DNA of 64,000 bases, taken from NCBI RefSeq assembly GCF_003403315.2, contig NZ_CP048407.1, positions 1,984,001 to 2,048,000 on the forward strand, in the 5' to 3' direction. Below, in pieces: positions 1 to 64,000 of the stretch. Under the pieces are notes generated by a model. It ran no database searches. It worked only from the letters and a program-made list of their open reading frames with translations, and had not been told where the DNA came from. This DNA is from Thermaerobacter sp. PB12/4term. Its GTDB lineage: Bacteria; Bacillota; Sulfobacillia; Thermaerobacterales; Thermaerobacteraceae. The translations under genes and the position numbers were made by a program. Within the stretch, counting starts at the first letter, position 1. Each line of letters begins with the position of its first letter.

Positions 1-42
1 CAGCGCCCATTCCGGTGGCCGTGGCGGTTCCCACGATGCCAT
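1..42 (-). CDS. possible start of a gene running off the left edge
   Basis: An ATG on the minus strand at 42 is preceded by a purine-rich ribosome binding site (AGGGGAGGGG at 47-56, about 4 bases away). It opens a frame reading MASWEPPRPPEWAL before the window ends. It follows lipA on the same strand, so a lipoyl/lipoate gene would be a natural partner, but 14 residues cannot show this. The start is supported only by the binding site; no function is assigned. Confidence 0.35.
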   Translation of the reverse strand, partial: MASWEPPRPPEWAL

Positions 43-249
43 CGGCCCCTCCCCTGGTGTGGGGGCCGGTTGTGGAATTTGCACCCATGGCGGCATCCGC
101 CCCCATGCTTGCATGGACCCCTCGGCCGGGATCGACCTCTCGCGCCGGACGCATCCCCATGGCGGAGCCATCCTGACCGGCCAGGAACCGGCTCGCCTGA
201 CCGGCCGGTGCCCCGCGCCCCGTGCTCCATGGTGCGCCCCCGTGCTCCA

Positions 250-1566
250 TCATGCTCCCGCTGCGCCCCCCGCTGCCCGGGCGGCCTCCAGGCCATGAGG
301 CGTTTCCAGGGGTGCCGCCTGGGCCGGAGCACCGCGGTTGGTCGCCAGGGACCCGACCTGGGCCGGTGCGGCTTCGTCCCCCGCTCCCTCCCGCCGGCGA
401 GCCCGGTCGGCCTGCTCGTGGGCGTGGTACGAGCTCCGCACCAGGGGGCCGGATTCCACGTGGGAAAAGCCCATGGCCAGGCCGATCCGCTTGAGCTCCG
501 CGAACTCGTCCGGATGGTAGTACTTCTCCACCGGGAGGTGGATGGGCTCCCGGGTCGGGCGCAGGTACTGGCCGATGGTGACGATGTCCACCTGGTGGGC
601 CCGCAGGTCCCGCAGGGTCTCCAGGATCTCGTCCCACGTCTCGCCCAATCCCAGCATCAGGCCCGACTTGGTCTTGATGTGGGGTGCCCGCCGCTTGGCT
701 TCGGCCAGAAGGGCCAGGGACCGGTCGTATCTGGCCCGCGAGCGCACCCGGTCGGAGAGGCGGCGCACCGTCTCCACGTTGTGGTTCAGGATGTCGGGTT
801 CCGCGTCCAGGACCACCTGCAGGGCGTCCCAGTCGCCGTTGAAGTCGGGGATCAGCACCTCGACCGCCGTGTCCGGACAGCGGCGCCGTATGGCCCGGAT
901 GGTCTCGGCGAAGACGGCCGCACCCCCGTCGCGGAGGTCGTCCCGCGCCACCGACGTGACCACCACGTGTTGCAGGCCCAGGCGCTGGACGGCATCCGCC
1001 ACCCGCTCCGGCTCCGCCCAATCCAGTTCGGTGGGCCGGCCCGTGGTGACGGCGCAGAACCGGCAGGCCCGGGTGCAGATGTTACCCAGGATCATGAAGG
1101 TGGCGGTCAGGTTCTCGAAGCACTCGTAGATGTTCGGGCAGCGGGCCTCTTCGCAGACGGTGTGCAGGCTCATGCCGCGCAGCAGCCGCTTGAGCCGGTT
1201 GTAATTGGGCCCCTGGGCCAGGCGCACCTTGAGCCAGTCGGGATGGCGGCGCCCGGCGTGACCGCCGGCCAGGGCATGGCCGTCCGCTGCCGGGAGGTCA
1301 CGGAACCCTCGGGTAGGGGCATCGGAGCCGGATCCACCGGCCGCCGGCGGCGGTCCGGCCTCAGCGGGGGAGCGGCGGGGTAGCGCCGTTGCGGCGGCAT
1401 CGGGCCCGGGAAGAGCCGGACCGGTTTCCTGGCCGGCACCTGCCTGGCCAGGGCGAGCCGCCGGGGAAGCGGGTACGGAGGCCCGGCCGGCGCCGGCCCC
1501 GGGCTCCTGTCGCCCCGCCGGCGCTTCCGTTTCGGGCGAGGTTCCAATGCGGTGAAGGGCTTCCAT
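250..1566 (-). CDS. lipA: lipoyl synthase LipA with low-complexity tails
   Basis: Radical-SAM enzyme that inserts two sulfur atoms into protein-bound octanoyl groups to make the lipoyl cofactor. The core carries both cluster motifs of the family: [12 protein letters not shown] (C-x4-C-x5-C, auxiliary cluster) and CTRACRFC (C-x3-C-x2-C, SAM cluster), followed by the conserved [12 protein letters not shown] stretch. The ATG at 1566 was chosen because AAGGTGGG lies upstream; the frame stays open to 2145, but that part is arginine/serine-rich and overlaps the next gene. Even with this start the protein has about 438 residues against about 300 for the family. About 100 Ala/Gly/Pro-rich residues precede the core and about 50 follow it. 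Its substrate PdhC is encoded about 6 kb upstream on the same strand. Confidence 0.9.
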
Positions 1567-1891
1567 GGGGCGTGATCCCACCTTCATTGGGGTGGCAGCC
1601 GCAGGGCCGGCTGGCCCGGCGCGGCTGCCAAATGGGCCTTCGCCTTCGGGCGCCGGGTTCCTCCCGGGCGGGTTCCCGCGGGCAGGTTCCTGCGGGCGGG
1701 GGACTTTCGGCAGGGGCCTTCCGGCGGGGGCCTTGCGGCGAGGGCCTTGCGGCGCGTTGTGCCCACCAGCTCCCACCGCGGGCTCCCCCGGCTCGGGGAG
1801 CCGCGACGGCAGCACAGCACCGGCCGTCAACGCGACAAGGGGGCCGGGATGGAACCCGGCCCCCTGGACGGCCGTACCGGCGGCGGTCACG

Positions 1892-2974
1892 TCAACCCCG
1901 GAAAGCGCCGCCCGCCTGCTCGTTGGCCGTGGCCGACTGCCATTTGGCGGAGTAGTTCTCCGCCGGGTTGTAGCTCTGGGCCGTGGCGCCATACTGGGCA
2001 TGGCCGCCCGGGCCGGCCTGGCCGTACTGGCCGGCCTGGTTCTGGAACTGCCCGTACTGTCCAGCCTGGCTCTGGAACTGCCCGTACGCGCCGGCCTGGC
2101 CCTGGAACTGGGCGGACGAACCCGCCTGGTTCTGGAACTGGCCATACTGGCCGCCGGCCTGGCCGTACTGGCCTACCTGGCTCTGGAACTGGCCCGCCGT
2201 GCTCTGGGTGTACTGGCCGCCGTACTGACCGTACGGGGCTCCCGCCTGGGCACCCGCCTGGCCATACTGGCCGTACTGGCCGAATTGCCCGGCTTGGTTC
2301 TGGAACTGGCCATACTGGCCGCCGGCTTGCCCGTACGGCTGGCCGTACTGGCCAGCCCCCGCGGCGCCATAGCCGGCGCCCCCGGCCTGGTTGCTCATGT
2401 TACCCGCACCGGCCTGGGACTGCCAGCGGCTGCTGTAGTTTTCCGCGGGGTCGTAGCTCTGGGCCGTGGCGCCGTACTGGGCATGGGCGCTCTGGCCGTA
2501 CTGGCCGAATTGCCCGCCGGCCTGGCCGGCCTGGTTCTGGAACTGGCCGTACTGGCCGCCGGCTTGCCCGTACGGCTGGCCGTACTGGCCAGCCCCCGCG
2601 GCGCCATAGCCGGCGCCCCCGGCCTGGTTGCTCATGCTCCCCGCACCGGCCTGGGACTGCCAGCGGCTGCTGTAGTTTTCCGCGGGGTCATAGCTCTGGG
2701 CCGTGGCGCCGTACTGGGCATGGGCGCTCTGGCCGTACTGCCCGAACTGCCCGGCCTGGTTCTGGAACTGGCCGAACTGGCCGCCGGCTTGCCCGTACGG
2801 CTGGCCGTACTGGCCGGCCTGGCTCTGGAACTGCCCCGAAGCCTGGTTGCCCAGGCCCTGCCCGCCCGCCGGCGACTGCCACTGGGAAGTGTACTGCTCC
2901 TGCGGGTTGTACGATTGCGGCGTTGCGCCGTAACGCGCGTGGCTCGGGCCACCAAAGGCGCTGGGTTCGTCCAC
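1892..2974 (-). CDS. Tyr-Gly-Gln-rich repeat protein (disordered, unknown function)
   Basis: A 360-residue protein made almost wholly of G, Q, Y, A, N, S and F. Four copies of a module close to [20 protein letters not shown], each followed by WQS, sit near residues 12, 85, 164 and 325. Linkers between them are built from FQNQAGQ, QYGQ and PYGQ. Two copies lie in exact 79-residue tandem repeats. There is no signal peptide, Cys or membrane segment. The GTG start at 2974 has AGGGGGGA six bases upstream. The composition resembles prion-like low-complexity domains that phase-separate; Q/G-rich repeats also occur in gamma-type small acid-soluble spore proteins, and a spore role is possible. Neither is proven. 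Long open frames on the other strand here are by-products of the repeats. Confidence 0.8.
2249..2722 (-). repeat. two tandem 237-bp repeats inside the YGQ-rich gene
   Basis: Bases 2486-2722 and 2249-2485 (79 codons each) are nearly identical; for example TGCCAGCGGC at 2658 recurs at 2421. The period is a multiple of three, so copy number can change without breaking the frame. The few differences are single bases, which points to recent duplication or gene conversion. Confidence 0.85.
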
Positions 2975-3555
2975 GATGATCCCCCCTGACGGCTAGCTGT
3001 TTCCAGCGGTTAGATTGCGGAACCCCCCGGCTGCTATACCTTCCAGTTGCCACCAGCTCCGGAGCCGCCGGGGGCCATCCGCCCGGCAGCCCGGCCGGTC
3101 CCGTCCGGCCGGTCAAGCCGGCCACTCTACCGGTCACGTCCAGTCAAGGCCGGGGGCTCCGCGGGTCAAGGCCGGCCGGTCCCCCGGTCACAGCCCGCCG
3201 GCTCGCCGTCACGGGCAAGCCACGGGCCACGAGGCAGCCAGATGGCGTACCGGAGAAGAGGTGGAGCCCCGCTCCTGCGATCGGGACGTGCAGGGAGGAG
3301 TCCCGCCGGCCGCCCCGCGTGGGACGGCTGCCCACGGGCGGCCATACAATGCCCTAGCCACTGGTTCCAGGGGTCCAGGTCCGGGCGGCGACCCCGGCCA
3401 GCGGCGGGCCCTCGAGCCCGGATCCGCCGCGGCTGCCGTGGTTCCCCCCGAGGGCCCAAGCCCCCGGCGCCGGGGCAGCCCGCAACCGGACCCGCGGGCT
3501 CCGCACGGAACCGGCGCGCCGCGCCCGCACCATGCGCCCGCGCCATCGGGAGGGA
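2975..3555. other. 580-bp intergenic region, nothing recognised
   Basis: Lies between the divergent YGQ-rich gene and yunC. It is GC-rich with many short scattered CCGGTCA and GGCCGGTC repeats near 3090-3190. No gene and no convincing sigma-A promoter was found; it should hold the promoters of both flanking genes. Confidence 0.5.
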
Positions 3556-3927
3556 ATGCCTGTGGTCGAGGTTCGGCCCATCCCCCTCAAGGGCGGAACG
3601 GCCGTCGGCGTGAAGGTGGAACTGCCCAAAACCCGGCTGGTGGCCATCGCGACACCCGCGGGGTACATCATGTGCGGCGCCCTGGACGTGCGCCTGCTGG
3701 ACGACCTTCTCGGCGCCCGCCGCATCGTGGCGGGCCGCGCTCTCGGCGTCCGCGACTTCGGCGATCTCCTGGAGCGCCCGCTGGAGTCGGTCACCAGCGC
3801 GGCGCGGGAGTTGGGTATTCACCCGGGGATGACGGGGCGCGACGCCCTGGAACGCCTCCTGGCGGTGGAACCGGCCCCCGCCGCGGCGGCGGCCGGCGGC
3901 GACAGCCCGGGCCCGGCGGCCGGGTGA
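3556..3927 (+). CDS. yunC: YunC-like DUF1805 protein
   Basis: Small cytoplasmic protein of the DUF1805/YunC family, biochemical role unknown. The family signature is clear: a strand ending VAIATPAGYIMCGALDVRLL, then GVRDFGDLLERPLESVTSAA and LGIHPGMTGRDALERLL. The C-terminal 25 residues are an Ala/Pro/Gly tail beyond the usual length of about 100. GGGAGGG sits only two bases before the ATG at 3556, so the in-frame GTG at 3562, with seven bases of spacing, may be the true start. A good terminator follows at 4129. Confidence 0.85.
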   Translation: MPVVEVRPIPLKGGTAVGVKVELPKTRLVAIATPAGYIMCGALDVRLLDDLLGARRIVAGRALGVRDFGDLLERPLESVTSAARELGIHPGMTGRDALERLLAVEPAPAAAAAGGDSPGPAAG

Positions 3928-4128
3928 AGGGCTGGTGGGAACAGGCCGCGCGCTAGGGGCCGGGGGAAGGAGGCGCCGGAGAGCTGGCCGGAGGCCGGAA
4001 GCCCGGGTCAACGGCCAGCGAAAAGCCCGGGAGAGGCGGGCGGGGCGGACGGTCAAGTCCGCCTGTCCGGCGCCCGCAGAGGCCGCCGGCCCGCCGCCGC
4101 TAAGGAGGGCAGGGCGCCGAGAAGGCCA

Positions 4129-4164
4129 GGGGGCCGGTTCCTCCGCGGGAACCGGCCCCCTTTT
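4129..4164 (+). terminator. intrinsic terminator after yunC
   Basis: Perfect 13-bp stem GGGGGCCGGTTCC / GGAACCGGCCCCC with a six-base loop, followed by TTTT at 4161-4164. It lies between convergent yunC and ribU. The 200 bases between yunC and this hairpin show nothing else. Confidence 0.8.
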
Positions 4165-4295
4165 CCTGGGCTGTGACGCCGGGGCCCTGCCAGCCCAGGG
4201 CCTGCCAGGTGCAGGCGCCCCCCGGGCCCGTGCCCAGCGCCCTGCGCGCATCGTGGACCGCAGCCTGCCTGGCGCTGCAGCCCGCCGGGGTCCCC

Positions 4296-4904
4296 CTACG
4301 GGCGCCGCGGCTCCCCGGCCGCCTGGCCCGCCCAGCCCTCGTTCACCGGTGTGGCGAAGACGGGGTCGTCCAGCACGCGGGCGATGCGCGGGTAGGCCAC
4401 CAGCGCCAGCACCCCGGTGGCCAGGCCCTTGATCAGGTTGAAGGGTGTGATGGCGGTGACCACCGTGGCCCCCACCTGCTCGGCGGGCACCCCCCACAGC
4501 GGTAGGAAGACGAAGTAGTTGGCCACGGCCATCACGGCGCTGGTGCTGGCGGTCCCCACCAGCATAGCCAGGGCCAGGGCCCAGCGGCTGCCGATCTTCC
4601 GGTATAGCCACGCGGCCGGCACCACATAGGCCAGGCTGGCCAGCAGGTTGGCGGCGATCCCGACCCATCCTGCCGTGGACTTGCCCGAGAAGAGGAACAG
4701 CAGGTCCTTGACCAGCGCCACCGTGGCGCCGGCCGCGGGGCCGTAGGCGAAGCCGCCCATCAGCACCGGTAAATCGCCGGGATCGTACTTGAGGTACGCC
4801 GGAATGAAGGGGAGGAGAGGCGTCAGCTGGATCTCCCACAGCATGAGCAGGAACGCCATGGACGCCAGGAGCGCCAGGCGCACCATGCGACGAACCACCG
4901 GCAT
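4296..4904 (-). CDS. ribU: riboflavin ECF transporter S component RibU
   Basis: Membrane substrate-binding subunit of an energy-coupling-factor vitamin transporter, 202 residues with about six hydrophobic segments. Conserved features are the N-terminal LPFIPAYLKYDPGDLPVL stretch, then a PAAGATVALVKDLLF region, typical of RibU. The frame stays open upstream to 5198, but that part is arginine-rich and not hydrophobic; the ATG at 4904, preceded by CAGGGGG, gives the normal family length. The FMN aptamer at 5325-5534 on the same strand independently supports riboflavin as substrate. The ATPase/EcfT subunits are not in this window. Confidence 0.9.
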   Translation of the reverse strand: MPVVRRMVRLALLASMAFLLMLWEIQLTPLLPFIPAYLKYDPGDLPVLMGGFAYGPAAGATVALVKDLLFLFSGKSTAGWVGIAANLLASLAYVVPAAWLYRKIGSRWALALAMLVGTASTSAVMAVANYFVFLPLWGVPAEQVGATVVTAITPFNLIKGLATGVLALVAYPRIARVLDDPVFATPVNEGWAGQAAGEPRRP

Positions 4905-4926
4905 GCACCCCCTGCGCAGAGCGTGC

Positions 4927-4977
4927 GGGCGGGCATCAAAAAAGCCCGTCCCGCCCAGCCCTTCGGGGGAACGGACG
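4927..4977 (-). terminator. competing terminator/antiterminator hairpins before ribU
   Basis: Read on the minus strand, CGTCC (4977-4973) can pair with GGACG (4951-4947) around a C-run/G-run core, followed three bases later by six U (4943-4938): an intrinsic terminator. An alternative stem pairs GGGCGGG (4956-4950) with CCCGCCC (4933-4927), enclosing the U-run and ending about 23 bases before the ribU ATG. The two exclude each other, as expected for a riboswitch expression platform. Confidence 0.45.
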
Positions 4978-5324
4978 CAGGTGGACCCGTAGGCTTGCGC
5001 GTGGGTCAACGATTTCCCGGTCGAGCGCGTGATCCCGCGCGGCCGCAGGCGTCCCGCACGGGCGACGGCGCCGCGGCCGCGAGCGCACGTCGCGGTCGAA
5101 CACGGCACCCCCTGCCGGCATCCCCTGGCGCCCCGCCGTCGACCGGGCGCCGCACGCCCCGCGGTCGAACGCCGAACGCCCGCGTGCGGCACGCTCACGG
5201 CACCCCGCCGCGGCCACCGCGGCCCACCCCGTCACCGGCAGGGCACAACCGCCAGGTGCGCGCGGCACGGCCGCCCGGCGAGCACGGTAAGGCCGCGCCC
5301 GCCTCTTCCGGGAAATCCCGCGTC

Positions 5325-5534
5325 CCTTCCTTCTCCCATCCGGACTATCACCGTCGGCTCCGGCTTCTCACCGGAATCGGCCGCGCCCTTCACCGCACCG
5401 GCACCGGGGAGGCCTGCCTGCCTCGGCCCGGGCATGGGTGCTCCGGGCGCGGTTCGCGGGCTGGTGCGGTCGCGCCAGGACTGGCGCGCCGCCATCACCG
5501 CCGGTCGGGACTTCCACCCTGCCCCGAAGGAAGG
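5325..5534 (-). promoter_or_regulatory. FMN riboswitch (RFN element)
   Basis: On the minus strand the conserved 5' half reads CTTCGGGGCAGGGTGGAAG, then CCGACCGGCGGTGATGGC. The conserved 3' half contains GGTGAGAAGCCGGAGCCGAC and GATAGTCCGGATGGGAGAAG. The closing P1 stem pairs CCTTCCTTC with GAAGGAAGG (plus-strand arms 5526-5534 and 5325-5333). FMN binding should switch off the ribU transcript. About 350 bases separate the aptamer from the terminator at 4927-4977, which is unusually long; nothing else was recognised in that gap except two TTCGACCGCG repeats. Confidence 0.93.
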
Positions 5535-5786
5535 TCATGGATTGTGGAGGTGAGGACCGTCCGGACGAAAACCCACCTCTAAGATGACTATAACAGATCC
5601 GGCAAGACCTGAGATCCGCCAACCCGGGAAATACGGCGGCACCTGGAACGGCCGCAGGTGTCGCCCGCCATGCCCTCGACCTGCCCGCGCTGTTACAAGG
5701 CTCCGGTCTGCGGCCCCGCCGTTCCGGGCAGGTTATTGCTGCTGAACCGGGTGAACCGGAACGGACGAACCGGTGGGGTGATCGGG

Positions 5787-5978
5787 ATGGGCTGGGCATT
5801 GACGCTGGTGGTGGCCGGGCTGGCGCTCCTGCTGGTAGCGCGGCTGGGGATCTTCGCCCTTACCCTGGGGCTGGGCCTGCTGCCCTTCCTCCTGATCGCC
5901 GGCGGCGTCATCTGGGCCGTGTCCACCGTAATGGCCCGCCGGCGGAACGGCACCGGCGGGCCGGCTGACATGGGCTGA
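5787..5978 (+). CDS. small hydrophobic membrane protein
   Basis: A 63-residue protein, almost all of it two membrane helices (MGWALTLVVAGLALLLVARL and a second one from about residue 21), ending in a basic ARRRNG tail that predicts a cytoplasmic C-terminus. A GTG two codons upstream is an alternative start. One copy of the 11-base motif lies just upstream (5763-5773). No family is recognised. Confidence 0.55.
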   Translation: MGWALTLVVAGLALLLVARLGIFALTLGLGLLPFLLIAGGVIWAVSTVMARRRNGTGGPADMG

Positions 5979-6095
5979 TGGACATGGGCTGATGCGCCGT
6001 CGCGCCCTCGAGGATCGCCTCCCGCGGAGGGATCGCCCCGGCATGCCGGAGGAATCGCTCCCGGCATACCGGGCCGTCGAGGCATCGCCTCCCCG

Positions 6096-7700
6096 TTACC
6101 GTTTCCCCAGCACGTGGATGGCGTGGCCCAGCCCCGCCTCCGCCGCCTCCATCACCGCCTCGCTCAGGGTCGGGTGGGCGTGGACGGTGAGGGCCAGATC
6201 CTCCAGGGTGGCGCCCATCTCGATGGCCAGGCCCAGTTCGGCCACCAGGTCGGACGCCTCCGGCCCCACGATGCCCGCCCCCAGGACCACCTTGCTCTCC
6301 CGATCGGCCACCAGTTTGACGAACCCGTCCCGCTCGCCCAGGGTCAGGGCCCGGCCGTTGGCCGCGTAGGGGAACCGCCCGACCACCGGGTCGTAGCCCT
6401 GCTGGCGCGCCTGTTCCTCCGTCAGCCCCACCGTGGCGATCTCCGGGTCGGTGAAGACGGGCGCCGGCACCGCCACGTAATCGGCCGCCGCGGGCAACCC
6501 GGCGATGACCTCCGCCGCCACGATCCCCTCCCGGCTGGCCTTGTGGGCCAGCATGGGACCGGGCACGATGTCGCCGATGGCGAAGATGTTCCGCTGGCTG
6601 GTGCGCAGCTGGGCATCGACCTTCACCCGGCCCCGCTCGTCCAGCTCCACGCCCGCCAGCTCCAGTCCCAGGCCATCAGTGTTGGGCCGCCGGCCCACGC
6701 TGACCAGGACCGCGTCGGCCACCACGGCCTGTTCTTCCGATCCGGACGAACCCGCCGATCCCGGCGCCCCGGTTCCCGCCGCACCTCGCCCGCCGGGGCG
6801 GGCCGGCCCGGCATCGCCGGACACTGCCCCAGCCTTCCCGGCCGCTCCCGCACCGGCCGCTTCCCGCACCGCACCCGCAGCAGCCCCCGCGGCTGCTGCG
6901 GGGCTCTCCCCGCGGGGCTCGGGCCTGAACACCACCCGGACCCCCCCGCCGCCGGGCTCCTCCTCCCACCCCAGGACGCGGACGCCGGTGTGGACCTTGA
7001 CCCCTAGCTGGCGGAGGCGCCGGGCCACCACCTGCACCAGCTCCGGATCGGTGCCGGGGAGCAGCTGGTCAGCCAGCTCCAGCACCGTTACCTCCGACCC
7101 TAGCTTGGCAAAGGCGGTGCCCAGCTCGAGGCCGATGTACCCGCCCCCGATCACCACCAGCCGCAGGGGCAGGTGGTCCAGCGCCAGGGCGTCGGAGGAA
7201 TCCAGGATGCGGACTCCGTCGAAGGCGAAGCCCGGCAGCTCGACGGGCCGCGAGCCCGTGGCCAGGATGCAGTGCTTGAACCGGTAGACCTCGTTGCCCC
7301 CGCCGGGGTTCTCCACCAGCACCTGGTTGGGCCCGGTGAAGGTGGCCCGCCCCTTCACCACCGTCACGCCGTTGCCCCTGAGGAGCTGCTCCACGCCGCC
7401 CGTCAGCCGCTGGACGACCGACTGCTTCCAGCCCTGCAGCCGGGCAAAGTCCAGCCGCGCCCCCTCGACCACGATGCCCCGCTCCGCCTCCCGGGCCAGC
7501 CGGTGATAAGCCTTGGCGGCGTCGATCAGGGCCTTGGAGGGGATGCAGCCCACGTTCAGGCACACCCCGCCCAGGCGGTCTTTCTCCACCAGGGTGACGT
7601 CCTTGCCCAGCTGGGCGGCCCGGATGGCAGCCACGTAGCCGCCCGGGCCGCCCCCGATGACCAGGACCTCGGTCTCCGTTGCCACCTCGCCGACGACCAT
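6096..7700 (-). CDS. lpdA: dihydrolipoyl dehydrogenase (PDH E3) with a loop insertion
   Basis: FAD-dependent E3 subunit that reoxidises the lipoyl arm of PdhC and reduces NAD+. Seen: FAD-binding GGGPGGYVAA, redox disulfide GGVCLNVGCIPSK (Cys47/Cys52), NAD-binding GGGYIGLELG, and the C-terminal catalytic HAHPTLSEAV. At 534 residues it is about 70 longer than usual. The excess is one Ala/Gly-rich insertion before ADAVLVSVGRRPNTD, inside the NAD domain, and it contains a variant of the window-wide motif (6744). The ATG at 7700 has GGGAGTGGA upstream; the frame runs open to 7919, but the upstream part lacks FAD-domain character. Last gene of the pdh operon. Confidence 0.93.
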   Translation of the reverse strand: MVVGEVATETEVLVIGGGPGGYVAAIRAAQLGKDVTLVEKDRLGGVCLNVGCIPSKALIDAAKAYHRLAREAERGIVVEGARLDFARLQGWKQSVVQRLTGGVEQLLRGNGVTVVKGRATFTGPNQVLVENPGGGNEVYRFKHCILATGSRPVELPGFAFDGVRILDSSDALALDHLPLRLVVIGGGYIGLELGTAFAKLGSEVTVLELADQLLPGTDPELVQVVARRLRQLGVKVHTGVRVLGWEEEPGGGGVRVVFRPEPRGESPAAAAGAAAGAVREAAGAGAAGKAGAVSGDAGPARPGGRGAAGTGAPGSAGSSGSEEQAVVADAVLVSVGRRPNTDGLGLELAGVELDERGRVKVDAQLRTSQRNIFAIGDIVPGPMLAHKASREGIVAAEVIAGLPAAADYVAVPAPVFTDPEIATVGLTEEQARQQGYDPVVGRFPYAANGRALTLGERDGFVKLVADRESKVVLGAGIVGPEASDLVAELGLAIEMGATLEDLALTVHAHPTLSEAVMEAAEAGLGHAIHVLGKR

Positions 7701-7845
7701 CCCATCCACTCCCGTTCCGCCGAACCTGCGGCCCACGCCCCGCCCACGCTCCGCCGCCCAGCGGGCTCGCCCCATCCTCGTGAACAGGTTCCCGCATAAG
7801 GGCGCCTGCGGGATGCGGGCGGGTGCCGTCAGGCCCGCCTCGCCG

Positions 7846-9486
7846 TCAGGCCATCTCCAGGAACAGCAGGCTCGGCTGCTCCAGGTACTCCTTGATCCGG
7901 TTGACGAACCGCACCGCATCGGCCCCGTCGGCCACCCGGTGGTCGAAGCTCAGGGCGAAGTTCGTGATGGTCCGCACCACGATTTCCCCATCCCGCACCA
8001 CCGGCGTCTCGCGGAACTTGTGCACGCCCAGGATCGCCACCTCGGGGTGGTTGATGATGGGCGTGGACCACACGCCGCCGCCCAGGGCGCCCACGTTGGT
8101 GATGGTGAAGGTCGAACCCCGCACGTCGTCCAGGGCGATCCGCCGCGCACGGGCCGCTTCGGTCAAGGCCGCGATCTCCCGGGCCAGCTGGAAGATGCTC
8201 TTGCGGTCCACGTCCCGCACCACGGGGACGATGAGGCCCTCATCGGTGGCCGTGGCCACACCGATGTGGTAGTAACCCTTGAGCACGATCTCCTGGCGCT
8301 CGTCGTCCAGGCTGGCGTTGAAGACGGGGAACTGCTGCAGGGCCGCCACCACGGCCTTGGCGATGAAGGGCATGTAGGTGAGCTTGATCCCCCGCTGCTC
8401 CGCCAGGGGCAGGGCCTTGCGCCGCAGCTCCACCAGTTCGGTGACGTCGACCTCCTCCACGTGGGTCACGTGAGGGGCGGTGTACTTGGACTGGACCATC
8501 TTCTCGGCGATGCGCTTGCGCAGGCCCCGCAAGGGTACGCGCTGCTCGCCCCCCGCTGCAACGGCCCACCTGGCGGCCGAACCGGGCGCTGCCGCCGGGG
8601 CGGCCGCACCCGCCGTCGCCGCGGCCGCCACCCCCGGCACCCCGGCCGGGATGCCGGCGGCGACACCAGGGGGCGCGGCGGCCAGTCCTGTGGCTGGCAC
8701 TGCACCTGCTGCCGCAGCCGGTGCTGCGACAGGCGCTGTACCCGCTGCCGCACCCGGGGCCACGGCCGGCGCTGCACCCGGGGCTGCGGGCGGTGCCGCC
8801 GCCGTCGCTCCGCCCGCCGTTGTACCAGCCCCAGCCGCAGTAACCGCCGGCGTCCCGGCCGCCCGGGCCGCGGCAAAGGCCCGCACGTCCTCGGCCGTCA
8901 CCCGGCCCGCCGGGCCCGTCCCGGGGACCAGGCGGATGTCGACCCCCAGCTCGCGGGCCAGGCGGCGGGTTGCCGGGGTGGCCAGGACCCGCCGCGCCTC
9001 CGCTGCCGGCCCACCGCCCGGGGCCGCGGCCGCTGGCACCGCGGCCGCAGCCCCGGGCACCGCGGCCAGGCCGGGTGGGGCCGGCGGCGTGACCCCAGGC
9101 GAAGCGGCCGGCGCTCCTCCCGGTGCCGCGGCCGGGCCCGGGGCCGTCGTCGCCGGGGGCACCTGGTGCGGTACCACCGGGGACGCCGCCTGGGCCGCAG
9201 GGGCCGCGGCAGCAGCCGGCGCCGCCCCGGCCGGTTCGTCCGCCCGGGCTTCCGTGTCGATCACCACGATGACGCTGCCGACCTGGACCACGTCCCCCTC
9301 GTTGCCGCGCAGCTCCAGCACCACGCCGGCCACCGGGGACGGGATCTCCACCGTGGCCTTGTCGGTCTGTACCTCCACCAGGGGCTGGTCTTCACGCACC
9401 CGGTCCCCCGGCTTGACCAGCCAGCGGACGATCTCCCCTTGGTGGATGCCCTCGCCCACGTCGGGCAACCGGAATTCGTACGCCAT
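7846..9486 (-). CDS. pdhC: PDH E2, dihydrolipoamide acetyltransferase
   Basis: Core subunit of pyruvate dehydrogenase. One lipoyl domain (residues 1-80) has the lipoylated lysine in [10 protein letters not shown] (Lys43). A peripheral-subunit binding domain lies around [17 protein letters not shown], and the C-terminal catalytic domain ends with the DHRVADGAD active-site motif. Two very long Ala/Pro/Gly linkers flank the binding domain; the first carries a copy of the 12-base motif (9230-9241). Length is 546 residues. The ATG at 9486 has AGGTG six bases upstream. It follows pdhB with about 120 bases of duplicated sequence between them. Confidence 0.94.
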
Positions 9487-9542
9487 CCGCCGCACCTCGC
9501 TTTTCCGGGGCCGCCCGTCGCCGTTCCCGGGTCAGGATCTCA

Positions 9543-9643
9543 GCACCCGCTCCACGGCCCGGATCAGGAGCTCTGCACCCGCTCCACGGCTCGGGTCAGA
9601 AGTCCGGGTCAGAAGTTCAGCACCCGCTCCACGCCCCGGATCA
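9543..9643 (-). repeat. duplicated 3' ends of pdhB
   Basis: The sequence encoding the last residues of PdhB (GVERVLNF-stop) occurs three times. The copy in the gene begins at 9620; two degenerate copies with the same GCACCCGCTCCACG core lie beyond the stop, at 9575 and 9543. Offsets are 45 and 32 bases. The extra copies are outside the reading frame, so this is a tandem duplication of a gene end. Confidence 0.75.
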
Positions 9644-10586
9644 CCCGTTCCTTGTTGGGCAGGTAGTAGTCTTCCAGGTGGAAGAGGGGCATCGGGGTGT
9701 CGAAGCCCGCCACCCGGTACACCGGCGCCTCCAGGTACAGGAGGGCCCGCTCGTTGATCAGGGCCACGATCTCTGCCCCGAAGCCGGCCGTCTTGGGCGC
9801 CTCGTGGACCACCAGGGCCCGGCCCGTCTTCTGCACCGCCGCCACGATGGCGTCCACGTCCACGGGGCTCAGGGTCCGCAGGTCGACGATCTCGCACTCA
9901 ATGCCGCGGCCGGCCAGTTCCTCCGCCGCTTCCTCCACGATCCGCACCATGGCGCCCCAGGTGAAGATGGCGACGTCCCGCCCCTCGCGCACGGTGCGGG
10001 CGCGGCCGATGGGCACCGTGTAGGCCTCTTCCGGCACCTCCTGGCGGAAGGCACGGTAGATCCGCTTGGGCTCGAAGAAGATCACCGGGTCGGGGTCGCG
10101 GATGGCCGCGATCAAGAGACCCTTGGTGTCGTAGGGGGTGCTCGGGATCACCACCTTGAGCCCCGGCTGGTGGATGTACCAGGCCTCGGGGCTGTCGGAG
10201 TGGTGCTCCGGCGCCCGGATGCCGCCGCCCCAGGGCGCGCGGATCACCAGCGGGCAGGTGAACCGCCCGCGGGAGCGGGCGCGGATGCGGGCGGCGTGGT
10301 TGACGATCTGGTCAAAGGCCGGAGCCATGAACCCTTCGAACTGGATCTCCGCCACGGGCCGCAGGCCGTAGATGGCCATGCCGATGGCCGTGCCCACGAT
10401 GCCCGACTCGGCCAGGGGCGTGTCGATCACCCGGTTCTCGCCGAACCGCTGGTAGAGGCCCTCGGTGGCGCGGAAGACGCCGCCGTTGACGCCCACGTCT
10501 TCGCCCAGGACCACCACCCGGTCGTCCAGCTCCATCTCGGTGCGCAGGGCGTCGGCCACCGCCTGGACGATGGTCAGCTTGGCCAT
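9609..10586 (-). CDS. pdhB: PDH E1 beta subunit
   Basis: Thiamine-diphosphate-dependent pyruvate decarboxylase, beta chain, 325 residues, standard length. Conserved blocks: LGEDVGVNGGVFRATEGL, DTPLAESGIVGTAIGMA, EIQFEGF and RAPWGGGIRAPEHHSDSPEA. The ATG at 10586 shares its A with the TGA of pdhA (TGATG), so the two chains are translationally coupled, as expected for an alpha2-beta2 enzyme. A GTG codon directly before would add one residue. Confidence 0.96.
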   Translation of the reverse strand: MAKLTIVQAVADALRTEMELDDRVVVLGEDVGVNGGVFRATEGLYQRFGENRVIDTPLAESGIVGTAIGMAIYGLRPVAEIQFEGFMAPAFDQIVNHAARIRARSRGRFTCPLVIRAPWGGGIRAPEHHSDSPEAWYIHQPGLKVVIPSTPYDTKGLLIAAIRDPDPVIFFEPKRIYRAFRQEVPEEAYTVPIGRARTVREGRDVAIFTWGAMVRIVEEAAEELAGRGIECEIVDLRTLSPVDVDAIVAAVQKTGRALVVHEAPKTAGFGAEIVALINERALLYLEAPVYRVAGFDTPMPLFHLEDYYLPNKERVIRGVERVLNF

Positions 10587-11851
10587 CACCGCCCACCCCC
10601 TTGCTGGCCGTCCCGGCCTGGTGCGGCACCCGGGGCCCCGCCCGCTGCGGTAGCGCCCTGGCCACCGGCCGGGCCATCGGCCGTGCCGCTCCCGCCGGCC
10701 GCCGCTCCGCCCGGACCGCCCGCACCCTGACCGGCCGTGCCGCCCTCAGCGAAGCTGCCGCCCGCAGCCCCGGCCTCCCCCAGTTCCGCCAGCAGCTCCC
10801 GCCGCTGTTCTTCCAGGTGCCAGGGCAGCTGGGCGTACACGTAATCGAAGATGGCGGCCGGTGAAGCCTTCGGCATGGCCTCCACCGCCTGCACGGCCGC
10901 GGCCACCCGCTGCCGGGCTTCCTCGGTCAGGGCCTGATCCTGGGCCTCGTCCAGAAGGCCCCGGGCCATGAGGAAGCGCCGCATGCGGTTCAGGGGATCC
11001 CGGCGCCGGCGCCACTCCTCCACCTCTTCCCGCCCGCGGTAGCGGGTGGGGTCGTCGGCGGTGGTGTGGGGTCCGTAGCGGTAGGTCAGCGCCTCGATCA
11101 GGGTCGGCCCCTCGCCGGCCCGGGCCCGGTCCAGGGCCTCCTTCGTCACCTTGTACACGGCCAGCACGTCGTTGCCGTCGACCCGGACCCCGGGGAAGCC
11201 GTAGGCCACCGCCTTCTGGGCGATGGTCTCCGACGCCGTCTGCCGGTGCAGGGGCACGCTGATGGCGAACTGGTTGTTCTGGCAGAAGAAGACCACCGGC
11301 GCCTTGAAGACCCCGGCGAAGTTGCAGCCCTCGTGGAAGTCGCCCTCGGAGGTGGCGCCGTCGCCGAAGTAGACGATGAACGCGCGGCGGTCGCCGCGGA
11401 TCTTTGCGGCCCAGGCGGCGCCGACGGCGTGGGGGATCTGGGTGGCGATGGGCACCGCCACGGTGAAGACGTTCACCTCCGGCGGAATCTGGTTACCCTC
11501 TTCCCGGCCCATCCAGTAGAGCAGCACCTTCTCCATGGGCAGGCCGTGGATCATGGTCACCGCGTGCTCGCGGTAGGATGGGAAGACCCAGTCTTCGGGC
11601 TGCAGGGCAAAGGCGCTGCCCACCTGGGCGGCCTCCTGCCCCGCAAGCGGGGCGTACGTCCCCATGCGCCCCTGGCGCTGCAGGTTGAGGCACCGTTCGT
11701 CGAAGACCCGGGCCAGGACCATCCACCGGTAGAACTCCACTAGCTTCTCATCGGTGAGATCCGGGGCCGGCTCCCCGACCAGGTTGCCGTCGGGGTCCAG
11801 CACCCGGACCAGCTCCAGGGTCTCCTCCCGGAGGTGGTGTAAGCTGCCCAC
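10586..11851 (-). CDS. pdhA: PDH E1 alpha subunit
   Basis: Thiamine-diphosphate-binding alpha chain of pyruvate dehydrogenase. The ThDP motif runs from GDGATSEGDFHEG to CQNN, and the phosphorylation-loop-like RYGPHTTADDPTRYR is present. GTG start at 11851 with AGGGGGGAG five bases upstream. The last 60 residues after the family's normal end (LPWHLEEQRRELLAEL) are an Ala/Gly-rich tail. First gene of the pdhA-pdhB-pdhC-lpdA operon. The 297 bases to marR hold the divergent promoters. Confidence 0.95.
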   Translation of the reverse strand: MGSLHHLREETLELVRVLDPDGNLVGEPAPDLTDEKLVEFYRWMVLARVFDERCLNLQRQGRMGTYAPLAGQEAAQVGSAFALQPEDWVFPSYREHAVTMIHGLPMEKVLLYWMGREEGNQIPPEVNVFTVAVPIATQIPHAVGAAWAAKIRGDRRAFIVYFGDGATSEGDFHEGCNFAGVFKAPVVFFCQNNQFAISVPLHRQTASETIAQKAVAYGFPGVRVDGNDVLAVYKVTKEALDRARAGEGPTLIEALTYRYGPHTTADDPTRYRGREEVEEWRRRRDPLNRMRRFLMARGLLDEAQDQALTEEARQRVAAAVQAVEAMPKASPAAIFDYVYAQLPWHLEEQRRELLAELGEAGAAGGSFAEGGTAGQGAGGPGGAAAGGSGTADGPAGGQGATAAGGAPGAAPGRDGQQGGGR

Positions 11852-12044
11852 GCCGCTCCCCCCTACTCTGCCTTCCCGGACTCACCGGCTCTTCCTGCGA
11901 CTTGCAGAGGCTTACAAACGGTCGTTAGATCCGGTCCACCTGAATCAGTTCGTTTACCGGCAAGGGTTCCCTTCCGACGGGAGTTGAGGCCGGCAAAACG
12001 GCAATCCGAGCTTGACGAGAACGGCGTGGTTCGAAACACTGAAA

Positions 12045-12059
12045 GTTAGCGAAGCGAAC
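12045..12059. promoter_or_regulatory. imperfect palindrome, possible MarR operator
   Basis: GTTAGCGAAGCGAAC is an inverted repeat of the form GTTnGCnnnGCnAAC, 90 bases before marR in the pdhA-marR divergent region. A weak -35-like TTGACG lies at 12012. Size and position fit autoregulation by the adjacent MarR; this is inference. Confidence 0.4.
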
Positions 12060-12148
12060 CGTTAAACCGTATGGCGGGCTCCGGACCATGACTTGCCCCG
12101 TCCGGTGCCCGGTCAACGGGCAAGGATGCGCCACCGGGAGGGTGCTCC

Positions 12149-12601
12149 ATGATGCCGCCTGTCACGCCCCAGGAGTGTGCCCGCCTAGTCACCGAAATGG
12201 TGCCGCGGGTCATGCGCCTGATCCGGGCGGAGATGCGCCGGCACCAGCCCGGCCGCCTGTCCGTCCCCCAATTCCGCACGTTGGTCTTCCTGGACCGCCA
12301 CCCGGGGGCGTCCCTTTCCGCCGTGGCGGAGCATCTGGGGGTCTCCCGGCCGACCGCCTCGGCCCTGGTGGGCCGGCTGGTCCAGCGGGGCCTTGTCACC
12401 CGGGAAGTGGACCCGGCGGAACGCCGGCGGGTGGTGCTCCGCCTGACCCCGGCGGGCCGGGAGAACCTGGAGGTGGCGCGGCGCCGCACCCAGGCATCCC
12501 TCGCCAGCCACCTGGCGGGGTTCAGCCCCGGCGAACTGGCGGTGCTGGCCGAGGGCTTGCGGCTACTGGAACGGCTCTCCGGGGAGGTCGACCAGCCTTG
12601 A
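12149..12601 (+). CDS. MarR-family transcriptional regulator
   Basis: A 150-residue winged-helix regulator. The recognition helix region reads LSAVAEHLGVSRPTASALVG and the wing follows as VTREVDPAERRRVVLRLT, both typical of MarR. GGGAGGG sits six bases before the ATG. It heads an operon with an ABC exporter and an MFS pump, so it probably represses drug or metabolite efflux and responds to a pump substrate. The stop overlaps the TTG start of the next gene. Confidence 0.9.
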   Translation: MMPPVTPQECARLVTEMVPRVMRLIRAEMRRHQPGRLSVPQFRTLVFLDRHPGASLSAVAEHLGVSRPTASALVGRLVQRGLVTREVDPAERRRVVLRLTPAGRENLEVARRRTQASLASHLAGFSPGELAVLAEGLRLLERLSGEVDQP

Positions 12602-13470
12602 CAGCCCACCACCCTCGTGAGGCCGAAGCCGCCGCCGCGGCCGCCGGGACCGCGGCGGGCGTCCCTGCCGGCGGGCCCCCTGCCGTGGAAACCCGCGGCT
12701 TGACCCGCGCCTTCGGCGAGTTCGTCGCCGTGGACCGGGTCGACCTCACCATCCCCGCCGGCTCCATCTTCGGCCTGCTGGGCCCCAACGGCGCCGGCAA
12801 GAGCACCACCATCAAGATGCTGACGACCCTGCTTCCCCCCACCGCCGGGACCGCCCGGGTGGCCGGGTTCGACGTGGTCCACCAGGCCGCCGCCGTGCGC
12901 CGGCGGGTGGGCTACGTGCCCCAGTTCCTCTCCGCCGACGGCGCCCTGACGGGGTACGAGAACCTGCTGATCTTCGCCAAGCTGTTCGGCATCCCGGCCC
13001 GGGAGCGGCAGCGGCGGATCATGGAACTCCTGGAGCTGGTGGGGCTGGAGGGTGCCGCCCACACCCCGGTGCGGCAGTACTCGGGCGGGATGATCCGGCG
13101 CCTGGAGATCGTCCAGTCCCTGCTCCACCGGCCGGCGGTGCTCTTCCTGGACGAGCCCACGGTGGGCCTTGACCCCACCGCCCGCCGCGGCGTCTGGGAG
13201 CAGGTGCGCCTCCTGCGGGACCGCTTCGGCACCACCGTGGTGCTGACCACCCACTATATGGAAGAGGCCGACGAGCTCTGCGACCTGGTGGCCATCCTCC
13301 ACCGGGGCCGGGTCGCCGCCGTGGGATCGCCGGCCGAGCTCAAGGTCCAGGTGGGCACCGGCGCCACCCTGGAAGACGTGTTCGTCCAGTTCACCGGCAG
13401 CTCGCTGGACACGGGAGGGACCTACCGCGATGTCGCCCGCACCCGCCGCACCGCCCGGCGCCTCTCCTGA
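12598..13470 (+). CDS. ABC exporter ATPase (DrrA-like)
   Basis: ATP-binding subunit of an ABC-2 exporter. Walker A is GPNGAGKST, the signature is YSGGMIRRLE, Walker B is VLFLDEPTVGLDP, and the switch His lies in LTTHYMEEAD. The TTG start at 12598 overlaps the marR stop (TTGA) and is preceded by GGGGAGG; no ATG is available before the conserved domain. The first 35 residues are Ala-rich. The C-terminal TLEDVFVQFTG is typical of DrrA-type ATPases. It overlaps the permease by 41 bases. Confidence 0.92.
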   Translation: MTAHHPREAEAAAAAAGTAAGVPAGGPPAVETRGLTRAFGEFVAVDRVDLTIPAGSIFGLLGPNGAGKSTTIKMLTTLLPPTAGTARVAGFDVVHQAAAVRRRVGYVPQFLSADGALTGYENLLIFAKLFGIPARERQRRIMELLELVGLEGAAHTPVRQYSGGMIRRLEIVQSLLHRPAVLFLDEPTVGLDPTARRGVWEQVRLLRDRFGTTVVLTTHYMEEADELCDLVAILHRGRVAAVGSPAELKVQVGTGATLEDVFVQFTGSSLDTGGTYRDVARTRRTARRLS

Positions 13471-14365
13471 CGCCCGGGGTGCCCTGGTCCCAAGTCCCGG
13501 GGATCCCGGGGGCACCGCCCGCCCCGGCGGCGCTCTCACCACCCCGGGTGGAACCGGCTCCGCCGCCGCCCTGGAGCCCGGGCCGCCGGCCGCGGCGGCC
13601 GCGTTCGTCCGGCAAACCCTGGCCATCGTGGAAGCCGAGGTGCGCAAGCTGCGCCACGACCCGGTGGAGCTCATGACCCGGGCCGTCCAGCCGGCCCTGT
13701 GGGTGCTGGTCTTCGGGCAGGTGATGGGGCGGCTGCGGGGGATCCCCACCGGCGGCCTGCCGTACCTGGATTTCATGGCCCCGGGCATCCTGGCCCAGAG
13801 CACCCTGTTCGTCGCCATCTTCTACGGGATCTCGCTGATCTGGGAGCGGGACCTGGGCATCCTGCACAAGTACATGGCCAGCCCGGCGCCCCGCACGGCC
13901 CTGGTGCTGGGCAAGGCCCTGTCGGCGGGGGTCCGGGGCCTGAGCCAGGCGGTGGTGATCTACCTCCTGGCCGCGGCCGCGGGAGTGGCGGTGCGGTACG
14001 ATCCGGCCGCCCTGGCCGGCGTGCTGGCGGCGGTGGTGCTGGGGGCGGCGGTGTTCTCGACCTTCTCGCTGATCGTGGCCTGCCTGGTGCGGACGCGGGA
14101 GCGGTTCATGGGCATCGGGCAGGTGCTCACCATGCCCCTGTTCTTCGCCAGCAACGCCATCTACCCGCTGAGCCTGATGCCGGCCTGGCTGCACGGGGTG
14201 GCGCGGGTGAACCCGCTGACCTACCAGGTCGACGCCCTGCGGGCGCTGATGATCCGGGGCGGCGCGGCCCAGTTCGGCCTGGGGTGGGACCTGGGCGCCC
14301 TGGCGGTGAACCTGGTGGTCCTGGTGGCCGTGGCCTCCCGCCTCTACCCGCGGGCGGTGACCTGA
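13430..14365 (+). CDS. ABC-2 exporter permease (DrrB-like)
   Basis: Membrane partner of the preceding ATPase: six hydrophobic segments after a disordered Pro/Gly-rich N-terminus of about 55 residues. The family features LDFMAPGILAQSTLF, the LHKYMASPAPR loop and NPLTYQVDALR near the end fit DrrB/ABC-2 permeases. The ATG at 13430 lies inside the end of the ATPase gene, giving translational coupling. The substrate cannot be read from the sequence. Confidence 0.92.
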   Translation: MSPAPAAPPGASPDARGALVPSPGDPGGTARPGGALTTPGGTGSAAALEPGPPAAAAAFVRQTLAIVEAEVRKLRHDPVELMTRAVQPALWVLVFGQVMGRLRGIPTGGLPYLDFMAPGILAQSTLFVAIFYGISLIWERDLGILHKYMASPAPRTALVLGKALSAGVRGLSQAVVIYLLAAAAGVAVRYDPAALAGVLAAVVLGAAVFSTFSLIVACLVRTRERFMGIGQVLTMPLFFASNAIYPLSLMPAWLHGVARVNPLTYQVDALRALMIRGGAAQFGLGWDLGALAVNLVVLVAVASRLYPRAVT

Positions 14366-14366
14366 C

Positions 14367-14421
14367 GGCCGTGAACATGACCTGGTGATGGCCGTGAACA
14401 TGACCTGGGGACCGTGAACAT
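14367..14421 (+). repeat. 23-bp direct repeats between permease and MFS gene
   Basis: GGCCGTGAACATGACCTGG occurs at 14367-14385 and 14390-14408, with a shorter third copy (CCGTGAACAT, 14412-14421). Each copy contains GTG-AAC-ATG. They fill most of the gap before the MFS start and could be regulator half-sites or slippage products. Confidence 0.7.
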
Positions 14422-14442
14422 CCGGGACGGTGAATCGGGAAC

Positions 14443-16050
14443 GTGGCAAGGGCGGAACGAAGCCGGCCGGAGGCCGCCCGCGGCCTTTTGCTGGCCGCCG
14501 TGGCCTTCGGCGCCCTTTTGAATCCCCTCAACTCGTCGATGATCGCCGTGGCGCTGCCCGCCATCGCCCGGGACTTCCGGGTGCCCATCGGGCGGCTCAC
14601 CTGGGTCGTCGCCGCCTTCTACCTGGCCAGCGCGGTGGGCCAGCCGGTCCTGGGCAAGGTGGCCGACCGGCTGGGCCGGCGGCGGGTCTTCTTCACCGGG
14701 CTCGTCCTGGTGGCCGCCGCGTCGGCCCTGGCGCCCCACGCCCCGACCCTGGGGGCCCTGGTGGCCGCCCGGGTGCTGCAGGCGCTGGGGAGTTCGGCCC
14801 TCTACCCGGCCGGCATGGCTGCGGTCCGCGACGCCTTCACCGGACGAACGGGCCAGGCCCTGGGCATCCTGGCGGTGTTCGCCTCTACCTCGGCGGCCCT
14901 GGGCCCGTCCCTGGGCGGCTTCCTGGTCAAGACCGGCGGCTGGCAGGCGCTGTTCTACGTCAACTTCCTGCCCGTGGCCCTCAGCCTGGCGCTGGCGGGC
15001 CGGGCCTTTCCGCCCGGCGGAGCAGCCGGCGGCGATCCCGGCGGCACCGGCCCGGGCGGGGTCGCCGGTAGGAAACCCGGCAACGGGGACCCGGGCGGCG
15101 TCGCGGGTGGCGGGCCCGGCGCTGCAGGCGCCGGCGAAGCGGCCGGCGGCGGGCCCGGCGCCGCGGGCCTGGGCGGGGTCACCGCCGCCGGAGCCGGGCA
15201 TGCCAGGCGGCCGCGTTCGTCCGCCGCCCGGGGGGCCCGGGCGGCGGAAGGGGCCGGTGGGCTCGACCTGCCGGGCATGATGCTCTTCGGTGGAACCGTC
15301 GTGGCCGGGCTGGTGGCGCTGCTCTCCCTGTCCGAGCCCCGCCCAGCCTGGTGGGCGGTGCCCGTGGCCGTGGCCCTGGGCCTAGCCCTGGCGCGCCGGG
15401 AGGGGCGCGTCAAGGCGGCGGGCGGAGAGCCCTTTCTGGACCTGGAGGTGCTGCGCCGCGACCGGGCCCGTAGCGCCGTCTACGGCGCGTGGATCCTCTC
15501 CAACCTCGCCTTCTACACCATCTTCTTCGGCATGCCGGCCTATTTCGAGGAGGTCCGCCACCTGGACCCCGGGCAGAGCGGCCTGATGATGCTCTCGGTG
15601 GCGGGGTTCAGCAGCGTCGCCTCGCCCCTGGTCGGCCGCTGGGTCGACCGGGCGGGCCACCGGCCGGCGCTGTGGGCGGCGGGACTGTCGCTGCTGGGCG
15701 GCGCCCTGGCGCTGCTGGCCCTGGGACCTGCCGCGCCCCTGCCGGCGCTCTTCGCCGTCCTGGCCTTCCTGGGCGCCAGCAACGGCGTGAACAACCTGGC
15801 GCTGCAGGCCGCCCTGTACCGGTTCGTCCCCCGGGAGGAAACGGGGGCCGCCTCGGGGCTCTACATGACCTGCCGCTACATCGGCAGCATCCTCTCCAGC
15901 AGCCTGCTGGGGATCCTGCTGGGCGGTCCGCTGGGGAGCGCCATGCTGCGGGAGCTGGCCCTGGCGCTGCTGGTGCCGGCCGCGGGCCTCCTGCTCTTCA
16001 TCCGGTGGATCCCGGCCCGGGCCCGCGCCTACGAGCCCGCCCGCGGGTAG
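14443..16050 (+). CDS. MFS drug-efflux type transporter (14-TM-like family)
   Basis: Major-facilitator permease of 535 residues. The loop 2-3 motif reads GKVADRLGRRRVF and motif C-like LGPSLGGFL is present, fitting drug:proton antiporters. A loop of about 75 Gly/Ala/Pro residues (repeats of GGGPGAAG type) separates the two halves, much longer than usual. A copy of the 11-base motif is at 15819-15829. GTG start; the ribosome binding site is weak. Fourth gene of the marR-led cluster, so probably co-regulated with the ABC exporter. Confidence 0.9.
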   Translation: MARAERSRPEAARGLLLAAVAFGALLNPLNSSMIAVALPAIARDFRVPIGRLTWVVAAFYLASAVGQPVLGKVADRLGRRRVFFTGLVLVAAASALAPHAPTLGALVAARVLQALGSSALYPAGMAAVRDAFTGRTGQALGILAVFASTSAALGPSLGGFLVKTGGWQALFYVNFLPVALSLALAGRAFPPGGAAGGDPGGTGPGGVAGRKPGNGDPGGVAGGGPGAAGAGEAAGGGPGAAGLGGVTAAGAGHARRPRSSAARGARAAEGAGGLDLPGMMLFGGTVVAGLVALLSLSEPRPAWWAVPVAVALGLALARREGRVKAAGGEPFLDLEVLRRDRARSAVYGAWILSNLAFYTIFFGMPAYFEEVRHLDPGQSGLMMLSVAGFSSVASPLVGRWVDRAGHRPALWAAGLSLLGGALALLALGPAAPLPALFAVLAFLGASNGVNNLALQAALYRFVPREETGAASGLYMTCRYIGSILSSSLLGILLGGPLGSAMLRELALALLVPAAGLLLFIRWIPARARAYEPARG

Positions 16051-16298
16051 CGGGCGAGTTCCCTCTCCAGCCGGCGCACCACCGCCTTGCCCAGGCGCCG
16101 CTCGGCGGCGGCGCGGAATTCCTCCCAGCTGTCGAAGCCGAACTGGTGGGCCACCTGTTCCGCCATGGCCTCCCGGGTCGGGGTCCGGCCGGCGTGCATG
16201 GCGAGCTCCGGTTGCCCCTCCGCGCCCTGGAGGAACCGGCCGGGTGCCTGGGTGAACCCGTCGCCGCGAGGAACCAACCTGCCACCCCCCTTTGTCAC
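16029..16298 (-). CDS. small hypothetical helical protein
   Basis: 89 residues, convergent with and overlapping the MFS gene by 22 bases. The second half (EQVAHQFGFDSWEEF, then KAVVRRLERELARYP) looks like two amphipathic helices, and that part has protein-like composition. The first 40 residues are less convincing and the GTG start has no clear ribosome binding site, so the gene may start later. There is a faint resemblance to small spore proteins, but no firm family. Confidence 0.45.
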   Translation of the reverse strand: MTKGGGRLVPRGDGFTQAPGRFLQGAEGQPELAMHAGRTPTREAMAEQVAHQFGFDSWEEFRAAAERRLGKAVVRRLERELARYPRAGS

Positions 16299-16479
16299 GG
16301 TCCTGTGTCACGGTCCAGCCGCTGGCATGCCGCCCCGCGCCCCCCAATGGAGTGCCCCCGGCCGGCCGCATCTATGACGGGCCGGGGGCACAGGACGGGC
16401 CGTCGCACCGCCGCCCGCCGCTCGCATACCGCCGCGGTGCCGGTGACACCTTAGACATCGGCGAAGGGAGGAATCACCG

Positions 16480-16752
16480 GTGCCGGAATTCAGCGAGGTC
16501 TTCCGCCAGCAACTGACCGTCCTGGCCGACAAGGTCCGCACCATGGAGAACCTGGGGATGTCCAACGAGGGCATCACCGGCGTGGTGACGGAGGTCGGCG
16601 ACTGGCTGGCGCGGGAAGCGGAGCCGCGCAGTGCCGAGCAGCGGCTTTTGAAGGAGATGTGGCAGAACGCCAGCAATCAGGAACAGGCGCAGATCGCCTC
16701 GGCTTTGATCAAGCTGGCCGACCACACCGTCGGCCGCAACGTGGCCAAGTAG
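16480..16752 (+). CDS. DUF3243 family protein
   Basis: A 90-residue soluble helical protein matching the DUF3243 (YmfJ-like) family of Firmicutes: NLGMSNEGITGVVTEVGDWL, a central EQRLLKEMWQNAS and a C-terminal AQIASALIKLADH. GTG start with GAAGGGAGG seven bases upstream. Function unknown. A strong hairpin follows. Confidence 0.85.
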   Translation: MPEFSEVFRQQLTVLADKVRTMENLGMSNEGITGVVTEVGDWLAREAEPRSAEQRLLKEMWQNASNQEQAQIASALIKLADHTVGRNVAK

Positions 16753-16770
16753 CCCCCTCCCCTCACCCGC

Positions 16771-16800
16771 GGGGCCGGTGCCGCCAGGGGCACCGGCCCC
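16771..16800 (+). terminator. strong hairpin after the DUF3243 gene
   Basis: Perfect 12-bp stem GGGGCCGGTGCC / GGCACCGGCCCC with a six-base loop, 19 bases after the stop. There is no T-run, so it may be a terminator of the GC-rich type or an mRNA-stabilising end. Confidence 0.6.
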
Positions 16801-16817
16801 GCTGCCGTTGCGACCCG

Positions 16818-16967
16818 GTGGGCATCATCGAATCGGGCGAGTATCCGGATCCCACGGTGGTGATCCAGAACCGCTGGCAGGGACCCGCCGGGGGCGGACA
16901 TATGGCGGTCTTTGCCGGTGCCTACCGCGACCGGCCGGAGTGGGGCCTGGTGATCGTCCACTGGTAC
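16818..16967 (+). pseudogene. short gene remnant
   Basis: About 50 codons read like a real protein (GIIESGEYPDPTVVIQNRW, then HMAVFAGAYRDRPEWGLVIV) with ordered composition and no low complexity. Then the frame degenerates into arginine/proline-rich noise and runs on into the next gene out of frame. No proper start or binding site precedes it. It looks like a fragment of a lost gene; the parent family is not recognised. Confidence 0.3.
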
Positions 16968-17136
16968 ATTTCCTTGTGCAGTTCAGTGCGCCAGCGGAGT
17001 GCACCAGGGCAGCGCGCCCCCACCGGACCGAGGCCGCCCCGGTTCGGCCGTTGCTGCAGCGCCGCCGGCACGACTACACTCGTAGTGCCAGGCCCGTACG
17101 CGGGATGCCGGAGCCAGGCCCGGGGAGCGAACCGTC

Positions 17137-18495
17137 GTGCACCGGTTGCTTTATGTGGCCGTCATGGCCGCCTTCTTCGACCAGTTCTCCCAGATGCCCC
17201 TGATCGCCCCCTATACCCACCGGCTAGGGGTCCCGTCTTTCCTGGCGGGACTCATCGTGGGGGCCTATTCCCTAACCAATCTGGCCGGCAACCTGGCCGC
17301 CGGCCGCTGGCTGGATGGGGGGCGGCGCAAGGGCATGCTGGTGCTGGGTCTGGCGCTGGCGGCCCTGGGCGCCGGCGCCTACGCCCCGGCGGAAACGGCC
17401 GCCCAGCTGGCGCTGGCCCGGCTGGTGCACGGCTTTGGTGCAGGCCTGGTGACGCCGGCGGCCTTCGCTCTCCTGGGGGACCGCAGCGAGAGCACCCACC
17501 GGGGACAGGTCATGGCCGGTGCCGGTGCGGCCATCGGCCTGGCTGCGGTGGTGGGCCCGGCTTATGGGGGCCTGCTGGCTCAGCGCCTGGGTCCGGGCTG
17601 GGTGTTCGCCACCACCGCAGCGCTGCTGTTCCTGGTGGCCATGGTCGTGGCGCGTTGGGTCCGAGACGAGGAGGTAGCGGCCTTCCACGGGCCCGCCCCC
17701 CGGACCGGCCAGGCCGCCGGCGACGGTGACATGGCGGCGTACGGCAACCCGGCCCTGGCCGCCGCTCCGGCCCCGCAGGGTTCATCCCCTTTCCCGGCCC
17801 GCTCCCCGGCCCGGGGCAGGCGACCCGCTCCAGAGCCCGGCGTCGAGGCGGTCACCCGCACCACCCCCCTTTGGAGGAACGCAGCCCTGCGCCAAGCCTA
17901 CCTGGGCGCCCTGGCCCTGATGTTTGCCATGGGCCTCCTGGTGTACACCCTCCCCGCCAAGGCGGCCGCCCTGAGCGCTGGCCCTGCCGCCACGGGGATG
18001 TTGCTCAGCCTGTTTGGGTTCACCGCCATCGCCCTCTTCCTCTCCCCCGCCAGCCGCCTGTCCGACCGCTGGGGGCGGGCTCGGCCGCTGCTGGCGGGCC
18101 TGATGGCCGTGGCGGCGGCCCTGGCGGGCCTGGCCGCCCTCCGTTCCCTGCCCGGCCTGGCGCTGGCCATGGTGGCCTTTGGCACCGGCTTCGCCCTGGT
18201 CTTCCCTGCGGCTGCGGCCCTGGTGGTCGATGCCACGGGCCGGGGGCAGCGGGGCCGGGCCTTTGGGTTGTTCTATGCGTGCTTTTCCGTCGCCGTCATG
18301 GGCGGTTCCGCCGCGGCGGGGGCGCTGGGCAACCCCACCTGGACCTTCCTGGCCGGGACCGCCGCGGTCGGCATCCTGGCGGTTCTTCTCGCTTGGACTG
18401 GACGGGCTTTGACGGGACGAGCCAGCCCGGCCGCCGCAGCCGGTCAAGACGGGCAAGGTCCGGCGGGCGCCGGTCACCCCCTGGAGTTGCGCTGA
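17137..18495 (+). CDS. MFS transporter
   Basis: Major-facilitator permease of 452 residues with two six-helix halves. Present are the GRWLDGGRRKGML loop 2-3 motif, the SRLSDRWGRARPLL repeat of it in the second half, and a Pro-rich central loop of about 60 residues. GTG start with GGGGAG nine bases upstream. No substrate is evident; sugar-efflux/drug-efflux families are nearest in pattern. Confidence 0.88.
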   Translation: MHRLLYVAVMAAFFDQFSQMPLIAPYTHRLGVPSFLAGLIVGAYSLTNLAGNLAAGRWLDGGRRKGMLVLGLALAALGAGAYAPAETAAQLALARLVHGFGAGLVTPAAFALLGDRSESTHRGQVMAGAGAAIGLAAVVGPAYGGLLAQRLGPGWVFATTAALLFLVAMVVARWVRDEEVAAFHGPAPRTGQAAGDGDMAAYGNPALAAAPAPQGSSPFPARSPARGRRPAPEPGVEAVTRTTPLWRNAALRQAYLGALALMFAMGLLVYTLPAKAAALSAGPAATGMLLSLFGFTAIALFLSPASRLSDRWGRARPLLAGLMAVAAALAGLAALRSLPGLALAMVAFGTGFALVFPAAAALVVDATGRGQRGRAFGLFYACFSVAVMGGSAAAGALGNPTWTFLAGTAAVGILAVLLAWTGRALTGRASPAAAAGQDGQGPAGAGHPLELR

Positions 18496-18537
18496 ATCCC
18501 CCTGTTGTCGCCGGATCTGCTGCACCTGGGCTTCCCT

Positions 18538-18559
18538 GCAGGGGCTCGTTCAGCCCTGC
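18538..18559 (+). terminator. possible terminator after the MFS gene
   Basis: GCAGGGGCT / AGCCCTGC stem with one bulge and a CGTTC loop, 43 bases after the stop, followed by a T-richer stretch (TTTATCTTT, 18569-18577). Confidence 0.4.
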
Positions 18560-18650
18560 AAGGCTCAGTTTATCTTTCGACTCAATAACGACTTACAGTG
18601 CCCCTCATCCGCCGGATTTCTCCCTTTTACCCACCCGATTTGCGGATTTC

Positions 18651-18668
18651 GTGTGATCTTCGTCACAC
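18651..18668. promoter_or_regulatory. CRP/FNR-like palindrome before ctaB
   Basis: GTGTGATCTTCGTCACAC is a perfect inverted repeat TGTGA-N6-TCACA extended by one pair, identical in form to the CRP-family consensus. It lies 92 bases before the ctaB start in one of the few less GC-rich stretches. A CRP/FNR-family regulator is the likely ligand; none is encoded in the window. Confidence 0.6.
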
Positions 18669-18759
18669 GGCGCGTCCCGGTACCCTCCATAGCGTGGAAC
18701 CTGGAAGCCCCGGCCAAGGGGCAAAGGAGCCCGCCCCAGGGGCGAAAGGGGGACGCGCC

Positions 18760-19779
18760 ATGACGGGGAGTACCACGGACACCGCAGGCGCCCCGCCAGC
18801 AGCTGCCACGACGATGGCTCCGGTGCGGGCACCCAGGCCGGTTCCGGCTCCGGGCGCCACGCCGGCCGGCTCTTCTCCGCACCGGGCCCTTGCCCCAACG
18901 GGCAGGGTCCGGATGGTGCTCGACCTGGTGATCCTCACCAAGCCGCGTATCGTCCTGCTGCTGGTCCTGTCGGGGGTGCTGGCCGGCTACGCCGCGGCCG
19001 GTGGGCAGCCCGATCCGGCCCGTCTGGCCGGCTTTGCCCTGGCCGGCGGCATGGCCGCCGCCGGGGCGGCGGCGTTCAACCACTTTGTAGACCGGGACGT
19101 GGACGGGCACATGGACCGCACCGCCGCCCGGCCCCTGCCGGCGGGGCGCCTCGAGCCCCTGCGGGCGCTGGAAGTGGGGGCGGTCCTGTCCCTGGCGGGC
19201 GTCTCGGCCGCCGCGGTGCTGCTGGGCGGCGCCGTGGCCCTGGTGCTGCTGGCGGGCATCGCCGTCTATGCCGGGCTCTACAGCCTCTGGCTCAAGCGGC
19301 GCACGGCGTGGAACATCGTCCTGGGCGGCACCGCCGGCAGCCTCATGGTGCTGGCCGGCTGGGTGTCCCAGACCGGCACCCCGGGTCCCGGAGCGTGGCT
19401 CCTGTTCGCCTGGCTCTTCCTCTGGACGCCTTCCCATTTCTGGCCCCTGGCCATCGTGGTCCGGGACGAGTACGCCCGGGCCGGCATCCCCATGCTGCCC
19501 GTCGCCGCGGGTCCCCGCCTGGCGGCCTGGATCACCCTGGCCAACACCCTGGCGCTGGTGGCCCTGTCCCTGATCCCCGCCCTCTGGGGCTGGTACCGGG
19601 CCGGCCCTGCCCTGGCGGTGGCGGCGGCGGGGGCGGTCATGGTGGCGCTCAACCTGGCGGTCGCCCTGGCCGGCCCCGGCCGGCGGGAGCGCCTGGCCTG
19701 GCGGCTCTACAAGCTTTCTGGCCCCTACCTGGGCTGGATCCTGGCGGTCTTCGCGCTGGCCCTGGCAGGAAGGGGGTGA
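18760..19779 (+). CDS. ctaB: protoheme IX farnesyltransferase (heme O synthase)
   Basis: UbiA-family membrane prenyltransferase that converts heme B to heme O. The active-site motif NHFVDRDVDGHMDRT and the following RPLPAGRLEP are clear; about nine hydrophobic segments follow, with the WTPSHFWPLA motif in the fifth loop. The ATG at 18760 has AAGGGGG seven bases upstream. The first 50 residues are Pro/Ala-rich and disordered. First gene of the heme-copper oxidoreductase operon, which implies that the enzyme it serves uses heme O or A. Confidence 0.93.
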   Translation: MTGSTTDTAGAPPAAATTMAPVRAPRPVPAPGATPAGSSPHRALAPTGRVRMVLDLVILTKPRIVLLLVLSGVLAGYAAAGGQPDPARLAGFALAGGMAAAGAAAFNHFVDRDVDGHMDRTAARPLPAGRLEPLRALEVGAVLSLAGVSAAAVLLGGAVALVLLAGIAVYAGLYSLWLKRRTAWNIVLGGTAGSLMVLAGWVSQTGTPGPGAWLLFAWLFLWTPSHFWPLAIVVRDEYARAGIPMLPVAAGPRLAAWITLANTLALVALSLIPALWGWYRAGPALAVAAAGAVMVALNLAVALAGPGRRERLAWRLYKLSGPYLGWILAVFALALAGRG

Positions 19780-19783
19780 GGCC

Positions 19784-19960
19784 ATGGACGGGGGACGCGC
19801 GGCGGCGCAGCCGGACCCGGCGCCGGAGCCGGTGCCGTGGATCCAGCGGCTGCTGGATGACGAGTTCTTCCTGCTCGGAGTGGGCCTGATGGTCCCGGTG
19901 CTGCTCTACATCGTGTGGGGCCTGATGGAACTGGCCCAGGTGCCCCTGTTCCCGCGGTGA
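19784..19960 (+). CDS. 58-residue single-helix protein of the oxidase operon
   Basis: Starts four bases after the ctaB stop with AGGGGGTGAGG upstream. After a Pro/Glu-rich start it has WIQRLLDDEFFLLG, then one hydrophobic helix (GLMVPVLLYIVWGLMELA) and a short tail. Position and shape match the small single-helix accessory subunits (subunit IIa-like) of ba3-type enzymes, which have only one helix. Family membership is inferred, not proven. Confidence 0.65.
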   Translation: MDGGRAAAQPDPAPEPVPWIQRLLDDEFFLLGVGLMVPVLLYIVWGLMELAQVPLFPR

Positions 19961-20139
19961 TCCCGCCCGGCCGGTGCCGGGACGGGGCGCCGCGGTGCCC
20001 CCGGCCGCGGCGGGACCGGCGAGGCCGGCAGCCTGATGACGGGGGCGGCGCCCGCCCCTCGCCCGCCAGGGAAGCGAAAGCCTCCCGCGGGGGCCGCATC
20101 CGGCGGGAACGCAGCACGTGCGCAGAGGAGGTCAAGGGG

Positions 20140-20724
20140 ATGAACGGAGCGGAACGTGGCCCGGCTCTTCATGCCGTGGCCGGTCCGGGGGGCGCCTCGG
20201 CCCTGGAACCGCCGCCGCGGGTGTGGTGGGGTCCCCTGGGCCGGATCGAGCGGGTCTGGCTCATGGCAGGCCTGATCTGGGCCCTGGTGATGTTCGCCAT
20301 GATGTGGATCTGGCCCCACGTGGGCCACCAGAACACGCCCATCGAGAGCTACCGCATGGCGCCGGCCGACTTCAAGGCCGCGGCCGAGGCCTTCATCAAG
20401 GAGCACCAGGTGGGCGAGGAGTTCGGCGTGCCGGTGGTGGAACCGGAGCCGGGGGGCGAGGTCTACTTGGAGGCCATGGCCTACCAGTGGCGGCCCATCC
20501 TGCGGCTCAAGCGCGGCGAGACGTACCGGCTCTACGTCTCCTCCACCGACCTGCAGCACGGCTTCTCCATCCAGCCGCTGAACCTGAACTTCCAGGTCCT
20601 GCCCGGCTACGTCTACGTGATCGAGCTGACGCCCCAGCAGACCGGCGAGTATGCCGTGGTCTGCAACGAGTACTGCGGCGTCGGACACCACCTGATGAGC
20701 GGCAGGCTCATCGTGGTCGACTAG
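20140..20724 (+). CDS. heme-copper oxidoreductase subunit II with CuA site
   Basis: Membrane-anchored cupredoxin subunit, 194 residues, that takes electrons from a cytochrome c-type donor. One N-terminal helix (LMAGLIWALVMFAMMWIW) is followed by the periplasmic-type domain. The complete CuA site is visible: His in STDLQHGFS and the CNEYCGVGHHLM motif (two Cys, Glu backbone, His, Met). The one-helix, short form matches ba3-type (B-family) subunit II. ATG with AGAGGAGG eight bases upstream; it ends 15 bases before subunit I. Confidence 0.9.
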   Translation: MNGAERGPALHAVAGPGGASALEPPPRVWWGPLGRIERVWLMAGLIWALVMFAMMWIWPHVGHQNTPIESYRMAPADFKAAAEAFIKEHQVGEEFGVPVVEPEPGGEVYLEAMAYQWRPILRLKRGETYRLYVSSTDLQHGFSIQPLNLNFQVLPGYVYVIELTPQQTGEYAVVCNEYCGVGHHLMSGRLIVVD

Positions 20725-20739
20725 GTGGGGGGATGTCTC

Positions 20740-22614
20740 ATGGCGTCAAGCAGCGTGGTGGCGACCCGCACCCCGGCGCCGGCAGGGCCTGCCGCAGACT
20801 TCCGCACGTGCCCGGTCACCGGCCTGGCCGTCCACCGGCCGGCCGAGACCCTGATCATCACCAACGCGGTCACGGCGGTGGTCTTCCTGGCCTTCGGCGG
20901 CCTGCTGGCCCTGCTCATCGGCCTGACCCGCTGGCCGGCGGTGCACCTGCTCCCTGCGGAACTGTTCTACCGGTTCGTCACCGCCCACGGCACGACCATG
21001 CTGGTCTTCTGGATCCTGTTCTTCGAGGTGGCGGGCCTGTATTTCGGCAGTGCCGTCCTGCTCAATGCCCGGCTGGTGACGCCGCGGGCGGGCTGGATCG
21101 CCTACGCGCTCATGCTGGCGGGCGCCCTGGTCACCGAGGCGGCCATGCTCACCGGCGAAGCCAACGTGATGGTCACCGCCTACCCGCCCCTGAAGGGCCA
21201 CCCGGCCTTCTACCTGGGGCTCATCGTCTTCACCGTGGGGGCGCTGGTGGCGGTGGGCGTGTTCTTCGCCACCGTCCTGCGGGCGCGGGCGGAAGGCCTG
21301 GTGAAGACCTCCCTGCCCCTGGTCACCTATGCCTTCCTCGCCGCGGCGGTGCTGGCGGTCTTCACCCTGGTCTCGGGCGCCCTGGCCCTGATCCCGACCT
21401 TCCTGTGGAGCATGGGCTGGCTGCCGTCGGTCGACCCGGCCGTCTACCGGCTCCTCTTCTGGGGCTTCGGCCACGGATCCCAGCAGGTCAACCTGGCCGC
21501 CATGGTGGGCGTCTGGTATGCTCTGGCCAGCCTGACGGTGGGCGCGCGGCCGCTGCATGAGGGGCTGAGCCGGCTGGCCTTCTTCCTCTACGTGGCCTTC
21601 ATCCAGCTGGGCTCCATCCACCACCTGCTGGTCGACCCCGGCCTGGGCACCAGCAACCGCATCATGAACACCAGCTACTTCATGTACCTGGCCACGGTGG
21701 GCAGCATGATCCACGCCTTCTCCATCCCCAGCGCCGTGGAGGTCGCCCAGCGGGAGCGGGGCCATCACCGCGGCCTGTTCACCTGGCTGCGCAAGGCGCC
21801 CTGGAGCGAGCCCGGCTTCGCGGCGTTGGCCCTGTCCCTGCTCTGGTTCGGCTTCGTCGGCGGCGTGACGGGCGTGATAATGGGCCAGATGCAGCTCAAC
21901 ATGCTGGTGCACAACACCCTGTTCGTCCCGGGGCACTTCCACTCCACGGTGGTGGCCGGCACCACGGTGGCCTTCATGGGCATCGCCTACTACCTGCTGC
22001 CGCTGATCGGCCAGCGGCCCCTGGCCTTCCCGGGCCTGGCCCGGTGGCAGCCCTACATTTATTCCCTGGGCCTGGCCGTCCTGACCGGGAGCATGATGGC
22101 CGCCGGGAAGCTGGGCGTGCCGCGGCGCCTGTGGGACATCACCTACCAGCAGGCGGCCATCCCGGTGACGGTCTTTGAAGATCCCCGCGTCCAGCTGCTG
22201 CTCGCCGGGGTTGGCATCGGCGCCGTGGTGGCGGTGCTGGGCGGAGCGATGTTCGTGGCGGTCATGCTGGGCACCCTTTTCTCCCACCGCACCACCACCC
22301 GGGTCGGCGCGGGCCTGCGCATCGCCCTGCCGCCGGCCACCCCGCCCGTCACGACCCCGCCCATCACCGGCGGGTCGGACCCCGAGGAGCCGGGCAGCGA
22401 ACAGGGGCGGAAGGCCCAGGGCCCGGCCGCCAGCATGGGCCCGGCGGGCCAGGCCGCGGGGGCCGGCCGTGCGGCGGCGCTGCAGCCTGGTGACCCCGGG
22501 GCCCGGGCGGAGGCGCCGGGCACCGTGGTGCTGGTCTTCGCCTTCCTGGCCTGGTTCGTCCTGATGTACGTGGTCGCCTGGTCGAACCTGCACAAGGCCT
22601 GGCCGGTGGGCTGA
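20740..22614 (+). CDS. heme-copper oxidoreductase subunit I, possibly a CuA-type NO reductase
   Basis: Membrane catalytic subunit (624 residues, about 13-14 helices) of the B-type heme-copper superfamily. Ligand histidines are seen in AHGTTMLVFW (low-spin heme), GFGHGSQQV (CuB), GSIHHLLVDPG (CuB pair) and HNTLFVPGHFHS (both hemes). Oxygen reductases have GHPxVY in the second motif, with Tyr cross-linked to His; here it reads GHGSQQV, so Tyr is replaced by Gln. Loss of that Tyr is a mark of nitric-oxide reductases in this superfamily. A Pro/Gly-rich stretch of about 80 residues interrupts the C-terminal end before the last helix. The start ATG at 20740 has AGGTGGGGGG upstream. Confidence 0.88.
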   Translation: MASSSVVATRTPAPAGPAADFRTCPVTGLAVHRPAETLIITNAVTAVVFLAFGGLLALLIGLTRWPAVHLLPAELFYRFVTAHGTTMLVFWILFFEVAGLYFGSAVLLNARLVTPRAGWIAYALMLAGALVTEAAMLTGEANVMVTAYPPLKGHPAFYLGLIVFTVGALVAVGVFFATVLRARAEGLVKTSLPLVTYAFLAAAVLAVFTLVSGALALIPTFLWSMGWLPSVDPAVYRLLFWGFGHGSQQVNLAAMVGVWYALASLTVGARPLHEGLSRLAFFLYVAFIQLGSIHHLLVDPGLGTSNRIMNTSYFMYLATVGSMIHAFSIPSAVEVAQRERGHHRGLFTWLRKAPWSEPGFAALALSLLWFGFVGGVTGVIMGQMQLNMLVHNTLFVPGHFHSTVVAGTTVAFMGIAYYLLPLIGQRPLAFPGLARWQPYIYSLGLAVLTGSMMAAGKLGVPRRLWDITYQQAAIPVTVFEDPRVQLLLAGVGIGAVVAVLGGAMFVAVMLGTLFSHRTTTRVGAGLRIALPPATPPVTTPPITGGSDPEEPGSEQGRKAQGPAASMGPAGQAAGAGRAAALQPGDPGARAEAPGTVVLVFAFLAWFVLMYVVAWSNLHKAWPVG

Positions 22615-22628
22615 GCTCCCGGAACCCC

Positions 22629-22658
22629 GGGGCCGGCGGGCTGCCGGCCGCCGGCCCC
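22629..22658 (+). terminator. strong hairpin after subunit I
   Basis: Perfect 11-bp stem GGGGCCGGCGG / CCGCCGGCCCC with an eight-base loop, 14 bases after the stop; no T-run. Confidence 0.55.
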
Positions 22659-22696
22659 GCCGGTTCCTCCCCCGGTGCGGCGGGTCCGCCCGAAAG

Positions 22697-22727
22697 TTGA
22701 CTTGGCTGGCAAGCCCAGTGGTATACT
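22697..22727 (+). promoter_or_regulatory. icd: sigma-A promoter of icd
   Basis: -35 TTGACT (22697-22702) and extended -10 TGGTATACT with hexamer TATACT (22722-22727). The 19-base spacer is long but is offset by the TGn extension. The start codon is 38 bases downstream. Confidence 0.7.
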
Positions 22728-22764
22728 CGCGTCGAGGGGCACGGGAGCCCCTGGGGAGGAAGAT

Positions 22765-24255
22765 ATGCCACTCGTAACCACCGAGAGCGGGAAGAAGCTC
22801 TTCGTCACCGAAGACGGCCGCAAACTCGTCACCGTCATTCCCGGCGACGGGATCGGCCCGGAGTGTATCGACGCGACCTTAAAGATTCTGGAGGCAGCCA
22901 AGGCCCCCCTGGTCTTCGAGATCCGAGAAGCGGGGGCCAGTGTATTTAAGAAGGGCCTTGCCTCCGGCGTGCCGCAGGAGACCATCGAGTCCATCCGCAA
23001 GTCGCGGATCGTCCTCAAGGGGCCCCTGGAGACCCCTGTCGGCTACGGCGAGAAGAGCGCCAACGTCACCCTGCGCAAGCTCTTCGAGACCTACGCCAAC
23101 GTGCGGCCGGTGCGGGAGCTGCCCAACGTGCCCACTCCCTATTCGGGCCGGGGCATCGACCTGGTGGTCGTCCGCGAGAACGTGGAAGACCTCTACGCCG
23201 GCATCGAGCACCAGCAGACGCCGGGGGTCGCCCAGACCCTGAAGCTGATCTCCGACAAGGGGTCGGAGAAGATCGTCCGCTTCGCCTTCGAGCTGGCCCG
23301 GGCCGAGGGCCGCAAGCGGGTCCACTGCGCCACCAAGTCCAACATCATGAAGCTCAGCGAGGGGACCATGAAGCGGGTCTTCGAGCGGGTGGCGCAGGAG
23401 TATCCGGACATCGAGGCCCAGCACATCATCGTGGACAACGCCGCCCACCAGCTGGTCAAGCGACCCGAGCAGTTTGACGTCCTCGTCACCACCAACATGA
23501 ACGGGGACATCCTTTCCGACCTCACCTCGGGCCTGGTCGGCGGGCTGGGCTTCGCCCCCTCGGCCAACATCGGCAACGAGGTGGCCATCTTCGAGGCGGT
23601 CCACGGCTCCGCTCCCAAGTACGCCGGCAAGAACGTGATCAACCCCACGGCGGTGCTCCTCTCGGCGGTGATGATGCTGCGCTACATCGAGGAGTTCGCC
23701 GTGGCCGAGCTGATCGAGAACGCCGTCCTCTACACGCTGGAGGAAGGCAAGGTCCTGACGGGCGACATCGTGGGCTACGACCGCGGCGCCAAGACCACGG
23801 AGTACACCGACGCCATCATCGCCAACCTGGGCCAGAAGCCGCGGAACGCCCAGGTCCGCTCCTACCGTGCCGTGAAGCTGCCCCAGATCAGCCCCGAACC
23901 GGCCTACGTGAAGGCCAGGAGCCGGCGCATCGTGGGCGCCGACGTGTTCGTCGAGAGCGACCTCTTGCCGGAGCAGCTGGGTCCCGCCCTGGAGGAACTG
24001 GCGGCGGGCAGCGCCTTCCGCCTGAAGATGATCTCCAACCGGGGGACCCAGGTGTACCCGCCCACGGGCGGCCTAACGGACCTAGTGGACCATTACCGCT
24101 GCCGCTTCCTTTACAAGGGCGACGGCGAGGCGCGCCAGGACGACATCGTCGACCTGGTCCAGCGGGTGGGCAGCCGCTTCCGCTGGATGCAGATCGAGGT
24201 GCTGCAGGAGTTCAACGGCGAGCCAGGCTTCACCAAGGCCCAGGGCGAAGCCTGA
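22765..24255 (+). CDS. icd: isocitrate dehydrogenase, Thermus-type with C-terminal domain
   Basis: Oxidatively decarboxylates isocitrate to 2-oxoglutarate (TCA cycle). The beta-decarboxylating dehydrogenase core is seen from IPGDGIGPE through the substrate-binding ENVEDLYAGIE, then NMNGDILSDLTSGLVGGLG and AVHGSAPKYAGKNVINP. After the core of about 345 residues comes a C-terminal domain of about 140 (from PEPAYVKARSRRIVGADVF). Total length 496 equals that of the Thermus thermophilus enzyme as I know it. GGGGAGGAAG precedes the ATG. It has no Ala/Gly insertions, unlike its neighbours. Confidence 0.94.
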   Translation: MPLVTTESGKKLFVTEDGRKLVTVIPGDGIGPECIDATLKILEAAKAPLVFEIREAGASVFKKGLASGVPQETIESIRKSRIVLKGPLETPVGYGEKSANVTLRKLFETYANVRPVRELPNVPTPYSGRGIDLVVVRENVEDLYAGIEHQQTPGVAQTLKLISDKGSEKIVRFAFELARAEGRKRVHCATKSNIMKLSEGTMKRVFERVAQEYPDIEAQHIIVDNAAHQLVKRPEQFDVLVTTNMNGDILSDLTSGLVGGLGFAPSANIGNEVAIFEAVHGSAPKYAGKNVINPTAVLLSAVMMLRYIEEFAVAELIENAVLYTLEEGKVLTGDIVGYDRGAKTTEYTDAIIANLGQKPRNAQVRSYRAVKLPQISPEPAYVKARSRRIVGADVFVESDLLPEQLGPALEELAAGSAFRLKMISNRGTQVYPPTGGLTDLVDHYRCRFLYKGDGEARQDDIVDLVQRVGSRFRWMQIEVLQEFNGEPGFTKAQGEA

Positions 24256-24323
24256 GGGCGCCGGAAGCGCGACGGCGCCGGGTGGCGAAAAGGCATCGAT
24301 GGCGCTTGTGGGATTTGGGTTTC

Positions 24324-24355
24324 GGGGGGCTCGGCCGGCGGTTGCCGAGCCCCCC
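24324..24355 (+). terminator. hairpin after icd
   Basis: Perfect 12-bp stem GGGGGGCTCGGC / GCCGAGCCCCCC with an eight-base loop, 70 bases after the stop; only a weak GCCTTGT tail follows. Confidence 0.6.
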
Positions 24356-24438
24356 GCCTTGTGCGCCCCGGAATGGGACCGGCAGGTCCTGGCCGGATAG
24401 AAAAAGCGTTACAATGGCCCCAGAGAGGGGGACGACGG

Positions 24439-27252
<2,814 letters not shown>

Positions 27253-27292
27253 CGGTGCCTGCGCAAGGCAACATGGTATGCGAGAGTGATCT

Positions 27293-27322
27293 GCGGGGCG
27301 GCTCCAGGGAGGGCCGCCCCGC
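27293..27322 (+). terminator. hairpin after acnA
   Basis: Perfect 10-bp stem GCGGGGCGGC / GCCGCCCCGC with a ten-base loop, 40 bases after the stop, no T-run. It also contains the only ribosome binding site candidate (GGGAGGG) for the small frame that follows. Confidence 0.5.
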
Positions 27323-27327
27323 GGCAC

Positions 27328-27480
27328 ATGCAGGCCGAACTCAAAGCCCATTTCGAGCGCGAACCGAACCAGCCTGACCAGCTCATGCCCAGTGCCTGGT
27401 TTTTCACCCACCTGGACGAGCCAACGGAGAGGCGCGTCGCGGCCATCGTGCGGCACGCCACGGCGGCTCGCCGGCCCTGA
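27328..27480 (+). CDS. small hypothetical protein, 50 residues
   Basis: Reads MQAELKAHFEREPNQPDQLM, PSAWFFTHLDEPTERRV, then AAIVRHATAARRP. The composition is protein-like, with varied third codon bases (TTT, CCT, AGT, CCA) unlike the GC-rich neighbours. The putative binding site lies in the preceding hairpin, 12 bases away. No family recognised; it may be a fragment of a transferred gene. Confidence 0.4.
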   Translation: MQAELKAHFEREPNQPDQLMPSAWFFTHLDEPTERRVAAIVRHATAARRP

Positions 27481-27568
27481 ACAAAGGCCGGTCTCGAGTT
27501 CCGGGGAGCCGGCCCTCCGGCGGTCAGAGCCATGTTCGCCTGGACGGGGTGCGGTCTAAATACAACAC

Positions 27569-27594
27569 GCGCCCCGGAGGCGGCTCCGGGGCGC
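27569..27594 (-). terminator. terminator of the ferredoxin gene
   Basis: Perfect 11-bp stem GCGCCCCGGAG / CTCCGGGGCGC with a four-base loop. On the minus strand it is followed by a U-rich GTGTTGTATTTA. It lies 45 bases beyond the ferredoxin stop. Confidence 0.7.
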
Positions 27595-27638
27595 TGCTGG
27601 CTGGCACGCTCGGTGATGGGAGCTGGGGCGGCCGAGGA

Positions 27639-27887
27639 TCAGAGCTGGCCGCGTTCCTCGAAGAACTTGCGGGCCTTCTCCTTGTAGTGCTCCCACTGCT
27701 CGGGGACCTCATCCTCGTCGTAGATCGCCTCGACGGGGCAAACGGCCGCGCAGGCGCTGCAGCCGATGCACTCCTCCGGGTGGATGAAGAACTGGTCCTC
27801 GCCCTCGTAGATGCAGTCCACCGGGCAGACCTCGACGCAGGACTGGTCCTTGGTGCCGACGCACGGCTCGCAGATGACGTAGATCAT
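27639..27887 (-). CDS. fdxA: 7Fe ferredoxin
   Basis: Small electron carrier of 82 residues with one [3Fe-4S] and one [4Fe-4S] cluster. Cysteines at 6, 9, 17, 21 and 25 and at 40, 43, 46 and 50 follow the Bacillus/Thermus/Azotobacter 7Fe pattern (CVGTKDQSCVEVCPVDC, then CIGCSACAAVCP). The C-terminal 25 residues are acidic and helical. ATG at 27887 with AAAGGAG about ten bases upstream. Confidence 0.94.
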   Translation of the reverse strand: MIYVICEPCVGTKDQSCVEVCPVDCIYEGEDQFFIHPEECIGCSACAAVCPVEAIYDEDEVPEQWEHYKEKARKFFEERGQL

Positions 27888-28136
27888 CGGCCGGTGCTCC
27901 TTTCCTCGCCGGTTTACCCCTCTAAGTCTATGGCAACCCCGTCCACCGTGGCAAGGCGGCTGGCAGCGGTGGTTGACCCTGGCGGACCCCCGTGGACCGG
28001 CCCCGGCGTGCAAGTGCCTGTGGGCCGGAGCGCCCGGCACGCTCCCGCGGCCGGGAGGCGTTGCCGGGGCCCGGATCAGCGCCCGCCTCTCTTACTGTAC
28101 CGCATGGCCGGGCGAGAATCCTGCCGTGAACCCGCA

Positions 28137-28150
28137 AAATCGCGCGATTT
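28137..28150. promoter_or_regulatory. 14-bp perfect palindrome in an AT-richer island
   Basis: AAATCGCGCGATTT is fully self-complementary and is flanked by outer arms TGCCG (28122-28126) and CGGCA (28151-28155). It sits in the 380-base gap upstream of fdxA, next to the most AT-rich stretch of the area (28155-28180). Possible operator or promoter region for fdxA. Confidence 0.4.
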
Positions 28151-28267
28151 CGGCAGAAAAGAAGTGATATTCATTTTCACCCAGCCCAACGGCTTCTCCC
28201 AGCCCTTGCTTCTCCCGGCCCGGCTGCCTGCTGGCCGCCCGCGGCATGCCGTGGTTCCGGCCGGGGT

Positions 28268-29428
28268 CTAGAGCTCCGGCAACGGGCGCTGCAGCATGGC
28301 GACCAGCAGCCGCACGGCCCCCTCCAGGTCGCCGGCATCGACCATCTCCCCCGGCGTGTGGGCGTACCGGGTGGGAATGGAGAGGGTGCCCGCCGGCACG
28401 CCGGCCCGGGCCAGCTGCATCGCGCCGGCGTCGGTGCCGCCGAAGGGCAGCACCTCCAGCTGGTACGGGATCCCCTCCGCCTCCGCCGTGGCTTCCATCC
28501 AGCGGCGCACCAGCGGGTGGGCGATCTGGCTGTTGTCCTTCACCTTGACGGCCGGCCCCTTGCCCAGTTCCACCGCCACCCGGTGCTCAGGCTCCGGAGT
28601 GTCCCCGGCCAGGGTGATGTCCACCGCCACCGCCACGTCCGGCTCGATGCCGAAGGAGGCGGTGCGGGCGCCGCGCAGGCCCACCTCCTCCTGGACCGTG
28701 AAGACGAAGTACACCTCGTGGGGCGAGTCCTCCAGCCGCGCCATGGCCTCCATGACCACCGCGCAGCCCGAGCGGTCGTCCATGGCCTTGGCGACCAGGC
28801 GCCGGCCCGCCCGCTCCAGGGGCCGGTGGAACACGGCCATGTCGCCCACGCGCACGTGGCGCCGCGCGTCATCGCCCGAGGTGGCGCCGATGTCCACGAA
28901 CAGCTTGCCCATCTTGAGGTCGCGGGCGCCGTCCAGTTTCTCGCTGGAGACCACGCCGATCACGCCGCCGGCAAACTCGACCCGCTGGCCCATGAGGATG
29001 ATGGGATCCTGCCCGCCCACCGGTTCGACCCGGATGAAACCCTTCTCGTCGATGTGGGTGGCGATGAGGGCGATCTCGTCCATGTGGGCGGCCACCATGA
29101 TCCGCCGTCCCGGGCCGCCGCTTCGGCCCGGGGCCGCCCCGCCCCGCGGCCCGCGCCGCGCCATCAGGTTGCCCAGGGCGTCCACGCGCACCTCGTCGGC
29201 CCAGGCCTCCACCCGCGCGCGAATGTACTCGCGCACGGCCTCTTCCCGGCCCGACGGGCCGTAGGTCTGGGTCAGGTCGCGGAGGAAGCCGATCAGGCGG
29301 GATTCGCCGGCCGGCTCCTCCCGCTCCCCGGCCGGTGCGGCAACGGGCTGCGGTTCGCGGCCCGCACCGGAGGGGCGCTGCGGCTCGCCGCCCGGCCCGG
29401 CCCGGCGGTCCGTCATGTCAGTCGCCAT
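28268..29428 (-). CDS. M42 family aminopeptidase (third of three)
   Basis: Cytosolic dinuclear-metal aminopeptidase/endoglucanase-like protein of the TET/FrvX/YsdC family. Metal ligands and catalytic residues are in AAHMDEIA, AMDDRSG, TVQEEVGLRG, the Asp of AVDITLAGD and RYAHTPGEMVD. About 45 N-terminal Pro/Gly/Arg residues precede the domain. The ATG at 29428 overlaps the previous gene by 11 bases; the in-frame ATG at 29416 is an alternative. Last of three tandem paralogues. Such enzymes build tetrahedral dodecamers, and co-expressed paralogues can mix. Confidence 0.92.
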   Translation of the reverse strand: MATDMTDRRAGPGGEPQRPSGAGREPQPVAAPAGEREEPAGESRLIGFLRDLTQTYGPSGREEAVREYIRARVEAWADEVRVDALGNLMARRGPRGGAAPGRSGGPGRRIMVAAHMDEIALIATHIDEKGFIRVEPVGGQDPIILMGQRVEFAGGVIGVVSSEKLDGARDLKMGKLFVDIGATSGDDARRHVRVGDMAVFHRPLERAGRRLVAKAMDDRSGCAVVMEAMARLEDSPHEVYFVFTVQEEVGLRGARTASFGIEPDVAVAVDITLAGDTPEPEHRVAVELGKGPAVKVKDNSQIAHPLVRRWMEATAEAEGIPYQLEVLPFGGTDAGAMQLARAGVPAGTLSIPTRYAHTPGEMVDAGDLEGAVRLLVAMLQRPLPEL

Positions 29429-30446
29429 GGCGGGGCACGCCTCCTTCGCTCAAATCTTCAAGAAACCCGCGGACCAGCCTGGCCGCGTTGTGGTAGTCCT
29501 GCTGGCTCATCACCGCGCAGGGGGAGTGGATGTACCGGCAGGGCACCGAGACCACCGCCGACGGGATGCCGGCCCGCGCCTGGTGGATCCGGCCGGCGTC
29601 GGTGCCGCCAAAGGTGGTCCGCTTCCACTGGTAGGGGATGCCCCGCCGCTCGGCCGCCGCCACCAGCCGGTCCGTCAGCCAGCGGGGCGGGATCACCGTC
29701 CGGTCCATGGCGGTGATGGCCGGCCCGTGCCCCAGGCGGGTGGACTGGCCGTGTTCGTCCGCACCGGGGATGTCGGCGCAGGTGGTGCCCTCCAGCACCA
29801 GGGCCACGTCGGGCGCGATGGTATAGGCCGCCGTGGCCGCGCCCCGCAGGCCGATCTCCTCCTGGACCGTGAAGGCGGCATAAAAGGGGAAGTCGTACTC
29901 CTCCTCCAGAAGGGCGGCCAGCAGGGCACAACCCACCCGGTCGTCAAAAGCCTTGCCCTTCCAGCAGCCCTGGCCCAGCTCGCCGAAGGCCGTGTCGAAG
30001 GTGGCGTACTGCCCGGGACGAACCAGCTTCTCCGCCTCCTCGCAGGAGGTGGCGCCGATGTCGATGTAGAGCTCGTCCGCGGGGGTCACGCTGCTCGCCT
30101 TTCGGTCCAGGTGGATCGGCTTGCTGCCGATGACCCCAGGCACGCCGTCCGGCCCCACCCGCACCCGCTTGCCGGGCAGCAGCCGGTCGTCCAGGCCGCC
30201 GACCTTGGCAAAACGCAGGAGGCCGCTCTTCTCGATCCGGGTGATCATCAGGCCGACCTCGTCCATGTGGGCGGCCACCATGACCCTGGGGCCGGGCTTG
30301 TCCTTCCCCTTGACGACCAGCAGGTTGCCCATGCTGTCGATGCGGTAGGCGTCGATATGGGGGCGCACCGCCTCCAGGATCAGCTCGCGGACCGCCCCTT
30401 CGTCCCCGGAGACGCCCCGGGCCTCACTGAGCCGCGCCAGCAGCAC
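29418..30446 (-). CDS. M42 family aminopeptidase (second of three)
   Basis: 342 residues, compact and close to family length. Key motifs: AAHMDEVGLM, FDDRVGCA, TVQEEIGLRG, an EGTTCADIPG segment at the position of the first metal Asp/Glu, and YIHSPCAVM. GTG start at 30446 lies 23 bases inside the previous gene; it ends 11 bases inside the next. CADIPG differs from the sister genes, which suggests a different substrate preference. Confidence 0.93.
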   Translation of the reverse strand: MLLARLSEARGVSGDEGAVRELILEAVRPHIDAYRIDSMGNLLVVKGKDKPGPRVMVAAHMDEVGLMITRIEKSGLLRFAKVGGLDDRLLPGKRVRVGPDGVPGVIGSKPIHLDRKASSVTPADELYIDIGATSCEEAEKLVRPGQYATFDTAFGELGQGCWKGKAFDDRVGCALLAALLEEEYDFPFYAAFTVQEEIGLRGAATAAYTIAPDVALVLEGTTCADIPGADEHGQSTRLGHGPAITAMDRTVIPPRWLTDRLVAAAERRGIPYQWKRTTFGGTDAGRIHQARAGIPSAVVSVPCRYIHSPCAVMSQQDYHNAARLVRGFLEDLSEGGVPRHGD

Positions 30447-31539
30447 CGGCCCTCACCTCCTGCCAACCCGGACCCACCAGCCGGCTGACGGCCTCGGCGT
30501 CGAGCCGGGCCGCCGTGACCGCCAGCAAGCGGGCCGCCTCCTGGACGTCGCCCAGGTCGACCACCTCCGCCGGGCTGTGCATGTGCCGCAGGGGCACCGA
30601 CACCAGGCCCGTGGGAATCCCCTCCCGGGCGATCTGGATCGCCCAGGCGTCGGTGCCCGACGCCCCCGGGATGGGCTCGGGCTGGGTGGCGATGCCCTCG
30701 GCCTTCGCCGCCTCCCGCAGGGCCTCCAGCACCTGCGGGTGGATGTTGGCCCCCTGGGCGACGGCCGCGCCCTTGCCCAGTTCCACGGTCTTGCCGTCGG
30801 GCACGCCGGGCTGGTCGCCGAAGGTCACGTCCACGGCGATGGCCAGGGTGGGGTCGAGGCCGTAGGCGCTGGTGGCGGCCCCCCGCAGCCCCACTTCCTC
30901 CTGGACCGTGGCCACGGCGTACACGTCCACGGCGTGGCGCCGGCGGGCCAGTTCGGCCAGGGCCAGGGTGAGCACCGTGACGCCCACCCGGTTGTCCAGG
31001 CTCTTGCCCGTCATGCGCCGGCCCTGAAGGCGCGCCGGCGACTGGCGGATGGTGACGGGGTCGCCCACCCGCACCCGGCGCCGCACCGCCTCCGCCGGCA
31101 GGCCCACGTCGACGAACAGGTCCCGCAGGCGGGGCACCTGGCGCGCCTCTTCGGCGCTGGTCAGGTGGGGCGGCTTGGTCCCCACCACGCCGGCGAGGGG
31201 CCCGCCCGCGGTGTGGACCGTGACCTCCAGCCCCAGCAGGTTGCGGGGATCGGCGCCGCCGGCGGCGTCGACCCGCAGGAAGCCCTCTTCTTCGATGGCG
31301 GCCACCAGTAGGGCGATCTCGTCCATGTGGGCCGCCCACATCACGCTGGCCCGTCGGCCGCCGGGGAGGGCCAGCCCCTCGCCCCGCACCACGGCGATCA
31401 CGTTGCCCAGGGCGTCCCGGCGCACCTCGGCGGCCAGGGGCCGCCAGAGCTCTTCCACCGCCGCCGCCACGGGCCCCTCATGGCCCGGGGAACCGGCGAT
31501 GGAGGCGAGGCGGGCCAGCACTTCCGCCGCATCCAACAA
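30424..31539 (-). CDS. M42 family aminopeptidase (first of three)
   Basis: 371 residues with AAHMDEIALL, LDNRVGVTV, TVQEEVGLRG, the AVDVTFGDQ metal segment and RHMHSPAEVVD. The TTG at 31539 is chosen because GGAGGAGGG lies five bases upstream; the frame is open to 31716, but that part crosses a likely promoter and hairpin. The domain substitution LDNR for DDR is also common in this family. First gene of the three-gene overlap cluster. Confidence 0.92.
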   Translation of the reverse strand: MLDAAEVLARLASIAGSPGHEGPVAAAVEELWRPLAAEVRRDALGNVIAVVRGEGLALPGGRRASVMWAAHMDEIALLVAAIEEEGFLRVDAAGGADPRNLLGLEVTVHTAGGPLAGVVGTKPPHLTSAEEARQVPRLRDLFVDVGLPAEAVRRRVRVGDPVTIRQSPARLQGRRMTGKSLDNRVGVTVLTLALAELARRRHAVDVYAVATVQEEVGLRGAATSAYGLDPTLAIAVDVTFGDQPGVPDGKTVELGKGAAVAQGANIHPQVLEALREAAKAEGIATQPEPIPGASGTDAWAIQIAREGIPTGLVSVPLRHMHSPAEVVDLGDVQEAARLLAVTAARLDAEAVSRLVGPGWQEVRAGAAGAAQ

Positions 31540-31643
31540 ACAACCCTCCTCCCACCCGCCGTTCCCGCCGGTCGAACCGGCCGTCCGGCCCGGCCCGCCG
31601 TTGGGCGGTACCCGCCGGCCCGGGGCACGGCGCCTGGAACGGA

Positions 31644-31685
31644 CCCGCCGGTGCGGCGCAAACCAGAGCAAACCGCACCGGCGGG
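31644..31685 (-). promoter_or_regulatory. leader hairpin before the M42 cluster
   Basis: Perfect 13-bp stem CCCGCCGGTGCGG / CCGCACCGGCGGG with a 16-base A-rich loop. It lies between the extended -10 at 31707-31712 and the first M42 gene. It may be an attenuator, a stabilising 5' hairpin, or a terminator for the upstream DUF2512 gene. Confidence 0.5.
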
Positions 31686-31706
31686 CCGTCCTTCTTCCGA
31701 AGTTCG

Positions 31707-31712
31707 ATGATA
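31707..31712 (-). promoter_or_regulatory. extended -10 element for the M42 cluster
   Basis: On the minus strand the sequence reads TGGTATCAT: hexamer TATCAT with a TGn extension. No -35 match is seen at 17 bases. Confidence 0.4.
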
Positions 31713-31970
31713 CCACTTCTGGCAGGGTGATCTGCGTCCGGCCGTGGTGAGAGAAGGCCGCGGAGGCGGGTCAGCTTGGCTGCGGTAGGCCACGACGGCA
31801 ACAGGCTACCACGGCGGCGGGCCACCGCGGCTGCGGCAGGCCGCCGCCGCTGCGGATCAAGGGGCTGCTGCGGCATAGGCCGTCGCCGGGGGGTGACCCG
31901 GCGGTCTCCCGGGTTTCCGGGTCTTCCGGTGTCCTGGCCGCGGCCGGAGGGTTGCCGGAGGGTGTGCCCT

Positions 31971-34136
31971 CTACTCGCCCGGCACCAGCCGGGCCAGCCC
32001 CCGTGTCTTCAAGTACCGGTGGAAGAAGAACTCGGCGATGCCCAGGGCCAGGGACGCCAGCCCCACCGGTCCCGGCCGCAGGGCCAGGGCCGGCCACAGG
32101 TAGCCGGCCACCGCCAGGATCAGGGCCGCCAGCAGGACGTCCACCACCATCGCCACCGCCTGCCCGCCGACGGGCAAGACGATGCGATCGCCGGTGACGT
32201 AACCGGCCAAGGTGACGGCGGCAGCCAGCAGGAGCAGAGCACCGGGTCCGGCCATGCTCCCCCCTGCAGGGAGGATCCAGAGCAGGACGGCCGCCGTGGC
32301 GACGAATTTCACGGCCAGCGCCGAGAGGTGCGGCACGGGTCTCACCCTGGTTAGGATTCCCCGCAACCCGGGCGGCCGCAACCCGTGCCGCCAGCCGGCC
32401 GGACCCCCGGCCTGCCCCGCGGGCCGTCCAGGGCCGCCAGGGGACAAGGGGCGCGTACCGCCGGCGCGGCGCGGGCTTGCCCACCGCGCCGGCGAGGGCG
32501 CCACCCTGCCGCCGCCGGGGACCACCGCCGGCGCCACGACCGTGGCCCGCCGGGCAAGGGCGCGAGGGGCGGCGGCCCGGACGACGGGAAGACCCGCCAC
32601 CGGCGAGACGATCCCCGGGGTGGCCCGCGCCTTGACCAGGGGACTGGGACGCGAAGCCGGCAAACCTGGAGAGGGCGCCGGGCGCACCAGCGACCGGAGG
32701 ATGCCGAAGGGGCCGTGGGCCGCGGGCAACTCGACGGTCCACCGCAACCCGCCGGGCGCCGCCCGCCAGCGGCCGCCATGCAGGCCCGCCACCGCCGCCA
32801 CCAGCTCCAGGGCCAGGGGCGAGGTCACGCCGCGGCGCCACCGGTTGCCCACGGCCGCCCCTCCCGCGGGGCCGGTTCGTCCCGCGGTGGAACCGGCGGA
32901 GCCTGCCGGGCCGCCGGCCCGGGAGCCGGCCGCAACGGCGCCAGGGCGAGCGTCGCGGACCGCCTCCGGCAACAGTACTGCCCTGCCCTCCGCCGGGATG
33001 ATCCCGGGCCGGCCCCCGTCCCCGGCCGGGGCCGGCGGCTGCGCCTCCAGGCCCAGCACGACCGCCGCCCCGTCACCGTCAACCCGCATCTCCAGGCGGC
33101 TTCCGGGCGGGCAGCGGTCGATGACCGCCGCCACCAGGCTCGAGCACAGCAGCTCGAGCAACGCCCGGTCGCCGCGCACCACCATGGCCGTCCCGGATCG
33201 GCCGGCCAGAGTGACCTGCACCTGGCGGGCCAGGGCCACGGCAGCCAGCCGGCGGGCGGCCCGCTCGGCCACGGCGGCCAGGTCGACCCGTTCCCGTTCG
33301 GGCCGCACCCGCCGGGCCTGAAGCCGCAACCAGCAGGCCAGCTGCAAGGCGCTGAGGCGCAGCAGCTCGGCCTCGGCCTCCAGCTGGATCAGCACGTGGC
33401 TGTGGGGACGCTCGTCAGCGAACCGGCCGGCGGGCAACCCCTCCTGCACGCGAAGGGGAACGATGCGCCCCCACCCGCCGCCAGGGCCGGCGAGGGACGC
33501 GCGGGCGTCCGGCCTGTCCGGGGGATCAGGAAACCGGGGCCCGGTGATGGCGGCAGTCTCCCTCGCTGCGGCAGCCGGCGCCACCGGGGAGGTGGGAGCC
33601 GGCACCGCCGGGAAGGTCGCCGGCGAGACGGGCGCGGCCGGGGTCGCGGGATCTACCGCAGAGGCCCCGCCGGAGGCCTGGGAACGGCTGCGCCTCAACA
33701 TGCCGGCCGCCAGGGTGACGGCGGTGGCCCGGGAGCGGAAGTCATCCAGGACCGTTTCCACCAGCCAGCGCCGGTCGTCTTCCTGCCGGCACCAGCGGCC
33801 CCACTGCCGGTCGAGCCAGGCGGTACCCGCCGCCACAGGTACGGCTGCGGCCAGGACCACCAGCCAGGCCGGGCTGCCGGCGCGGCGGGCCAGTTCGGTC
33901 GCGGTGACGCTGGCCACCACCGTGAGGATGACGCCCGCGGCCTGGCGCCACCGCCACCCGCCGGCGGCGCTCCGGTGCCGGTCCCCCTCAGGCCCGGGGC
34001 TGAGGTCCTGCTCCCCGGCGGCTGCCGCCCCGGCCCGCAGCCCGCCGCCTTCCCGCCCCGATCTGGAGGATCTGGCCGTCCAGCGTGCCGGAAGGCACGC
34101 CATCCGCGCCATGCCCGGAATATCCCGGATCCCCAT
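31971..34136 (-). CDS. degenerate sensor-kinase-like protein fused to DUF2512
   Basis: One open frame of 721 residues with two unlike parts. The N-terminal part has two membrane helices (residues about 65-105), then WLVETVLDDFRSRATAVTLA. Later comes a region like the dimerisation/ATPase core of histidine kinases (VDLAAVAERAARRLAAVALA, then MVVRGDRALLELLCSSLVAAV), ending GLRWTVELP. No phospho-acceptor His is seen, and the N-box Asn is missing (SSLVAAV), so it is probably inactive as a kinase. After a linker of about 120 Arg/Pro-rich residues, the last 120 residues are a four-helix DUF2512 (YndM-like) domain. A GTG near 32346 could start DUF2512 as a separate gene. ATG at 34136 has GGGGGGAG upstream. 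Confidence 0.6.
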   Translation of the reverse strand: MGIRDIPGMARMACLPARWTARSSRSGREGGGLRAGAAAAGEQDLSPGPEGDRHRSAAGGWRWRQAAGVILTVVASVTATELARRAGSPAWLVVLAAAVPVAAGTAWLDRQWGRWCRQEDDRRWLVETVLDDFRSRATAVTLAAGMLRRSRSQASGGASAVDPATPAAPVSPATFPAVPAPTSPVAPAAAARETAAITGPRFPDPPDRPDARASLAGPGGGWGRIVPLRVQEGLPAGRFADERPHSHVLIQLEAEAELLRLSALQLACWLRLQARRVRPERERVDLAAVAERAARRLAAVALARQVQVTLAGRSGTAMVVRGDRALLELLCSSLVAAVIDRCPPGSRLEMRVDGDGAAVVLGLEAQPPAPAGDGGRPGIIPAEGRAVLLPEAVRDARPGAVAAGSRAGGPAGSAGSTAGRTGPAGGAAVGNRWRRGVTSPLALELVAAVAGLHGGRWRAAPGGLRWTVELPAAHGPFGILRSLVRPAPSPGLPASRPSPLVKARATPGIVSPVAGLPVVRAAAPRALARRATVVAPAVVPGGGRVAPSPARWASPRRAGGTRPLSPGGPGRPAGQAGGPAGWRHGLRPPGLRGILTRVRPVPHLSALAVKFVATAAVLLWILPAGGSMAGPGALLLLAAAVTLAGYVTGDRIVLPVGGQAVAMVVDVLLAALILAVAGYLWPALALRPGPVGLASLALGIAEFFFHRYLKTRGLARLVPGE

Positions 34137-34592
34137 GCCCGCTCCCCCCACCGGTCCCGCGTCCACCCGGGCAGAACCCGGTCACCGTCCCGGCCGGGGC
34201 TGGATCTCGCCTCGCCGGGGCGCCGGCCCGCCGCGGGTAATGGCCCAAGTTCGCCCGGGCCTGTCCGTTTCCTGGCGCGAAACGTTCCGAAATACCACGA
34301 AGACAACGGGATTCGTGCGACAATTCTCGACGAACCCGGCGACGGCCCGCCGCGATGCCGCCGGCCGGTTCCGGCCGCAGGGCGGCCTATCGGGTCAAGG
34401 CCTCATAGTCCTTCGACCTGTCGTGATGGCAATCTGTCCCGCCTGCCCTGATCGCCCCGGTGGCGGCAGGATCGCGGGCGGCCGCCCGCGAACCCAGGGG
34501 CGGCGCCCGGCCGAGAGCCACGGGCGCGGGGCGCGAGCCTGGTACACATGGCACCCTATGAGCATCCTGCCAGGCGACGGGGAGGGCAGCCG
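34137..34592. other. 455-bp divergent intergenic region
   Basis: Between the DUF2512 gene and the antiterminator gene. It has a less GC-rich part (34275-34335) that should hold promoters, but no convincing -35/-10 pair was found and no gene is seen. Confidence 0.5.
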
Positions 34593-35516
34593 ATGTCCCG
34601 CGACCACCAGTCCGAGGCGCGCCAGGCGCGGCCCCCCCGGGGAATCGCCGGGCCCGGTGAGGAGGGCCCGGCGGGGTACCGGGTGATTCAGGTCCTCAAC
34701 AACAACGCGGTCCTGGCCCGGGACGGGAACGGCCGGGCCGTGGTGCTGCAGGGCCGCGGCCTGGGTTACCGGTCCCGGCAATCCCGCTGGGTTGCCGCCG
34801 GTGATCCCGCCATCGAAGCCGTCTACGTGGCCGAACCGGCGGCGGTGCCCGCCCCGGACTGGTTGCCGGGCGTGGTGGCACGGCTCGTGCAGCGGGCGGA
34901 GGCGGCCCTGGGCGAGCCGGTGGACCCCCACATCGTGCCCGCCCTGGTGGACCACCTGGCCTTCGCCTTACACCGGGTGCAGCAGGGCCTGCCCCTGGAG
35001 AACCCGTTCCTTGACGAGATCGAGGTGCTGTTCCCGGAGGAGCTGCTCCTGGCCCGCCAGCTGCTGGCGGACGTGGCCGGCGCCGGCGGGCCGGTTCTGC
35101 CGCCCGCCGAAGCCGGTTTCGTCGCCCTGCACCTGCGGGCTGCCCGGGCGGGGGTCCCCGTCAAGCAACCGGCCCGGGACACGGCGCTGGTGCACGAACT
35201 GGTGGAGTGGGTCCGGCGGCGCCTGCAGGTGCCGCTGCGCCCCGGAAACCTGGACCACGCCCGGCTGGTGGCCCACCTGCGTTACCTGGTCGACGCGGTG
35301 GCGCGGGGTGGCGGCACCCCCAACCCCCTGCTGCCCCGGATCCGGGAGGAGTTTCCCCAGGCCATGGCCCTGGCGGAGGAAATGGGGGCAGAAATCGCCC
35401 GGCGGCTGGGCAAGCCCGTCCCCGAAGACGACCTGGGCTACGTGGCCCTGCACCTGGCCAAACTGATGCTGGAGGGCAGGTCCCCGGAAGGAACGGTACC
35501 CTCCCGGCGCGAATAA
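34593..35516 (+). CDS. glcT: BglG/GlcT-type transcription antiterminator
   Basis: RNA-binding regulator of PTS operons, 307 residues. The N-terminal CAT RNA-binding domain reads YRVIQVLNNNAVLA, then VVLQGRGLGY. Two PTS-regulation domains follow, with the conserved His in PALVDHLAFAL, FVALHLRAAR, LVAHLRYLVD and YVALHLAKLM. PTS phosphorylation of these His residues should set activity. The target, an RAT site overlapping a terminator, lies directly downstream, and the EIIC gene comes next, the GlcT-ptsG arrangement. The ATG at 34593 has GGGGAGGG upstream. Confidence 0.92.
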   Translation: MSRDHQSEARQARPPRGIAGPGEEGPAGYRVIQVLNNNAVLARDGNGRAVVLQGRGLGYRSRQSRWVAAGDPAIEAVYVAEPAAVPAPDWLPGVVARLVQRAEAALGEPVDPHIVPALVDHLAFALHRVQQGLPLENPFLDEIEVLFPEELLLARQLLADVAGAGGPVLPPAEAGFVALHLRAARAGVPVKQPARDTALVHELVEWVRRRLQVPLRPGNLDHARLVAHLRYLVDAVARGGGTPNPLLPRIREEFPQAMALAEEMGAEIARRLGKPVPEDDLGYVALHLAKLMLEGRSPEGTVPSRRE

Positions 35517-35545
35517 AGTCGATACCCAGACCACCTTCGAAACCC

Positions 35546-35624
35546 GGTGTGTTACGGGTTCGACCCGGCATGAACCGGAGGCGTGCGCGGCCCCAAAGCA
35601 AGGCCGTGCATCCTCCGGTTTTTT
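35546..35624 (+). promoter_or_regulatory. RAT site overlapping an intrinsic terminator
   Basis: RAT (35546-35576) reads GGTGTGTTACGGG, a TTCGA loop, then CCCGGCATGAACC, matching the bipartite BglG/SacY/GlcT target. The terminator starts inside it: AACCGGAGG (35573-35581) pairs with CCTCCGGTT (35612-35620), with a second stem GCGGCC/GGCCGT inside, then six T at 35619-35624. GlcT binding to the RAT would block the terminator and allow ptsG transcription. Confidence 0.93.
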
Positions 35625-35663
35625 GCTGGCAAGGTGGACATATTCAGAGGAGGGGTGTCCGCG

Positions 35664-36797
35664 ATGAACGTCATGGGGGGATTGCAGCGGGTGGGCCGGG
35701 CGTTGATGGCGCCCGTGGCGGTGCTACCCGCGGCCGGCATCCTGCTGCGCCTCGGCCAGCCGGACCTTTTGAACATTCCGGTGATGGCCCAGGCCGGGGA
35801 TGCCGTCTTCTCCAACCTGCCCCTGCTGTTCGCCATCGGCGTCGGCATCGGCCTGGCAAACCAGGCGGGTGTGGCCGGACTGGCGGCTCTGGTCGGGTAC
35901 GTGGTGTTCCAGAAGACCCTCACCACCATCAACGAGGACCTCAACATGGGCGTCCTGGCGGGCATTCTCACCGGCGCGCTGGCCGCGGCCATGTACAACC
36001 GCTACCACAACATCCGGCTGCCCGAGTGGCTGGGCTTCTTCGGCGGGCGCCGGTTCGTCCCGCTGGTCACCGCCTTCTGGGCCCTGGTCCTGGGCGTGGT
36101 CTTCGGGTTCGTCTGGGGCCCCGTCCAGCAGGCCATCGACGCCCTGGGCAACTGGATCGTGGGGGCGGGGGCTGCGGGGGTCTTCGTCTTCGGAGTGCTG
36201 AACCGGCTCCTGCTACCCTTCGGCCTGCACCACATCATCAACAGCCTGGTCTGGTTCGTCTTCGGTGACTTCACCAACCCCCAGACGGGCGAGGTGGTCC
36301 ACGGCGACCTGCACCGGTTCTTCGCCGGCGACCCGTCGGCCGGGATCTTCATGGCCGGGTGGTACCCGATCATGATGTTCGGCCTGATCGGCGTCGCCCT
36401 GGCCATGATCCACGAGGCGAAGCCGGAGAACCGGGCGGCGGCCCGCGGCATCCTGCTCTCCGCGGCCCTGACCTCCTTCGTCACCGGCATCACCGAACCG
36501 CTGGAGTTCGCCTTCATGTTCCTGACGCCCGTTCTGTACGTCACCCACGCGGTGCTCTCGGGCATCTCCATGGCCCTGGTCTACGAGCTGGGGATCCGCC
36601 ACGGGTTCACGTTCTCCGCCGGTCTCATCGACTACGTGCTGAACTGGGGCATCGCGACCCGGCCCGCCCTGCTGATCCCCATCGGCCTGGTCTTCGGCGT
36701 GGTCTACTACTTCCTGTTCCGGTTCCTGATCCGGCGGCTGGACCTGCCCACGCCCGGCCGGGAGCCGGTGGAGACACGCAGCAATCCGCAGGGTTAG
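35664..36797 (+). CDS. PTS EIIC, glucose/N-acetylglucosamine family
   Basis: Membrane permease of a sugar phosphotransferase system, 377 residues. It starts LQRVGRALMAPVAVLPAAGI, contains the LLPFGLHHIINS loop and the sugar-binding GITEPLEFAFMF motif of the Glc/GlcNAc family. The usual fused EIIB domain is absent; EIIB and EIIA are separate genes downstream. A copy of the 12-base motif is at 36049-36060. GAGGAGG lies upstream of the ATG. Confidence 0.94.
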   Translation: MNVMGGLQRVGRALMAPVAVLPAAGILLRLGQPDLLNIPVMAQAGDAVFSNLPLLFAIGVGIGLANQAGVAGLAALVGYVVFQKTLTTINEDLNMGVLAGILTGALAAAMYNRYHNIRLPEWLGFFGGRRFVPLVTAFWALVLGVVFGFVWGPVQQAIDALGNWIVGAGAAGVFVFGVLNRLLLPFGLHHIINSLVWFVFGDFTNPQTGEVVHGDLHRFFAGDPSAGIFMAGWYPIMMFGLIGVALAMIHEAKPENRAAARGILLSAALTSFVTGITEPLEFAFMFLTPVLYVTHAVLSGISMALVYELGIRHGFTFSAGLIDYVLNWGIATRPALLIPIGLVFGVVYYFLFRFLIRRLDLPTPGREPVETRSNPQG

Positions 36798-36804
36798 TCT
36801 GAAA

Positions 36805-36837
36805 CCGGGGCCAGGTTCGTCGCAGACCTGGCCCCGG
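36805..36837 (+). promoter_or_regulatory. intercistronic hairpin between EIIC and EIIB
   Basis: Perfect 11-bp stem CCGGGGCCAGG / CCTGGCCCCGG with an 11-base loop, eight bases after the EIIC stop. No T-run; probably mRNA stabilisation or partial termination within the operon. Confidence 0.55.
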
Positions 36838-36961
36838 AACGGGGCCACGTCCCAACCCGCGCAGAGGAACCACGAAGCGGGTGGGCCCGGCCGGCGTCGC
36901 CCGGCCCGCCCGCGGTGGCTCCACGGCGTGGCCTGATCTGGTAGCCGGGGAGGCGAGGACT

Positions 36962-37207
36962 ATGTCGGACAAGGCCCGAGCCGTCATCGAGGCCCTGGGG
37001 GGGCCGGACAACATCCGGGAGCTGGACAGCTGCATCACCCGACTGCGCTTGGTGCTGGCGGATCCGGGGAAGGTGGACGAAGCCGCCCTGCGGCGCCAGG
37101 GAGCCATGGGCGTGGTGCGCATGGGGGGCGGCGCCGTGCAGGTGGTCTTCGGTACCAGCGCCGAGCACCTGGAAGCCGAGATGAAGGAGCTTCTGGGCCG
37201 TGGGTGA
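36962..37207 (+). CDS. PTS EIIB, glucose family
   Basis: 81-residue phosphocarrier. The phosphorylated Cys24 is in RELDSCITRLRLVL, the classical glucose-type EIIB motif, followed by GVVRMGGGAVQVVFG. GGGGAGGCGAGG lies upstream of the ATG. The stop overlaps the EIIA start. Confidence 0.95.
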   Translation: MSDKARAVIEALGGPDNIRELDSCITRLRLVLADPGKVDEAALRRQGAMGVVRMGGGAVQVVFGTSAEHLEAEMKELLGRG

Positions 37208-37751
37208 CCGGCCGAACCCGGCCCGCGGCGGCCCGGCCGGGGCCGCCGCGGCGGAGCCGGCCGGCGGCGGTGACCGCAGGGAGCTGGCCGTGCCGGCGCC
37301 GGTGACGGGCCGGATCGTCCCGCTGGAGGAGGTCCCGGATCCCGTCTTCGCCGAGCGGATGGTGGGCGACGGGGTGGCCCTGGACCCGCAGGCGGGCCCC
37401 GTCATCGCCCCCCTGGCCGGCACCGTCACCGCCCTTTTCCCTACCGGCCATGCCGTGGGACTGCGGACGCCGGAGGGCGTCGAGCTGCTCATCCACCTGG
37501 GGATCGATTCGGCCCACGCCGAGGGGGCCTTCGAGGCCCTGGTGGCCGTGGGGCAGCAGGTGGAGGCGGGCCAGCCCCTGATCCGGATCGACCTGGAGCG
37601 CCTCAAGGCAGGAGCCCGCTCCCCTCTCTCGCCGGTCCTGGTCACCAACCTGGACGAGCTGGGGGGCCGGGTTGCGCCCGTGGCCCAGGGCACCGCGCTG
37701 GCGGGGAAGAGCGTGCTGTTCCGGGTGGTGTGGGCCGGCGGGCCTGCCTGA
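37200..37751 (+). CDS. PTS EIIA, glucose (Crr-like) family
   Basis: 183-residue phosphocarrier. The phosphorylated His99 is in VELLIHLGIDS and the partner His84 in FPTGHAVGLRT; the GDGVALDP strand precedes them. The GTG start at 37200 overlaps EIIB by eight bases. The first 27 residues are Ala/Gly-rich. It passes phosphate from HPr to EIIB. Confidence 0.95.
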   Translation: MGDRPNPARGGPAGAAAAEPAGGGDRRELAVPAPVTGRIVPLEEVPDPVFAERMVGDGVALDPQAGPVIAPLAGTVTALFPTGHAVGLRTPEGVELLIHLGIDSAHAEGAFEALVAVGQQVEAGQPLIRIDLERLKAGARSPLSPVLVTNLDELGGRVAPVAQGTALAGKSVLFRVVWAGGPA

Positions 37752-37801
37752 GGACCGGTGAGCGGCGCATGCCAGGCGGCGAAATCTCAGGAGGTCGAAC
37801 C

Positions 37802-39085
37802 GTGAACGTCCCGTTCCACCCCGGCGAGCCCGCCGGGGAGAACCTGTCCCAGCCCTCTGGATCCCCGCAGCCGCGTGCCGCGGGGGCACCGGAAGAGGTC
37901 GTGCAGGCTGCCGCCGTACAGGCTGCCGTGCCGCCGGCGCCGGAGGGCCGGCCCGCAGGGCGGCTGCTGGAGTTGGTACCGGCCGAGCTGGTGCGCCTGC
38001 GGGGCACGGCGCTGCGGCAGGCCATCGCGGCCAGCGAGGGCCGGGTGCTGGCCGCCGAGGTGGTGGCCGTGGCCGCGCCCCTGGTGGACGGCGTGACCAA
38101 CGGCGAGCTGGCCGCCGCCTTCGGTGCGGACCTGTTGCTGGTCAACGTCTACGACGTGCGGGCGCCCCGGATCGCCGGCCTGCCGGGCTGGGACGAACCG
38201 GCCGGCGCGGCCCCCGCCTGGGCCGTACCGGGTCCGGCGGCGGCTGCCGGCGAGCCCGCGACCTTGCCTGCTGCCCCGCCGGCCTCCACCGGGCCCGCTC
38301 GCGCGGGAACGGCTGCCCCCGCCGCCGCACCCGGTACCCACCCGGCCGAAGCGGCGCCCGCCACCGCGCCCCCGGGCGCACCGGCAACCGGCACGCCCGC
38401 CGGGCGGGCGGTACCGGGCGCCGCGGCACCCGGCCTCCAGGGCCCCCTGGCCGCCCTGGCCCTGCTGGCCGGCCGGGTGGTGGGGATCAACCTGGAGCCC
38501 AGCGACCGGGTGCCGCCGGGGCGGCGGGCCACCCCGGAGAATGCCCTGCGGGCGGTGGAGCAGGGGGCCCAGTGGATCCTGTTGACCGGCAACCCCCAGA
38601 CGGGGGTCACCCCGGAAGGCATCCTTCAGGCGGCGGAGGCCATCCGCCGGGTTCTTCCGCCCGAGCGGCTGCTGCTGGCCGCCGGCCGCATGCACGGCGC
38701 CGGCTGCTGGTTCGGGCAGGAACCCTTTCTGGACGAGGGTGCCGTGAAGGACCTGGTGGCGGCCGGGGTCGACCTGGTGGCCCTGCCCGCGCCGGCCACC
38801 GTGCCGGGGGTTACCCTGGACCAGGCGCGCCGCTGGGTGGAGGCCGTCCACGCCGCCGGCGCCCTGGCCATGAGCACCGTGGGCACTTCCCAGGAAGGGG
38901 CAGACCGGGAGACCGTGCGGCAGATCGCCTTGATGGCCAAGGCGGCCGGGTTCGACGTGCATCATGTGGGCGATGCCGGCTACCACGGCATCGCCCTGCC
39001 GGAGAACATCCTGGCCTACGGCATCGCCATCCGTGGCCGGCGGCACACCTACCGGCGCATGGCCCTATCGCCCTGGCGGCGGTGA
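37802..39085 (+). CDS. uncharacterised PTS-associated TIM-barrel-like protein
   Basis: 427 residues. Conserved blocks: RLLELVPAELVRLRG, ASEGRVLAAEVVAVA, DGVTNGELAAAFGADLLLVN, GRVVGINLEPS, WILLTGNPQTGVT and HHVGDAGYHGIALPEN. This matches a family of unknown function found with PTS operons in Firmicutes, sometimes annotated as phosphonomutase- or hydrolase-like; the catalytic role is not established. About 85 Ala/Pro/Gly residues are inserted between GLPGWDEPAG and GLQGPLAALALL; the insertion begins with a 12-base motif copy (38191-38202). The GTG at 37802 with CAGGAGG seven bases upstream is preferred over the ATG at 37769. Confidence 0.8.
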   Translation: MNVPFHPGEPAGENLSQPSGSPQPRAAGAPEEVVQAAAVQAAVPPAPEGRPAGRLLELVPAELVRLRGTALRQAIAASEGRVLAAEVVAVAAPLVDGVTNGELAAAFGADLLLVNVYDVRAPRIAGLPGWDEPAGAAPAWAVPGPAAAAGEPATLPAAPPASTGPARAGTAAPAAAPGTHPAEAAPATAPPGAPATGTPAGRAVPGAAAPGLQGPLAALALLAGRVVGINLEPSDRVPPGRRATPENALRAVEQGAQWILLTGNPQTGVTPEGILQAAEAIRRVLPPERLLLAAGRMHGAGCWFGQEPFLDEGAVKDLVAAGVDLVALPAPATVPGVTLDQARRWVEAVHAAGALAMSTVGTSQEGADRETVRQIALMAKAAGFDVHHVGDAGYHGIALPENILAYGIAIRGRRHTYRRMALSPWRR

Positions 39086-39224
39086 TTCCAGAACCTCCAG
39101 CGCCCGGTCCAGGAAGGGGTCCATCACCCCGGCGGCCACCTGCTGGGGAATGCCGGCCAGCCGCCCGGCCCCCAGGTCCCGAAGAACCCGGCCCGTGGCG
39201 GGCTCGTCCCAGTGCCCGGGCAAA

Positions 39225-39258
39225 GGCCGGCGGGGCGCCTGCAGGCGCCCCGCCGGCC
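39225..39258. terminator. bidirectional hairpin between convergent genes
   Basis: Perfect 15-bp stem GGCCGGCGGGGCGCC / GGCGCCCCGCCGGCC with a TGCA loop, centred between the PTS operon and the M36 gene. No T-run on either side. On the minus strand 39065-39223 there is also a 52-codon protein-like frame (GRVLRDLGAGRLAGIPQQV) that has no good start and is not called. Confidence 0.6.
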
Positions 39259-39369
39259 CCGCTCCTCAACTGCCCGCTGGTGCTCCCCTTCGGGGGAAGC
39301 CGTCCCCCGCTCCGTCCGCCGGGCGCCGGGGCCGCGGGCGGATTCGGCGGCGCCGCGGCCGGTTCGTCC

Positions 39370-42300
39370 TCACTGGGACGGTTCGGCGATCAGGCGCAGC
39401 GGGACACTGGCGCCCAGCCAGAGGTCGGCCACCACGAACCGGGTGCCGCCCGGGATCACCGCCGACTCGTCGGCTGCCGCCGACGCCTTGCTGCCCAGCA
39501 TCTGGCAGTTCGCCGCGTAGAAGTAGAGGTCGAAGTCATAGGTCCCCGTGCCCGGCCCGGCGGCGGTGATGCGATGGGTCCCGTCACCGAAGGACTCGGG
39601 CAGCTCCATCACCCACCCGTCGAGGCCCTCGCTGGAGGGGTCGGGGTTGCAGGTGGCGACGAACTCGTTTTGCGTCACGCCGCCCACCGTGTCCGAGGTG
39701 GGGTTGCCCACCCGGACCGTCCCCTCCTCGACGATCGGGTCTTCCTTGGGCAGCGGTGCCGGTTCGACCGCGGTGGCCCGGTCCCCGCCGAAGACCTGGA
39801 TCTCCGCCACCTGGGCATAACCCAAGCTGTTGTCCTGGGCGGTGTCGGCGAAGAACCGGATGTAGGCCGCCTGTTCCGGCCGGCTCAGCGTCCAGAGCTT
39901 GTAGTGCAGGGCGGGCGCCACGGGGCGCGGCTTCTCCGTGGGGAAGCTGCCCTGGAGGATGGTCTTCCACACCACCCCGTCGGTGGACACCTGCAGGGTG
40001 AAGTCCTTCAGGGCCGCGAAGCGCGCCTTGGCGATGTCCTTGAAGGCGCTGACCTGGACCGCCGTGATGGGCACGGGCCGGTCACCGGCCAGGTCGACCA
40101 CGACCCACTCGCCGTCATAGCCCTGGTCGTTGACCGCCGTGGCCCAGACGGTGGCCTCGGTGTCGTCCAGGGCGTTCTTGGCCGGCAGGGTGGCGTCCTC
40201 GCCCAGCCGGCTGACCTGGATCACCTTCGCCCCGTTGGCCAGGGAGGCGTAGTTGGGCTGCAGGCTGAACCGCAGGGAGGTGGTCCGCCCCGCCGTGACC
40301 TGGATGCCGCGGAAGGTCCGGGCCCCGAAGCCCCGCGCCTGGATGGTCACGGTGTAGGTGCCGCCGACCATGTCCAGGGCAAAGCCGCCTTTGGCGCCCG
40401 TCACCGCCGCCGGGCTGACCCGCGCCTCGTACTCGCCGATGATCACCCGGGCGCCGGCAATGGGCTTGCCGGTGGTGGCGTTGACCACCGTCCCCACCAG
40501 CCGGCCGTTGCGGGCCCTGGCCAGGTGGTCGAAGGCCGGGTGGGGGTCGGTGTCGTCGCCGGTGTTGCTCACGGCTCCGGCCCCCAGGCCGCGGCGGGCA
40601 AAGGCGGTCCAGAGCAAATCGAAGTGGTCGCCGTGGTAGCGGTCCACGTCGGCCGTGAGGATGGCATCCCGCATGTCGATCATGCTGGGATCGGGCGGGG
40701 AGATGGGCATGGCATCGGTCACCAGCTGCTCGGCGATCTGGGCGCCCTTCGCCTTGCCGTACTTGCCCACCAGCGCCTTCCACACGTCCCACAGGATGAC
40801 CGCCCAGATCTCGCCGTCGGCGTGGACCTCCGGCCCCGTGATGTCATAGCCGATGTCGCCGAAGCCCAGCGGGCTCTGATCCAGGGCGTAGTTGCGGATG
40901 CCCGTCTTGGCATTGCCGGTCACGTACTGGCCGACGATGGGCCGGTCCTGCAGCCCCCGGGCGATCAGGTAGGACATGCCGTACCAGTCGCCCCAGGCCT
41001 CGCCCATGGACCCCGCCTGGTGGCTGTTGAGGGCCTCGCCGCCCGCCACCAGCCGGTTCGACAGGGCGTGGCTGTACTCGTGGTATATCACCCCGGCGTC
41101 GAAATCGCCGTCGGCGCACTTGCCCTCAAAGGCCCCCGGAATGGGCTCCCAGAGGAACATGCCGCTCCAGGAGGGCAGGCCGTCGGGCAGCGTCAGCATG
41201 TAGGCGTTGTCCCGGCCGGTGTAGAGCGGCTCGCCGCCGGTCAGCGCCCCCGCCTGGGCCAGGCCGAGGATCGGGTCGCCGCCCTGGCCGCCCTTGCCGA
41301 AGTTGTCGACCTGCAGGTTGCCGGCCGGCTCCGTCCAGCCCAGCTTGTAGAAGTGGTCGTGGAAAAGGTTGTGGTGGTAGAAGAGGTTGGTCACCGCCGC
41401 CTCCACGTCTTCCGCGTAAGAGGGCGGCGTGGCCTGGCACTGGGTCCGCCCCCACTGGTCGGTGAAGGCGTAGTGGAAGTGGGAAAGCACGTTCACCGGA
41501 CGAACCAGCCCCGGCGCCTCGGGCACCAGGAAGTTGCTCCAGTTGGCGAAGGTGTCGGCGTTGTTGCCGAAGGTGGTCGGACCGCTGACACCGGGTAGCA
41601 CCCCTACCCAGCCCCTGGGCGAGGCGCTGGGATCCCCGGCGAAGGACTTCACCACCTGGGTCCCCCCCGCCGGCGCCCCGGGGTAGTTCTCAAACACCAG
41701 CCCCTCGGGCCCGCTGAAGTTCACCAGGGGGCGGCGGTACAGGATCTGGCCGCTGGTGGCGTCGACCAGGACCTCGTAACCTTCGGTGAGTTTGGGGATG
41801 AACAGGATCCGCCAGGCAGGCCGCAGCTCCTTCCCCATGGGGAAGAGGGCCTTGCGGGCGTACTGGACGGTGGCAAAGGGTCCCTGGGCCAGCACCGTCC
41901 AGCCGGCGCGGGTGCCGGTCACCTCGGGCGTGTACGCCAGTGTCGGGGCCAGTACCGCGGCCACCCGACTGACCGCATCGGTGACGCCAAGATCGAAGCC
42001 GCCCTTGACCGGCGCCGCCGGCTGGGCGCTGGCGGCCACGGAGAGGATCCGCCCTTCCCGGTTGACCGCCACGATGATGCGGCCCCCAGCCGCCGTTTCA
42101 ATCCCGCTGAACGTCTGCTGGAAGGTTACGGGGTGGAGCCCCGTTCCCGGCAAGGCATAGTCCCGGACCACCTTCAGCCCGTCGACCACCTGGTCCGTCC
42201 AGCCGAACAGATCCTTGTGCTCCCGCAGCCACTGGCGGGCGATGTCCACCGCCTGGCCCTCCGCCGCCCCGGTCAGGTAGCCCTGGCTGCGGGTGATCAT

Positions 42301-42579
42301 GGACGGGGTCTTGTAGAAGGGGTTCCACCGGATGCGCAGGCCGCTGCCTACCTCGGCGGCCAGCTGCGCCGCCGCCTCCCGGGTCCGCTCCGGCAGGTCC
42401 AGGGCCTGCAGGTCATCCCGGATGTCGATGGACGGTGCCAGGGCCGCCGCCGGTTCGTCCCCATGCGCCCGGGCATCGAGCCCCTGAAAGGCCTGGGCGG
42501 GTGCCGCCAGGAACGAAAGGGCGATGAGAGCGGCCGTCACCAGGCAGGCCAGCGCGGCCCGCCGTTGCCGCTTGGGCAT
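39370..42579 (-). CDS. secreted M36 (fungalysin-like) metalloprotease
   Basis: 1069 residues. A signal peptide (MPKRQRRAALACLVTAALIA, cleavage near AQAF) is followed by a propeptide-like region and the M36 peptidase domain with zinc motif HEYSH and the downstream Glu in MGEAWGDWYG. Then come a carboxypeptidase-regulatory-like fold (GTVVNATTGKPIAGARV), an F5/8-C-like discoidin segment (NALDDTEATVWATA) and a C-terminal beta domain. Exported; it probably supplies peptides for uptake by the Opp system. Motif copies flank it: one near the N-terminus (42449-42460) and one abutting the stop codon. GGAGGAGGG lies upstream of the ATG. Confidence 0.92.
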   Translation of the reverse strand: MPKRQRRAALACLVTAALIALSFLAAPAQAFQGLDARAHGDEPAAALAPSIDIRDDLQALDLPERTREAAAQLAAEVGSGLRIRWNPFYKTPSMITRSQGYLTGAAEGQAVDIARQWLREHKDLFGWTDQVVDGLKVVRDYALPGTGLHPVTFQQTFSGIETAAGGRIIVAVNREGRILSVAASAQPAAPVKGGFDLGVTDAVSRVAAVLAPTLAYTPEVTGTRAGWTVLAQGPFATVQYARKALFPMGKELRPAWRILFIPKLTEGYEVLVDATSGQILYRRPLVNFSGPEGLVFENYPGAPAGGTQVVKSFAGDPSASPRGWVGVLPGVSGPTTFGNNADTFANWSNFLVPEAPGLVRPVNVLSHFHYAFTDQWGRTQCQATPPSYAEDVEAAVTNLFYHHNLFHDHFYKLGWTEPAGNLQVDNFGKGGQGGDPILGLAQAGALTGGEPLYTGRDNAYMLTLPDGLPSWSGMFLWEPIPGAFEGKCADGDFDAGVIYHEYSHALSNRLVAGGEALNSHQAGSMGEAWGDWYGMSYLIARGLQDRPIVGQYVTGNAKTGIRNYALDQSPLGFGDIGYDITGPEVHADGEIWAVILWDVWKALVGKYGKAKGAQIAEQLVTDAMPISPPDPSMIDMRDAILTADVDRYHGDHFDLLWTAFARRGLGAGAVSNTGDDTDPHPAFDHLARARNGRLVGTVVNATTGKPIAGARVIIGEYEARVSPAAVTGAKGGFALDMVGGTYTVTIQARGFGARTFRGIQVTAGRTTSLRFSLQPNYASLANGAKVIQVSRLGEDATLPAKNALDDTEATVWATAVNDQGYDGEWVVVDLAGDRPVPITAVQVSAFKDIAKARFAALKDFTLQVSTDGVVWKTILQGSFPTEKPRPVAPALHYKLWTLSRPEQAAYIRFFADTAQDNSLGYAQVAEIQVFGGDRATAVEPAPLPKEDPIVEEGTVRVGNPTSDTVGGVTQNEFVATCNPDPSSEGLDGWVMELPESFGDGTHRITAAGPGTGTYDFDLYFYAANCQMLGSKASAAADESAVIPGGTRFVVADLWLGASVPLRLIAEPSQ

Positions 42580-42799
42580 GACGCACCCTCCTCCCCCGCC
42601 CGGACCGGCCCGGGTTCCGGCCCTGACGGGCGGCGATTCCTGCCATCCCCTGGGGATTCACTTAGGGATTCGCGGGCGGGATAAGCTTTGTGCACAGCAG
42701 AAGGGGCGGAAAGACCGGGCCAGGCGGGGCAGGCGGGGCGGGAAGGACCGGCGGGCCGCTCCAGGGACGGGCCCCATGCTCCCCCCAGGCTCCAGGTTC

Positions 42800-43585
42800 T
42801 TACTCTTTGTCAAGCAGAAAGCCCAGCCGGCGCAGGGCCTGGTCCACCCGGGCACGGGCGGTGGGGTCGTCGGCCTCCAGGGTGTGGAGGTGCGGGCCGC
42901 CCGTCAGGGTCAGCAGGGGCTCGGCCCCGGTGGCGACCATCTGCCGGCAGAACCGGTCGACGTCGTGCCGCGAGCGCAGGTCTAATAGCCCCCTCAGTTC
43001 CCCGTAGACAGGGTGCTCCACGATCACATCCCGCACCGTCACGCCCTGGTCCACCATGGCGTAAAGCTCCCGGCGGATGGTCTCCAGTTCTGGGCCGTGC
43101 TCAACGGCCACCTGCCAGGTGAAGCGGGCCGGCGGCCGGTTCAGGACGTACCCGGCGGGTGTGGCCAGGATGGGCTCCCCCTGGGCCCGCAGCAGGGCGA
43201 TGTCGTGGACGATCACGGCTCGGGTGACGCCCATCTGCCCGGCCAGCCGCTGGCCCGGGACGGGTTCCTCCGCCCCAGCCAGAAGCTGGAGGATCGCCTG
43301 GCGCCGGCGGGCGGCATCACCCGGCCGGGACAACCCTTCGAAACCAGCGGCCCCGCGCCCAGGCGTCAAAGCAGCGTGAGCGTAGGAGCCGGGTGGCCCG
43401 GCATGCCCGGAATCAGAAGACTCCCTTGGAGCCTGCCGGCGGGCCCCCGGCGGATCCAGCTGGGTCTTGTCCCCCTGCCCATGGGAGGGCGCGGTGCGCC
43501 GGGGTCCATCCCCCCCGGGGGCCTGGCCTTGACCCTGCCCGCCTCTCCCCTCGTCCGGGCGGCGCCGCGGCGACATGCGGAACAT
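42800..43585 (-). CDS. niaR: niacin-responsive repressor NiaR
   Basis: Transcription repressor of NAD synthesis/niacin uptake. The helix-turn-helix (RRQAILQLLAGAEEPVPGQR, then MGVTRAVIVHDIALLR) is followed by a 3H domain with His in VEHPVYGELRG, SRHDVDRFC and GGPHLHTLEA, the proposed ligand/metal site. GGAGGAGGGG precedes the ATG at 43585, so the 85-residue disordered Arg/Pro/Gly N-terminus is probably real; NiaR is normally about 175 residues. It is divergent from niaX, its expected target. Confidence 0.9.
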   Translation of the reverse strand: MFRMSPRRRPDEGRGGQGQGQAPGGDGPRRTAPSHGQGDKTQLDPPGARRQAPRESSDSGHAGPPGSYAHAALTPGRGAAGFEGLSRPGDAARRRQAILQLLAGAEEPVPGQRLAGQMGVTRAVIVHDIALLRAQGEPILATPAGYVLNRPPARFTWQVAVEHGPELETIRRELYAMVDQGVTVRDVIVEHPVYGELRGLLDLRSRHDVDRFCRQMVATGAEPLLTLTGGPHLHTLEADDPTARARVDQALRRLGFLLDKE

Positions 43586-43805
43586 GGAACCCCTCCTCCC
43601 CGTGCCTCGACCAGGTGCCGTGGCTGGACCAGGTGCCAGGCCGGTGAGCCACGTGCCGAGCCGGGTCTCGCCAGCAAGTTGCCGCGTCCGAACCGGGACG
43701 AACCGGCTGGCGCTCTCCTTCGCAGGATGGCCCGCCCTTTCCTCTTGGCCGCAGCAGCCTGGGAACGGGCTGGCCGGAGCACCCGTTGCTCAGCACCTGC
43801 GGATG

Positions 43806-43892
43806 GTGTATATACACCTGTAGATACATGCGTAGATACATGTTCAACGGTTGAGGTGCAGGTTCAGCTCTAGACAGGTTCAGCCCTAGACA
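43806..43892. promoter_or_regulatory. repeat-rich operator region between niaR and niaX
   Basis: Contains, in order, a perfect palindrome GTGTATATACAC (43806-43817), a direct repeat TAGATACATG at 43821 and 43833 (12-base period), and a 16-base tandem repeat GGTTCAGCTCTAGACA / GGTTCAGCCCTAGACA (43861-43892). This is the most AT-rich stretch of the area and lies between divergent niaR and niaX, so it is the likely NiaR binding and promoter region; the exact box is not resolved. Confidence 0.6.
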
Positions 43893-44091
43893 GGCGGGTC
43901 TTCCGCTGCCGATCCGGGTTGATCGTTGCCGCAGAAGCAGGTTCTGCACGGGCTCCATGCCCGGCGCCCCAGGGCCGGCCCGCTCATCTCCCTGGGGCAT
44001 CCCGGTGGGGATCCCGGACGGGCGGCGCCCCACCTGGCCCCGGGCCAGACCGTGCGGCAATGAACAGTACCACCAGGAGAGGAAGGTTGCC

Positions 44092-44634
44092 ATGCCTGCC
44101 AGAATGTCCCCGCCGGCTGCGCCCGCATCTACCGCCCCGGTGGCCCGCCAGGTGGTGCTGGGCGGCCTGCTGACGGCCCTTGCCCTGATGATCCCCATCT
44201 TCTTCCGGGGAACGCTGCAGCTCACCCTTGGCCCCTATTACACCGCCACCCTGGCGTCCCACGTCCCGCCCATGCTGGCGATGACCCTCGGCCCGGGGGT
44301 GGCCGTGATGGTGGGCCTAGGCGCCACGGTCGGGTTCTTCCTCACCCTGGGCCCGGTGGTGGCCGCGCGGGCTTTCGTGCACGTGCCCTTTGCGGTCCTG
44401 GGCGCCTGGGCCCTGCGCCGGGGATGGCCCCTCTGGGCCGCCCTGCTCCTGGCCCTGCCGGTACACGCCGCCGGTGAAGGCCTGGTGGTCTGGCTGGCCT
44501 CCGGCACGGCGATCCAGGCGTGGCTCACCGCTGGTGGCACCGCGGTGCACCATCTGATCGACGGCGCCCTGACCCTGGCGGTGCTGCGCCTGCTGCGGCG
44601 GGCGGGGATCCGGCTGGCGGGCACGAGCAGCTAA
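44092..44634 (+). CDS. niaX: niacin ECF transporter S component NiaX
   Basis: 180-residue membrane protein with five to six helices. The TLGPYYTATLASHVPPMLAM segment and GLGATVGFFLTLGPVVAARA match the NiaX-type vitamin-binding subunit of ECF transporters. The ATG at 44092 has AGGAGAGGAAGG upstream. Substrate assignment rests on family pattern plus the divergent niaR. Confidence 0.85.
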   Translation: MPARMSPPAAPASTAPVARQVVLGGLLTALALMIPIFFRGTLQLTLGPYYTATLASHVPPMLAMTLGPGVAVMVGLGATVGFFLTLGPVVAARAFVHVPFAVLGAWALRRGWPLWAALLLALPVHAAGEGLVVWLASGTAIQAWLTAGGTAVHHLIDGALTLAVLRLLRRAGIRLAGTSS

Positions 44635-44708
44635 GATCCCAACCCGGCCCTGGCACCAGGTGGCGGCGCAGCGCCCCGCCTGGCGCTCTGGCCCTGCCGC
44701 CGGATCGG

Positions 44709-44734
44709 GAACCGGGCCCGCGCGGGCCCGGTTC
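44709..44734 (+). terminator. self-complementary hairpin after niaX
   Basis: GAACCGGGCCCGC / GCGGGCCCGGTTC, a perfect 26-bp palindrome between convergent niaX and the NlpC gene, followed by TTCG only. Confidence 0.55.
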
Positions 44735-44853
44735 TTCGCGGGCCCGAATCCTTGTGGAACAGGACACCGGAGGAACCGCAGCGTCGCCGCCGCGAGCCGG
44801 CCAGCGGGCACAGGTGGGCGCCGGTGCCCGGCGGCCTCGCCGGACCCGGTTTC

Positions 44854-46149
44854 CTAACCCGCGTGATAGCGGCGGGCGCCGGCGTACTTTTCCCCGTAAG
44901 GCGGCGTGTCCAGGGGGATCTCCTCCACCACCCGCCCGGAGCTGGGGGCGTGGATCATGCGGCCGCCGCCGGCGTACATCCCCACGTGATGAACGCTGCC
45001 CTTGCCGCCATCGTGGGCAAAGAAAACCAGATCGCCAGGCTGCAGCCGGTCCCGCTCCACCGGCTGCCCCCGGCCGTGATCCCGCTGCGGGGCCGCGTCA
45101 CGGGGGATCAGCAGGCCGTGGAAGCGGTGGACTAGGTACATGAAACCCGAGCAGTCCACTCCGAAGCCCGAGGTGCCGCCCCAAAGGTAGGGGAGTCCCA
45201 GGAACCGGCGCGCCGTTTCCAGGAGGGTCGTTCCCGGCACCTTGGCGGGTGGAACCTGGCCGCCGGGTGGAACCCGGCGGGGAGGGTCCAGGCGAACGGC
45301 CGCCCGCCGCACCCACGCCACGGTGGGAGGTCCTGCGGCCAGCGGGTCATCCTCCGCCGGTGGGGCCCCGGTTGGGCGGCTGGCGTGCCGGCCCGGATCG
45401 CCGGCCGCCGGGCCGGCCGTGGCGGCCCTGGCCGGGCCACCGCCGTCGCCTTCCGGGGTGAAGCCTGCCCGTCGCCCCGGCGCCGGGTTGGGGGTGGGCA
45501 CCGCCACGGGCAGCCACTCGCCTTCCGCCCCGCCGGCGGCCGCGCCAGCTCCGGCCGCCGAGCCGTCTTCAAAGGCCGCGGCAATGCTCCCGGTCCCGCT
45601 GTCTCCGTGGGAAAGGCCGGGGAGGCAGGTGCCGAAGCTGACCTCCGTCCAGCGAGCCTGAGGGTGGGGCCGGTGGTACAGCCAGGTGGTCAGGGCCGTG
45701 ACGGTAGCGGTGGTCAGGGCCTCCGCGGCTTCCTCCGGCGCCGGTGCCCCGGCAAGACCCGCCCGGCGCGCCACCGCCGCCCAGGCGGGATCGGCCGTCA
45801 ACTGCCAGCCCGGGATCCAGCCCGGATACCCACCGGGAGCGCCGGGTTCCGCCTGTTCGGGAACGGCCACCCGGGCCCACCCGTCCCGTTCTTCCAGCAC
45901 CGTGACCGGCTGGCCCAGCAACACCTGGGTCTCGATGCGGCCCACCAGGTCCTTCCGGGCCTCCACGTCCAGGGCGGACAGCCACTCCCGCAAGCCTGCG
46001 GGGGCCGCCAGCGCCGGCAGGTCGACGGGCCGGGGCCGGCCGGGATCCCGCCAGACGGTGGCTACCGCTACGGCCACCCAGCGAGTGACCGCGGGGCCCA
46101 TGGGGCTCTCCTGGCCCGCACCGGCCTTCGCAGACGAAGGGGTTGCCAT
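44854..46149 (-). CDS. YkfC-like NlpC/P60 gamma-D-glutamyl endopeptidase
   Basis: 431 residues: N-terminal bacterial SH3-like repeats (ERDGWARVAVPEQ, YPGWIPGWQL), a long Gly/Ala/Pro linker, a second SH3-like strand (VAWVRRAAVRLDPP) and a C-terminal C40 domain. Catalytic Cys lies in GVDCSGFMYLVHRF, His in VHHVGMYAGGGRMIHAP. No signal peptide, so cytoplasmic, as in YkfC, which cuts gamma-D-Glu-diamino acid bonds of imported murein peptides. It is the last gene of the Opp operon, matching the dpp/ykf pairing of Bacillus. ATG at 46149 with GGGAGG nine bases upstream. Confidence 0.88.
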   Translation of the reverse strand: MATPSSAKAGAGQESPMGPAVTRWVAVAVATVWRDPGRPRPVDLPALAAPAGLREWLSALDVEARKDLVGRIETQVLLGQPVTVLEERDGWARVAVPEQAEPGAPGGYPGWIPGWQLTADPAWAAVARRAGLAGAPAPEEAAEALTTATVTALTTWLYHRPHPQARWTEVSFGTCLPGLSHGDSGTGSIAAAFEDGSAAGAGAAAGGAEGEWLPVAVPTPNPAPGRRAGFTPEGDGGGPARAATAGPAAGDPGRHASRPTGAPPAEDDPLAAGPPTVAWVRRAAVRLDPPRRVPPGGQVPPAKVPGTTLLETARRFLGLPYLWGGTSGFGVDCSGFMYLVHRFHGLLIPRDAAPQRDHGRGQPVERDRLQPGDLVFFAHDGGKGSVHHVGMYAGGGRMIHAPSSGRVVEEIPLDTPPYGEKYAGARRYHAG

Positions 46150-46392
46150 GCCTTGCCGCCTCCCTCGGGCTTGACCTTGCACCGCCTCCGGGGTTGAAAC
46201 CGGCGCCCTTGCCCCCACCCCTGCCATGCCCTGACCGGATGCAGCAGCCCGCAATCTGCAGGGGCCCGGCGCGCCGCCCGCAGAGAGCGCGCCGGACGGG
46301 GGAACAACGGCGAACCGCAGCAAACCAGCCCCCTCAACGGGAGCGGACCAGCACCTTGAGCGGCCCGTAAGGCCGACACGCCCTTTCCAGCC

Positions 46393-48822
46393 TCAGCCGG
46401 CCAAGTGGCAGGCCACCCGGTGCCCCGGCGCCAGTTCCCGGAGTTCGGGCACCTCTTCCGCGCAGCGGGCCTGGGCCAGCGGACAGCGGGTCCGGAAGGG
46501 GCAGCCCGAAGGCGGGTTCACCGGATCGGGCGGCTCCCCCTGGACCAGCTTCCGCTCCCGCCGCCGCGCCCGCACCGGGTCGGGTACGGGGATGGCTGCC
46601 ATCAGCGCCTGGGTATACGGATGCAGGGGCCGCGCGAAGAGTTCCTCGACAGGCGCCTCCTCTACCACCCGCCCCAGGTACATCACCGCCACCCGCTGGC
46701 ACACGTGCCGCACCACCGCCAGGTCGTGGGTGATCAACAGGTAGGAGAGGCCCAGCTCCTCCTGCAGGGACCCGAGCAGGTGCAGGATCTGGGCCTGGAC
46801 CGACACGTCCAGGGCCGAGAGGGGCTCGTCGGCGACCACCAGCTCGGGTTCCACCACCAGCGCCCGGGCGATGCCGATGCGCTGGCGCTGGCCGCCGGAG
46901 AACTCGTGGGGATAGCGCGAGGCGTGGTCGGGGCGCAACCCCACCCGCGCCAGCATGGCCCGCACCCGTTCCCGCTGCTCCCGGCGGCTCAGGCCGGGGA
47001 TGAGGTGGAGAGGCTCGGCGATCAGATCTTCCACCCGCATGCGGGGATCCAGCGAGGCGTACGGGTCCTGGAAGACCATCTGCAGGTGGCGCCGCACGGG
47101 GCGCAGGGCCGGTTCGTCCAGGGGAGCCAGGTCCCGGCCTCGGAAGAGGATGCGTCCCCGGGCCGGCCGGTAAAGGCGCGCGATGGTGCGACCCAGCGTG
47201 GTCTTGCCGCAGCCGCTCTCCCCCACCAGCCCCAGGGTCTCGCCCCGCCGCACTTCCAGGGACACCCCGTCGACCGCCCGCAGGAAACGGGTTTGCCGCC
47301 ACCCGCGCTGGACGGGAAAGACGGTGGCCACATCCTCCAGCCGCAGCAGGATGTCAGCCTGCCTGGGGTCACCGCCGGCCACCCCGCCACGGGCGGTCTG
47401 GGGAGCCTGCCGCGGATCCTGCCGGCCAGCCTGCCCCAGGTCCTGCTGCCGATCCTGCCGCGCCGCCTGCCACGGGCCCTGGTGCGGGTCCTGCCGCCGC
47501 GGGTCCTGCCCATCGTGGGGACGAACCGGCTCCCCAGGACCGCTGCCGTAGGTCACCCGCACCCGTGGTCCCGCCGGGGCCTGCACCGGGGCGCGTTCCG
47601 CGCCGGCCCCGGCCCTGCCCGCACCGCCAGCGGCCCGGCCGGAGGTCGCCGCCGGGGCGCCTTGGCCGCCGCCTCCGGCCAGCGGAGCTTCCCAACCGGC
47701 GGACCAGGCCTCCCCTTCGCCCGCCTCCTCCACCAGCCAGCAAGCGGCCACGTGGCCGGGGGCCAGCTCCCGCAGCGGCGGCACCTGGTGGAAGCAGCGT
47801 TCTTCCGCCAGCGGGCACCGGCTGGCGAAGGGGCAGCCGGCGGGAAGCCGCCGCGGGTCGGGGGGATCGCCCGGGATGGGGTCGGGGGGTCGCGCCTCGG
47901 CTGCGAAGGGATCGGGCACCGCTGCCAGCAGCGCCCGCGTGTAGGGGTGGGCCGGCCGGGCGAAGAGCCGGTCGACGGGCGCGGCCTCGGCGATGCGGCC
48001 CCCGTACATCACGTACACCCGGTCGGCCAGTTCCGCCACCACCCCCAGGTTGTGGGTGATCAGCAGCAGGGAGGCGCCCGTCTGGCGGCGCAGGTCGTCG
48101 AGGAGCGCCAGGATCTGGGCCTGGATGGTCACGTCCAGGGCGGTGGTGGGCTCGTCGGCGATGACCAGCCGCGGCGGGGTGGCCAGGGCCATGGCGATCA
48201 GCACCCGCTGGCGCATGCCGCCCGACAGCTCGTGGGGATACTGGCGCAGCCGGTCGGCCGGCCGCGGCAGGCCGGCCAGCGCCAGCAGTTCCTCCGCCCG
48301 CGCCATCGCCCTGGCCCGGGGCATCCGGCGGTGGGCGGTGATGGCCTCCACCAGCTGGTCGCCCACGGTGAAGAGGGGGTCGAGGGAGGTCATGGGATCC
48401 TGAAAGACCAGCCCCACCTCCCGGCCACGGACGGCCCGCCAGGCGGCCGGGCTCAGGTCGAGGAGGTCGCGGCCCCCCAGCCGGATCCGGCCGCCCACCA
48501 CCCGGCCCGGGGGCGGCACCAGCCCCGTAATGGCCCGGGCGGTCACCGACTTGCCCGACCCGGACTCGCCCACCAGGGCGACCACCTCGCCCTGGCCCAC
48601 GTTGAGGCTCACCCCCCGCACCGCGGGAACCGGCCCCTCGTCGGTGAAGAAGGTCACCTCCAGGTTCTCCACTTCCAGCAGGGGCTCAGCGCCCGGCGCC
48701 GTGCTGCCGGCCGGATCTTCCGGGCGCAACGGCTTCACCCCCGCCATGGCCCGGCCGCCGCCCGCCGGCTTCGTCCCCGGTGCCGGCCCGGCGCCGGCCC
48801 TGACCTCACCCGTCCCGCCCAC
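46393..48822 (-). CDS. oppDF: fused oligopeptide ABC ATPase (OppD-OppF)
   Basis: 809 residues carrying both ATPases in one chain. First half (OppD-like): Walker [10 protein letters not shown], signature LSGGMRQRV, Walker [13 protein letters not shown]. Second half (OppF-like): [36 protein letters not shown]. Each half ends with its own C-rich peptide-transporter tail ([15 protein letters not shown] and [15 protein letters not shown], possible Fe-S ligands). A linker of about 110 residues contains QDPR/QDP repeats and one 12-base motif copy (47519-47530); another lies in the second ATPase (47108-47119). GTG start with GAGGAGG seven bases upstream. Confidence 0.94.
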
Positions 48823-48864
48823 ATCGCTGCCTCCTCGAGTGCAAGATCGCCATGTCGTCCTGGT

Positions 48865-49818
48865 CTAGCGCAGCCGCGGGTCCAGGGCATCGCGCAACCC
48901 GTCGCCCAGAAAGTTGAAGGCCAGCATGGTGACGCAAATGAAGGTGGCGGGGAAGAACAGGGCCCAGGGTGCCGCCCGCAGGGCGCGGTTGCCCTCGGCC
49001 GCCAGCACGCCCCACGAGGCGAAGGGGGCCTGCACCCCCAGCCCCAGGTAGCTCAGAAAGGCCTCGCTGAAAATGGCCTCGGGCACCAGCAGCGTCATGG
49101 TGACCAGGATCGGTCCGATGGCGTTGGGCACCAGATGGCGCCACACCACCCGCCACGGCGGCACGCCCATCACGCGGGCGGCCAGGACGAACTCCCGCTG
49201 CTTGAGACTCAGGACCTCCCCGCGCACGATGCGGGCCATGCCCGTCCAGTACACCGCGCCCAGGGCGATGAACACGTTGTCCAGCCCCGGGCCCATGACC
49301 ACCACCAGCAGGACCACGTACAGGATGAAGGGCAGGCCGTAGATCACGTCGATGATCCGCATCATCACGTTGTCGACCAGGCCGCCGTAGAACCCGGCGA
49401 TGGCACCGTAGGTGACGCCGATGGTCAGGCCGATCAGGCTCGCCATGATGCCTACCGCCAGGGACACCCGCGCCCCCCAGAGCACCCGGGTCAGGATGTC
49501 GCGCCCCAGATGGTCCGTGCCGAACCAGTGGGCGGCGCTGGGCGGCTGGTTGGCCTCGGCCAGCACCTGCTCCTCGTAGCCGTAGGGGGACAGCATGGGC
49601 CCCACGACGGCCGCCACCACCATGAGGGCCACCACCACCAGGCCCGCCATGGCCAGCGGGTTCTTCCGCAACCGCCGCCAGGCCTCTTGCCAGTATCCTG
49701 GCGCCGGGGCCGCCAGCGTCTCCGCGGGTAGACCGTGCCCACCGCCGCCTCCCGGGAACGCGGGGGCCAGGGAACCGGCGTTTCCACCGGGCAGGGGATG
49801 GATCGAGGGGGTCGCCAT
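48865..49818 (-). CDS. oppC: oligopeptide ABC permease OppC
   Basis: 317 residues, about six helices. HWFGTDHLGRDILTRVLWG is the OppC/DppC signature, and the EAA loop reads EFVLAARVMGVPPWRVVWRH. The first 45 residues are Gly/Pro-rich. The ATG at 49818 with GGGAGGA eight bases upstream is preferred over the GTG at 49845. Confidence 0.95.
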   Translation of the reverse strand: MATPSIHPLPGGNAGSLAPAFPGGGGGHGLPAETLAAPAPGYWQEAWRRLRKNPLAMAGLVVVALMVVAAVVGPMLSPYGYEEQVLAEANQPPSAAHWFGTDHLGRDILTRVLWGARVSLAVGIMASLIGLTIGVTYGAIAGFYGGLVDNVMMRIIDVIYGLPFILYVVLLVVVMGPGLDNVFIALGAVYWTGMARIVRGEVLSLKQREFVLAARVMGVPPWRVVWRHLVPNAIGPILVTMTLLVPEAIFSEAFLSYLGLGVQAPFASWGVLAAEGNRALRAAPWALFFPATFICVTMLAFNFLGDGLRDALDPRLR

Positions 49819-49845
49819 GGCGTCATCCTCCCGTAACGGCGCCAC

Positions 49846-50757
49846 CTACAGCCGGATACGCGGGTCGACGAGCCGGTACGCCACGTCGACCAGCACGTTG
49901 GCCACCACCAGCAGCGCGCTGTAGAACATGGTCACGCCCATGATGACGGAGTAGTCGCGGTTCGTGACGCTCTGCACGAAATACTTGCCGAGCCCGGGGA
50001 TGGCGAAGATGTTCTCGACCACGAAGCTTCCCGTCAGGACGCCGGCGGCCAGCGGGCCCAGGTAGGTGATGACGGGCAGCACGGCACTGCGCAGGGCGTG
50101 GACGAAGATCACCCGCCGGGGGCTGAGCCCCTTGGCGTGGCAGACCGTGATGAAATCCTGGCGCAGGACCTCCAGCATGTTGGACCGCACCAGCCGGGCG
50201 ATGACCGCCGTGGGCAGGGCCGCCAGGGCCAGGGTGGGCATCACCGCCTGGGCGGGCTTGCCCCAGAGGCCGGCCGGCAGCCAGCGCAGATGGTAGGCGA
50301 AGACGTAGATCAAGAGGCCGCTCAGGATGAAGTTGGGGATGGAGATACCCAGGGTGGCGGCGAACATGGCCACCCGGTCGGGCCAGCGGGTGTGGTAGAC
50401 CGCGGCCGCCACGCCGACCCCGATGCCGGCCACCAGGGCGACGCCGATGGCCAGGGCGCCCAGGGCGGCCGAGACCCGGAACCCGTCGGCCACGATGTCG
50501 TTCACCGTCCGGTTGGGGTAGGTGAAGGACGGCCCCAGATCCCACACGGCGGTGCGGTAGAGGTAGTCCAGATACTGGCGCCAGAGAGGCCAGTCCAAAT
50601 GGTAGCGGGCCTCCAGGTTGGCCAGGACCGCCGGCGGCAGTTCCTTCTCGGCGGCGAAGGGACCGCCGGGCACCGCCCGCATCATGAAGAAGGTCAGGCT
50701 GGCAATGGCCCAAAGGGTGATCAGGGTCACCACAAGGCGCTGGCCCGCATACTTCAC
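49846..50757 (-). CDS. oppB: oligopeptide ABC permease OppB
   Basis: 303 residues, six helices. Typical OppB/DppB start (KYAGQRLVVTLITLWAIASL) with the MRAVPGGPF segment; the EAA loop is DFITVCHAKGLSPRRVIFVHA. GTG start with AAGGAGG seven bases upstream. Confidence 0.95.
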   Translation of the reverse strand: MKYAGQRLVVTLITLWAIASLTFFMMRAVPGGPFAAEKELPPAVLANLEARYHLDWPLWRQYLDYLYRTAVWDLGPSFTYPNRTVNDIVADGFRVSAALGALAIGVALVAGIGVGVAAAVYHTRWPDRVAMFAATLGISIPNFILSGLLIYVFAYHLRWLPAGLWGKPAQAVMPTLALAALPTAVIARLVRSNMLEVLRQDFITVCHAKGLSPRRVIFVHALRSAVLPVITYLGPLAAGVLTGSFVVENIFAIPGLGKYFVQSVTNRDYSVIMGVTMFYSALLVVANVLVDVAYRLVDPRIRL

Positions 50758-50875
50758 GGTACTGCCTCCTTCGGGATGAACGCCGCCTCGACCGCCCCCA
50801 AGGCATCACAACCGGGCCCGCGGCCCCCCAGCGCCACGGGCCCGGTCGCACGGGTCACACGGGACGGTATGGCAA

Positions 50876-50916
50876 CGTCCGGCAGGCGGCCGGTCACGCC
50901 GCGGGCCTGCCGGACG
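50876..50916 (-). promoter_or_regulatory. hairpin between oppA and oppB
   Basis: CGTCCGGCAGGC / GCCTGCCGGACG, perfect 12-bp stem with a 17-base loop, in the 306-base gap. Such hairpins often keep binding-protein mRNA above permease mRNA. Confidence 0.55.
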
Positions 50917-51063
50917 GGCAAGGGCCGGCGCGCCGCCCCGCTGCCGCTGGGGTTGTTGGAGGGCACCCGGAACCCGCGGTGGCGGGCCCCGCCGCCGGCG
51001 GCACCGGCGCCCCCGGCGGCGGGAACGGCGCTCGCAGCGCGTTCGGCACCCCCGGCCCGGGGC

Positions 51064-52722
51064 TCACTGGCCCTTGCCTTCGATGTAGGCCCACTTGTAG
51101 TCCGTAGTGCCCAGGGCGGTGCGGAAGACGCCCTTGACGTAGGGCTTCTCCTGGTAGACGTTGACCCCGAAAAAGATCGGGCCGATGGGCATCTCGTCCA
51201 TCAGGATCTTCTCTGCCTCGTGCATGTTCCGGAAGCGTACCTGCTGATCGCCGGTGGTCTTCGCCTCTTCGATCAACCGGTCATATTGGGCGTTGGACCA
51301 GCCCACGCGGTTGTTCCCGCCGCCGGTGACCCACAGGTCGAGGAAGGTCATGGGATCCAGGTAGTCGCCCACCCAGTTGCCGCGGCTGAGGTCGTAGTCA
51401 CCTTGCTTCTGGGCGGCGAGGAAGACCTTCCATTCCATGGACTGGAGCTCGACCTGGACCCCCAGATTCTGCTTCCACATCTGCTGGTAGGCCTCGGCCA
51501 GCGCCCGGTTGGTGTCGTTGTCGTTGTAGAGGTAAGTCACCTTGGGGAAGCCCTGGCCGTCGGGATAGCCCGCCTCCGCCAGCAGCCGGCGCGCGGTTTC
51601 GACGTCGGCGTCCTTGAAGTAGTCGCCGCCTTCCTCCCGGAAGTCCTCGTTCGTCACCGGGTTAGGAATGCCGAAGGGCACGAAGGCCAGGGCCGGCTTC
51701 TGCCCGCCCTTGAGGATCTGCTCGACGATGGCCTTGCGGTCCAGGGCGAGGGTGAAGGCCTTCCGCACCCGCGGGTCATCAAAGGGCGCCTTGCGGGTGT
51801 TGAAGTAGATGGACGTCACGCTGATCATGGGCGACGTCTTCGCCTCGCCGCTGGCCAGCAGTTGCGGGATGTCCTGCGGGTTCAGGCTGCCGTTGGAGTC
51901 CAGCTCGCCGTTGGCGAACATGGTCTCCGCCGTGGCACCCTCATTGACCATGACGATGTGCATCTTCTCCAGGCGCACCGTGTCCTTGTCCCAGTAGGTG
52001 TCGCTCTTCACCAGGTCGATGTGGCTGTCGTGGACCCACTCGGCGATCTTGAAGGGGCCGTTGCCCACGTAGGTGGCCGCCTCGCCGGCCCAGTCCGGGT
52101 TGGACTCCACCGTCGCCTTGTGCACCGGCATCAACGTGGGGAAGGCCGTCAGGCTGAGGAAGTAGGGCGTCGGCGCCTCAAGGCTCACCTGCAGCGTCTT
52201 CTCGTCCAGCGCCTTGACGCCCACCTGGGTCGGGTCCGTGATCTCACCGCTGTTGTAGGCCTCGGCGTTCTTGATGTAGTAAAGCTGGTACGCATACGGG
52301 GCGCCGGTCTCGGGATTCAGCACCCGCAACCAGGCGTAGACGAAGTCCTCGGCGGTGACGGGCTCACCGTTCTGCCACACCGCATCCCGCAGGTGGAAGG
52401 TGTAGGTCAGCTGGTCGTCGCTGACCTCCCACTCGGCCGCCATGCCGGGTTCGACCCCGTTGGGACCGATGCGGGTCAGGCCCTCCATCACCGAGTTGAC
52501 GATCTGGAAGCTGGTCAGGTCGGTCATCAGGGCCGGATCCAGCGTCGGCGGCTCCGATCCGATGTTGTCGTTGAGGACCTGCTCGTCCCCGCCGCTCCCG
52601 TCGGAACCCGGCGAGCCGCAGCCGCCGAGGACGAGGGCGACCAGCAGCACCCCCGCCAGGACCGCGCCGCCCGCGCGGCGAATCCGCCGTAGAACGGTTC
52701 GGTGCCACCCTCCGTGGTTCAC
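51064..52722 (-). CDS. oppA: oligopeptide-binding lipoprotein OppA
   Basis: Solute-binding protein family 5, 552 residues. Lipoprotein signal: basic start, hydrophobic core, lipobox LVLGGC. Family motifs: EPPTLDPALMTDLTSFQIV, VWQNGEPVTAEDFVYAW and AFTLALDRKAIVEQIL. The GTG at 52722 is used because AAGGGG precedes it and it gives a normal signal peptide; the frame is open to 52962. First gene of the minus-strand Opp operon. Confidence 0.95.
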   Translation of the reverse strand: MNHGGWHRTVLRRIRRAGGAVLAGVLLVALVLGGCGSPGSDGSGGDEQVLNDNIGSEPPTLDPALMTDLTSFQIVNSVMEGLTRIGPNGVEPGMAAEWEVSDDQLTYTFHLRDAVWQNGEPVTAEDFVYAWLRVLNPETGAPYAYQLYYIKNAEAYNSGEITDPTQVGVKALDEKTLQVSLEAPTPYFLSLTAFPTLMPVHKATVESNPDWAGEAATYVGNGPFKIAEWVHDSHIDLVKSDTYWDKDTVRLEKMHIVMVNEGATAETMFANGELDSNGSLNPQDIPQLLASGEAKTSPMISVTSIYFNTRKAPFDDPRVRKAFTLALDRKAIVEQILKGGQKPALAFVPFGIPNPVTNEDFREEGGDYFKDADVETARRLLAEAGYPDGQGFPKVTYLYNDNDTNRALAEAYQQMWKQNLGVQVELQSMEWKVFLAAQKQGDYDLSRGNWVGDYLDPMTFLDLWVTGGGNNRVGWSNAQYDRLIEEAKTTGDQQVRFRNMHEAEKILMDEMPIGPIFFGVNVYQEKPYVKGVFRTALGTTDYKWAYIEGKGQ

Positions 52723-53118
52723 CGTACCACCCCTTCGCTCCCCGTCCGGGGATTTTCCGCCCGGGGTCCGCAACGCGGCGGCCGCCCCCTCGCGACCACA
52801 GCCACCGCACCGCCATGCCTGCCGGTCCCCCAGGATCCAACGCCATGGGCATTTCTTAGCCGAAACCGCTATTTCCTGCTTATCGGGCGGCGAATTGCGC
52901 GATTGCCCGGGAAATTCACCGCTTCCCCCGGCCGTCCCGGGGTCGCTGGAGAGATTCATCACCCATGCCAGTTCATAAGGCGGCTGGGCGCATCATCGAG
53001 GAAGGGAAGGGCCCGGTCGGCAAAGAATCATCAAGGCGCTGGTTTGGTTTTCCTGTAGGCGGACACTGCCAGGAACCGGCGGCCGGATCACAACCGGCTC
53101 GGCCCTCGAGGTGAGCCC
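52723..53118. other. 396-bp divergent intergenic region
   Basis: Lies between oppA and the DUF1648 gene. It is locally less GC-rich (52850-53050) and should contain both promoters, but no clear hexamer pair was found. No gene seen. Confidence 0.5.
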
Positions 53119-54198
53119 GTGACGCGAGAAAGCCCACCAGGGCGGGAGGCTCCGGCTTCCGCGCCTCCCGGCGCAACAACGGTGGACGAACAGCCTACCC
53201 GGGGCAAAGACGCCGCGCAAGACGAACTGGAGCGAGGCTGGCGGGAGCCCATGACGGTCTGGGAGTGGGTCCTTGAGATTCTGTCGGCGCTCTTGCTCCT
53301 GGCGACCCTGGCGTGGATCGTCGCCCTTTGGCCCCACCTCCCCGACCGGATTCCGGTCCACTTCAACCTGCGGGGCGAGGCCGATGGCTTCGGGGCCAAG
53401 GCCAGCATCTGGGGCCTCTGGGGGGCCGGCGTGTTCCTCTACGGGCTGGTCACGGCGGTGACGCGATTGCCGGCATCGCTACTCAACTGGCCCGTCGAAC
53501 CGCAGCCGGAGACGGCCCGGGCCATGGCGCGCGCCAGCCGTCACCTGGTCCGCGGGATGAAGTTCCTGCTCATGGCCACGCTGCTGCACCTTACGGTGGG
53601 CGTCACCGCCGTCGCCCTGGGCAGGTGGGCTGGCCTTACACCCTGGTTCTATCTGTGGATCGTGGCCCTGCTGGGGCTGGTGCTTGGCGGCTGCGCGGCG
53701 GTATACCGGGCGGGGCTGCGCCCACGGACGGCACCGGCCGCGACCCGACCGGACGGGTCCTGGCCCGACGTGGTCGACTTCCCCGCCGCCCGCAGCAAGA
53801 TCCTGATGGCCCTGACGGCCATCCCGCCGCTGATTCCCTTCTACATGGCGCTGCGCGGCGACGAGACGGCCATCGCCGGGTTTGTCGCCTTGGGGCCGTA
53901 TCTCTTGGTGGTGGGCTTCACCTTGTGGCGCCCGTCCTACTACCGCGTCACACCGACCCACCTGCAAATCCGGGCGGGGTTTGCGGACTTCGACATCCGA
54001 CTGGCTCGGATCCGCCGCGTTCGCCCGACCTGGAACCCCGTCGCAAGTCCGGCACCGTCCCTGCGCCGGGTGGCCATCGAGACCGACCAGGGCGAGACGG
54101 TGCTGGTGTCCCCCGTGGATCGCGAGGGCTTCATCGCCGTCCTGCGGGAACGCTGCCCCCAGGCCGTGGTCGAAGGGGGCCGCGGCTCACGTCGCTGA
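53119..54198 (+). CDS. DUF1648 membrane protein with PH-like domain
   Basis: 359 residues. A first helix (ILSALLLLATLAWIVALW) leads into the DUF1648 signature LPDRIPVHFNLRGEADGFG. Four to six more helices follow, then a soluble C-terminal part (YYRVTPTHLQIRAGF, IRRVRPTWNPV) that looks like a bacterial PH-like domain. DUF1648 proteins of the SdpI type can give immunity to membrane-active toxins, but no role can be claimed here. GTG start with GAGGTGAG upstream. Confidence 0.75.
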   Translation: MTRESPPGREAPASAPPGATTVDEQPTRGKDAAQDELERGWREPMTVWEWVLEILSALLLLATLAWIVALWPHLPDRIPVHFNLRGEADGFGAKASIWGLWGAGVFLYGLVTAVTRLPASLLNWPVEPQPETARAMARASRHLVRGMKFLLMATLLHLTVGVTAVALGRWAGLTPWFYLWIVALLGLVLGGCAAVYRAGLRPRTAPAATRPDGSWPDVVDFPAARSKILMALTAIPPLIPFYMALRGDETAIAGFVALGPYLLVVGFTLWRPSYYRVTPTHLQIRAGFADFDIRLARIRRVRPTWNPVASPAPSLRRVAIETDQGETVLVSPVDREGFIAVLRERCPQAVVEGGRGSRR

Positions 54199-54344
54199 AC
54201 GGCCCCTCCCCATCCTGCACAATCCGGCCAACCGTTCGCTAGCGTCCCTCGATGTCGACGAAGGGGTAAGATCCAGCGGGCGGGCACAGGCTCGACAACG
54301 GACAGGAACGGACAGGCCACGGGGGATGACGGGGCCTGCGGGAT

Positions 54345-54431
54345 CCGGTCCCCTGCAGGACCGGGGGCCCGCCAGCTTGACGCGGGCCTACCCGGGACTG
54401 ACCCGGGGGCCCCGACCTCCGGTGGAGGTCG
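54345..54431. terminator. two hairpins between convergent genes
   Basis: CCGGTCC / GGACCGG (54345-54364, six-base loop) and CGACCTCC / GGAGGTCG (54413-54431, three-base loop) lie in the 304-base gap between the DUF1648 gene and lysA. No T-run. Nothing else recognised in the gap. Confidence 0.4.
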
Positions 54432-54502
54432 CCGCATCGACGGCACCGCCGGCAGGACCGCTGCTGCCACCGATCCCGATGCACCGGTCGCGGGCAGGCC
54501 CC

Positions 54503-55840
54503 TCACCCTTCCCGGTCAAGGGACGGGGGGATGCGGTCGTGGCGCAAGAGATCGTCGTAGGTCTCCCGCTCCACGATGACCGCCGCCTCTCCGTCCCGCA
54601 CCAGCACCATGGCGGGCCGCGGGAAGCGGTTGTACTGGCTGGACATGCTGTAGTTGTACGCGCCCGTGCTGAAGACCGCCACCACGTCGCCGGGCTCGAC
54701 CCGCGGCAGTTCGATCTCCGGGATCAGCACGTCGCCCGACTCGCAGTAGCGGCCCACCAGGCAGACCCTCTCGGCCGGTTCGTCCAGGGGCCGGTTGGCC
54801 AGCACGGCCGTGTAGAGGGCGCGGTAGAGGGCGTAGCGGGGGTTGTCGGCCATGCCGCCGTCGACGGCCACGTAGGGCATCAGGCCCGGAACCCGCTTGA
54901 CGGACCCCACCGTGTACAGCGTGACCCCGGCCTCGCCCACGATGGAGCGGCCGGGCTCCAGGATGAGCCGCGGCACCGGCAGGCCGCGCTCGCCCGCCGC
55001 CCGCTCCACGGCGGTCCGGATGCGGGTCACCGTCTCCGCGATGGAGGGCGGCTCATCGCCCGGGACGTAGCGGATGCCCAGGCCGCCCCCCAGGTCCAGC
55101 TCCCGGACGAACCGGCCCGTGCGCCGGTGCGCCTCGGCGGCCAGATCCATCATGATCCGGGCCGCCTGCTCCCAGGGCTCGACGGCCAGGATCTGCGAGC
55201 CGATGTGGCAGTGGAAGCCGTGCCAGTCCAGGGCCGGTTCGTCCAGCACGCGGTCCAGGGCCTCAAGGACCTGGCCGGTGGCCAGGTCGAAGCCGAACTT
55301 GGACTCCTGCTGGCCGGTGCGGATGAACTCGTGGGTGTGGGCCTCGACCCCCGGCGCCACGCGCAGCAGCACGGGTACGGACCGGCCCGCGGCCCGGGCC
55401 ATGGCGGCCAGGCGGTCGAGCTCGTGGAAGTTGTCTACGACGACCCGGCCCACTCCCGTCTCGATGGCCAGGCGCAGTTCCTCGTCGCTCTTGTTGTTCC
55501 CGTGCAGGAGCACACGGCCGGCGGGAAAGCCGGCGGCCAGGGCGGTATGCAGTTCGCCGGCCGAGACGGCGTCGATCCACAGGCCCTCCTGGTCCATGAG
55601 GCGGACGATCGCGGTGGTGCACAGGGCCTTGGCGGCGTAGGCCACGTTCCCGGCGTCGCCCATGGCCTCGCGGTAGGCGCGGCAGCGCCGGCGGATGGCG
55701 GCCTCGTCGAGGACGTAGAGGGGCGTTCCGAATCGTTCCACCAGTTCCAGGGCGTCGGCCCCGCCGATGGCCAGGTGCCCGCGTGGGCTGGTGACCAGCG
55801 GCGGCCAGGCCGTGCGCGGCTGCAGTTCCGGCTGCGGCAA
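54503..55840 (-). CDS. lysA: diaminopimelate decarboxylase
   Basis: PLP enzyme for the last step of lysine synthesis, 445 residues. PLP lysine is Lys71 in VAYAAKAL; the HCHIGSQI, LDLGGGLGIRY, EPGRSIVGEAG and VGRYCESGD motifs are intact. TTG start at 55840 with GGAGGAGA six bases upstream; no ATG is available. It carries three copies of the 12-base motif (54774, 55105, 55233), in two different reading frames. A -10-like TAGAAT lies at 56026-56021 without a good -35. Confidence 0.95.
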   Translation of the reverse strand: MPQPELQPRTAWPPLVTSPRGHLAIGGADALELVERFGTPLYVLDEAAIRRRCRAYREAMGDAGNVAYAAKALCTTAIVRLMDQEGLWIDAVSAGELHTALAAGFPAGRVLLHGNNKSDEELRLAIETGVGRVVVDNFHELDRLAAMARAAGRSVPVLLRVAPGVEAHTHEFIRTGQQESKFGFDLATGQVLEALDRVLDEPALDWHGFHCHIGSQILAVEPWEQAARIMMDLAAEAHRRTGRFVRELDLGGGLGIRYVPGDEPPSIAETVTRIRTAVERAAGERGLPVPRLILEPGRSIVGEAGVTLYTVGSVKRVPGLMPYVAVDGGMADNPRYALYRALYTAVLANRPLDEPAERVCLVGRYCESGDVLIPEIELPRVEPGDVVAVFSTGAYNYSMSSQYNRFPRPAMVLVRDGEAAVIVERETYDDLLRHDRIPPSLDREG

Positions 55841-56132
55841 GGCGCTCTCCTCCTGCGGCGGCGTACTGTCCTGCGTCGTGCGTTCGTGGCCGCGCTGCGG
55901 ATCAACCCGTAACGGGACCGGATTGCCGGGATGTGGGATAGGTCGCGGTTAGGTTAGCACAGGCACGGCAGCGGGGACAAGGTCCTGGACGGGCGTGGCG
56001 ATCGCAGTCACGATCGAACGATTCTATAACCGCTGGGTCCCACGGGATGGGCCTCACGGGTTTCGGAACCCTTGGTCCTCGGTATGGGGCCGTTTTGGGC
56101 ACCGCGACGTCCCCGGCGCACGGCGAGGACCG

Positions 56133-56162
56133 TTGACGCAGGTTGCCGCCGCGTGGTAGAAA
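56133..56162 (+). promoter_or_regulatory. sigma-A promoter for the attenuator leader
   Basis: -35 TTGACG (56133-56138), 18-base spacer, -10 TAGAAA (56157-56162). It is about 140 bases before the leader peptide and about 500 before the MFS gene. Confidence 0.55.
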
Positions 56163-56303
56163 GTCAGGTGTACTTCCTGGCCGGGTTGGCATTTTGTGGC
56201 AAACTCCCGCTGGTAACCCGGCTCAGGCGATCCTCCGAGATGTCCAACGCCGCGGAGGTCCGGATGACCTCGCGGCCACCCTATCGGGGGGAGGGAGGCA
56301 CCC

Positions 56304-56387
56304 GTGCTCGCCATACCAAACCTGGACGCACCCGTCGCCCTGGTGGGCGGGACCGGCGGCCTCCCGCTGCCCCTCGCCCTCCAATGA
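56304..56387 (+). CDS. 27-residue leader peptide
   Basis: GTG start preceded by a very strong GGGGGGAGGGAGG, reading MLAIPNLDAPVALVGGTGG then LPLPLALQ-stop, with the less common codons ATA, CCA and AAC near the start. The TGA (56385-56387) touches the 5' arm of the terminator hairpin downstream. This arrangement fits ribosome-controlled attenuation of the transporter gene. Alternatively it is the stump of a Rossmann-type gene (ALVGGTGG). Confidence 0.5.
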   Translation: MLAIPNLDAPVALVGGTGGLPLPLALQ

Positions 56388-56422
56388 CGCCCCTCACGGG
56401 GTCAAGCGTGCGTTTTTGACCC
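56387..56422 (+). terminator. attenuator hairpins before the MFS gene
   Basis: Terminator form: ACGC-CCC(C)-TCAC-GGGG-(TCAA)-GCGT (56387-56409) followed by CGTTTTT (T5 at 56413-56417). Competing form: GGGTCAA (56399-56405) pairs with TTGACCC (56416-56422), sequestering both the 3' arm and the T-run. A ribosome stalled at the leader stop would cover the first arm. Confidence 0.5.
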
Positions 56423-56430
56423 ATGGGCCG

Positions 56431-56457
56431 TTAACCCATCGGTGACCCATCGGTTAA
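56431..56457. repeat. inverted/direct repeat upstream of the MFS gene
   Basis: TTAACC (56431-56436) and GGTTAA (56452-56457) form inverted arms around two direct ACCCATCGGT copies. Operator-like; the binding protein is unknown. Confidence 0.5.
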
Positions 56458-56657
56458 CCGGCAGCCGGGCGACCGGCAGGCGGTTCCCGCGCGGCTCGTC
56501 AGTCGCCGGCCGTCAGGGGTAACCCGCCCCGTTGGCCGCGCCACGCGCCGTGTTTTCTGAAGGCTTTGCCGGATTCACGGGGCCCGTTGCGCCGCGCCGG
56601 TCCCTCCCCGTCGCAGTGCGCGGGATCTTCATGCCAGACAAGGAGCGACGCATCCCG

Positions 56658-58223
56658 ATGAAGTCCATCGTCACCCTCGCCGCCCGGTTGCGGGCCGCGG
56701 CCGTCCCCACCGGCCTGCCGCCTTCCCTGTACTGGCTGGCCGCCGGTCAGGTGGTGGACTCCCTGGGCAGCGGACTGGTCTTCCCCCTGACCACCCTGTT
56801 CGTGGTGCAGGTGCTCGGACGGGACCTGACCTGGGCGGGATCGGTCCTGTTCTTCCATTCTCTGGCCGCCACTCTGGGTGCGGCCCTGGGCGGACGGCTC
56901 GCCGATGCCCACGGGCGCAAGCCGGTCCTTCTGGCGAGCCTGGCCGGAGCCGCCCTCTGCTCGCTGGTCATCGGCTGGCGCCAGGAGGCGGCCCTCTACG
57001 CCGCCGCCATGGCCGTCTTCGGCCTGGTCATCAGCCTGTTCCGCCCTGCGTCCCAGGCGCTGGTGAGCGACCTGGCACCGGGCCGGGAGCGGCAGGTCTT
57101 CGGGCTGATCTACATGGCCAGCAACGTGGGCGTCGCCGCGGGTGCCGCCCTGGGCGGTATCGTGGCCGCCTGGTCGTTCCGGGCGGTCTTCTGGGTCGAC
57201 GCGCTGACCTACGCCGTGTTTGCGCTGGTCCTGGCGAAGGCGGTCCCGGACCCCTATGGCCAGCTGCTGCGGGCCCGGCGGCGCCGGGCGAGGGCGGCGA
57301 CCGATCCGGCGGCCCCGCGGTCAAAGGGACACCAGGTGGGAGCCGGCGGCGCCGGTGGGGACGAACCGGCCCCCGCGGCAGGAACGCCGGCCGCAGCGGT
57401 GTCTGCAGCGCAGGTCCCGGCAGGGGGTGCCGGCGCGCCTGAGCCGGGTTCCGGCCCCGTGGTTGCGGCACCCTGGACGCCGGCACCTGCGGTGCAGGAC
57501 CCTGCCGCACGGCCCCATGGCGGGCGGCCATGGCGTCCCGCGGTTCCTCCCCGTAGCCCCCGGTCCCCCTGGGGGACACGCCTTGCGGTGTGGCACCGAC
57601 AAGGGCTTCTCACCGTGGTCCTCCTGGCCGTGGCCAGCGCCTTCCTGTTCTTCCCGTACGCGCAGCTCCACACGGCGCTGCCGGTGGACATGACGCGGCA
57701 CGGGTTCAGCGAGGCGGCCTACGGCCTGCTCTGGACCCTCAACGCGTTGCTGGTGGTGGTCTCGACGCCGGTGGCGTCGACCTGGGCGGACCGGCGCGGC
57801 TGGACGCTGGACGACATGCTCAAAGGCTCGGCGGCGCTGCATGGAGCCGGGTTCGCTCTGTTGCTGGTGACGGCCGTATGGCCGGCCTATGCCGCCTTCG
57901 CATTGGCCATGGTGGTGATCACCGCGGGCGAGGTCCTGCACGCCATCTCCTTCAACGCCGCCGTCGCCCGAGCCGCCCCGGAAGACCGCCGGGGATCCTA
58001 CCAGGGTCTGGCTGGGACCCTGGCCGGGGGCGCGTGGATGGTCGGACCGCTGGCCGGCGGGGCGATCGTCGACCGCTTCGGGATCCACGTCCTGTGGACC
58101 GTCACCGTGGCGGTGGCGCTGGCGGCGCTGGGGGTGTTCTGGCTGGCGGAAGCCGTCGAGAGCGCCCGACGCCGGGCTTCGGATGCGGCGGTGCCCACCG
58201 GCTCCATGCCCCAGGACGCCTGA
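56658..58223 (+). CDS. MFS efflux transporter
   Basis: About 521 residues, two six-helix halves. The motif A loop reads GGRLADAHGRKPVLL; the second-half equivalent is ASTWADRRGWTLDD. A loop of about 100 Ala/Pro/Gly residues links the halves and carries one 12-base motif copy (57359-57370). The ATG at 56658 follows AAGGAG by about 12 bases; the ATG at 56631 is an alternative, and the open frame to 56532 is not needed. The upstream leader/attenuator suggests inducible drug efflux. Confidence 0.9.
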   Translation: MKSIVTLAARLRAAAVPTGLPPSLYWLAAGQVVDSLGSGLVFPLTTLFVVQVLGRDLTWAGSVLFFHSLAATLGAALGGRLADAHGRKPVLLASLAGAALCSLVIGWRQEAALYAAAMAVFGLVISLFRPASQALVSDLAPGRERQVFGLIYMASNVGVAAGAALGGIVAAWSFRAVFWVDALTYAVFALVLAKAVPDPYGQLLRARRRRARAATDPAAPRSKGHQVGAGGAGGDEPAPAAGTPAAAVSAAQVPAGGAGAPEPGSGPVVAAPWTPAPAVQDPAARPHGGRPWRPAVPPRSPRSPWGTRLAVWHRQGLLTVVLLAVASAFLFFPYAQLHTALPVDMTRHGFSEAAYGLLWTLNALLVVVSTPVASTWADRRGWTLDDMLKGSAALHGAGFALLLVTAVWPAYAAFALAMVVITAGEVLHAISFNAAVARAAPEDRRGSYQGLAGTLAGGAWMVGPLAGGAIVDRFGIHVLWTVTVAVALAALGVFWLAEAVESARRRASDAAVPTGSMPQDA

Positions 58224-58375
58224 TCGCGGCGGGGCTTGCCGGCCGGCGCCGCTGGTGGAACGGGAACCCGCCACAGGTATCCCCGGACGCGTGTTCGCGG
58301 CGGAACTTGCTGGGCCGGCGCCCGCCACGGGTGCCCTGGGACCCGTGATCGCGGCAGAGCTGGCAGTGTTGCTGC
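58223..58375 (+). repeat. imperfect tandem repeats after the MFS gene
   Basis: Segments near 58224, 58290 and 58350 share ATCGCGGCGG(A/G)-CTTGC followed by GGCCGGCGCC and CGCCAC(A/G)GGT. They fill the gap between the convergent MFS and nuclease genes; no hairpin terminator with T-run is seen. Confidence 0.5.
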
Positions 58376-58406
58376 TCCTGCACCGGGTCCGGCTCTCTGT
58401 CCCGCC

Positions 58407-59474
58407 TCAGCTCTCGCACCCGATCCCGTCCCGATCCCGCCCGTCGAAGCGGTGCGGATCGGGCGGCAGCACCCGGAAGTTGCGGTAGGGGATGTCCCCG
58501 CAATCGAGATCCGGCGGGGGCGACGGGATGCACACGTCGGGATAGGCGGGGTCGCATCCCGTCCGCCCGCCCGGAGCGGTGGAACCGGCCGCCCCGGCCC
58601 GCCCGATCGCCCCGGCGCCTCCGCCGGGCGACCGGGAGCCGCCGCTCGGGGCTCGGGCGGCCCCGCCGGCCGCACCAGCCCCCCAGAGACCCCGCTCCGC
58701 TTCCCGGGCCTCGCGCTGGAATTGGACGAACAGGTCCGCATATCGCACGTCCGGCGGGTACGTGGCCACCTGGGCGTAGCCCTCGAGGACCAGGATGGCG
58801 TTGAACATGCCCTTGCGCACCTGGGTCGGGGTGGGTTCCGCGGGCGGTTCGACCAGCCAGACGTAGCGCAGCGCACGACCGTAGCGGTCCGTCTCGGAGA
58901 CGTCCTTCTCGAGCCAGACCGTCCTGCCGGTCAGGCGCCGTTGGGTGAACCGGGCCGCCTCCGGACCGTAGGGTTCGACGTCCCCGTGGATCTCGGGCGT
59001 GTTGACACCGATCAGGCGGACCCGGGTGGCCGGCAGGGGCGCACCGGCCAGCGGCTCGACGTCGATGGTGTCCCCGTCGACCACGTGGACCACCCGGGCC
59101 CGGGTGACCCCCGGCCGCTCCCGGCCGGCAGCCGGTTGCACCGGACCGGAGCGGCGGCCCGGTCCCCCGGCAGGATCCGTGCCTGGATGGGTTTCCGAGG
59201 CGGTGCCAGAGGGGCCCCACGGTCCCGCGTTGGCCTCATTCCCAGCGCCGGCGCCGCCCCCCTCCATTGCGGGTCGTTCAGTGCCCGGCGCACCGGGATC
59301 GGCCGTGGTGCCCTGCTGCCGCTCGGCCGCGCAGCCTGCCACCCCGAGGACGACGGCGACGACCAGCGCAACGACGACGGCCGTGGCCGCCGTCAGGCCG
59401 CTCTTCCTAAGGCTGCTGTTCTTAATAAGGCCACCCTTCCTCAGGCCAACCTTGGGCCGGATCGTCCGGACCAC
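58407..59474 (-). CDS. lipoprotein thermonuclease with Excalibur domain
   Basis: 355 residues. Basic start and hydrophobic core end in a VLGVAGC lipobox, so it is probably a lipid-anchored surface protein. The staphylococcal-nuclease fold is recognised by VVDGDTIDV, RVRLIGVNTPEIHG, YGPEAARFTQRRL and DRYGRALRYVWL. The last 45 residues (CDPAYPDVCIP to RDRDGIGCES) form an Excalibur calcium-binding domain. Low-complexity stretches separate the parts. It may degrade external DNA for nutrition. GTG start; an alternative start is possible. Confidence 0.9.
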   Translation of the reverse strand: MVRTIRPKVGLRKGGLIKNSSLRKSGLTAATAVVVALVVAVVLGVAGCAAERQQGTTADPGAPGTERPAMEGGGAGAGNEANAGPWGPSGTASETHPGTDPAGGPGRRSGPVQPAAGRERPGVTRARVVHVVDGDTIDVEPLAGAPLPATRVRLIGVNTPEIHGDVEPYGPEAARFTQRRLTGRTVWLEKDVSETDRYGRALRYVWLVEPPAEPTPTQVRKGMFNAILVLEGYAQVATYPPDVRYADLFVQFQREAREAERGLWGAGAAGGAARAPSGGSRSPGGGAGAIGRAGAAGSTAPGGRTGCDPAYPDVCIPSPPPDLDCGDIPYRNFRVLPPDPHRFDGRDRDGIGCES

Positions 59475-59631
59475 TTCCCCATCACCACCTGCGCGCCCAA
59501 CGGCCGCACAAACTCGAACCCGACGCCCGCGATGGATCTCGAAGTTCCATACGTTAGTTGTCCGCGGCCATCGCCGCGCCGGTCAAGAGGCAACGGGCTC
59601 CGCTCAAGCGTCGATGAGCCCCCATGGCAAA

Positions 59632-59696
59632 GTATCTTGCAACACATGATAGCGACTTGTATGCTTCGCTCAGAGGTACCTTGCAGTACAAGATAC
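59632..59696 (+). promoter_or_regulatory. promoter and PadR-type operator arms
   Basis: Inverted arms GTATCTTG (59632-59639) and CAAGATAC (59689-59696) bracket a promoter: -35 TTGCAA (59638-59643), 17-base spacer, -10 TATGCT (59661-59666). The left arm overlaps the -35. This AT-richer stretch directly precedes the HAAS gene and suits autoregulation by PadR. Confidence 0.6.
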
Positions 59697-59720
59697 GCCC
59701 GAGCCAGGAGGGGTGGCACG

Positions 59721-60353
59721 ATGCCGCAGGGTTCCCGGAACGCCGTCACCGAGGCCGTCGACTCGTGCGTGGTCTATTGGGTCGCCGCCGGTCTTCCCCG
59801 GCCTCAGATCGACCAGATGGCGGCCGAACTCCGGACCCATCTGGAGCAGGCCGCCGCGGCCGGCAAGTCCGTCGAGGCCGTGATCGGCGACGACGTCGCC
59901 CGGTTCGCCGAGGAGTGGCTCAAGGCCGTGGGCCGGCACCGGCCAGGGTGGGAACGTCTGCTGGCGGCGGCCCAGATCGTCGCCGCGGCGGTCTTCATCA
60001 CGTTGCTGCCGGCCGCATGGTTGCAACCGGTGGTCGCCATCGAAGCGGCCCACCTGGTCCAGGTGCTCTGGGTCACGGCGGGCGTCTGGGTGCTGCTGTC
60101 GCCCCGGTTGGGCGCCCGCTGGCTGGCCAACAGCGCCGATGGGCGCCAGGGTCGCTTGTGGGTGGCGGTGCTGGCCCTCACCTTCGTCGGCCTGCTGCTC
60201 TCCAACCCGGCTTGGCCGTGGGTTCCCGAACGCATCCTGTACGAAGTCCCGCGGTGGCAGGCGCTGGTGGTGATGGCCGCTTGCGTCGCGGCCAACGTGC
60301 TCGCGATGCTCCGCGACCCTACCCGGCCGCAGCGACCGGCAACGCCCTCCTGA
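59721..60353 (+). CDS. HAAS-domain membrane protein
   Basis: 210 residues. The N-terminal 65 residues form a HAAS-type helical domain (YWVAAGLPRPQIDQMAAELR, then FAEEWLKAV), which is commonly paired with PadR regulators; four membrane helices follow. ATG with CAGGAGGGG upstream. Its stop abuts a 12-base motif copy. Likely a sensor or partner for the PadR encoded 130 bases downstream. Confidence 0.8.
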   Translation: MPQGSRNAVTEAVDSCVVYWVAAGLPRPQIDQMAAELRTHLEQAAAAGKSVEAVIGDDVARFAEEWLKAVGRHRPGWERLLAAAQIVAAAVFITLLPAAWLQPVVAIEAAHLVQVLWVTAGVWVLLSPRLGARWLANSADGRQGRLWVAVLALTFVGLLLSNPAWPWVPERILYEVPRWQALVVMAACVAANVLAMLRDPTRPQRPATPS

Positions 60354-60481
60354 ATCCGCCGGTTCGTCCCGGCTGCTGCTGCCCGGGCTCGGTGACGGCG
60401 CGGCCCGCACGGGCGCCGGATCCACGATCGTCGTGTGCGGTCTCAGGTGGTCTCGTTCGTCAGGAGGAGGTGCCCGCAGCC

Positions 60482-60850
60482 TTGCCCGCCCGTGGTCGCG
60501 ACGAAGCCCGCGGCAGTCAACTGCTCAAGGGTGTGCTGGACATGCTGCTCCTGGCCCTCATCGCGGAGCAGCCCCGGTACGGCTACGAGATGGTGGAGGA
60601 ACTCGGCCGCCGCGGGCTCCGGCTCGTCAGCGAGGGAAGCATCTACCCCGTCCTGGCCCGCCTAGAGCGGTCGGGGCTCATCCAGGGATACTTCGAGCCG
60701 TCGCCTCAGGGACCGCCGCGGAAGTACTATTGCATCCTTCCCCGGGGAAGCCAGGCACTCCGGCAGTGGGTCGATGAGTGGCAGCGGTTCGCGCGGGGCG
60801 TGGACGCCGTGGTGGTGCGCCACGCTGCCACCGGTGCGACATCACCTTAA
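60482..60850 (+). CDS. PadR-family transcriptional regulator
   Basis: 122 residues. Winged-helix domain: GVLDMLLLALIAEQPRYGYE, GSIYPVLARLERSGLIQGYF, then RKYYCILPRGSQALRQW, all typical of PadR. The start is uncertain: TTG at 60482 or GTG at 60470; AGGAGGAGG (60462-60470) favours the TTG by spacing. It forms a pair with the HAAS gene and probably binds the arms at 59632-59696. Confidence 0.88.
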   Translation: MPARGRDEARGSQLLKGVLDMLLLALIAEQPRYGYEMVEELGRRGLRLVSEGSIYPVLARLERSGLIQGYFEPSPQGPPRKYYCILPRGSQALRQWVDEWQRFARGVDAVVVRHAATGATSP

Positions 60851-60856
60851 GCACCG

Positions 60857-62662
60857 TCACCGCAGGGGAATCTGGACCGTCCACGGCCCCTCCAGGACCA
60901 CCGAGGGGCTGCTGAACCGCACCACCAGCACGCCGTCGCGGGGTACCGGCGCCGGGAAGATCAGGTCGACACGCTGCAGCCGGTCCGTCACCGGGTCGTG
61001 GATCATGCCCACCGTGCTCGCCACCCGACCCTCGCCGAAGGCCTCACCCGGGCGGCCCGGGCCGGATGCACCTCGTCCACCTACCGCCCCGGTGCCGGCG
61101 GCATCGTCCATCGCTTGGTCCGGGACCACGGCGGCCTGCACGCTCAGCCCCCGGAGGAGCGCGCCGCCTTGCGCGGCCCCAAGGTCGAGGTGCAGGCTAA
61201 CGGCACTGGCGTCGACCCGCTCGACCTCCCGCACGGTGACGGTCCACCGGCCCACCTCGACGCGCCGGTCCACGGCGCGTCGGGTGCCCCGAGCCAGACC
61301 ACCCGGCGCCAGCGGGATCCGCAGCTCGCCGGCGCCAGGTTCCAGCACATAGAGGCGGGACGCCTTCAATTCCAGGGAGCGCGCCCACGCCGGGACCACG
61401 CCCCGGAACCGGGCCACCAGGCCGAAGGTGGGCGCGTCGACCCGGCCGTGGGCCGTGCCGGCCTCTTCCAGAGCAAGGCGCGCGCCCAGGGGTCCCGTCA
61501 GGTGGAGGTCGTCCGCCCTCAGCAGGTGCCAGGACGGGGTCCCGGTCCCGCCGCCATCCCCTTCCCTGGTCCCCTGGCCGCTCCCCTGTCCCGCGCCGGG
61601 TACACCACCCGTAGCATCCGGCGCGGGACGCACGTCCAGCCCCAGGAGCACCTCGTCTTCCCGGACGACCAGGTGGGGCACGCCCAATTCCCAGCCCGAT
61701 CGGGCCGGGGACCAGGCATCCGGCTCCACGGCCGCCACCCCCACCAGCGCCGCGCTGACCAGGTTCAGGGCAATCTTCGCAGTCACCGCAGAGGAACCCG
61801 GAGGGACGCCGGGCGCCGGCGCCGCCTGGTGCACCAGTTCCACCCGGTCCACCCCGTCCGGCAGCGGCGGGAACCACACGTTGAGGGGCGAACCCGGGCC
61901 CCACTCCACCACCTGGGAGTTCAACGCCGTTCCGTCCGGGAGCCGCAGCGTCCACCCCTGGACCAGGGCATCGGGCCACTCCGCCCCGGGTGCTCCGTCC
62001 GTTGTCACCGGTCCACCCGCTCCGGCTGCGCCTGCCGACGTCGCGGAGGTCTTGCGGGTGTCCGCGGCGCCCGCCACCGCGGCGCCTTCCAGACGCATGC
62101 GCACCTCCGTGAGCTCCGGCAACGCCGTCACGGCCTCCACCGTGAGGCGACCGGCCCCCCAGCCGGGGACCGCCACCGCCACCGTGACAGGATCCTTCAG
62201 AGCCCGAACCCTTTCCCCGGTTCCGTCACGCAGGACGAACCCGGCCCCCGGCAGCCACAGGGCAATGCGCTCCAGGGCGGCTTGCACCACGGCCGGGTGC
62301 ATCCAGGCGAGAAGACCGGCCGCAACCAGCGCGGCGGCCGCCACCTTCCACGACCGGGGCCGGAAGAGCGGCGTCGAGCGGTACGATGGGAAGACGCGCG
62401 GCGCGGAACGCGACCGGGAGCGCAGCCGGGATCGGGCACCTGCCCCAGGCTCCGTGGATTCGGCCGTCACGGCGCCCGCCACCCGCTGCCGGAGCCGCTC
62501 GACGGCGAGCGGGTCGGGAGCGGGTGCCGCCGCCGCCAGGCGCTCCAGCAGGACGTCGCCCACCCGGCCCCGATCCGCGGCCTGCACGCCGAGTTCCTCA
62601 AGAAAGGTCGCCTCGTCCGTGGTCCACCGCGGGTGACCGGTTCTGGTGCGTCCTTGTCCCAT
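60857..62662 (-). CDS. anti-sigma factor-like membrane protein
   Basis: 601 residues. A short cytoplasmic helical part (EATFLEELGVQAADRGR) and a basic Arg/Ser stretch precede one membrane helix (VAAAALVAAGLLAWM, about residue 105). Some 480 extracytoplasmic residues of beta-rich sequence follow, with Ala/Gly-rich insertions. The ATG overlaps the sigma-factor stop (TGATG), the usual sigma/anti-sigma coupling. No zinc-binding HxxxCxxC motif, so not a ZAS-type. The outer part may sense envelope stress or a ligand. Confidence 0.75.
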   Translation of the reverse strand: MGQGRTRTGHPRWTTDEATFLEELGVQAADRGRVGDVLLERLAAAAPAPDPLAVERLRQRVAGAVTAESTEPGAGARSRLRSRSRSAPRVFPSYRSTPLFRPRSWKVAAAALVAAGLLAWMHPAVVQAALERIALWLPGAGFVLRDGTGERVRALKDPVTVAVAVPGWGAGRLTVEAVTALPELTEVRMRLEGAAVAGAADTRKTSATSAGAAGAGGPVTTDGAPGAEWPDALVQGWTLRLPDGTALNSQVVEWGPGSPLNVWFPPLPDGVDRVELVHQAAPAPGVPPGSSAVTAKIALNLVSAALVGVAAVEPDAWSPARSGWELGVPHLVVREDEVLLGLDVRPAPDATGGVPGAGQGSGQGTREGDGGGTGTPSWHLLRADDLHLTGPLGARLALEEAGTAHGRVDAPTFGLVARFRGVVPAWARSLELKASRLYVLEPGAGELRIPLAPGGLARGTRRAVDRRVEVGRWTVTVREVERVDASAVSLHLDLGAAQGGALLRGLSVQAAVVPDQAMDDAAGTGAVGGRGASGPGRPGEAFGEGRVASTVGMIHDPVTDRLQRVDLIFPAPVPRDGVLVVRFSSPSVVLEGPWTVQIPLR

Positions 62663-63498
62663 CACGTCCGGTCTCCTTTCCTGTCCGCCGGTTCGGGTGG
62701 CTCCATCGCCCGGCGCAGCGCCTGGCGCGCCCGCCAGAGCCGGCTGTCCATGGCGTTCCGCGAGATCCCTGCCTCCCGCGCCATCCGTTCGATGGGTTCT
62801 TCCAACCAGTACCGGCGGATCAGCAGGTCCCGTTCCGCCGGGGGGAGGGACTCGAGGGCCATCCGCAGCCGCACCGCCTCGTCCCGCGCCGCCACCAGCT
62901 CGGCGGGGTCCGCGGGTGCGACCGGGGCGTGGCCGCCCGAGGGCAAGCCGTAGCCAAGGCCGGACCAAGCCGGGCCGCCAGGCTGGGGCGCGGGATCTGG
63001 GCCCCTTCCCGGACCGGCCCCGACCCGGCGCAGCCACCCGCTGCGACGGCGCAGCTCGCGTTCCAGCTGCCGGCGCCGGTCCAGGGCCGCGTACTTGAGC
63101 AGCATGAAAACCCAGGTCCGGAACCGGCCGCGCGCCGGGTCAAACTCGGCCGCCCGCTGCCATGCGGCCACCAGGGCGTCCGCCGCGACTTCTTCGGCGT
63201 CGGCGTCGGTGCCCGCGGGCCCGAGGATGAGCCGTGCCAGGTACAGCACGGCCCCGCCCAGACGCCGCACCATCTCCGCCACGGCGCCCGGGTCGCCCCG
63301 GCGAATCCGGTCGACCAGGTCCGGTGGAAGGTCGCCGGTCCGGTCCGCCGGAACGGTGGCCGCAGGGGTCAGGGCCACGGGGGCTCGGCCGGCACCGTCC
63401 GGATACGCAGTGGGTTCCTGCGCGTCCGTGACGCCTTCCGGTGACTCCGTGACGCCTTCAGGTGACGCCATGACGCTTTGCGGTGCCTTGGATCGCAT
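62662..63498 (-). CDS. ECF RNA polymerase sigma factor
   Basis: 278 residues. Region 2 runs from GGAVLYLARLILG through FDPARGRFRTWVFMLLKYAAL; region 4 is LPPAERDLLIRRYWLEEPIE with helix-turn-helix MAREAGISRNAMDSRLWRAR. The linker of about 60 residues is Gly/Pro-rich and long. The N-terminus repeats SPEGVT twice. The ATG at 63498 has no clear ribosome binding site; a GTG start at 63579 or ATG at 63450 is possible. Co-transcribed with its anti-sigma partner. Confidence 0.88.
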   Translation of the reverse strand: MRSKAPQSVMASPEGVTESPEGVTDAQEPTAYPDGAGRAPVALTPAATVPADRTGDLPPDLVDRIRRGDPGAVAEMVRRLGGAVLYLARLILGPAGTDADAEEVAADALVAAWQRAAEFDPARGRFRTWVFMLLKYAALDRRRQLERELRRRSGWLRRVGAGPGRGPDPAPQPGGPAWSGLGYGLPSGGHAPVAPADPAELVAARDEAVRLRMALESLPPAERDLLIRRYWLEEPIERMAREAGISRNAMDSRLWRARQALRRAMEPPEPADRKGDRT

Positions 63499-63680
63499 GC
63501 GGAATGGTGGTGGGGTCGCGCCCCCCGCCGGCCCATGAGAGATGGCCCGTCGCCTCCTCGCAGGGCACCCTTCACCCATTTACTACGGCGGTCACCGGAG
63601 TGATCTTGCGAGGGAAGGATCCGGTCGGTGGCATGGGACGGGGCGGGGCGGGGCGGGACTGGCCGCGCGCCTGCGACCCG

Positions 63681-64000
63681 TCAGGCCGCCCGCGTATGGC
63701 GTCCCGAAAATCCCACGATCAGCAGGCAGGTGGCAAAAGCGACGGCGGTCACCAGCACCGCCGCGATGAGGCCCACGGCAGCCATGACAAGGTCGTCTCC
63801 CGGGTACGCCGGCTGGAGACCCGCGAGCCGGTAGGAAAAGGCGGCCGCCAGAAGCAAATACGGGCTGCTGCCCAGGAGTGCCACCCGGACGCTGTGGCGG
63901 CCCCTCACCCGGCAGGCGGCAGCGGTGCATAGCCAAAGGTACACACTGGCAACGACCGCACCGGCCATGACGAGCCAGTGCAAATACGGAACCTGCAGCC
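63681..64000 (-). CDS. small membrane protein, start at or beyond the right edge
   Basis: At least 100 residues with three hydrophobic helices (VMAGAVVASVYLWLC, LLGSSPYLLLAAAFSY, VGLIAAVLVTAVAFATCLL). A TTG at 63983 could start it, but the frame stays open to the edge (LQVPYLHW), so the start may lie outside the window. No family recognised. Confidence 0.55.
   Translation of the reverse strand, partial: LQVPYLHWLVMAGAVVASVYLWLCTAAACRVRGRHSVRVALLGSSPYLLLAAAFSYRLAGLQPAYPGDDLVMAAVGLIAAVLVTAVAFATCLLIVGFSGRHTRAA

Follow-up and report, generated by a model that had tools for sequence, protein, structure and literature searches.

Positions 56133-56657 of the window (the whole 64,000-nucleotide stretch of the Thermaerobacter sp. 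PB12/4term genome analysed here) are, in the reading that we favour with moderate confidence, a transcribed regulatory leader of the MFS transporter gene that follows, in which a self-locked upstream ORF (uORF) senses ribosome occupancy and a stalled ribosome raises the expression of the pump. Sequence comparison shows that the promoter, the uORF, its start and stop codons and a predicted helix between its Shine-Dalgarno sequence (SD) and its own 3' part, here called helix A, are conserved in the family. Ribosome traffic on this self-locking uORF probably controls the pump; we infer the control of the pump by uORF translation, together with its direction, the termination step and the inducer. 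Where the original prediction chose hairpins by eye, the relatives point to a different helix, which is conserved.

Distribution of the leader and the MFS gene

The relatives compared with the genome of the window (G000, G+C content 72%) were G001-G003, which belong to its genus, and G004, from a second genus of the family; the family search covered five genomes in all. The leaders found represent three independent lineages only, namely the window with G002, G001, and G004, and protein and DNA scans of genome contigs yielded no further relatives. Near matches to pieces of the leader elsewhere in the genus (L003, L005, L006 and L007) resemble unrelated GC-rich sequence and were discarded, and the more distant MFS loci of the class are without a comparable leader of SD, short ORF and promoter. 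The plasmid search gave distant MFS matches only and the phage search none, and no Rfam family matches the leader above its gathering score, the low-threshold matches being chance only.

The gene after the leader, which the original prediction named as an MFS efflux pump, is confirmed by profile searches and the comparison with G002 as encoding a 521-aa transporter of the Pfam MFS_1 family (56658-58223, + strand). G002 supports the ATG at 56658 as its start, for an indel of 1 nt in that genome, between 56631 and 56658, disrupts every in-frame start further upstream. The protein is closest to Tet-type and multidrug models, far below their cut-offs: the best Tet model gives 63 bits against a cut-off of 475, every Tet or multidrug NCBIfam model stays below cut-off, and only the broad Pfam models MFS_1 and MFS_1_like are matched. 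The G002 ortholog is 95% identical over its first 603 bases and has an alignable leader; the MFS of G001 is 82% identical in the N-terminal part and lies about 450 nt past the stop of the leader ORF; that of G004 is 63% identical. The pump was not found in G003 by the search of relatives.

Two observations concern the gene and its vicinity. A long Ala/Pro/Gly-rich central insert (57280-57580) separates the two halves of the transporter, and here the gene has its densest substitutions relative to G002. Between the leader and the MFS gene of G004 lies an RsgA-like GTPase frame, apparently degenerate (L048, 835-1445), while RsgA elsewhere in the other family genomes is only about 40% identical. 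Such a GTPase, ribosome-associated and placed in a pump operon, brings HflXr to mind, but the G004 frame looks broken.

Promoter and upstream ORF

The sigma-A promoter described before is indeed present (56133-56162, + strand), with the -35 element TTGACG at 56133-56138, an 18-nt spacer and TAGAAA at 56157-56162, and it carries an extended -10 TGN element in all four leader-bearing genomes (TGgTAGAAA in the window). Our promoter scanner missed it solely through requiring T at the last -10 position. The same promoter stands before the orthologous MFS gene in the relatives, as TTGACG-N18-TAGAAA in G001 and TTGACT-N18-TAGAAA in G004. On the whole, the search of five genomes finds the exact string TTGACN-N18-TAGAAA once each in G000, G001, G002 and G004, every time before the MFS leader, with zero occurrences in G003, the genome without the MFS pump. 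One-mismatch TTGAC-N18-TAGAAT sites with near-identical spacers recur in several of the five family genomes. The promoter string thus looks like a variant of the ordinary promoter of the genus, and the sites suggest an 18-nt-spacer promoter type with TAGAAT as the usual -10. Transcription would start near 56170. The 5' untranslated part of the leader (56170-56284, + strand) contains two GC-rich hairpins, which folding gives in the window and G002 only; the distance from the -10 element to the start codon is much shorter in G001 (57 nt) and G004 (73 nt).

The very strong ribosome binding site is likewise borne out: the SD CGGGGGGAGGGAGGC lies at 56285-56299, an SD recurs at this place in the relatives, and both strands of the window together (128 kb) hold only two frames 15-50 codons long that have an SD of comparable class. 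The SD at 56285-56299 is followed by the 27-codon uORF MLAIPNLDAPVALVGGTGGLPLPLALQ (56304-56387, + strand), which runs from GTG at 56304-56306 to TGA at 56385-56387 as originally proposed, and which has counterparts of 27 codons in G002, 34 in G001 and 29 in G004. The G001 leader, otherwise mostly unalignable to the window, contains the SD GGGGAGGGAGGCAGCC, an ATG, the 34-codon frame and a TGA stop, and that of G004 the SD GGGGGGAGG, an ATG, 29 codons and a TAA stop in the same order of elements, so across the four leaders start and stop are exchanged for equivalents only (GTG/ATG, TGA/TAA). Within the genus, the length from start to stop differs by 21 nt, and the last 13 codons of the window and G001 align gap-free and in frame. 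The idea of a regulatory leader frame before the MFS pump stands in this respect, since promoter, SD, start, stop and position are shared by three diverged lineages.

Against G002, codons 3-6 of the uORF carry three substitutions, one altering an amino acid and two silent, and the 72 nt at 56322-56393 are free of substitutions against about 10% divergence in the remaining leader. The peptide is poorly conserved, the differences between the window and G001 being mostly nonsynonymous, and no arrest motif is evident in it.

Helix A

Helix A, which does not appear in the original prediction, joins the SD to the last third of the uORF and is seen in all four folded leaders. Its 5' arm is the SD itself (56285-56303, + strand; outer part 56285-56291, inner part 56293-56299, extension to 56303), and its 3' arm GGCGGCCTCCCGCTGCCCCTCG (56355-56376, + strand) ends 9 nt before the stop codon. 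Folding of the window pairs 56285-56291 with 56370-56376, 56293-56299 with 56359-56365, and 56302-56303 with 56355-56356. In the four leaders the arms form 89% standard pairs in register versus 50-58% when slid by 1-3 nt, figures that lean toward the helix because the arms were aligned by hand and fitted to it. Two-sided changes are found at two positions, one G-C pair becoming A-T in G004 and the other being A-T in G001 and C-G in G004; most pairs are invariant within the genus and covariation is thin.

Relative to dinucleotide shuffles, the duplex energy has p values of 0.12 in the window, 0.018 in G002, 0.03 in G001 and <0.0005 in G004, those of the window and G002 being mutually non-independent. 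In the window alone the helix is not significant, as C-rich partners are available to any G-rich SD. Model folding at 60-75 °C gives its core a probability of about 0.7-1.0 in all four leaders, certain positions of G001 being lower, and helix A loses its dominance in G001 at 65 °C when more downstream sequence is folded. A covariance model made from the genus sequences alone has the G004 leader as its top match (E 0.073) among 38 over 12 loci, and this match spans from the SD to the exact stop, both ends being exact. The genus model did not find the G004 leader in a class-wide scan with stricter filters. Among its matches outside the genus (E 0.08-0.8), the two best resemble coding sequence by eye and were not retained. 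Taken together, helix A is well supported but not proven.

Terminators, competing folds and alternative explanations

The original prediction had the stop codon touch a T-run terminator (56385-56417, + strand, comprising the stop, a CCCC/GGGG core with weaker outer pairs, and TTTTT), which together with an anti-terminator would give ribosome-mediated transcription attenuation. A small stem does stand next to the stop, and its core CCCC (56390-56393)/GGGG (56398-56401) is unchanged in G002, where the loop alone differs. The T-run (56413-56417) begins 11 nt after the 4-bp G-C core (about 8 nt counting the weaker outer pairs), has changed from TTTTT to TCTTT in G002 and has no counterpart within 330 nt of the stop in G001, and a terminator scan gives nothing at the site. 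The anti-terminator GGGTCAA/TTGACCC (56399-56405/56416-56422) loses one pair in G002, and in the inverted repeat GTTAACC/GGTTAAC (56430-56436/56452-56458) one pair is broken and one weakened there. Conservation of these hairpins in relatives therefore fails except for the stem core in G002, and of all the elements first named, the fold models at 60-75 °C, the growth-temperature folds, retain none but the small stem at the stop; attenuation through the named terminator and anti-terminator is not upheld.

Neither does the stretch between uORF and gene contain a conserved intrinsic terminator, i.e. a GC stem with a U-tract directly behind it, and for this reason the leader is not classed as a classical intrinsic-terminator attenuator. 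Sites resembling U-tract terminators are, in the scanned parts of the window (40 kb), as frequent as in shuffled sequence or rarer, which gives intrinsic attenuation no particular backing. Classical ribosome-mediated attenuation by an intrinsic terminator, either as first noted or through a rival helix B, would have a ribosome stalled on early codons block pairing of the 5' part of the uORF with the sequence immediately ahead of the T-run, and we consider it unlikely. Helix B, formed by GGACGCAC (56324-56331, + strand) and GTGCGTTT (56408-56415, + strand, overlapping the T-run) in the window and G002, speaks for it, since it crosses helix A and excludes it, is near-isoenergetic with it in the window and is preferred over it in G002 at 37 °C, where its one change, T to C at 56414, strengthens it by making a G-U pair G-C; so does a 6-bp helix in G004 that is flush with a T-run (TCGATG/CATCGA-TTTTT). 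However, helix B lies about 20 kcal/mol above helix A in G004, is not found in G001 and no longer belongs to the predicted optimum from 60 °C upward, the chance probability of a flush 6-bp helix is appreciable (p 0.01-0.24), and the T-runs altered or missing in the relatives, the background level of terminator-like sites and the hairpins broken in G002 all argue against this explanation.

The search for other switches in the untranslated leader of about 270 nt between uORF and pump gene (56388-56657, + strand) found no conserved fold, and no conserved alternative partner with which the 3' arm of helix A could pair once released. Pairing of that arm with downstream sequence, called helix C, was rejected, with p values of 0.81, 0.73 and 0.99 and a low one (0.019) in G004 only. 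Also rejected was an erm-type translation attenuation, in which the leader would mask the SD of the MFS gene, since this SD has no consistent pairing partner in the window, G002 and G001.

The promoter and a translated short ORF might also act with no drug sensing at all, by making a small protein or by fixing translation of the pump or the stability of its mRNA at a constant low level. The conserved uORF with its start and stop and the lack of a conserved switch partner for helix A agree with this improbable alternative, but the lineages have almost wholly different peptides and yet retain the SD and the 3' arm at the nucleotide level, which points to the RNA rather than the product, and an ORF maintained for production would be throttled by helix A. 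We regard it as very improbable that a G-rich SD-like stretch and a fortuitous frame came together by chance in GC-rich intergenic DNA, or that they are what decay has left of the start of a lost gene. Open frames of 27 codons are common in 72% GC DNA and the p value of helix A in the window alone would allow it, but the same place, promoter, start, stop and pairing recur in G001 and G004, no relative was seen with the frame inside a longer gene, and the family search with the translation of the uORF stretch gave no match (query 56303-56383, one base out of frame).

Proposed working of the leader

In the favoured reading of a leader that senses ribosome occupancy, the strong SD of the short uORF would be locked through pairing with the last third of the uORF, and ribosome loading on the nascent RNA would open helix A. 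When the ribosome finishes normally, or none is loaded, helix A would close and leave the long untranslated leader bare, most likely with an early end of transcription and low MFS expression. Rho-dependent termination would be the leading candidate for this off step, by elimination of helix B, helix C and the hiding of the MFS SD; the competing intrinsic fold, helix B, may be an off step in the window and G002. All five family genomes have Rho, and an excess of C over G peaks around the 3' end of the uORF in the four leaders, which reaches the 95th percentile or so only and speaks weakly for Rho, because complementarity to the G-rich SD also yields an excess of C. If a ribosome is held on the uORF, for instance by an export substrate of the pump that targets ribosomes, helix A would remain open and expression of the pump would rise. 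This step is drawn by analogy with the leaders of vmlR, mef(E) and tlrB, precedents for a uORF whose SD and start come to lie under a helix that ribosomes open.

If this is right, the sensing of translation by way of uORFs would extend to drug-pump-like genes in a deep-branching thermophilic family of Firmicutes. Tentatively, and with considerable doubt, the leader may further stand for a family-specific class in a GC-rich thermophile, in which the 3' end of the uORF locks the SD of that same uORF, ribosome occupancy is all-or-none, and the pump is gated via Rho and not by an intrinsic terminator. U-tract terminators appear scarce in Thermaerobacteraceae, and the leader, if so read correctly, would give a clear test of Rho-based working.

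Comparison with known leaders

By analogy, the leader is best read as resembling those of mef(E), vmlR, tlrB or toiL, as a regulatory uORF that senses ribosome occupancy, and if the inference is right it would work like the mef(E), vmlR or toiL leaders. The upstream promoter and the translatable, SD-bearing short ORF of attenuators of the mef(E), vmlR, bmrB and tlrB type are present, and mutually exclusive folds involving the ORF are predicted as helices A and B in the window and G002, with B weak in G004 and absent in G001 and helix C not significant in three of the four leaders. As for Rho-dependent uORF leaders of the toiL and tnaC type, the family has Rho throughout and the C excess with the limit given above.

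The mef(E)/mel leader of Streptococcus pneumoniae has 327 nt and its own promoter, and stalling on mef(E)L, which has 8 codons and an RLR arrest motif, disrupts R1/R2; its 15-bp stem is directly followed by five U (PMC4335068). The leader studied here is like it in preceding an MFS efflux gene and in being long, with its own promoter, a short ORF that has a consensus SD, and hairpins downstream of or around this ORF. Unlike mef(E)L, the ORF has 27-34 codons and no arrest motif seen, a conserved U-tract terminator is absent, and the SD is paired to the 3' end of the ORF. In the vmlR leader of Bacillus subtilis, the uORF lies within the first hairpin SL-1, an anti-antiterminator that is opened by the stalled ribosome (PMC9226507). 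Here the uORF likewise lies inside a predicted hairpin, helix A, whereas vmlR has an intrinsic terminator and antiterminator shown by experiment and controls an ABC-F factor.

In the tlrB (yxjB) leader of B. subtilis, a hairpin completed later would also block translation of the leader, so that timing is critical (PMC6851288). The likeness is that a hairpin formed afterwards covers the region of the leader peptide, which would have to be translated before the hairpin is complete. The tlrB leader differs in its NusA-dependent terminator, its 9-codon leader peptide with an RYR motif, and its 23S methyltransferase target. The toiL uORF of E. coli topAI senses ribosome-targeting antibiotics and has Rho-dependent termination, and no intrinsic terminator, as its off state (PMC12121999), and may thus serve as the uORF-plus-Rho precedent for the off step proposed here; unlike in our leader, where no such conserved pairing is seen, the toiL structure masks the SD of the gene that follows. 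In the bmrB leader of B. subtilis bmrCD, a regulatory frame with a GTG start contains alternative stem-loops within its coding region (PMC4191407). The window has the same arrangement of a GTG-start regulatory frame containing stem-loops before a transporter (multidrug for bmrB), while bmrB has its terminator inside a 53-codon frame and an ABC transporter as target.

Further features of the region

The gene lysA lies upstream of the leader on the opposite strand. About 140 nt between lysA and the promoter (55990-56128 of the window) are absent from G002, and G001 has an additional open frame of 334 aa between lysA and the MFS leader (L019, 5182-6186, + strand). The sole Rfam match of the window is an FMN riboswitch (RF00050) at 5324-5535 on the - strand, which scores 67.6 bits against a gathering score of 66.2.
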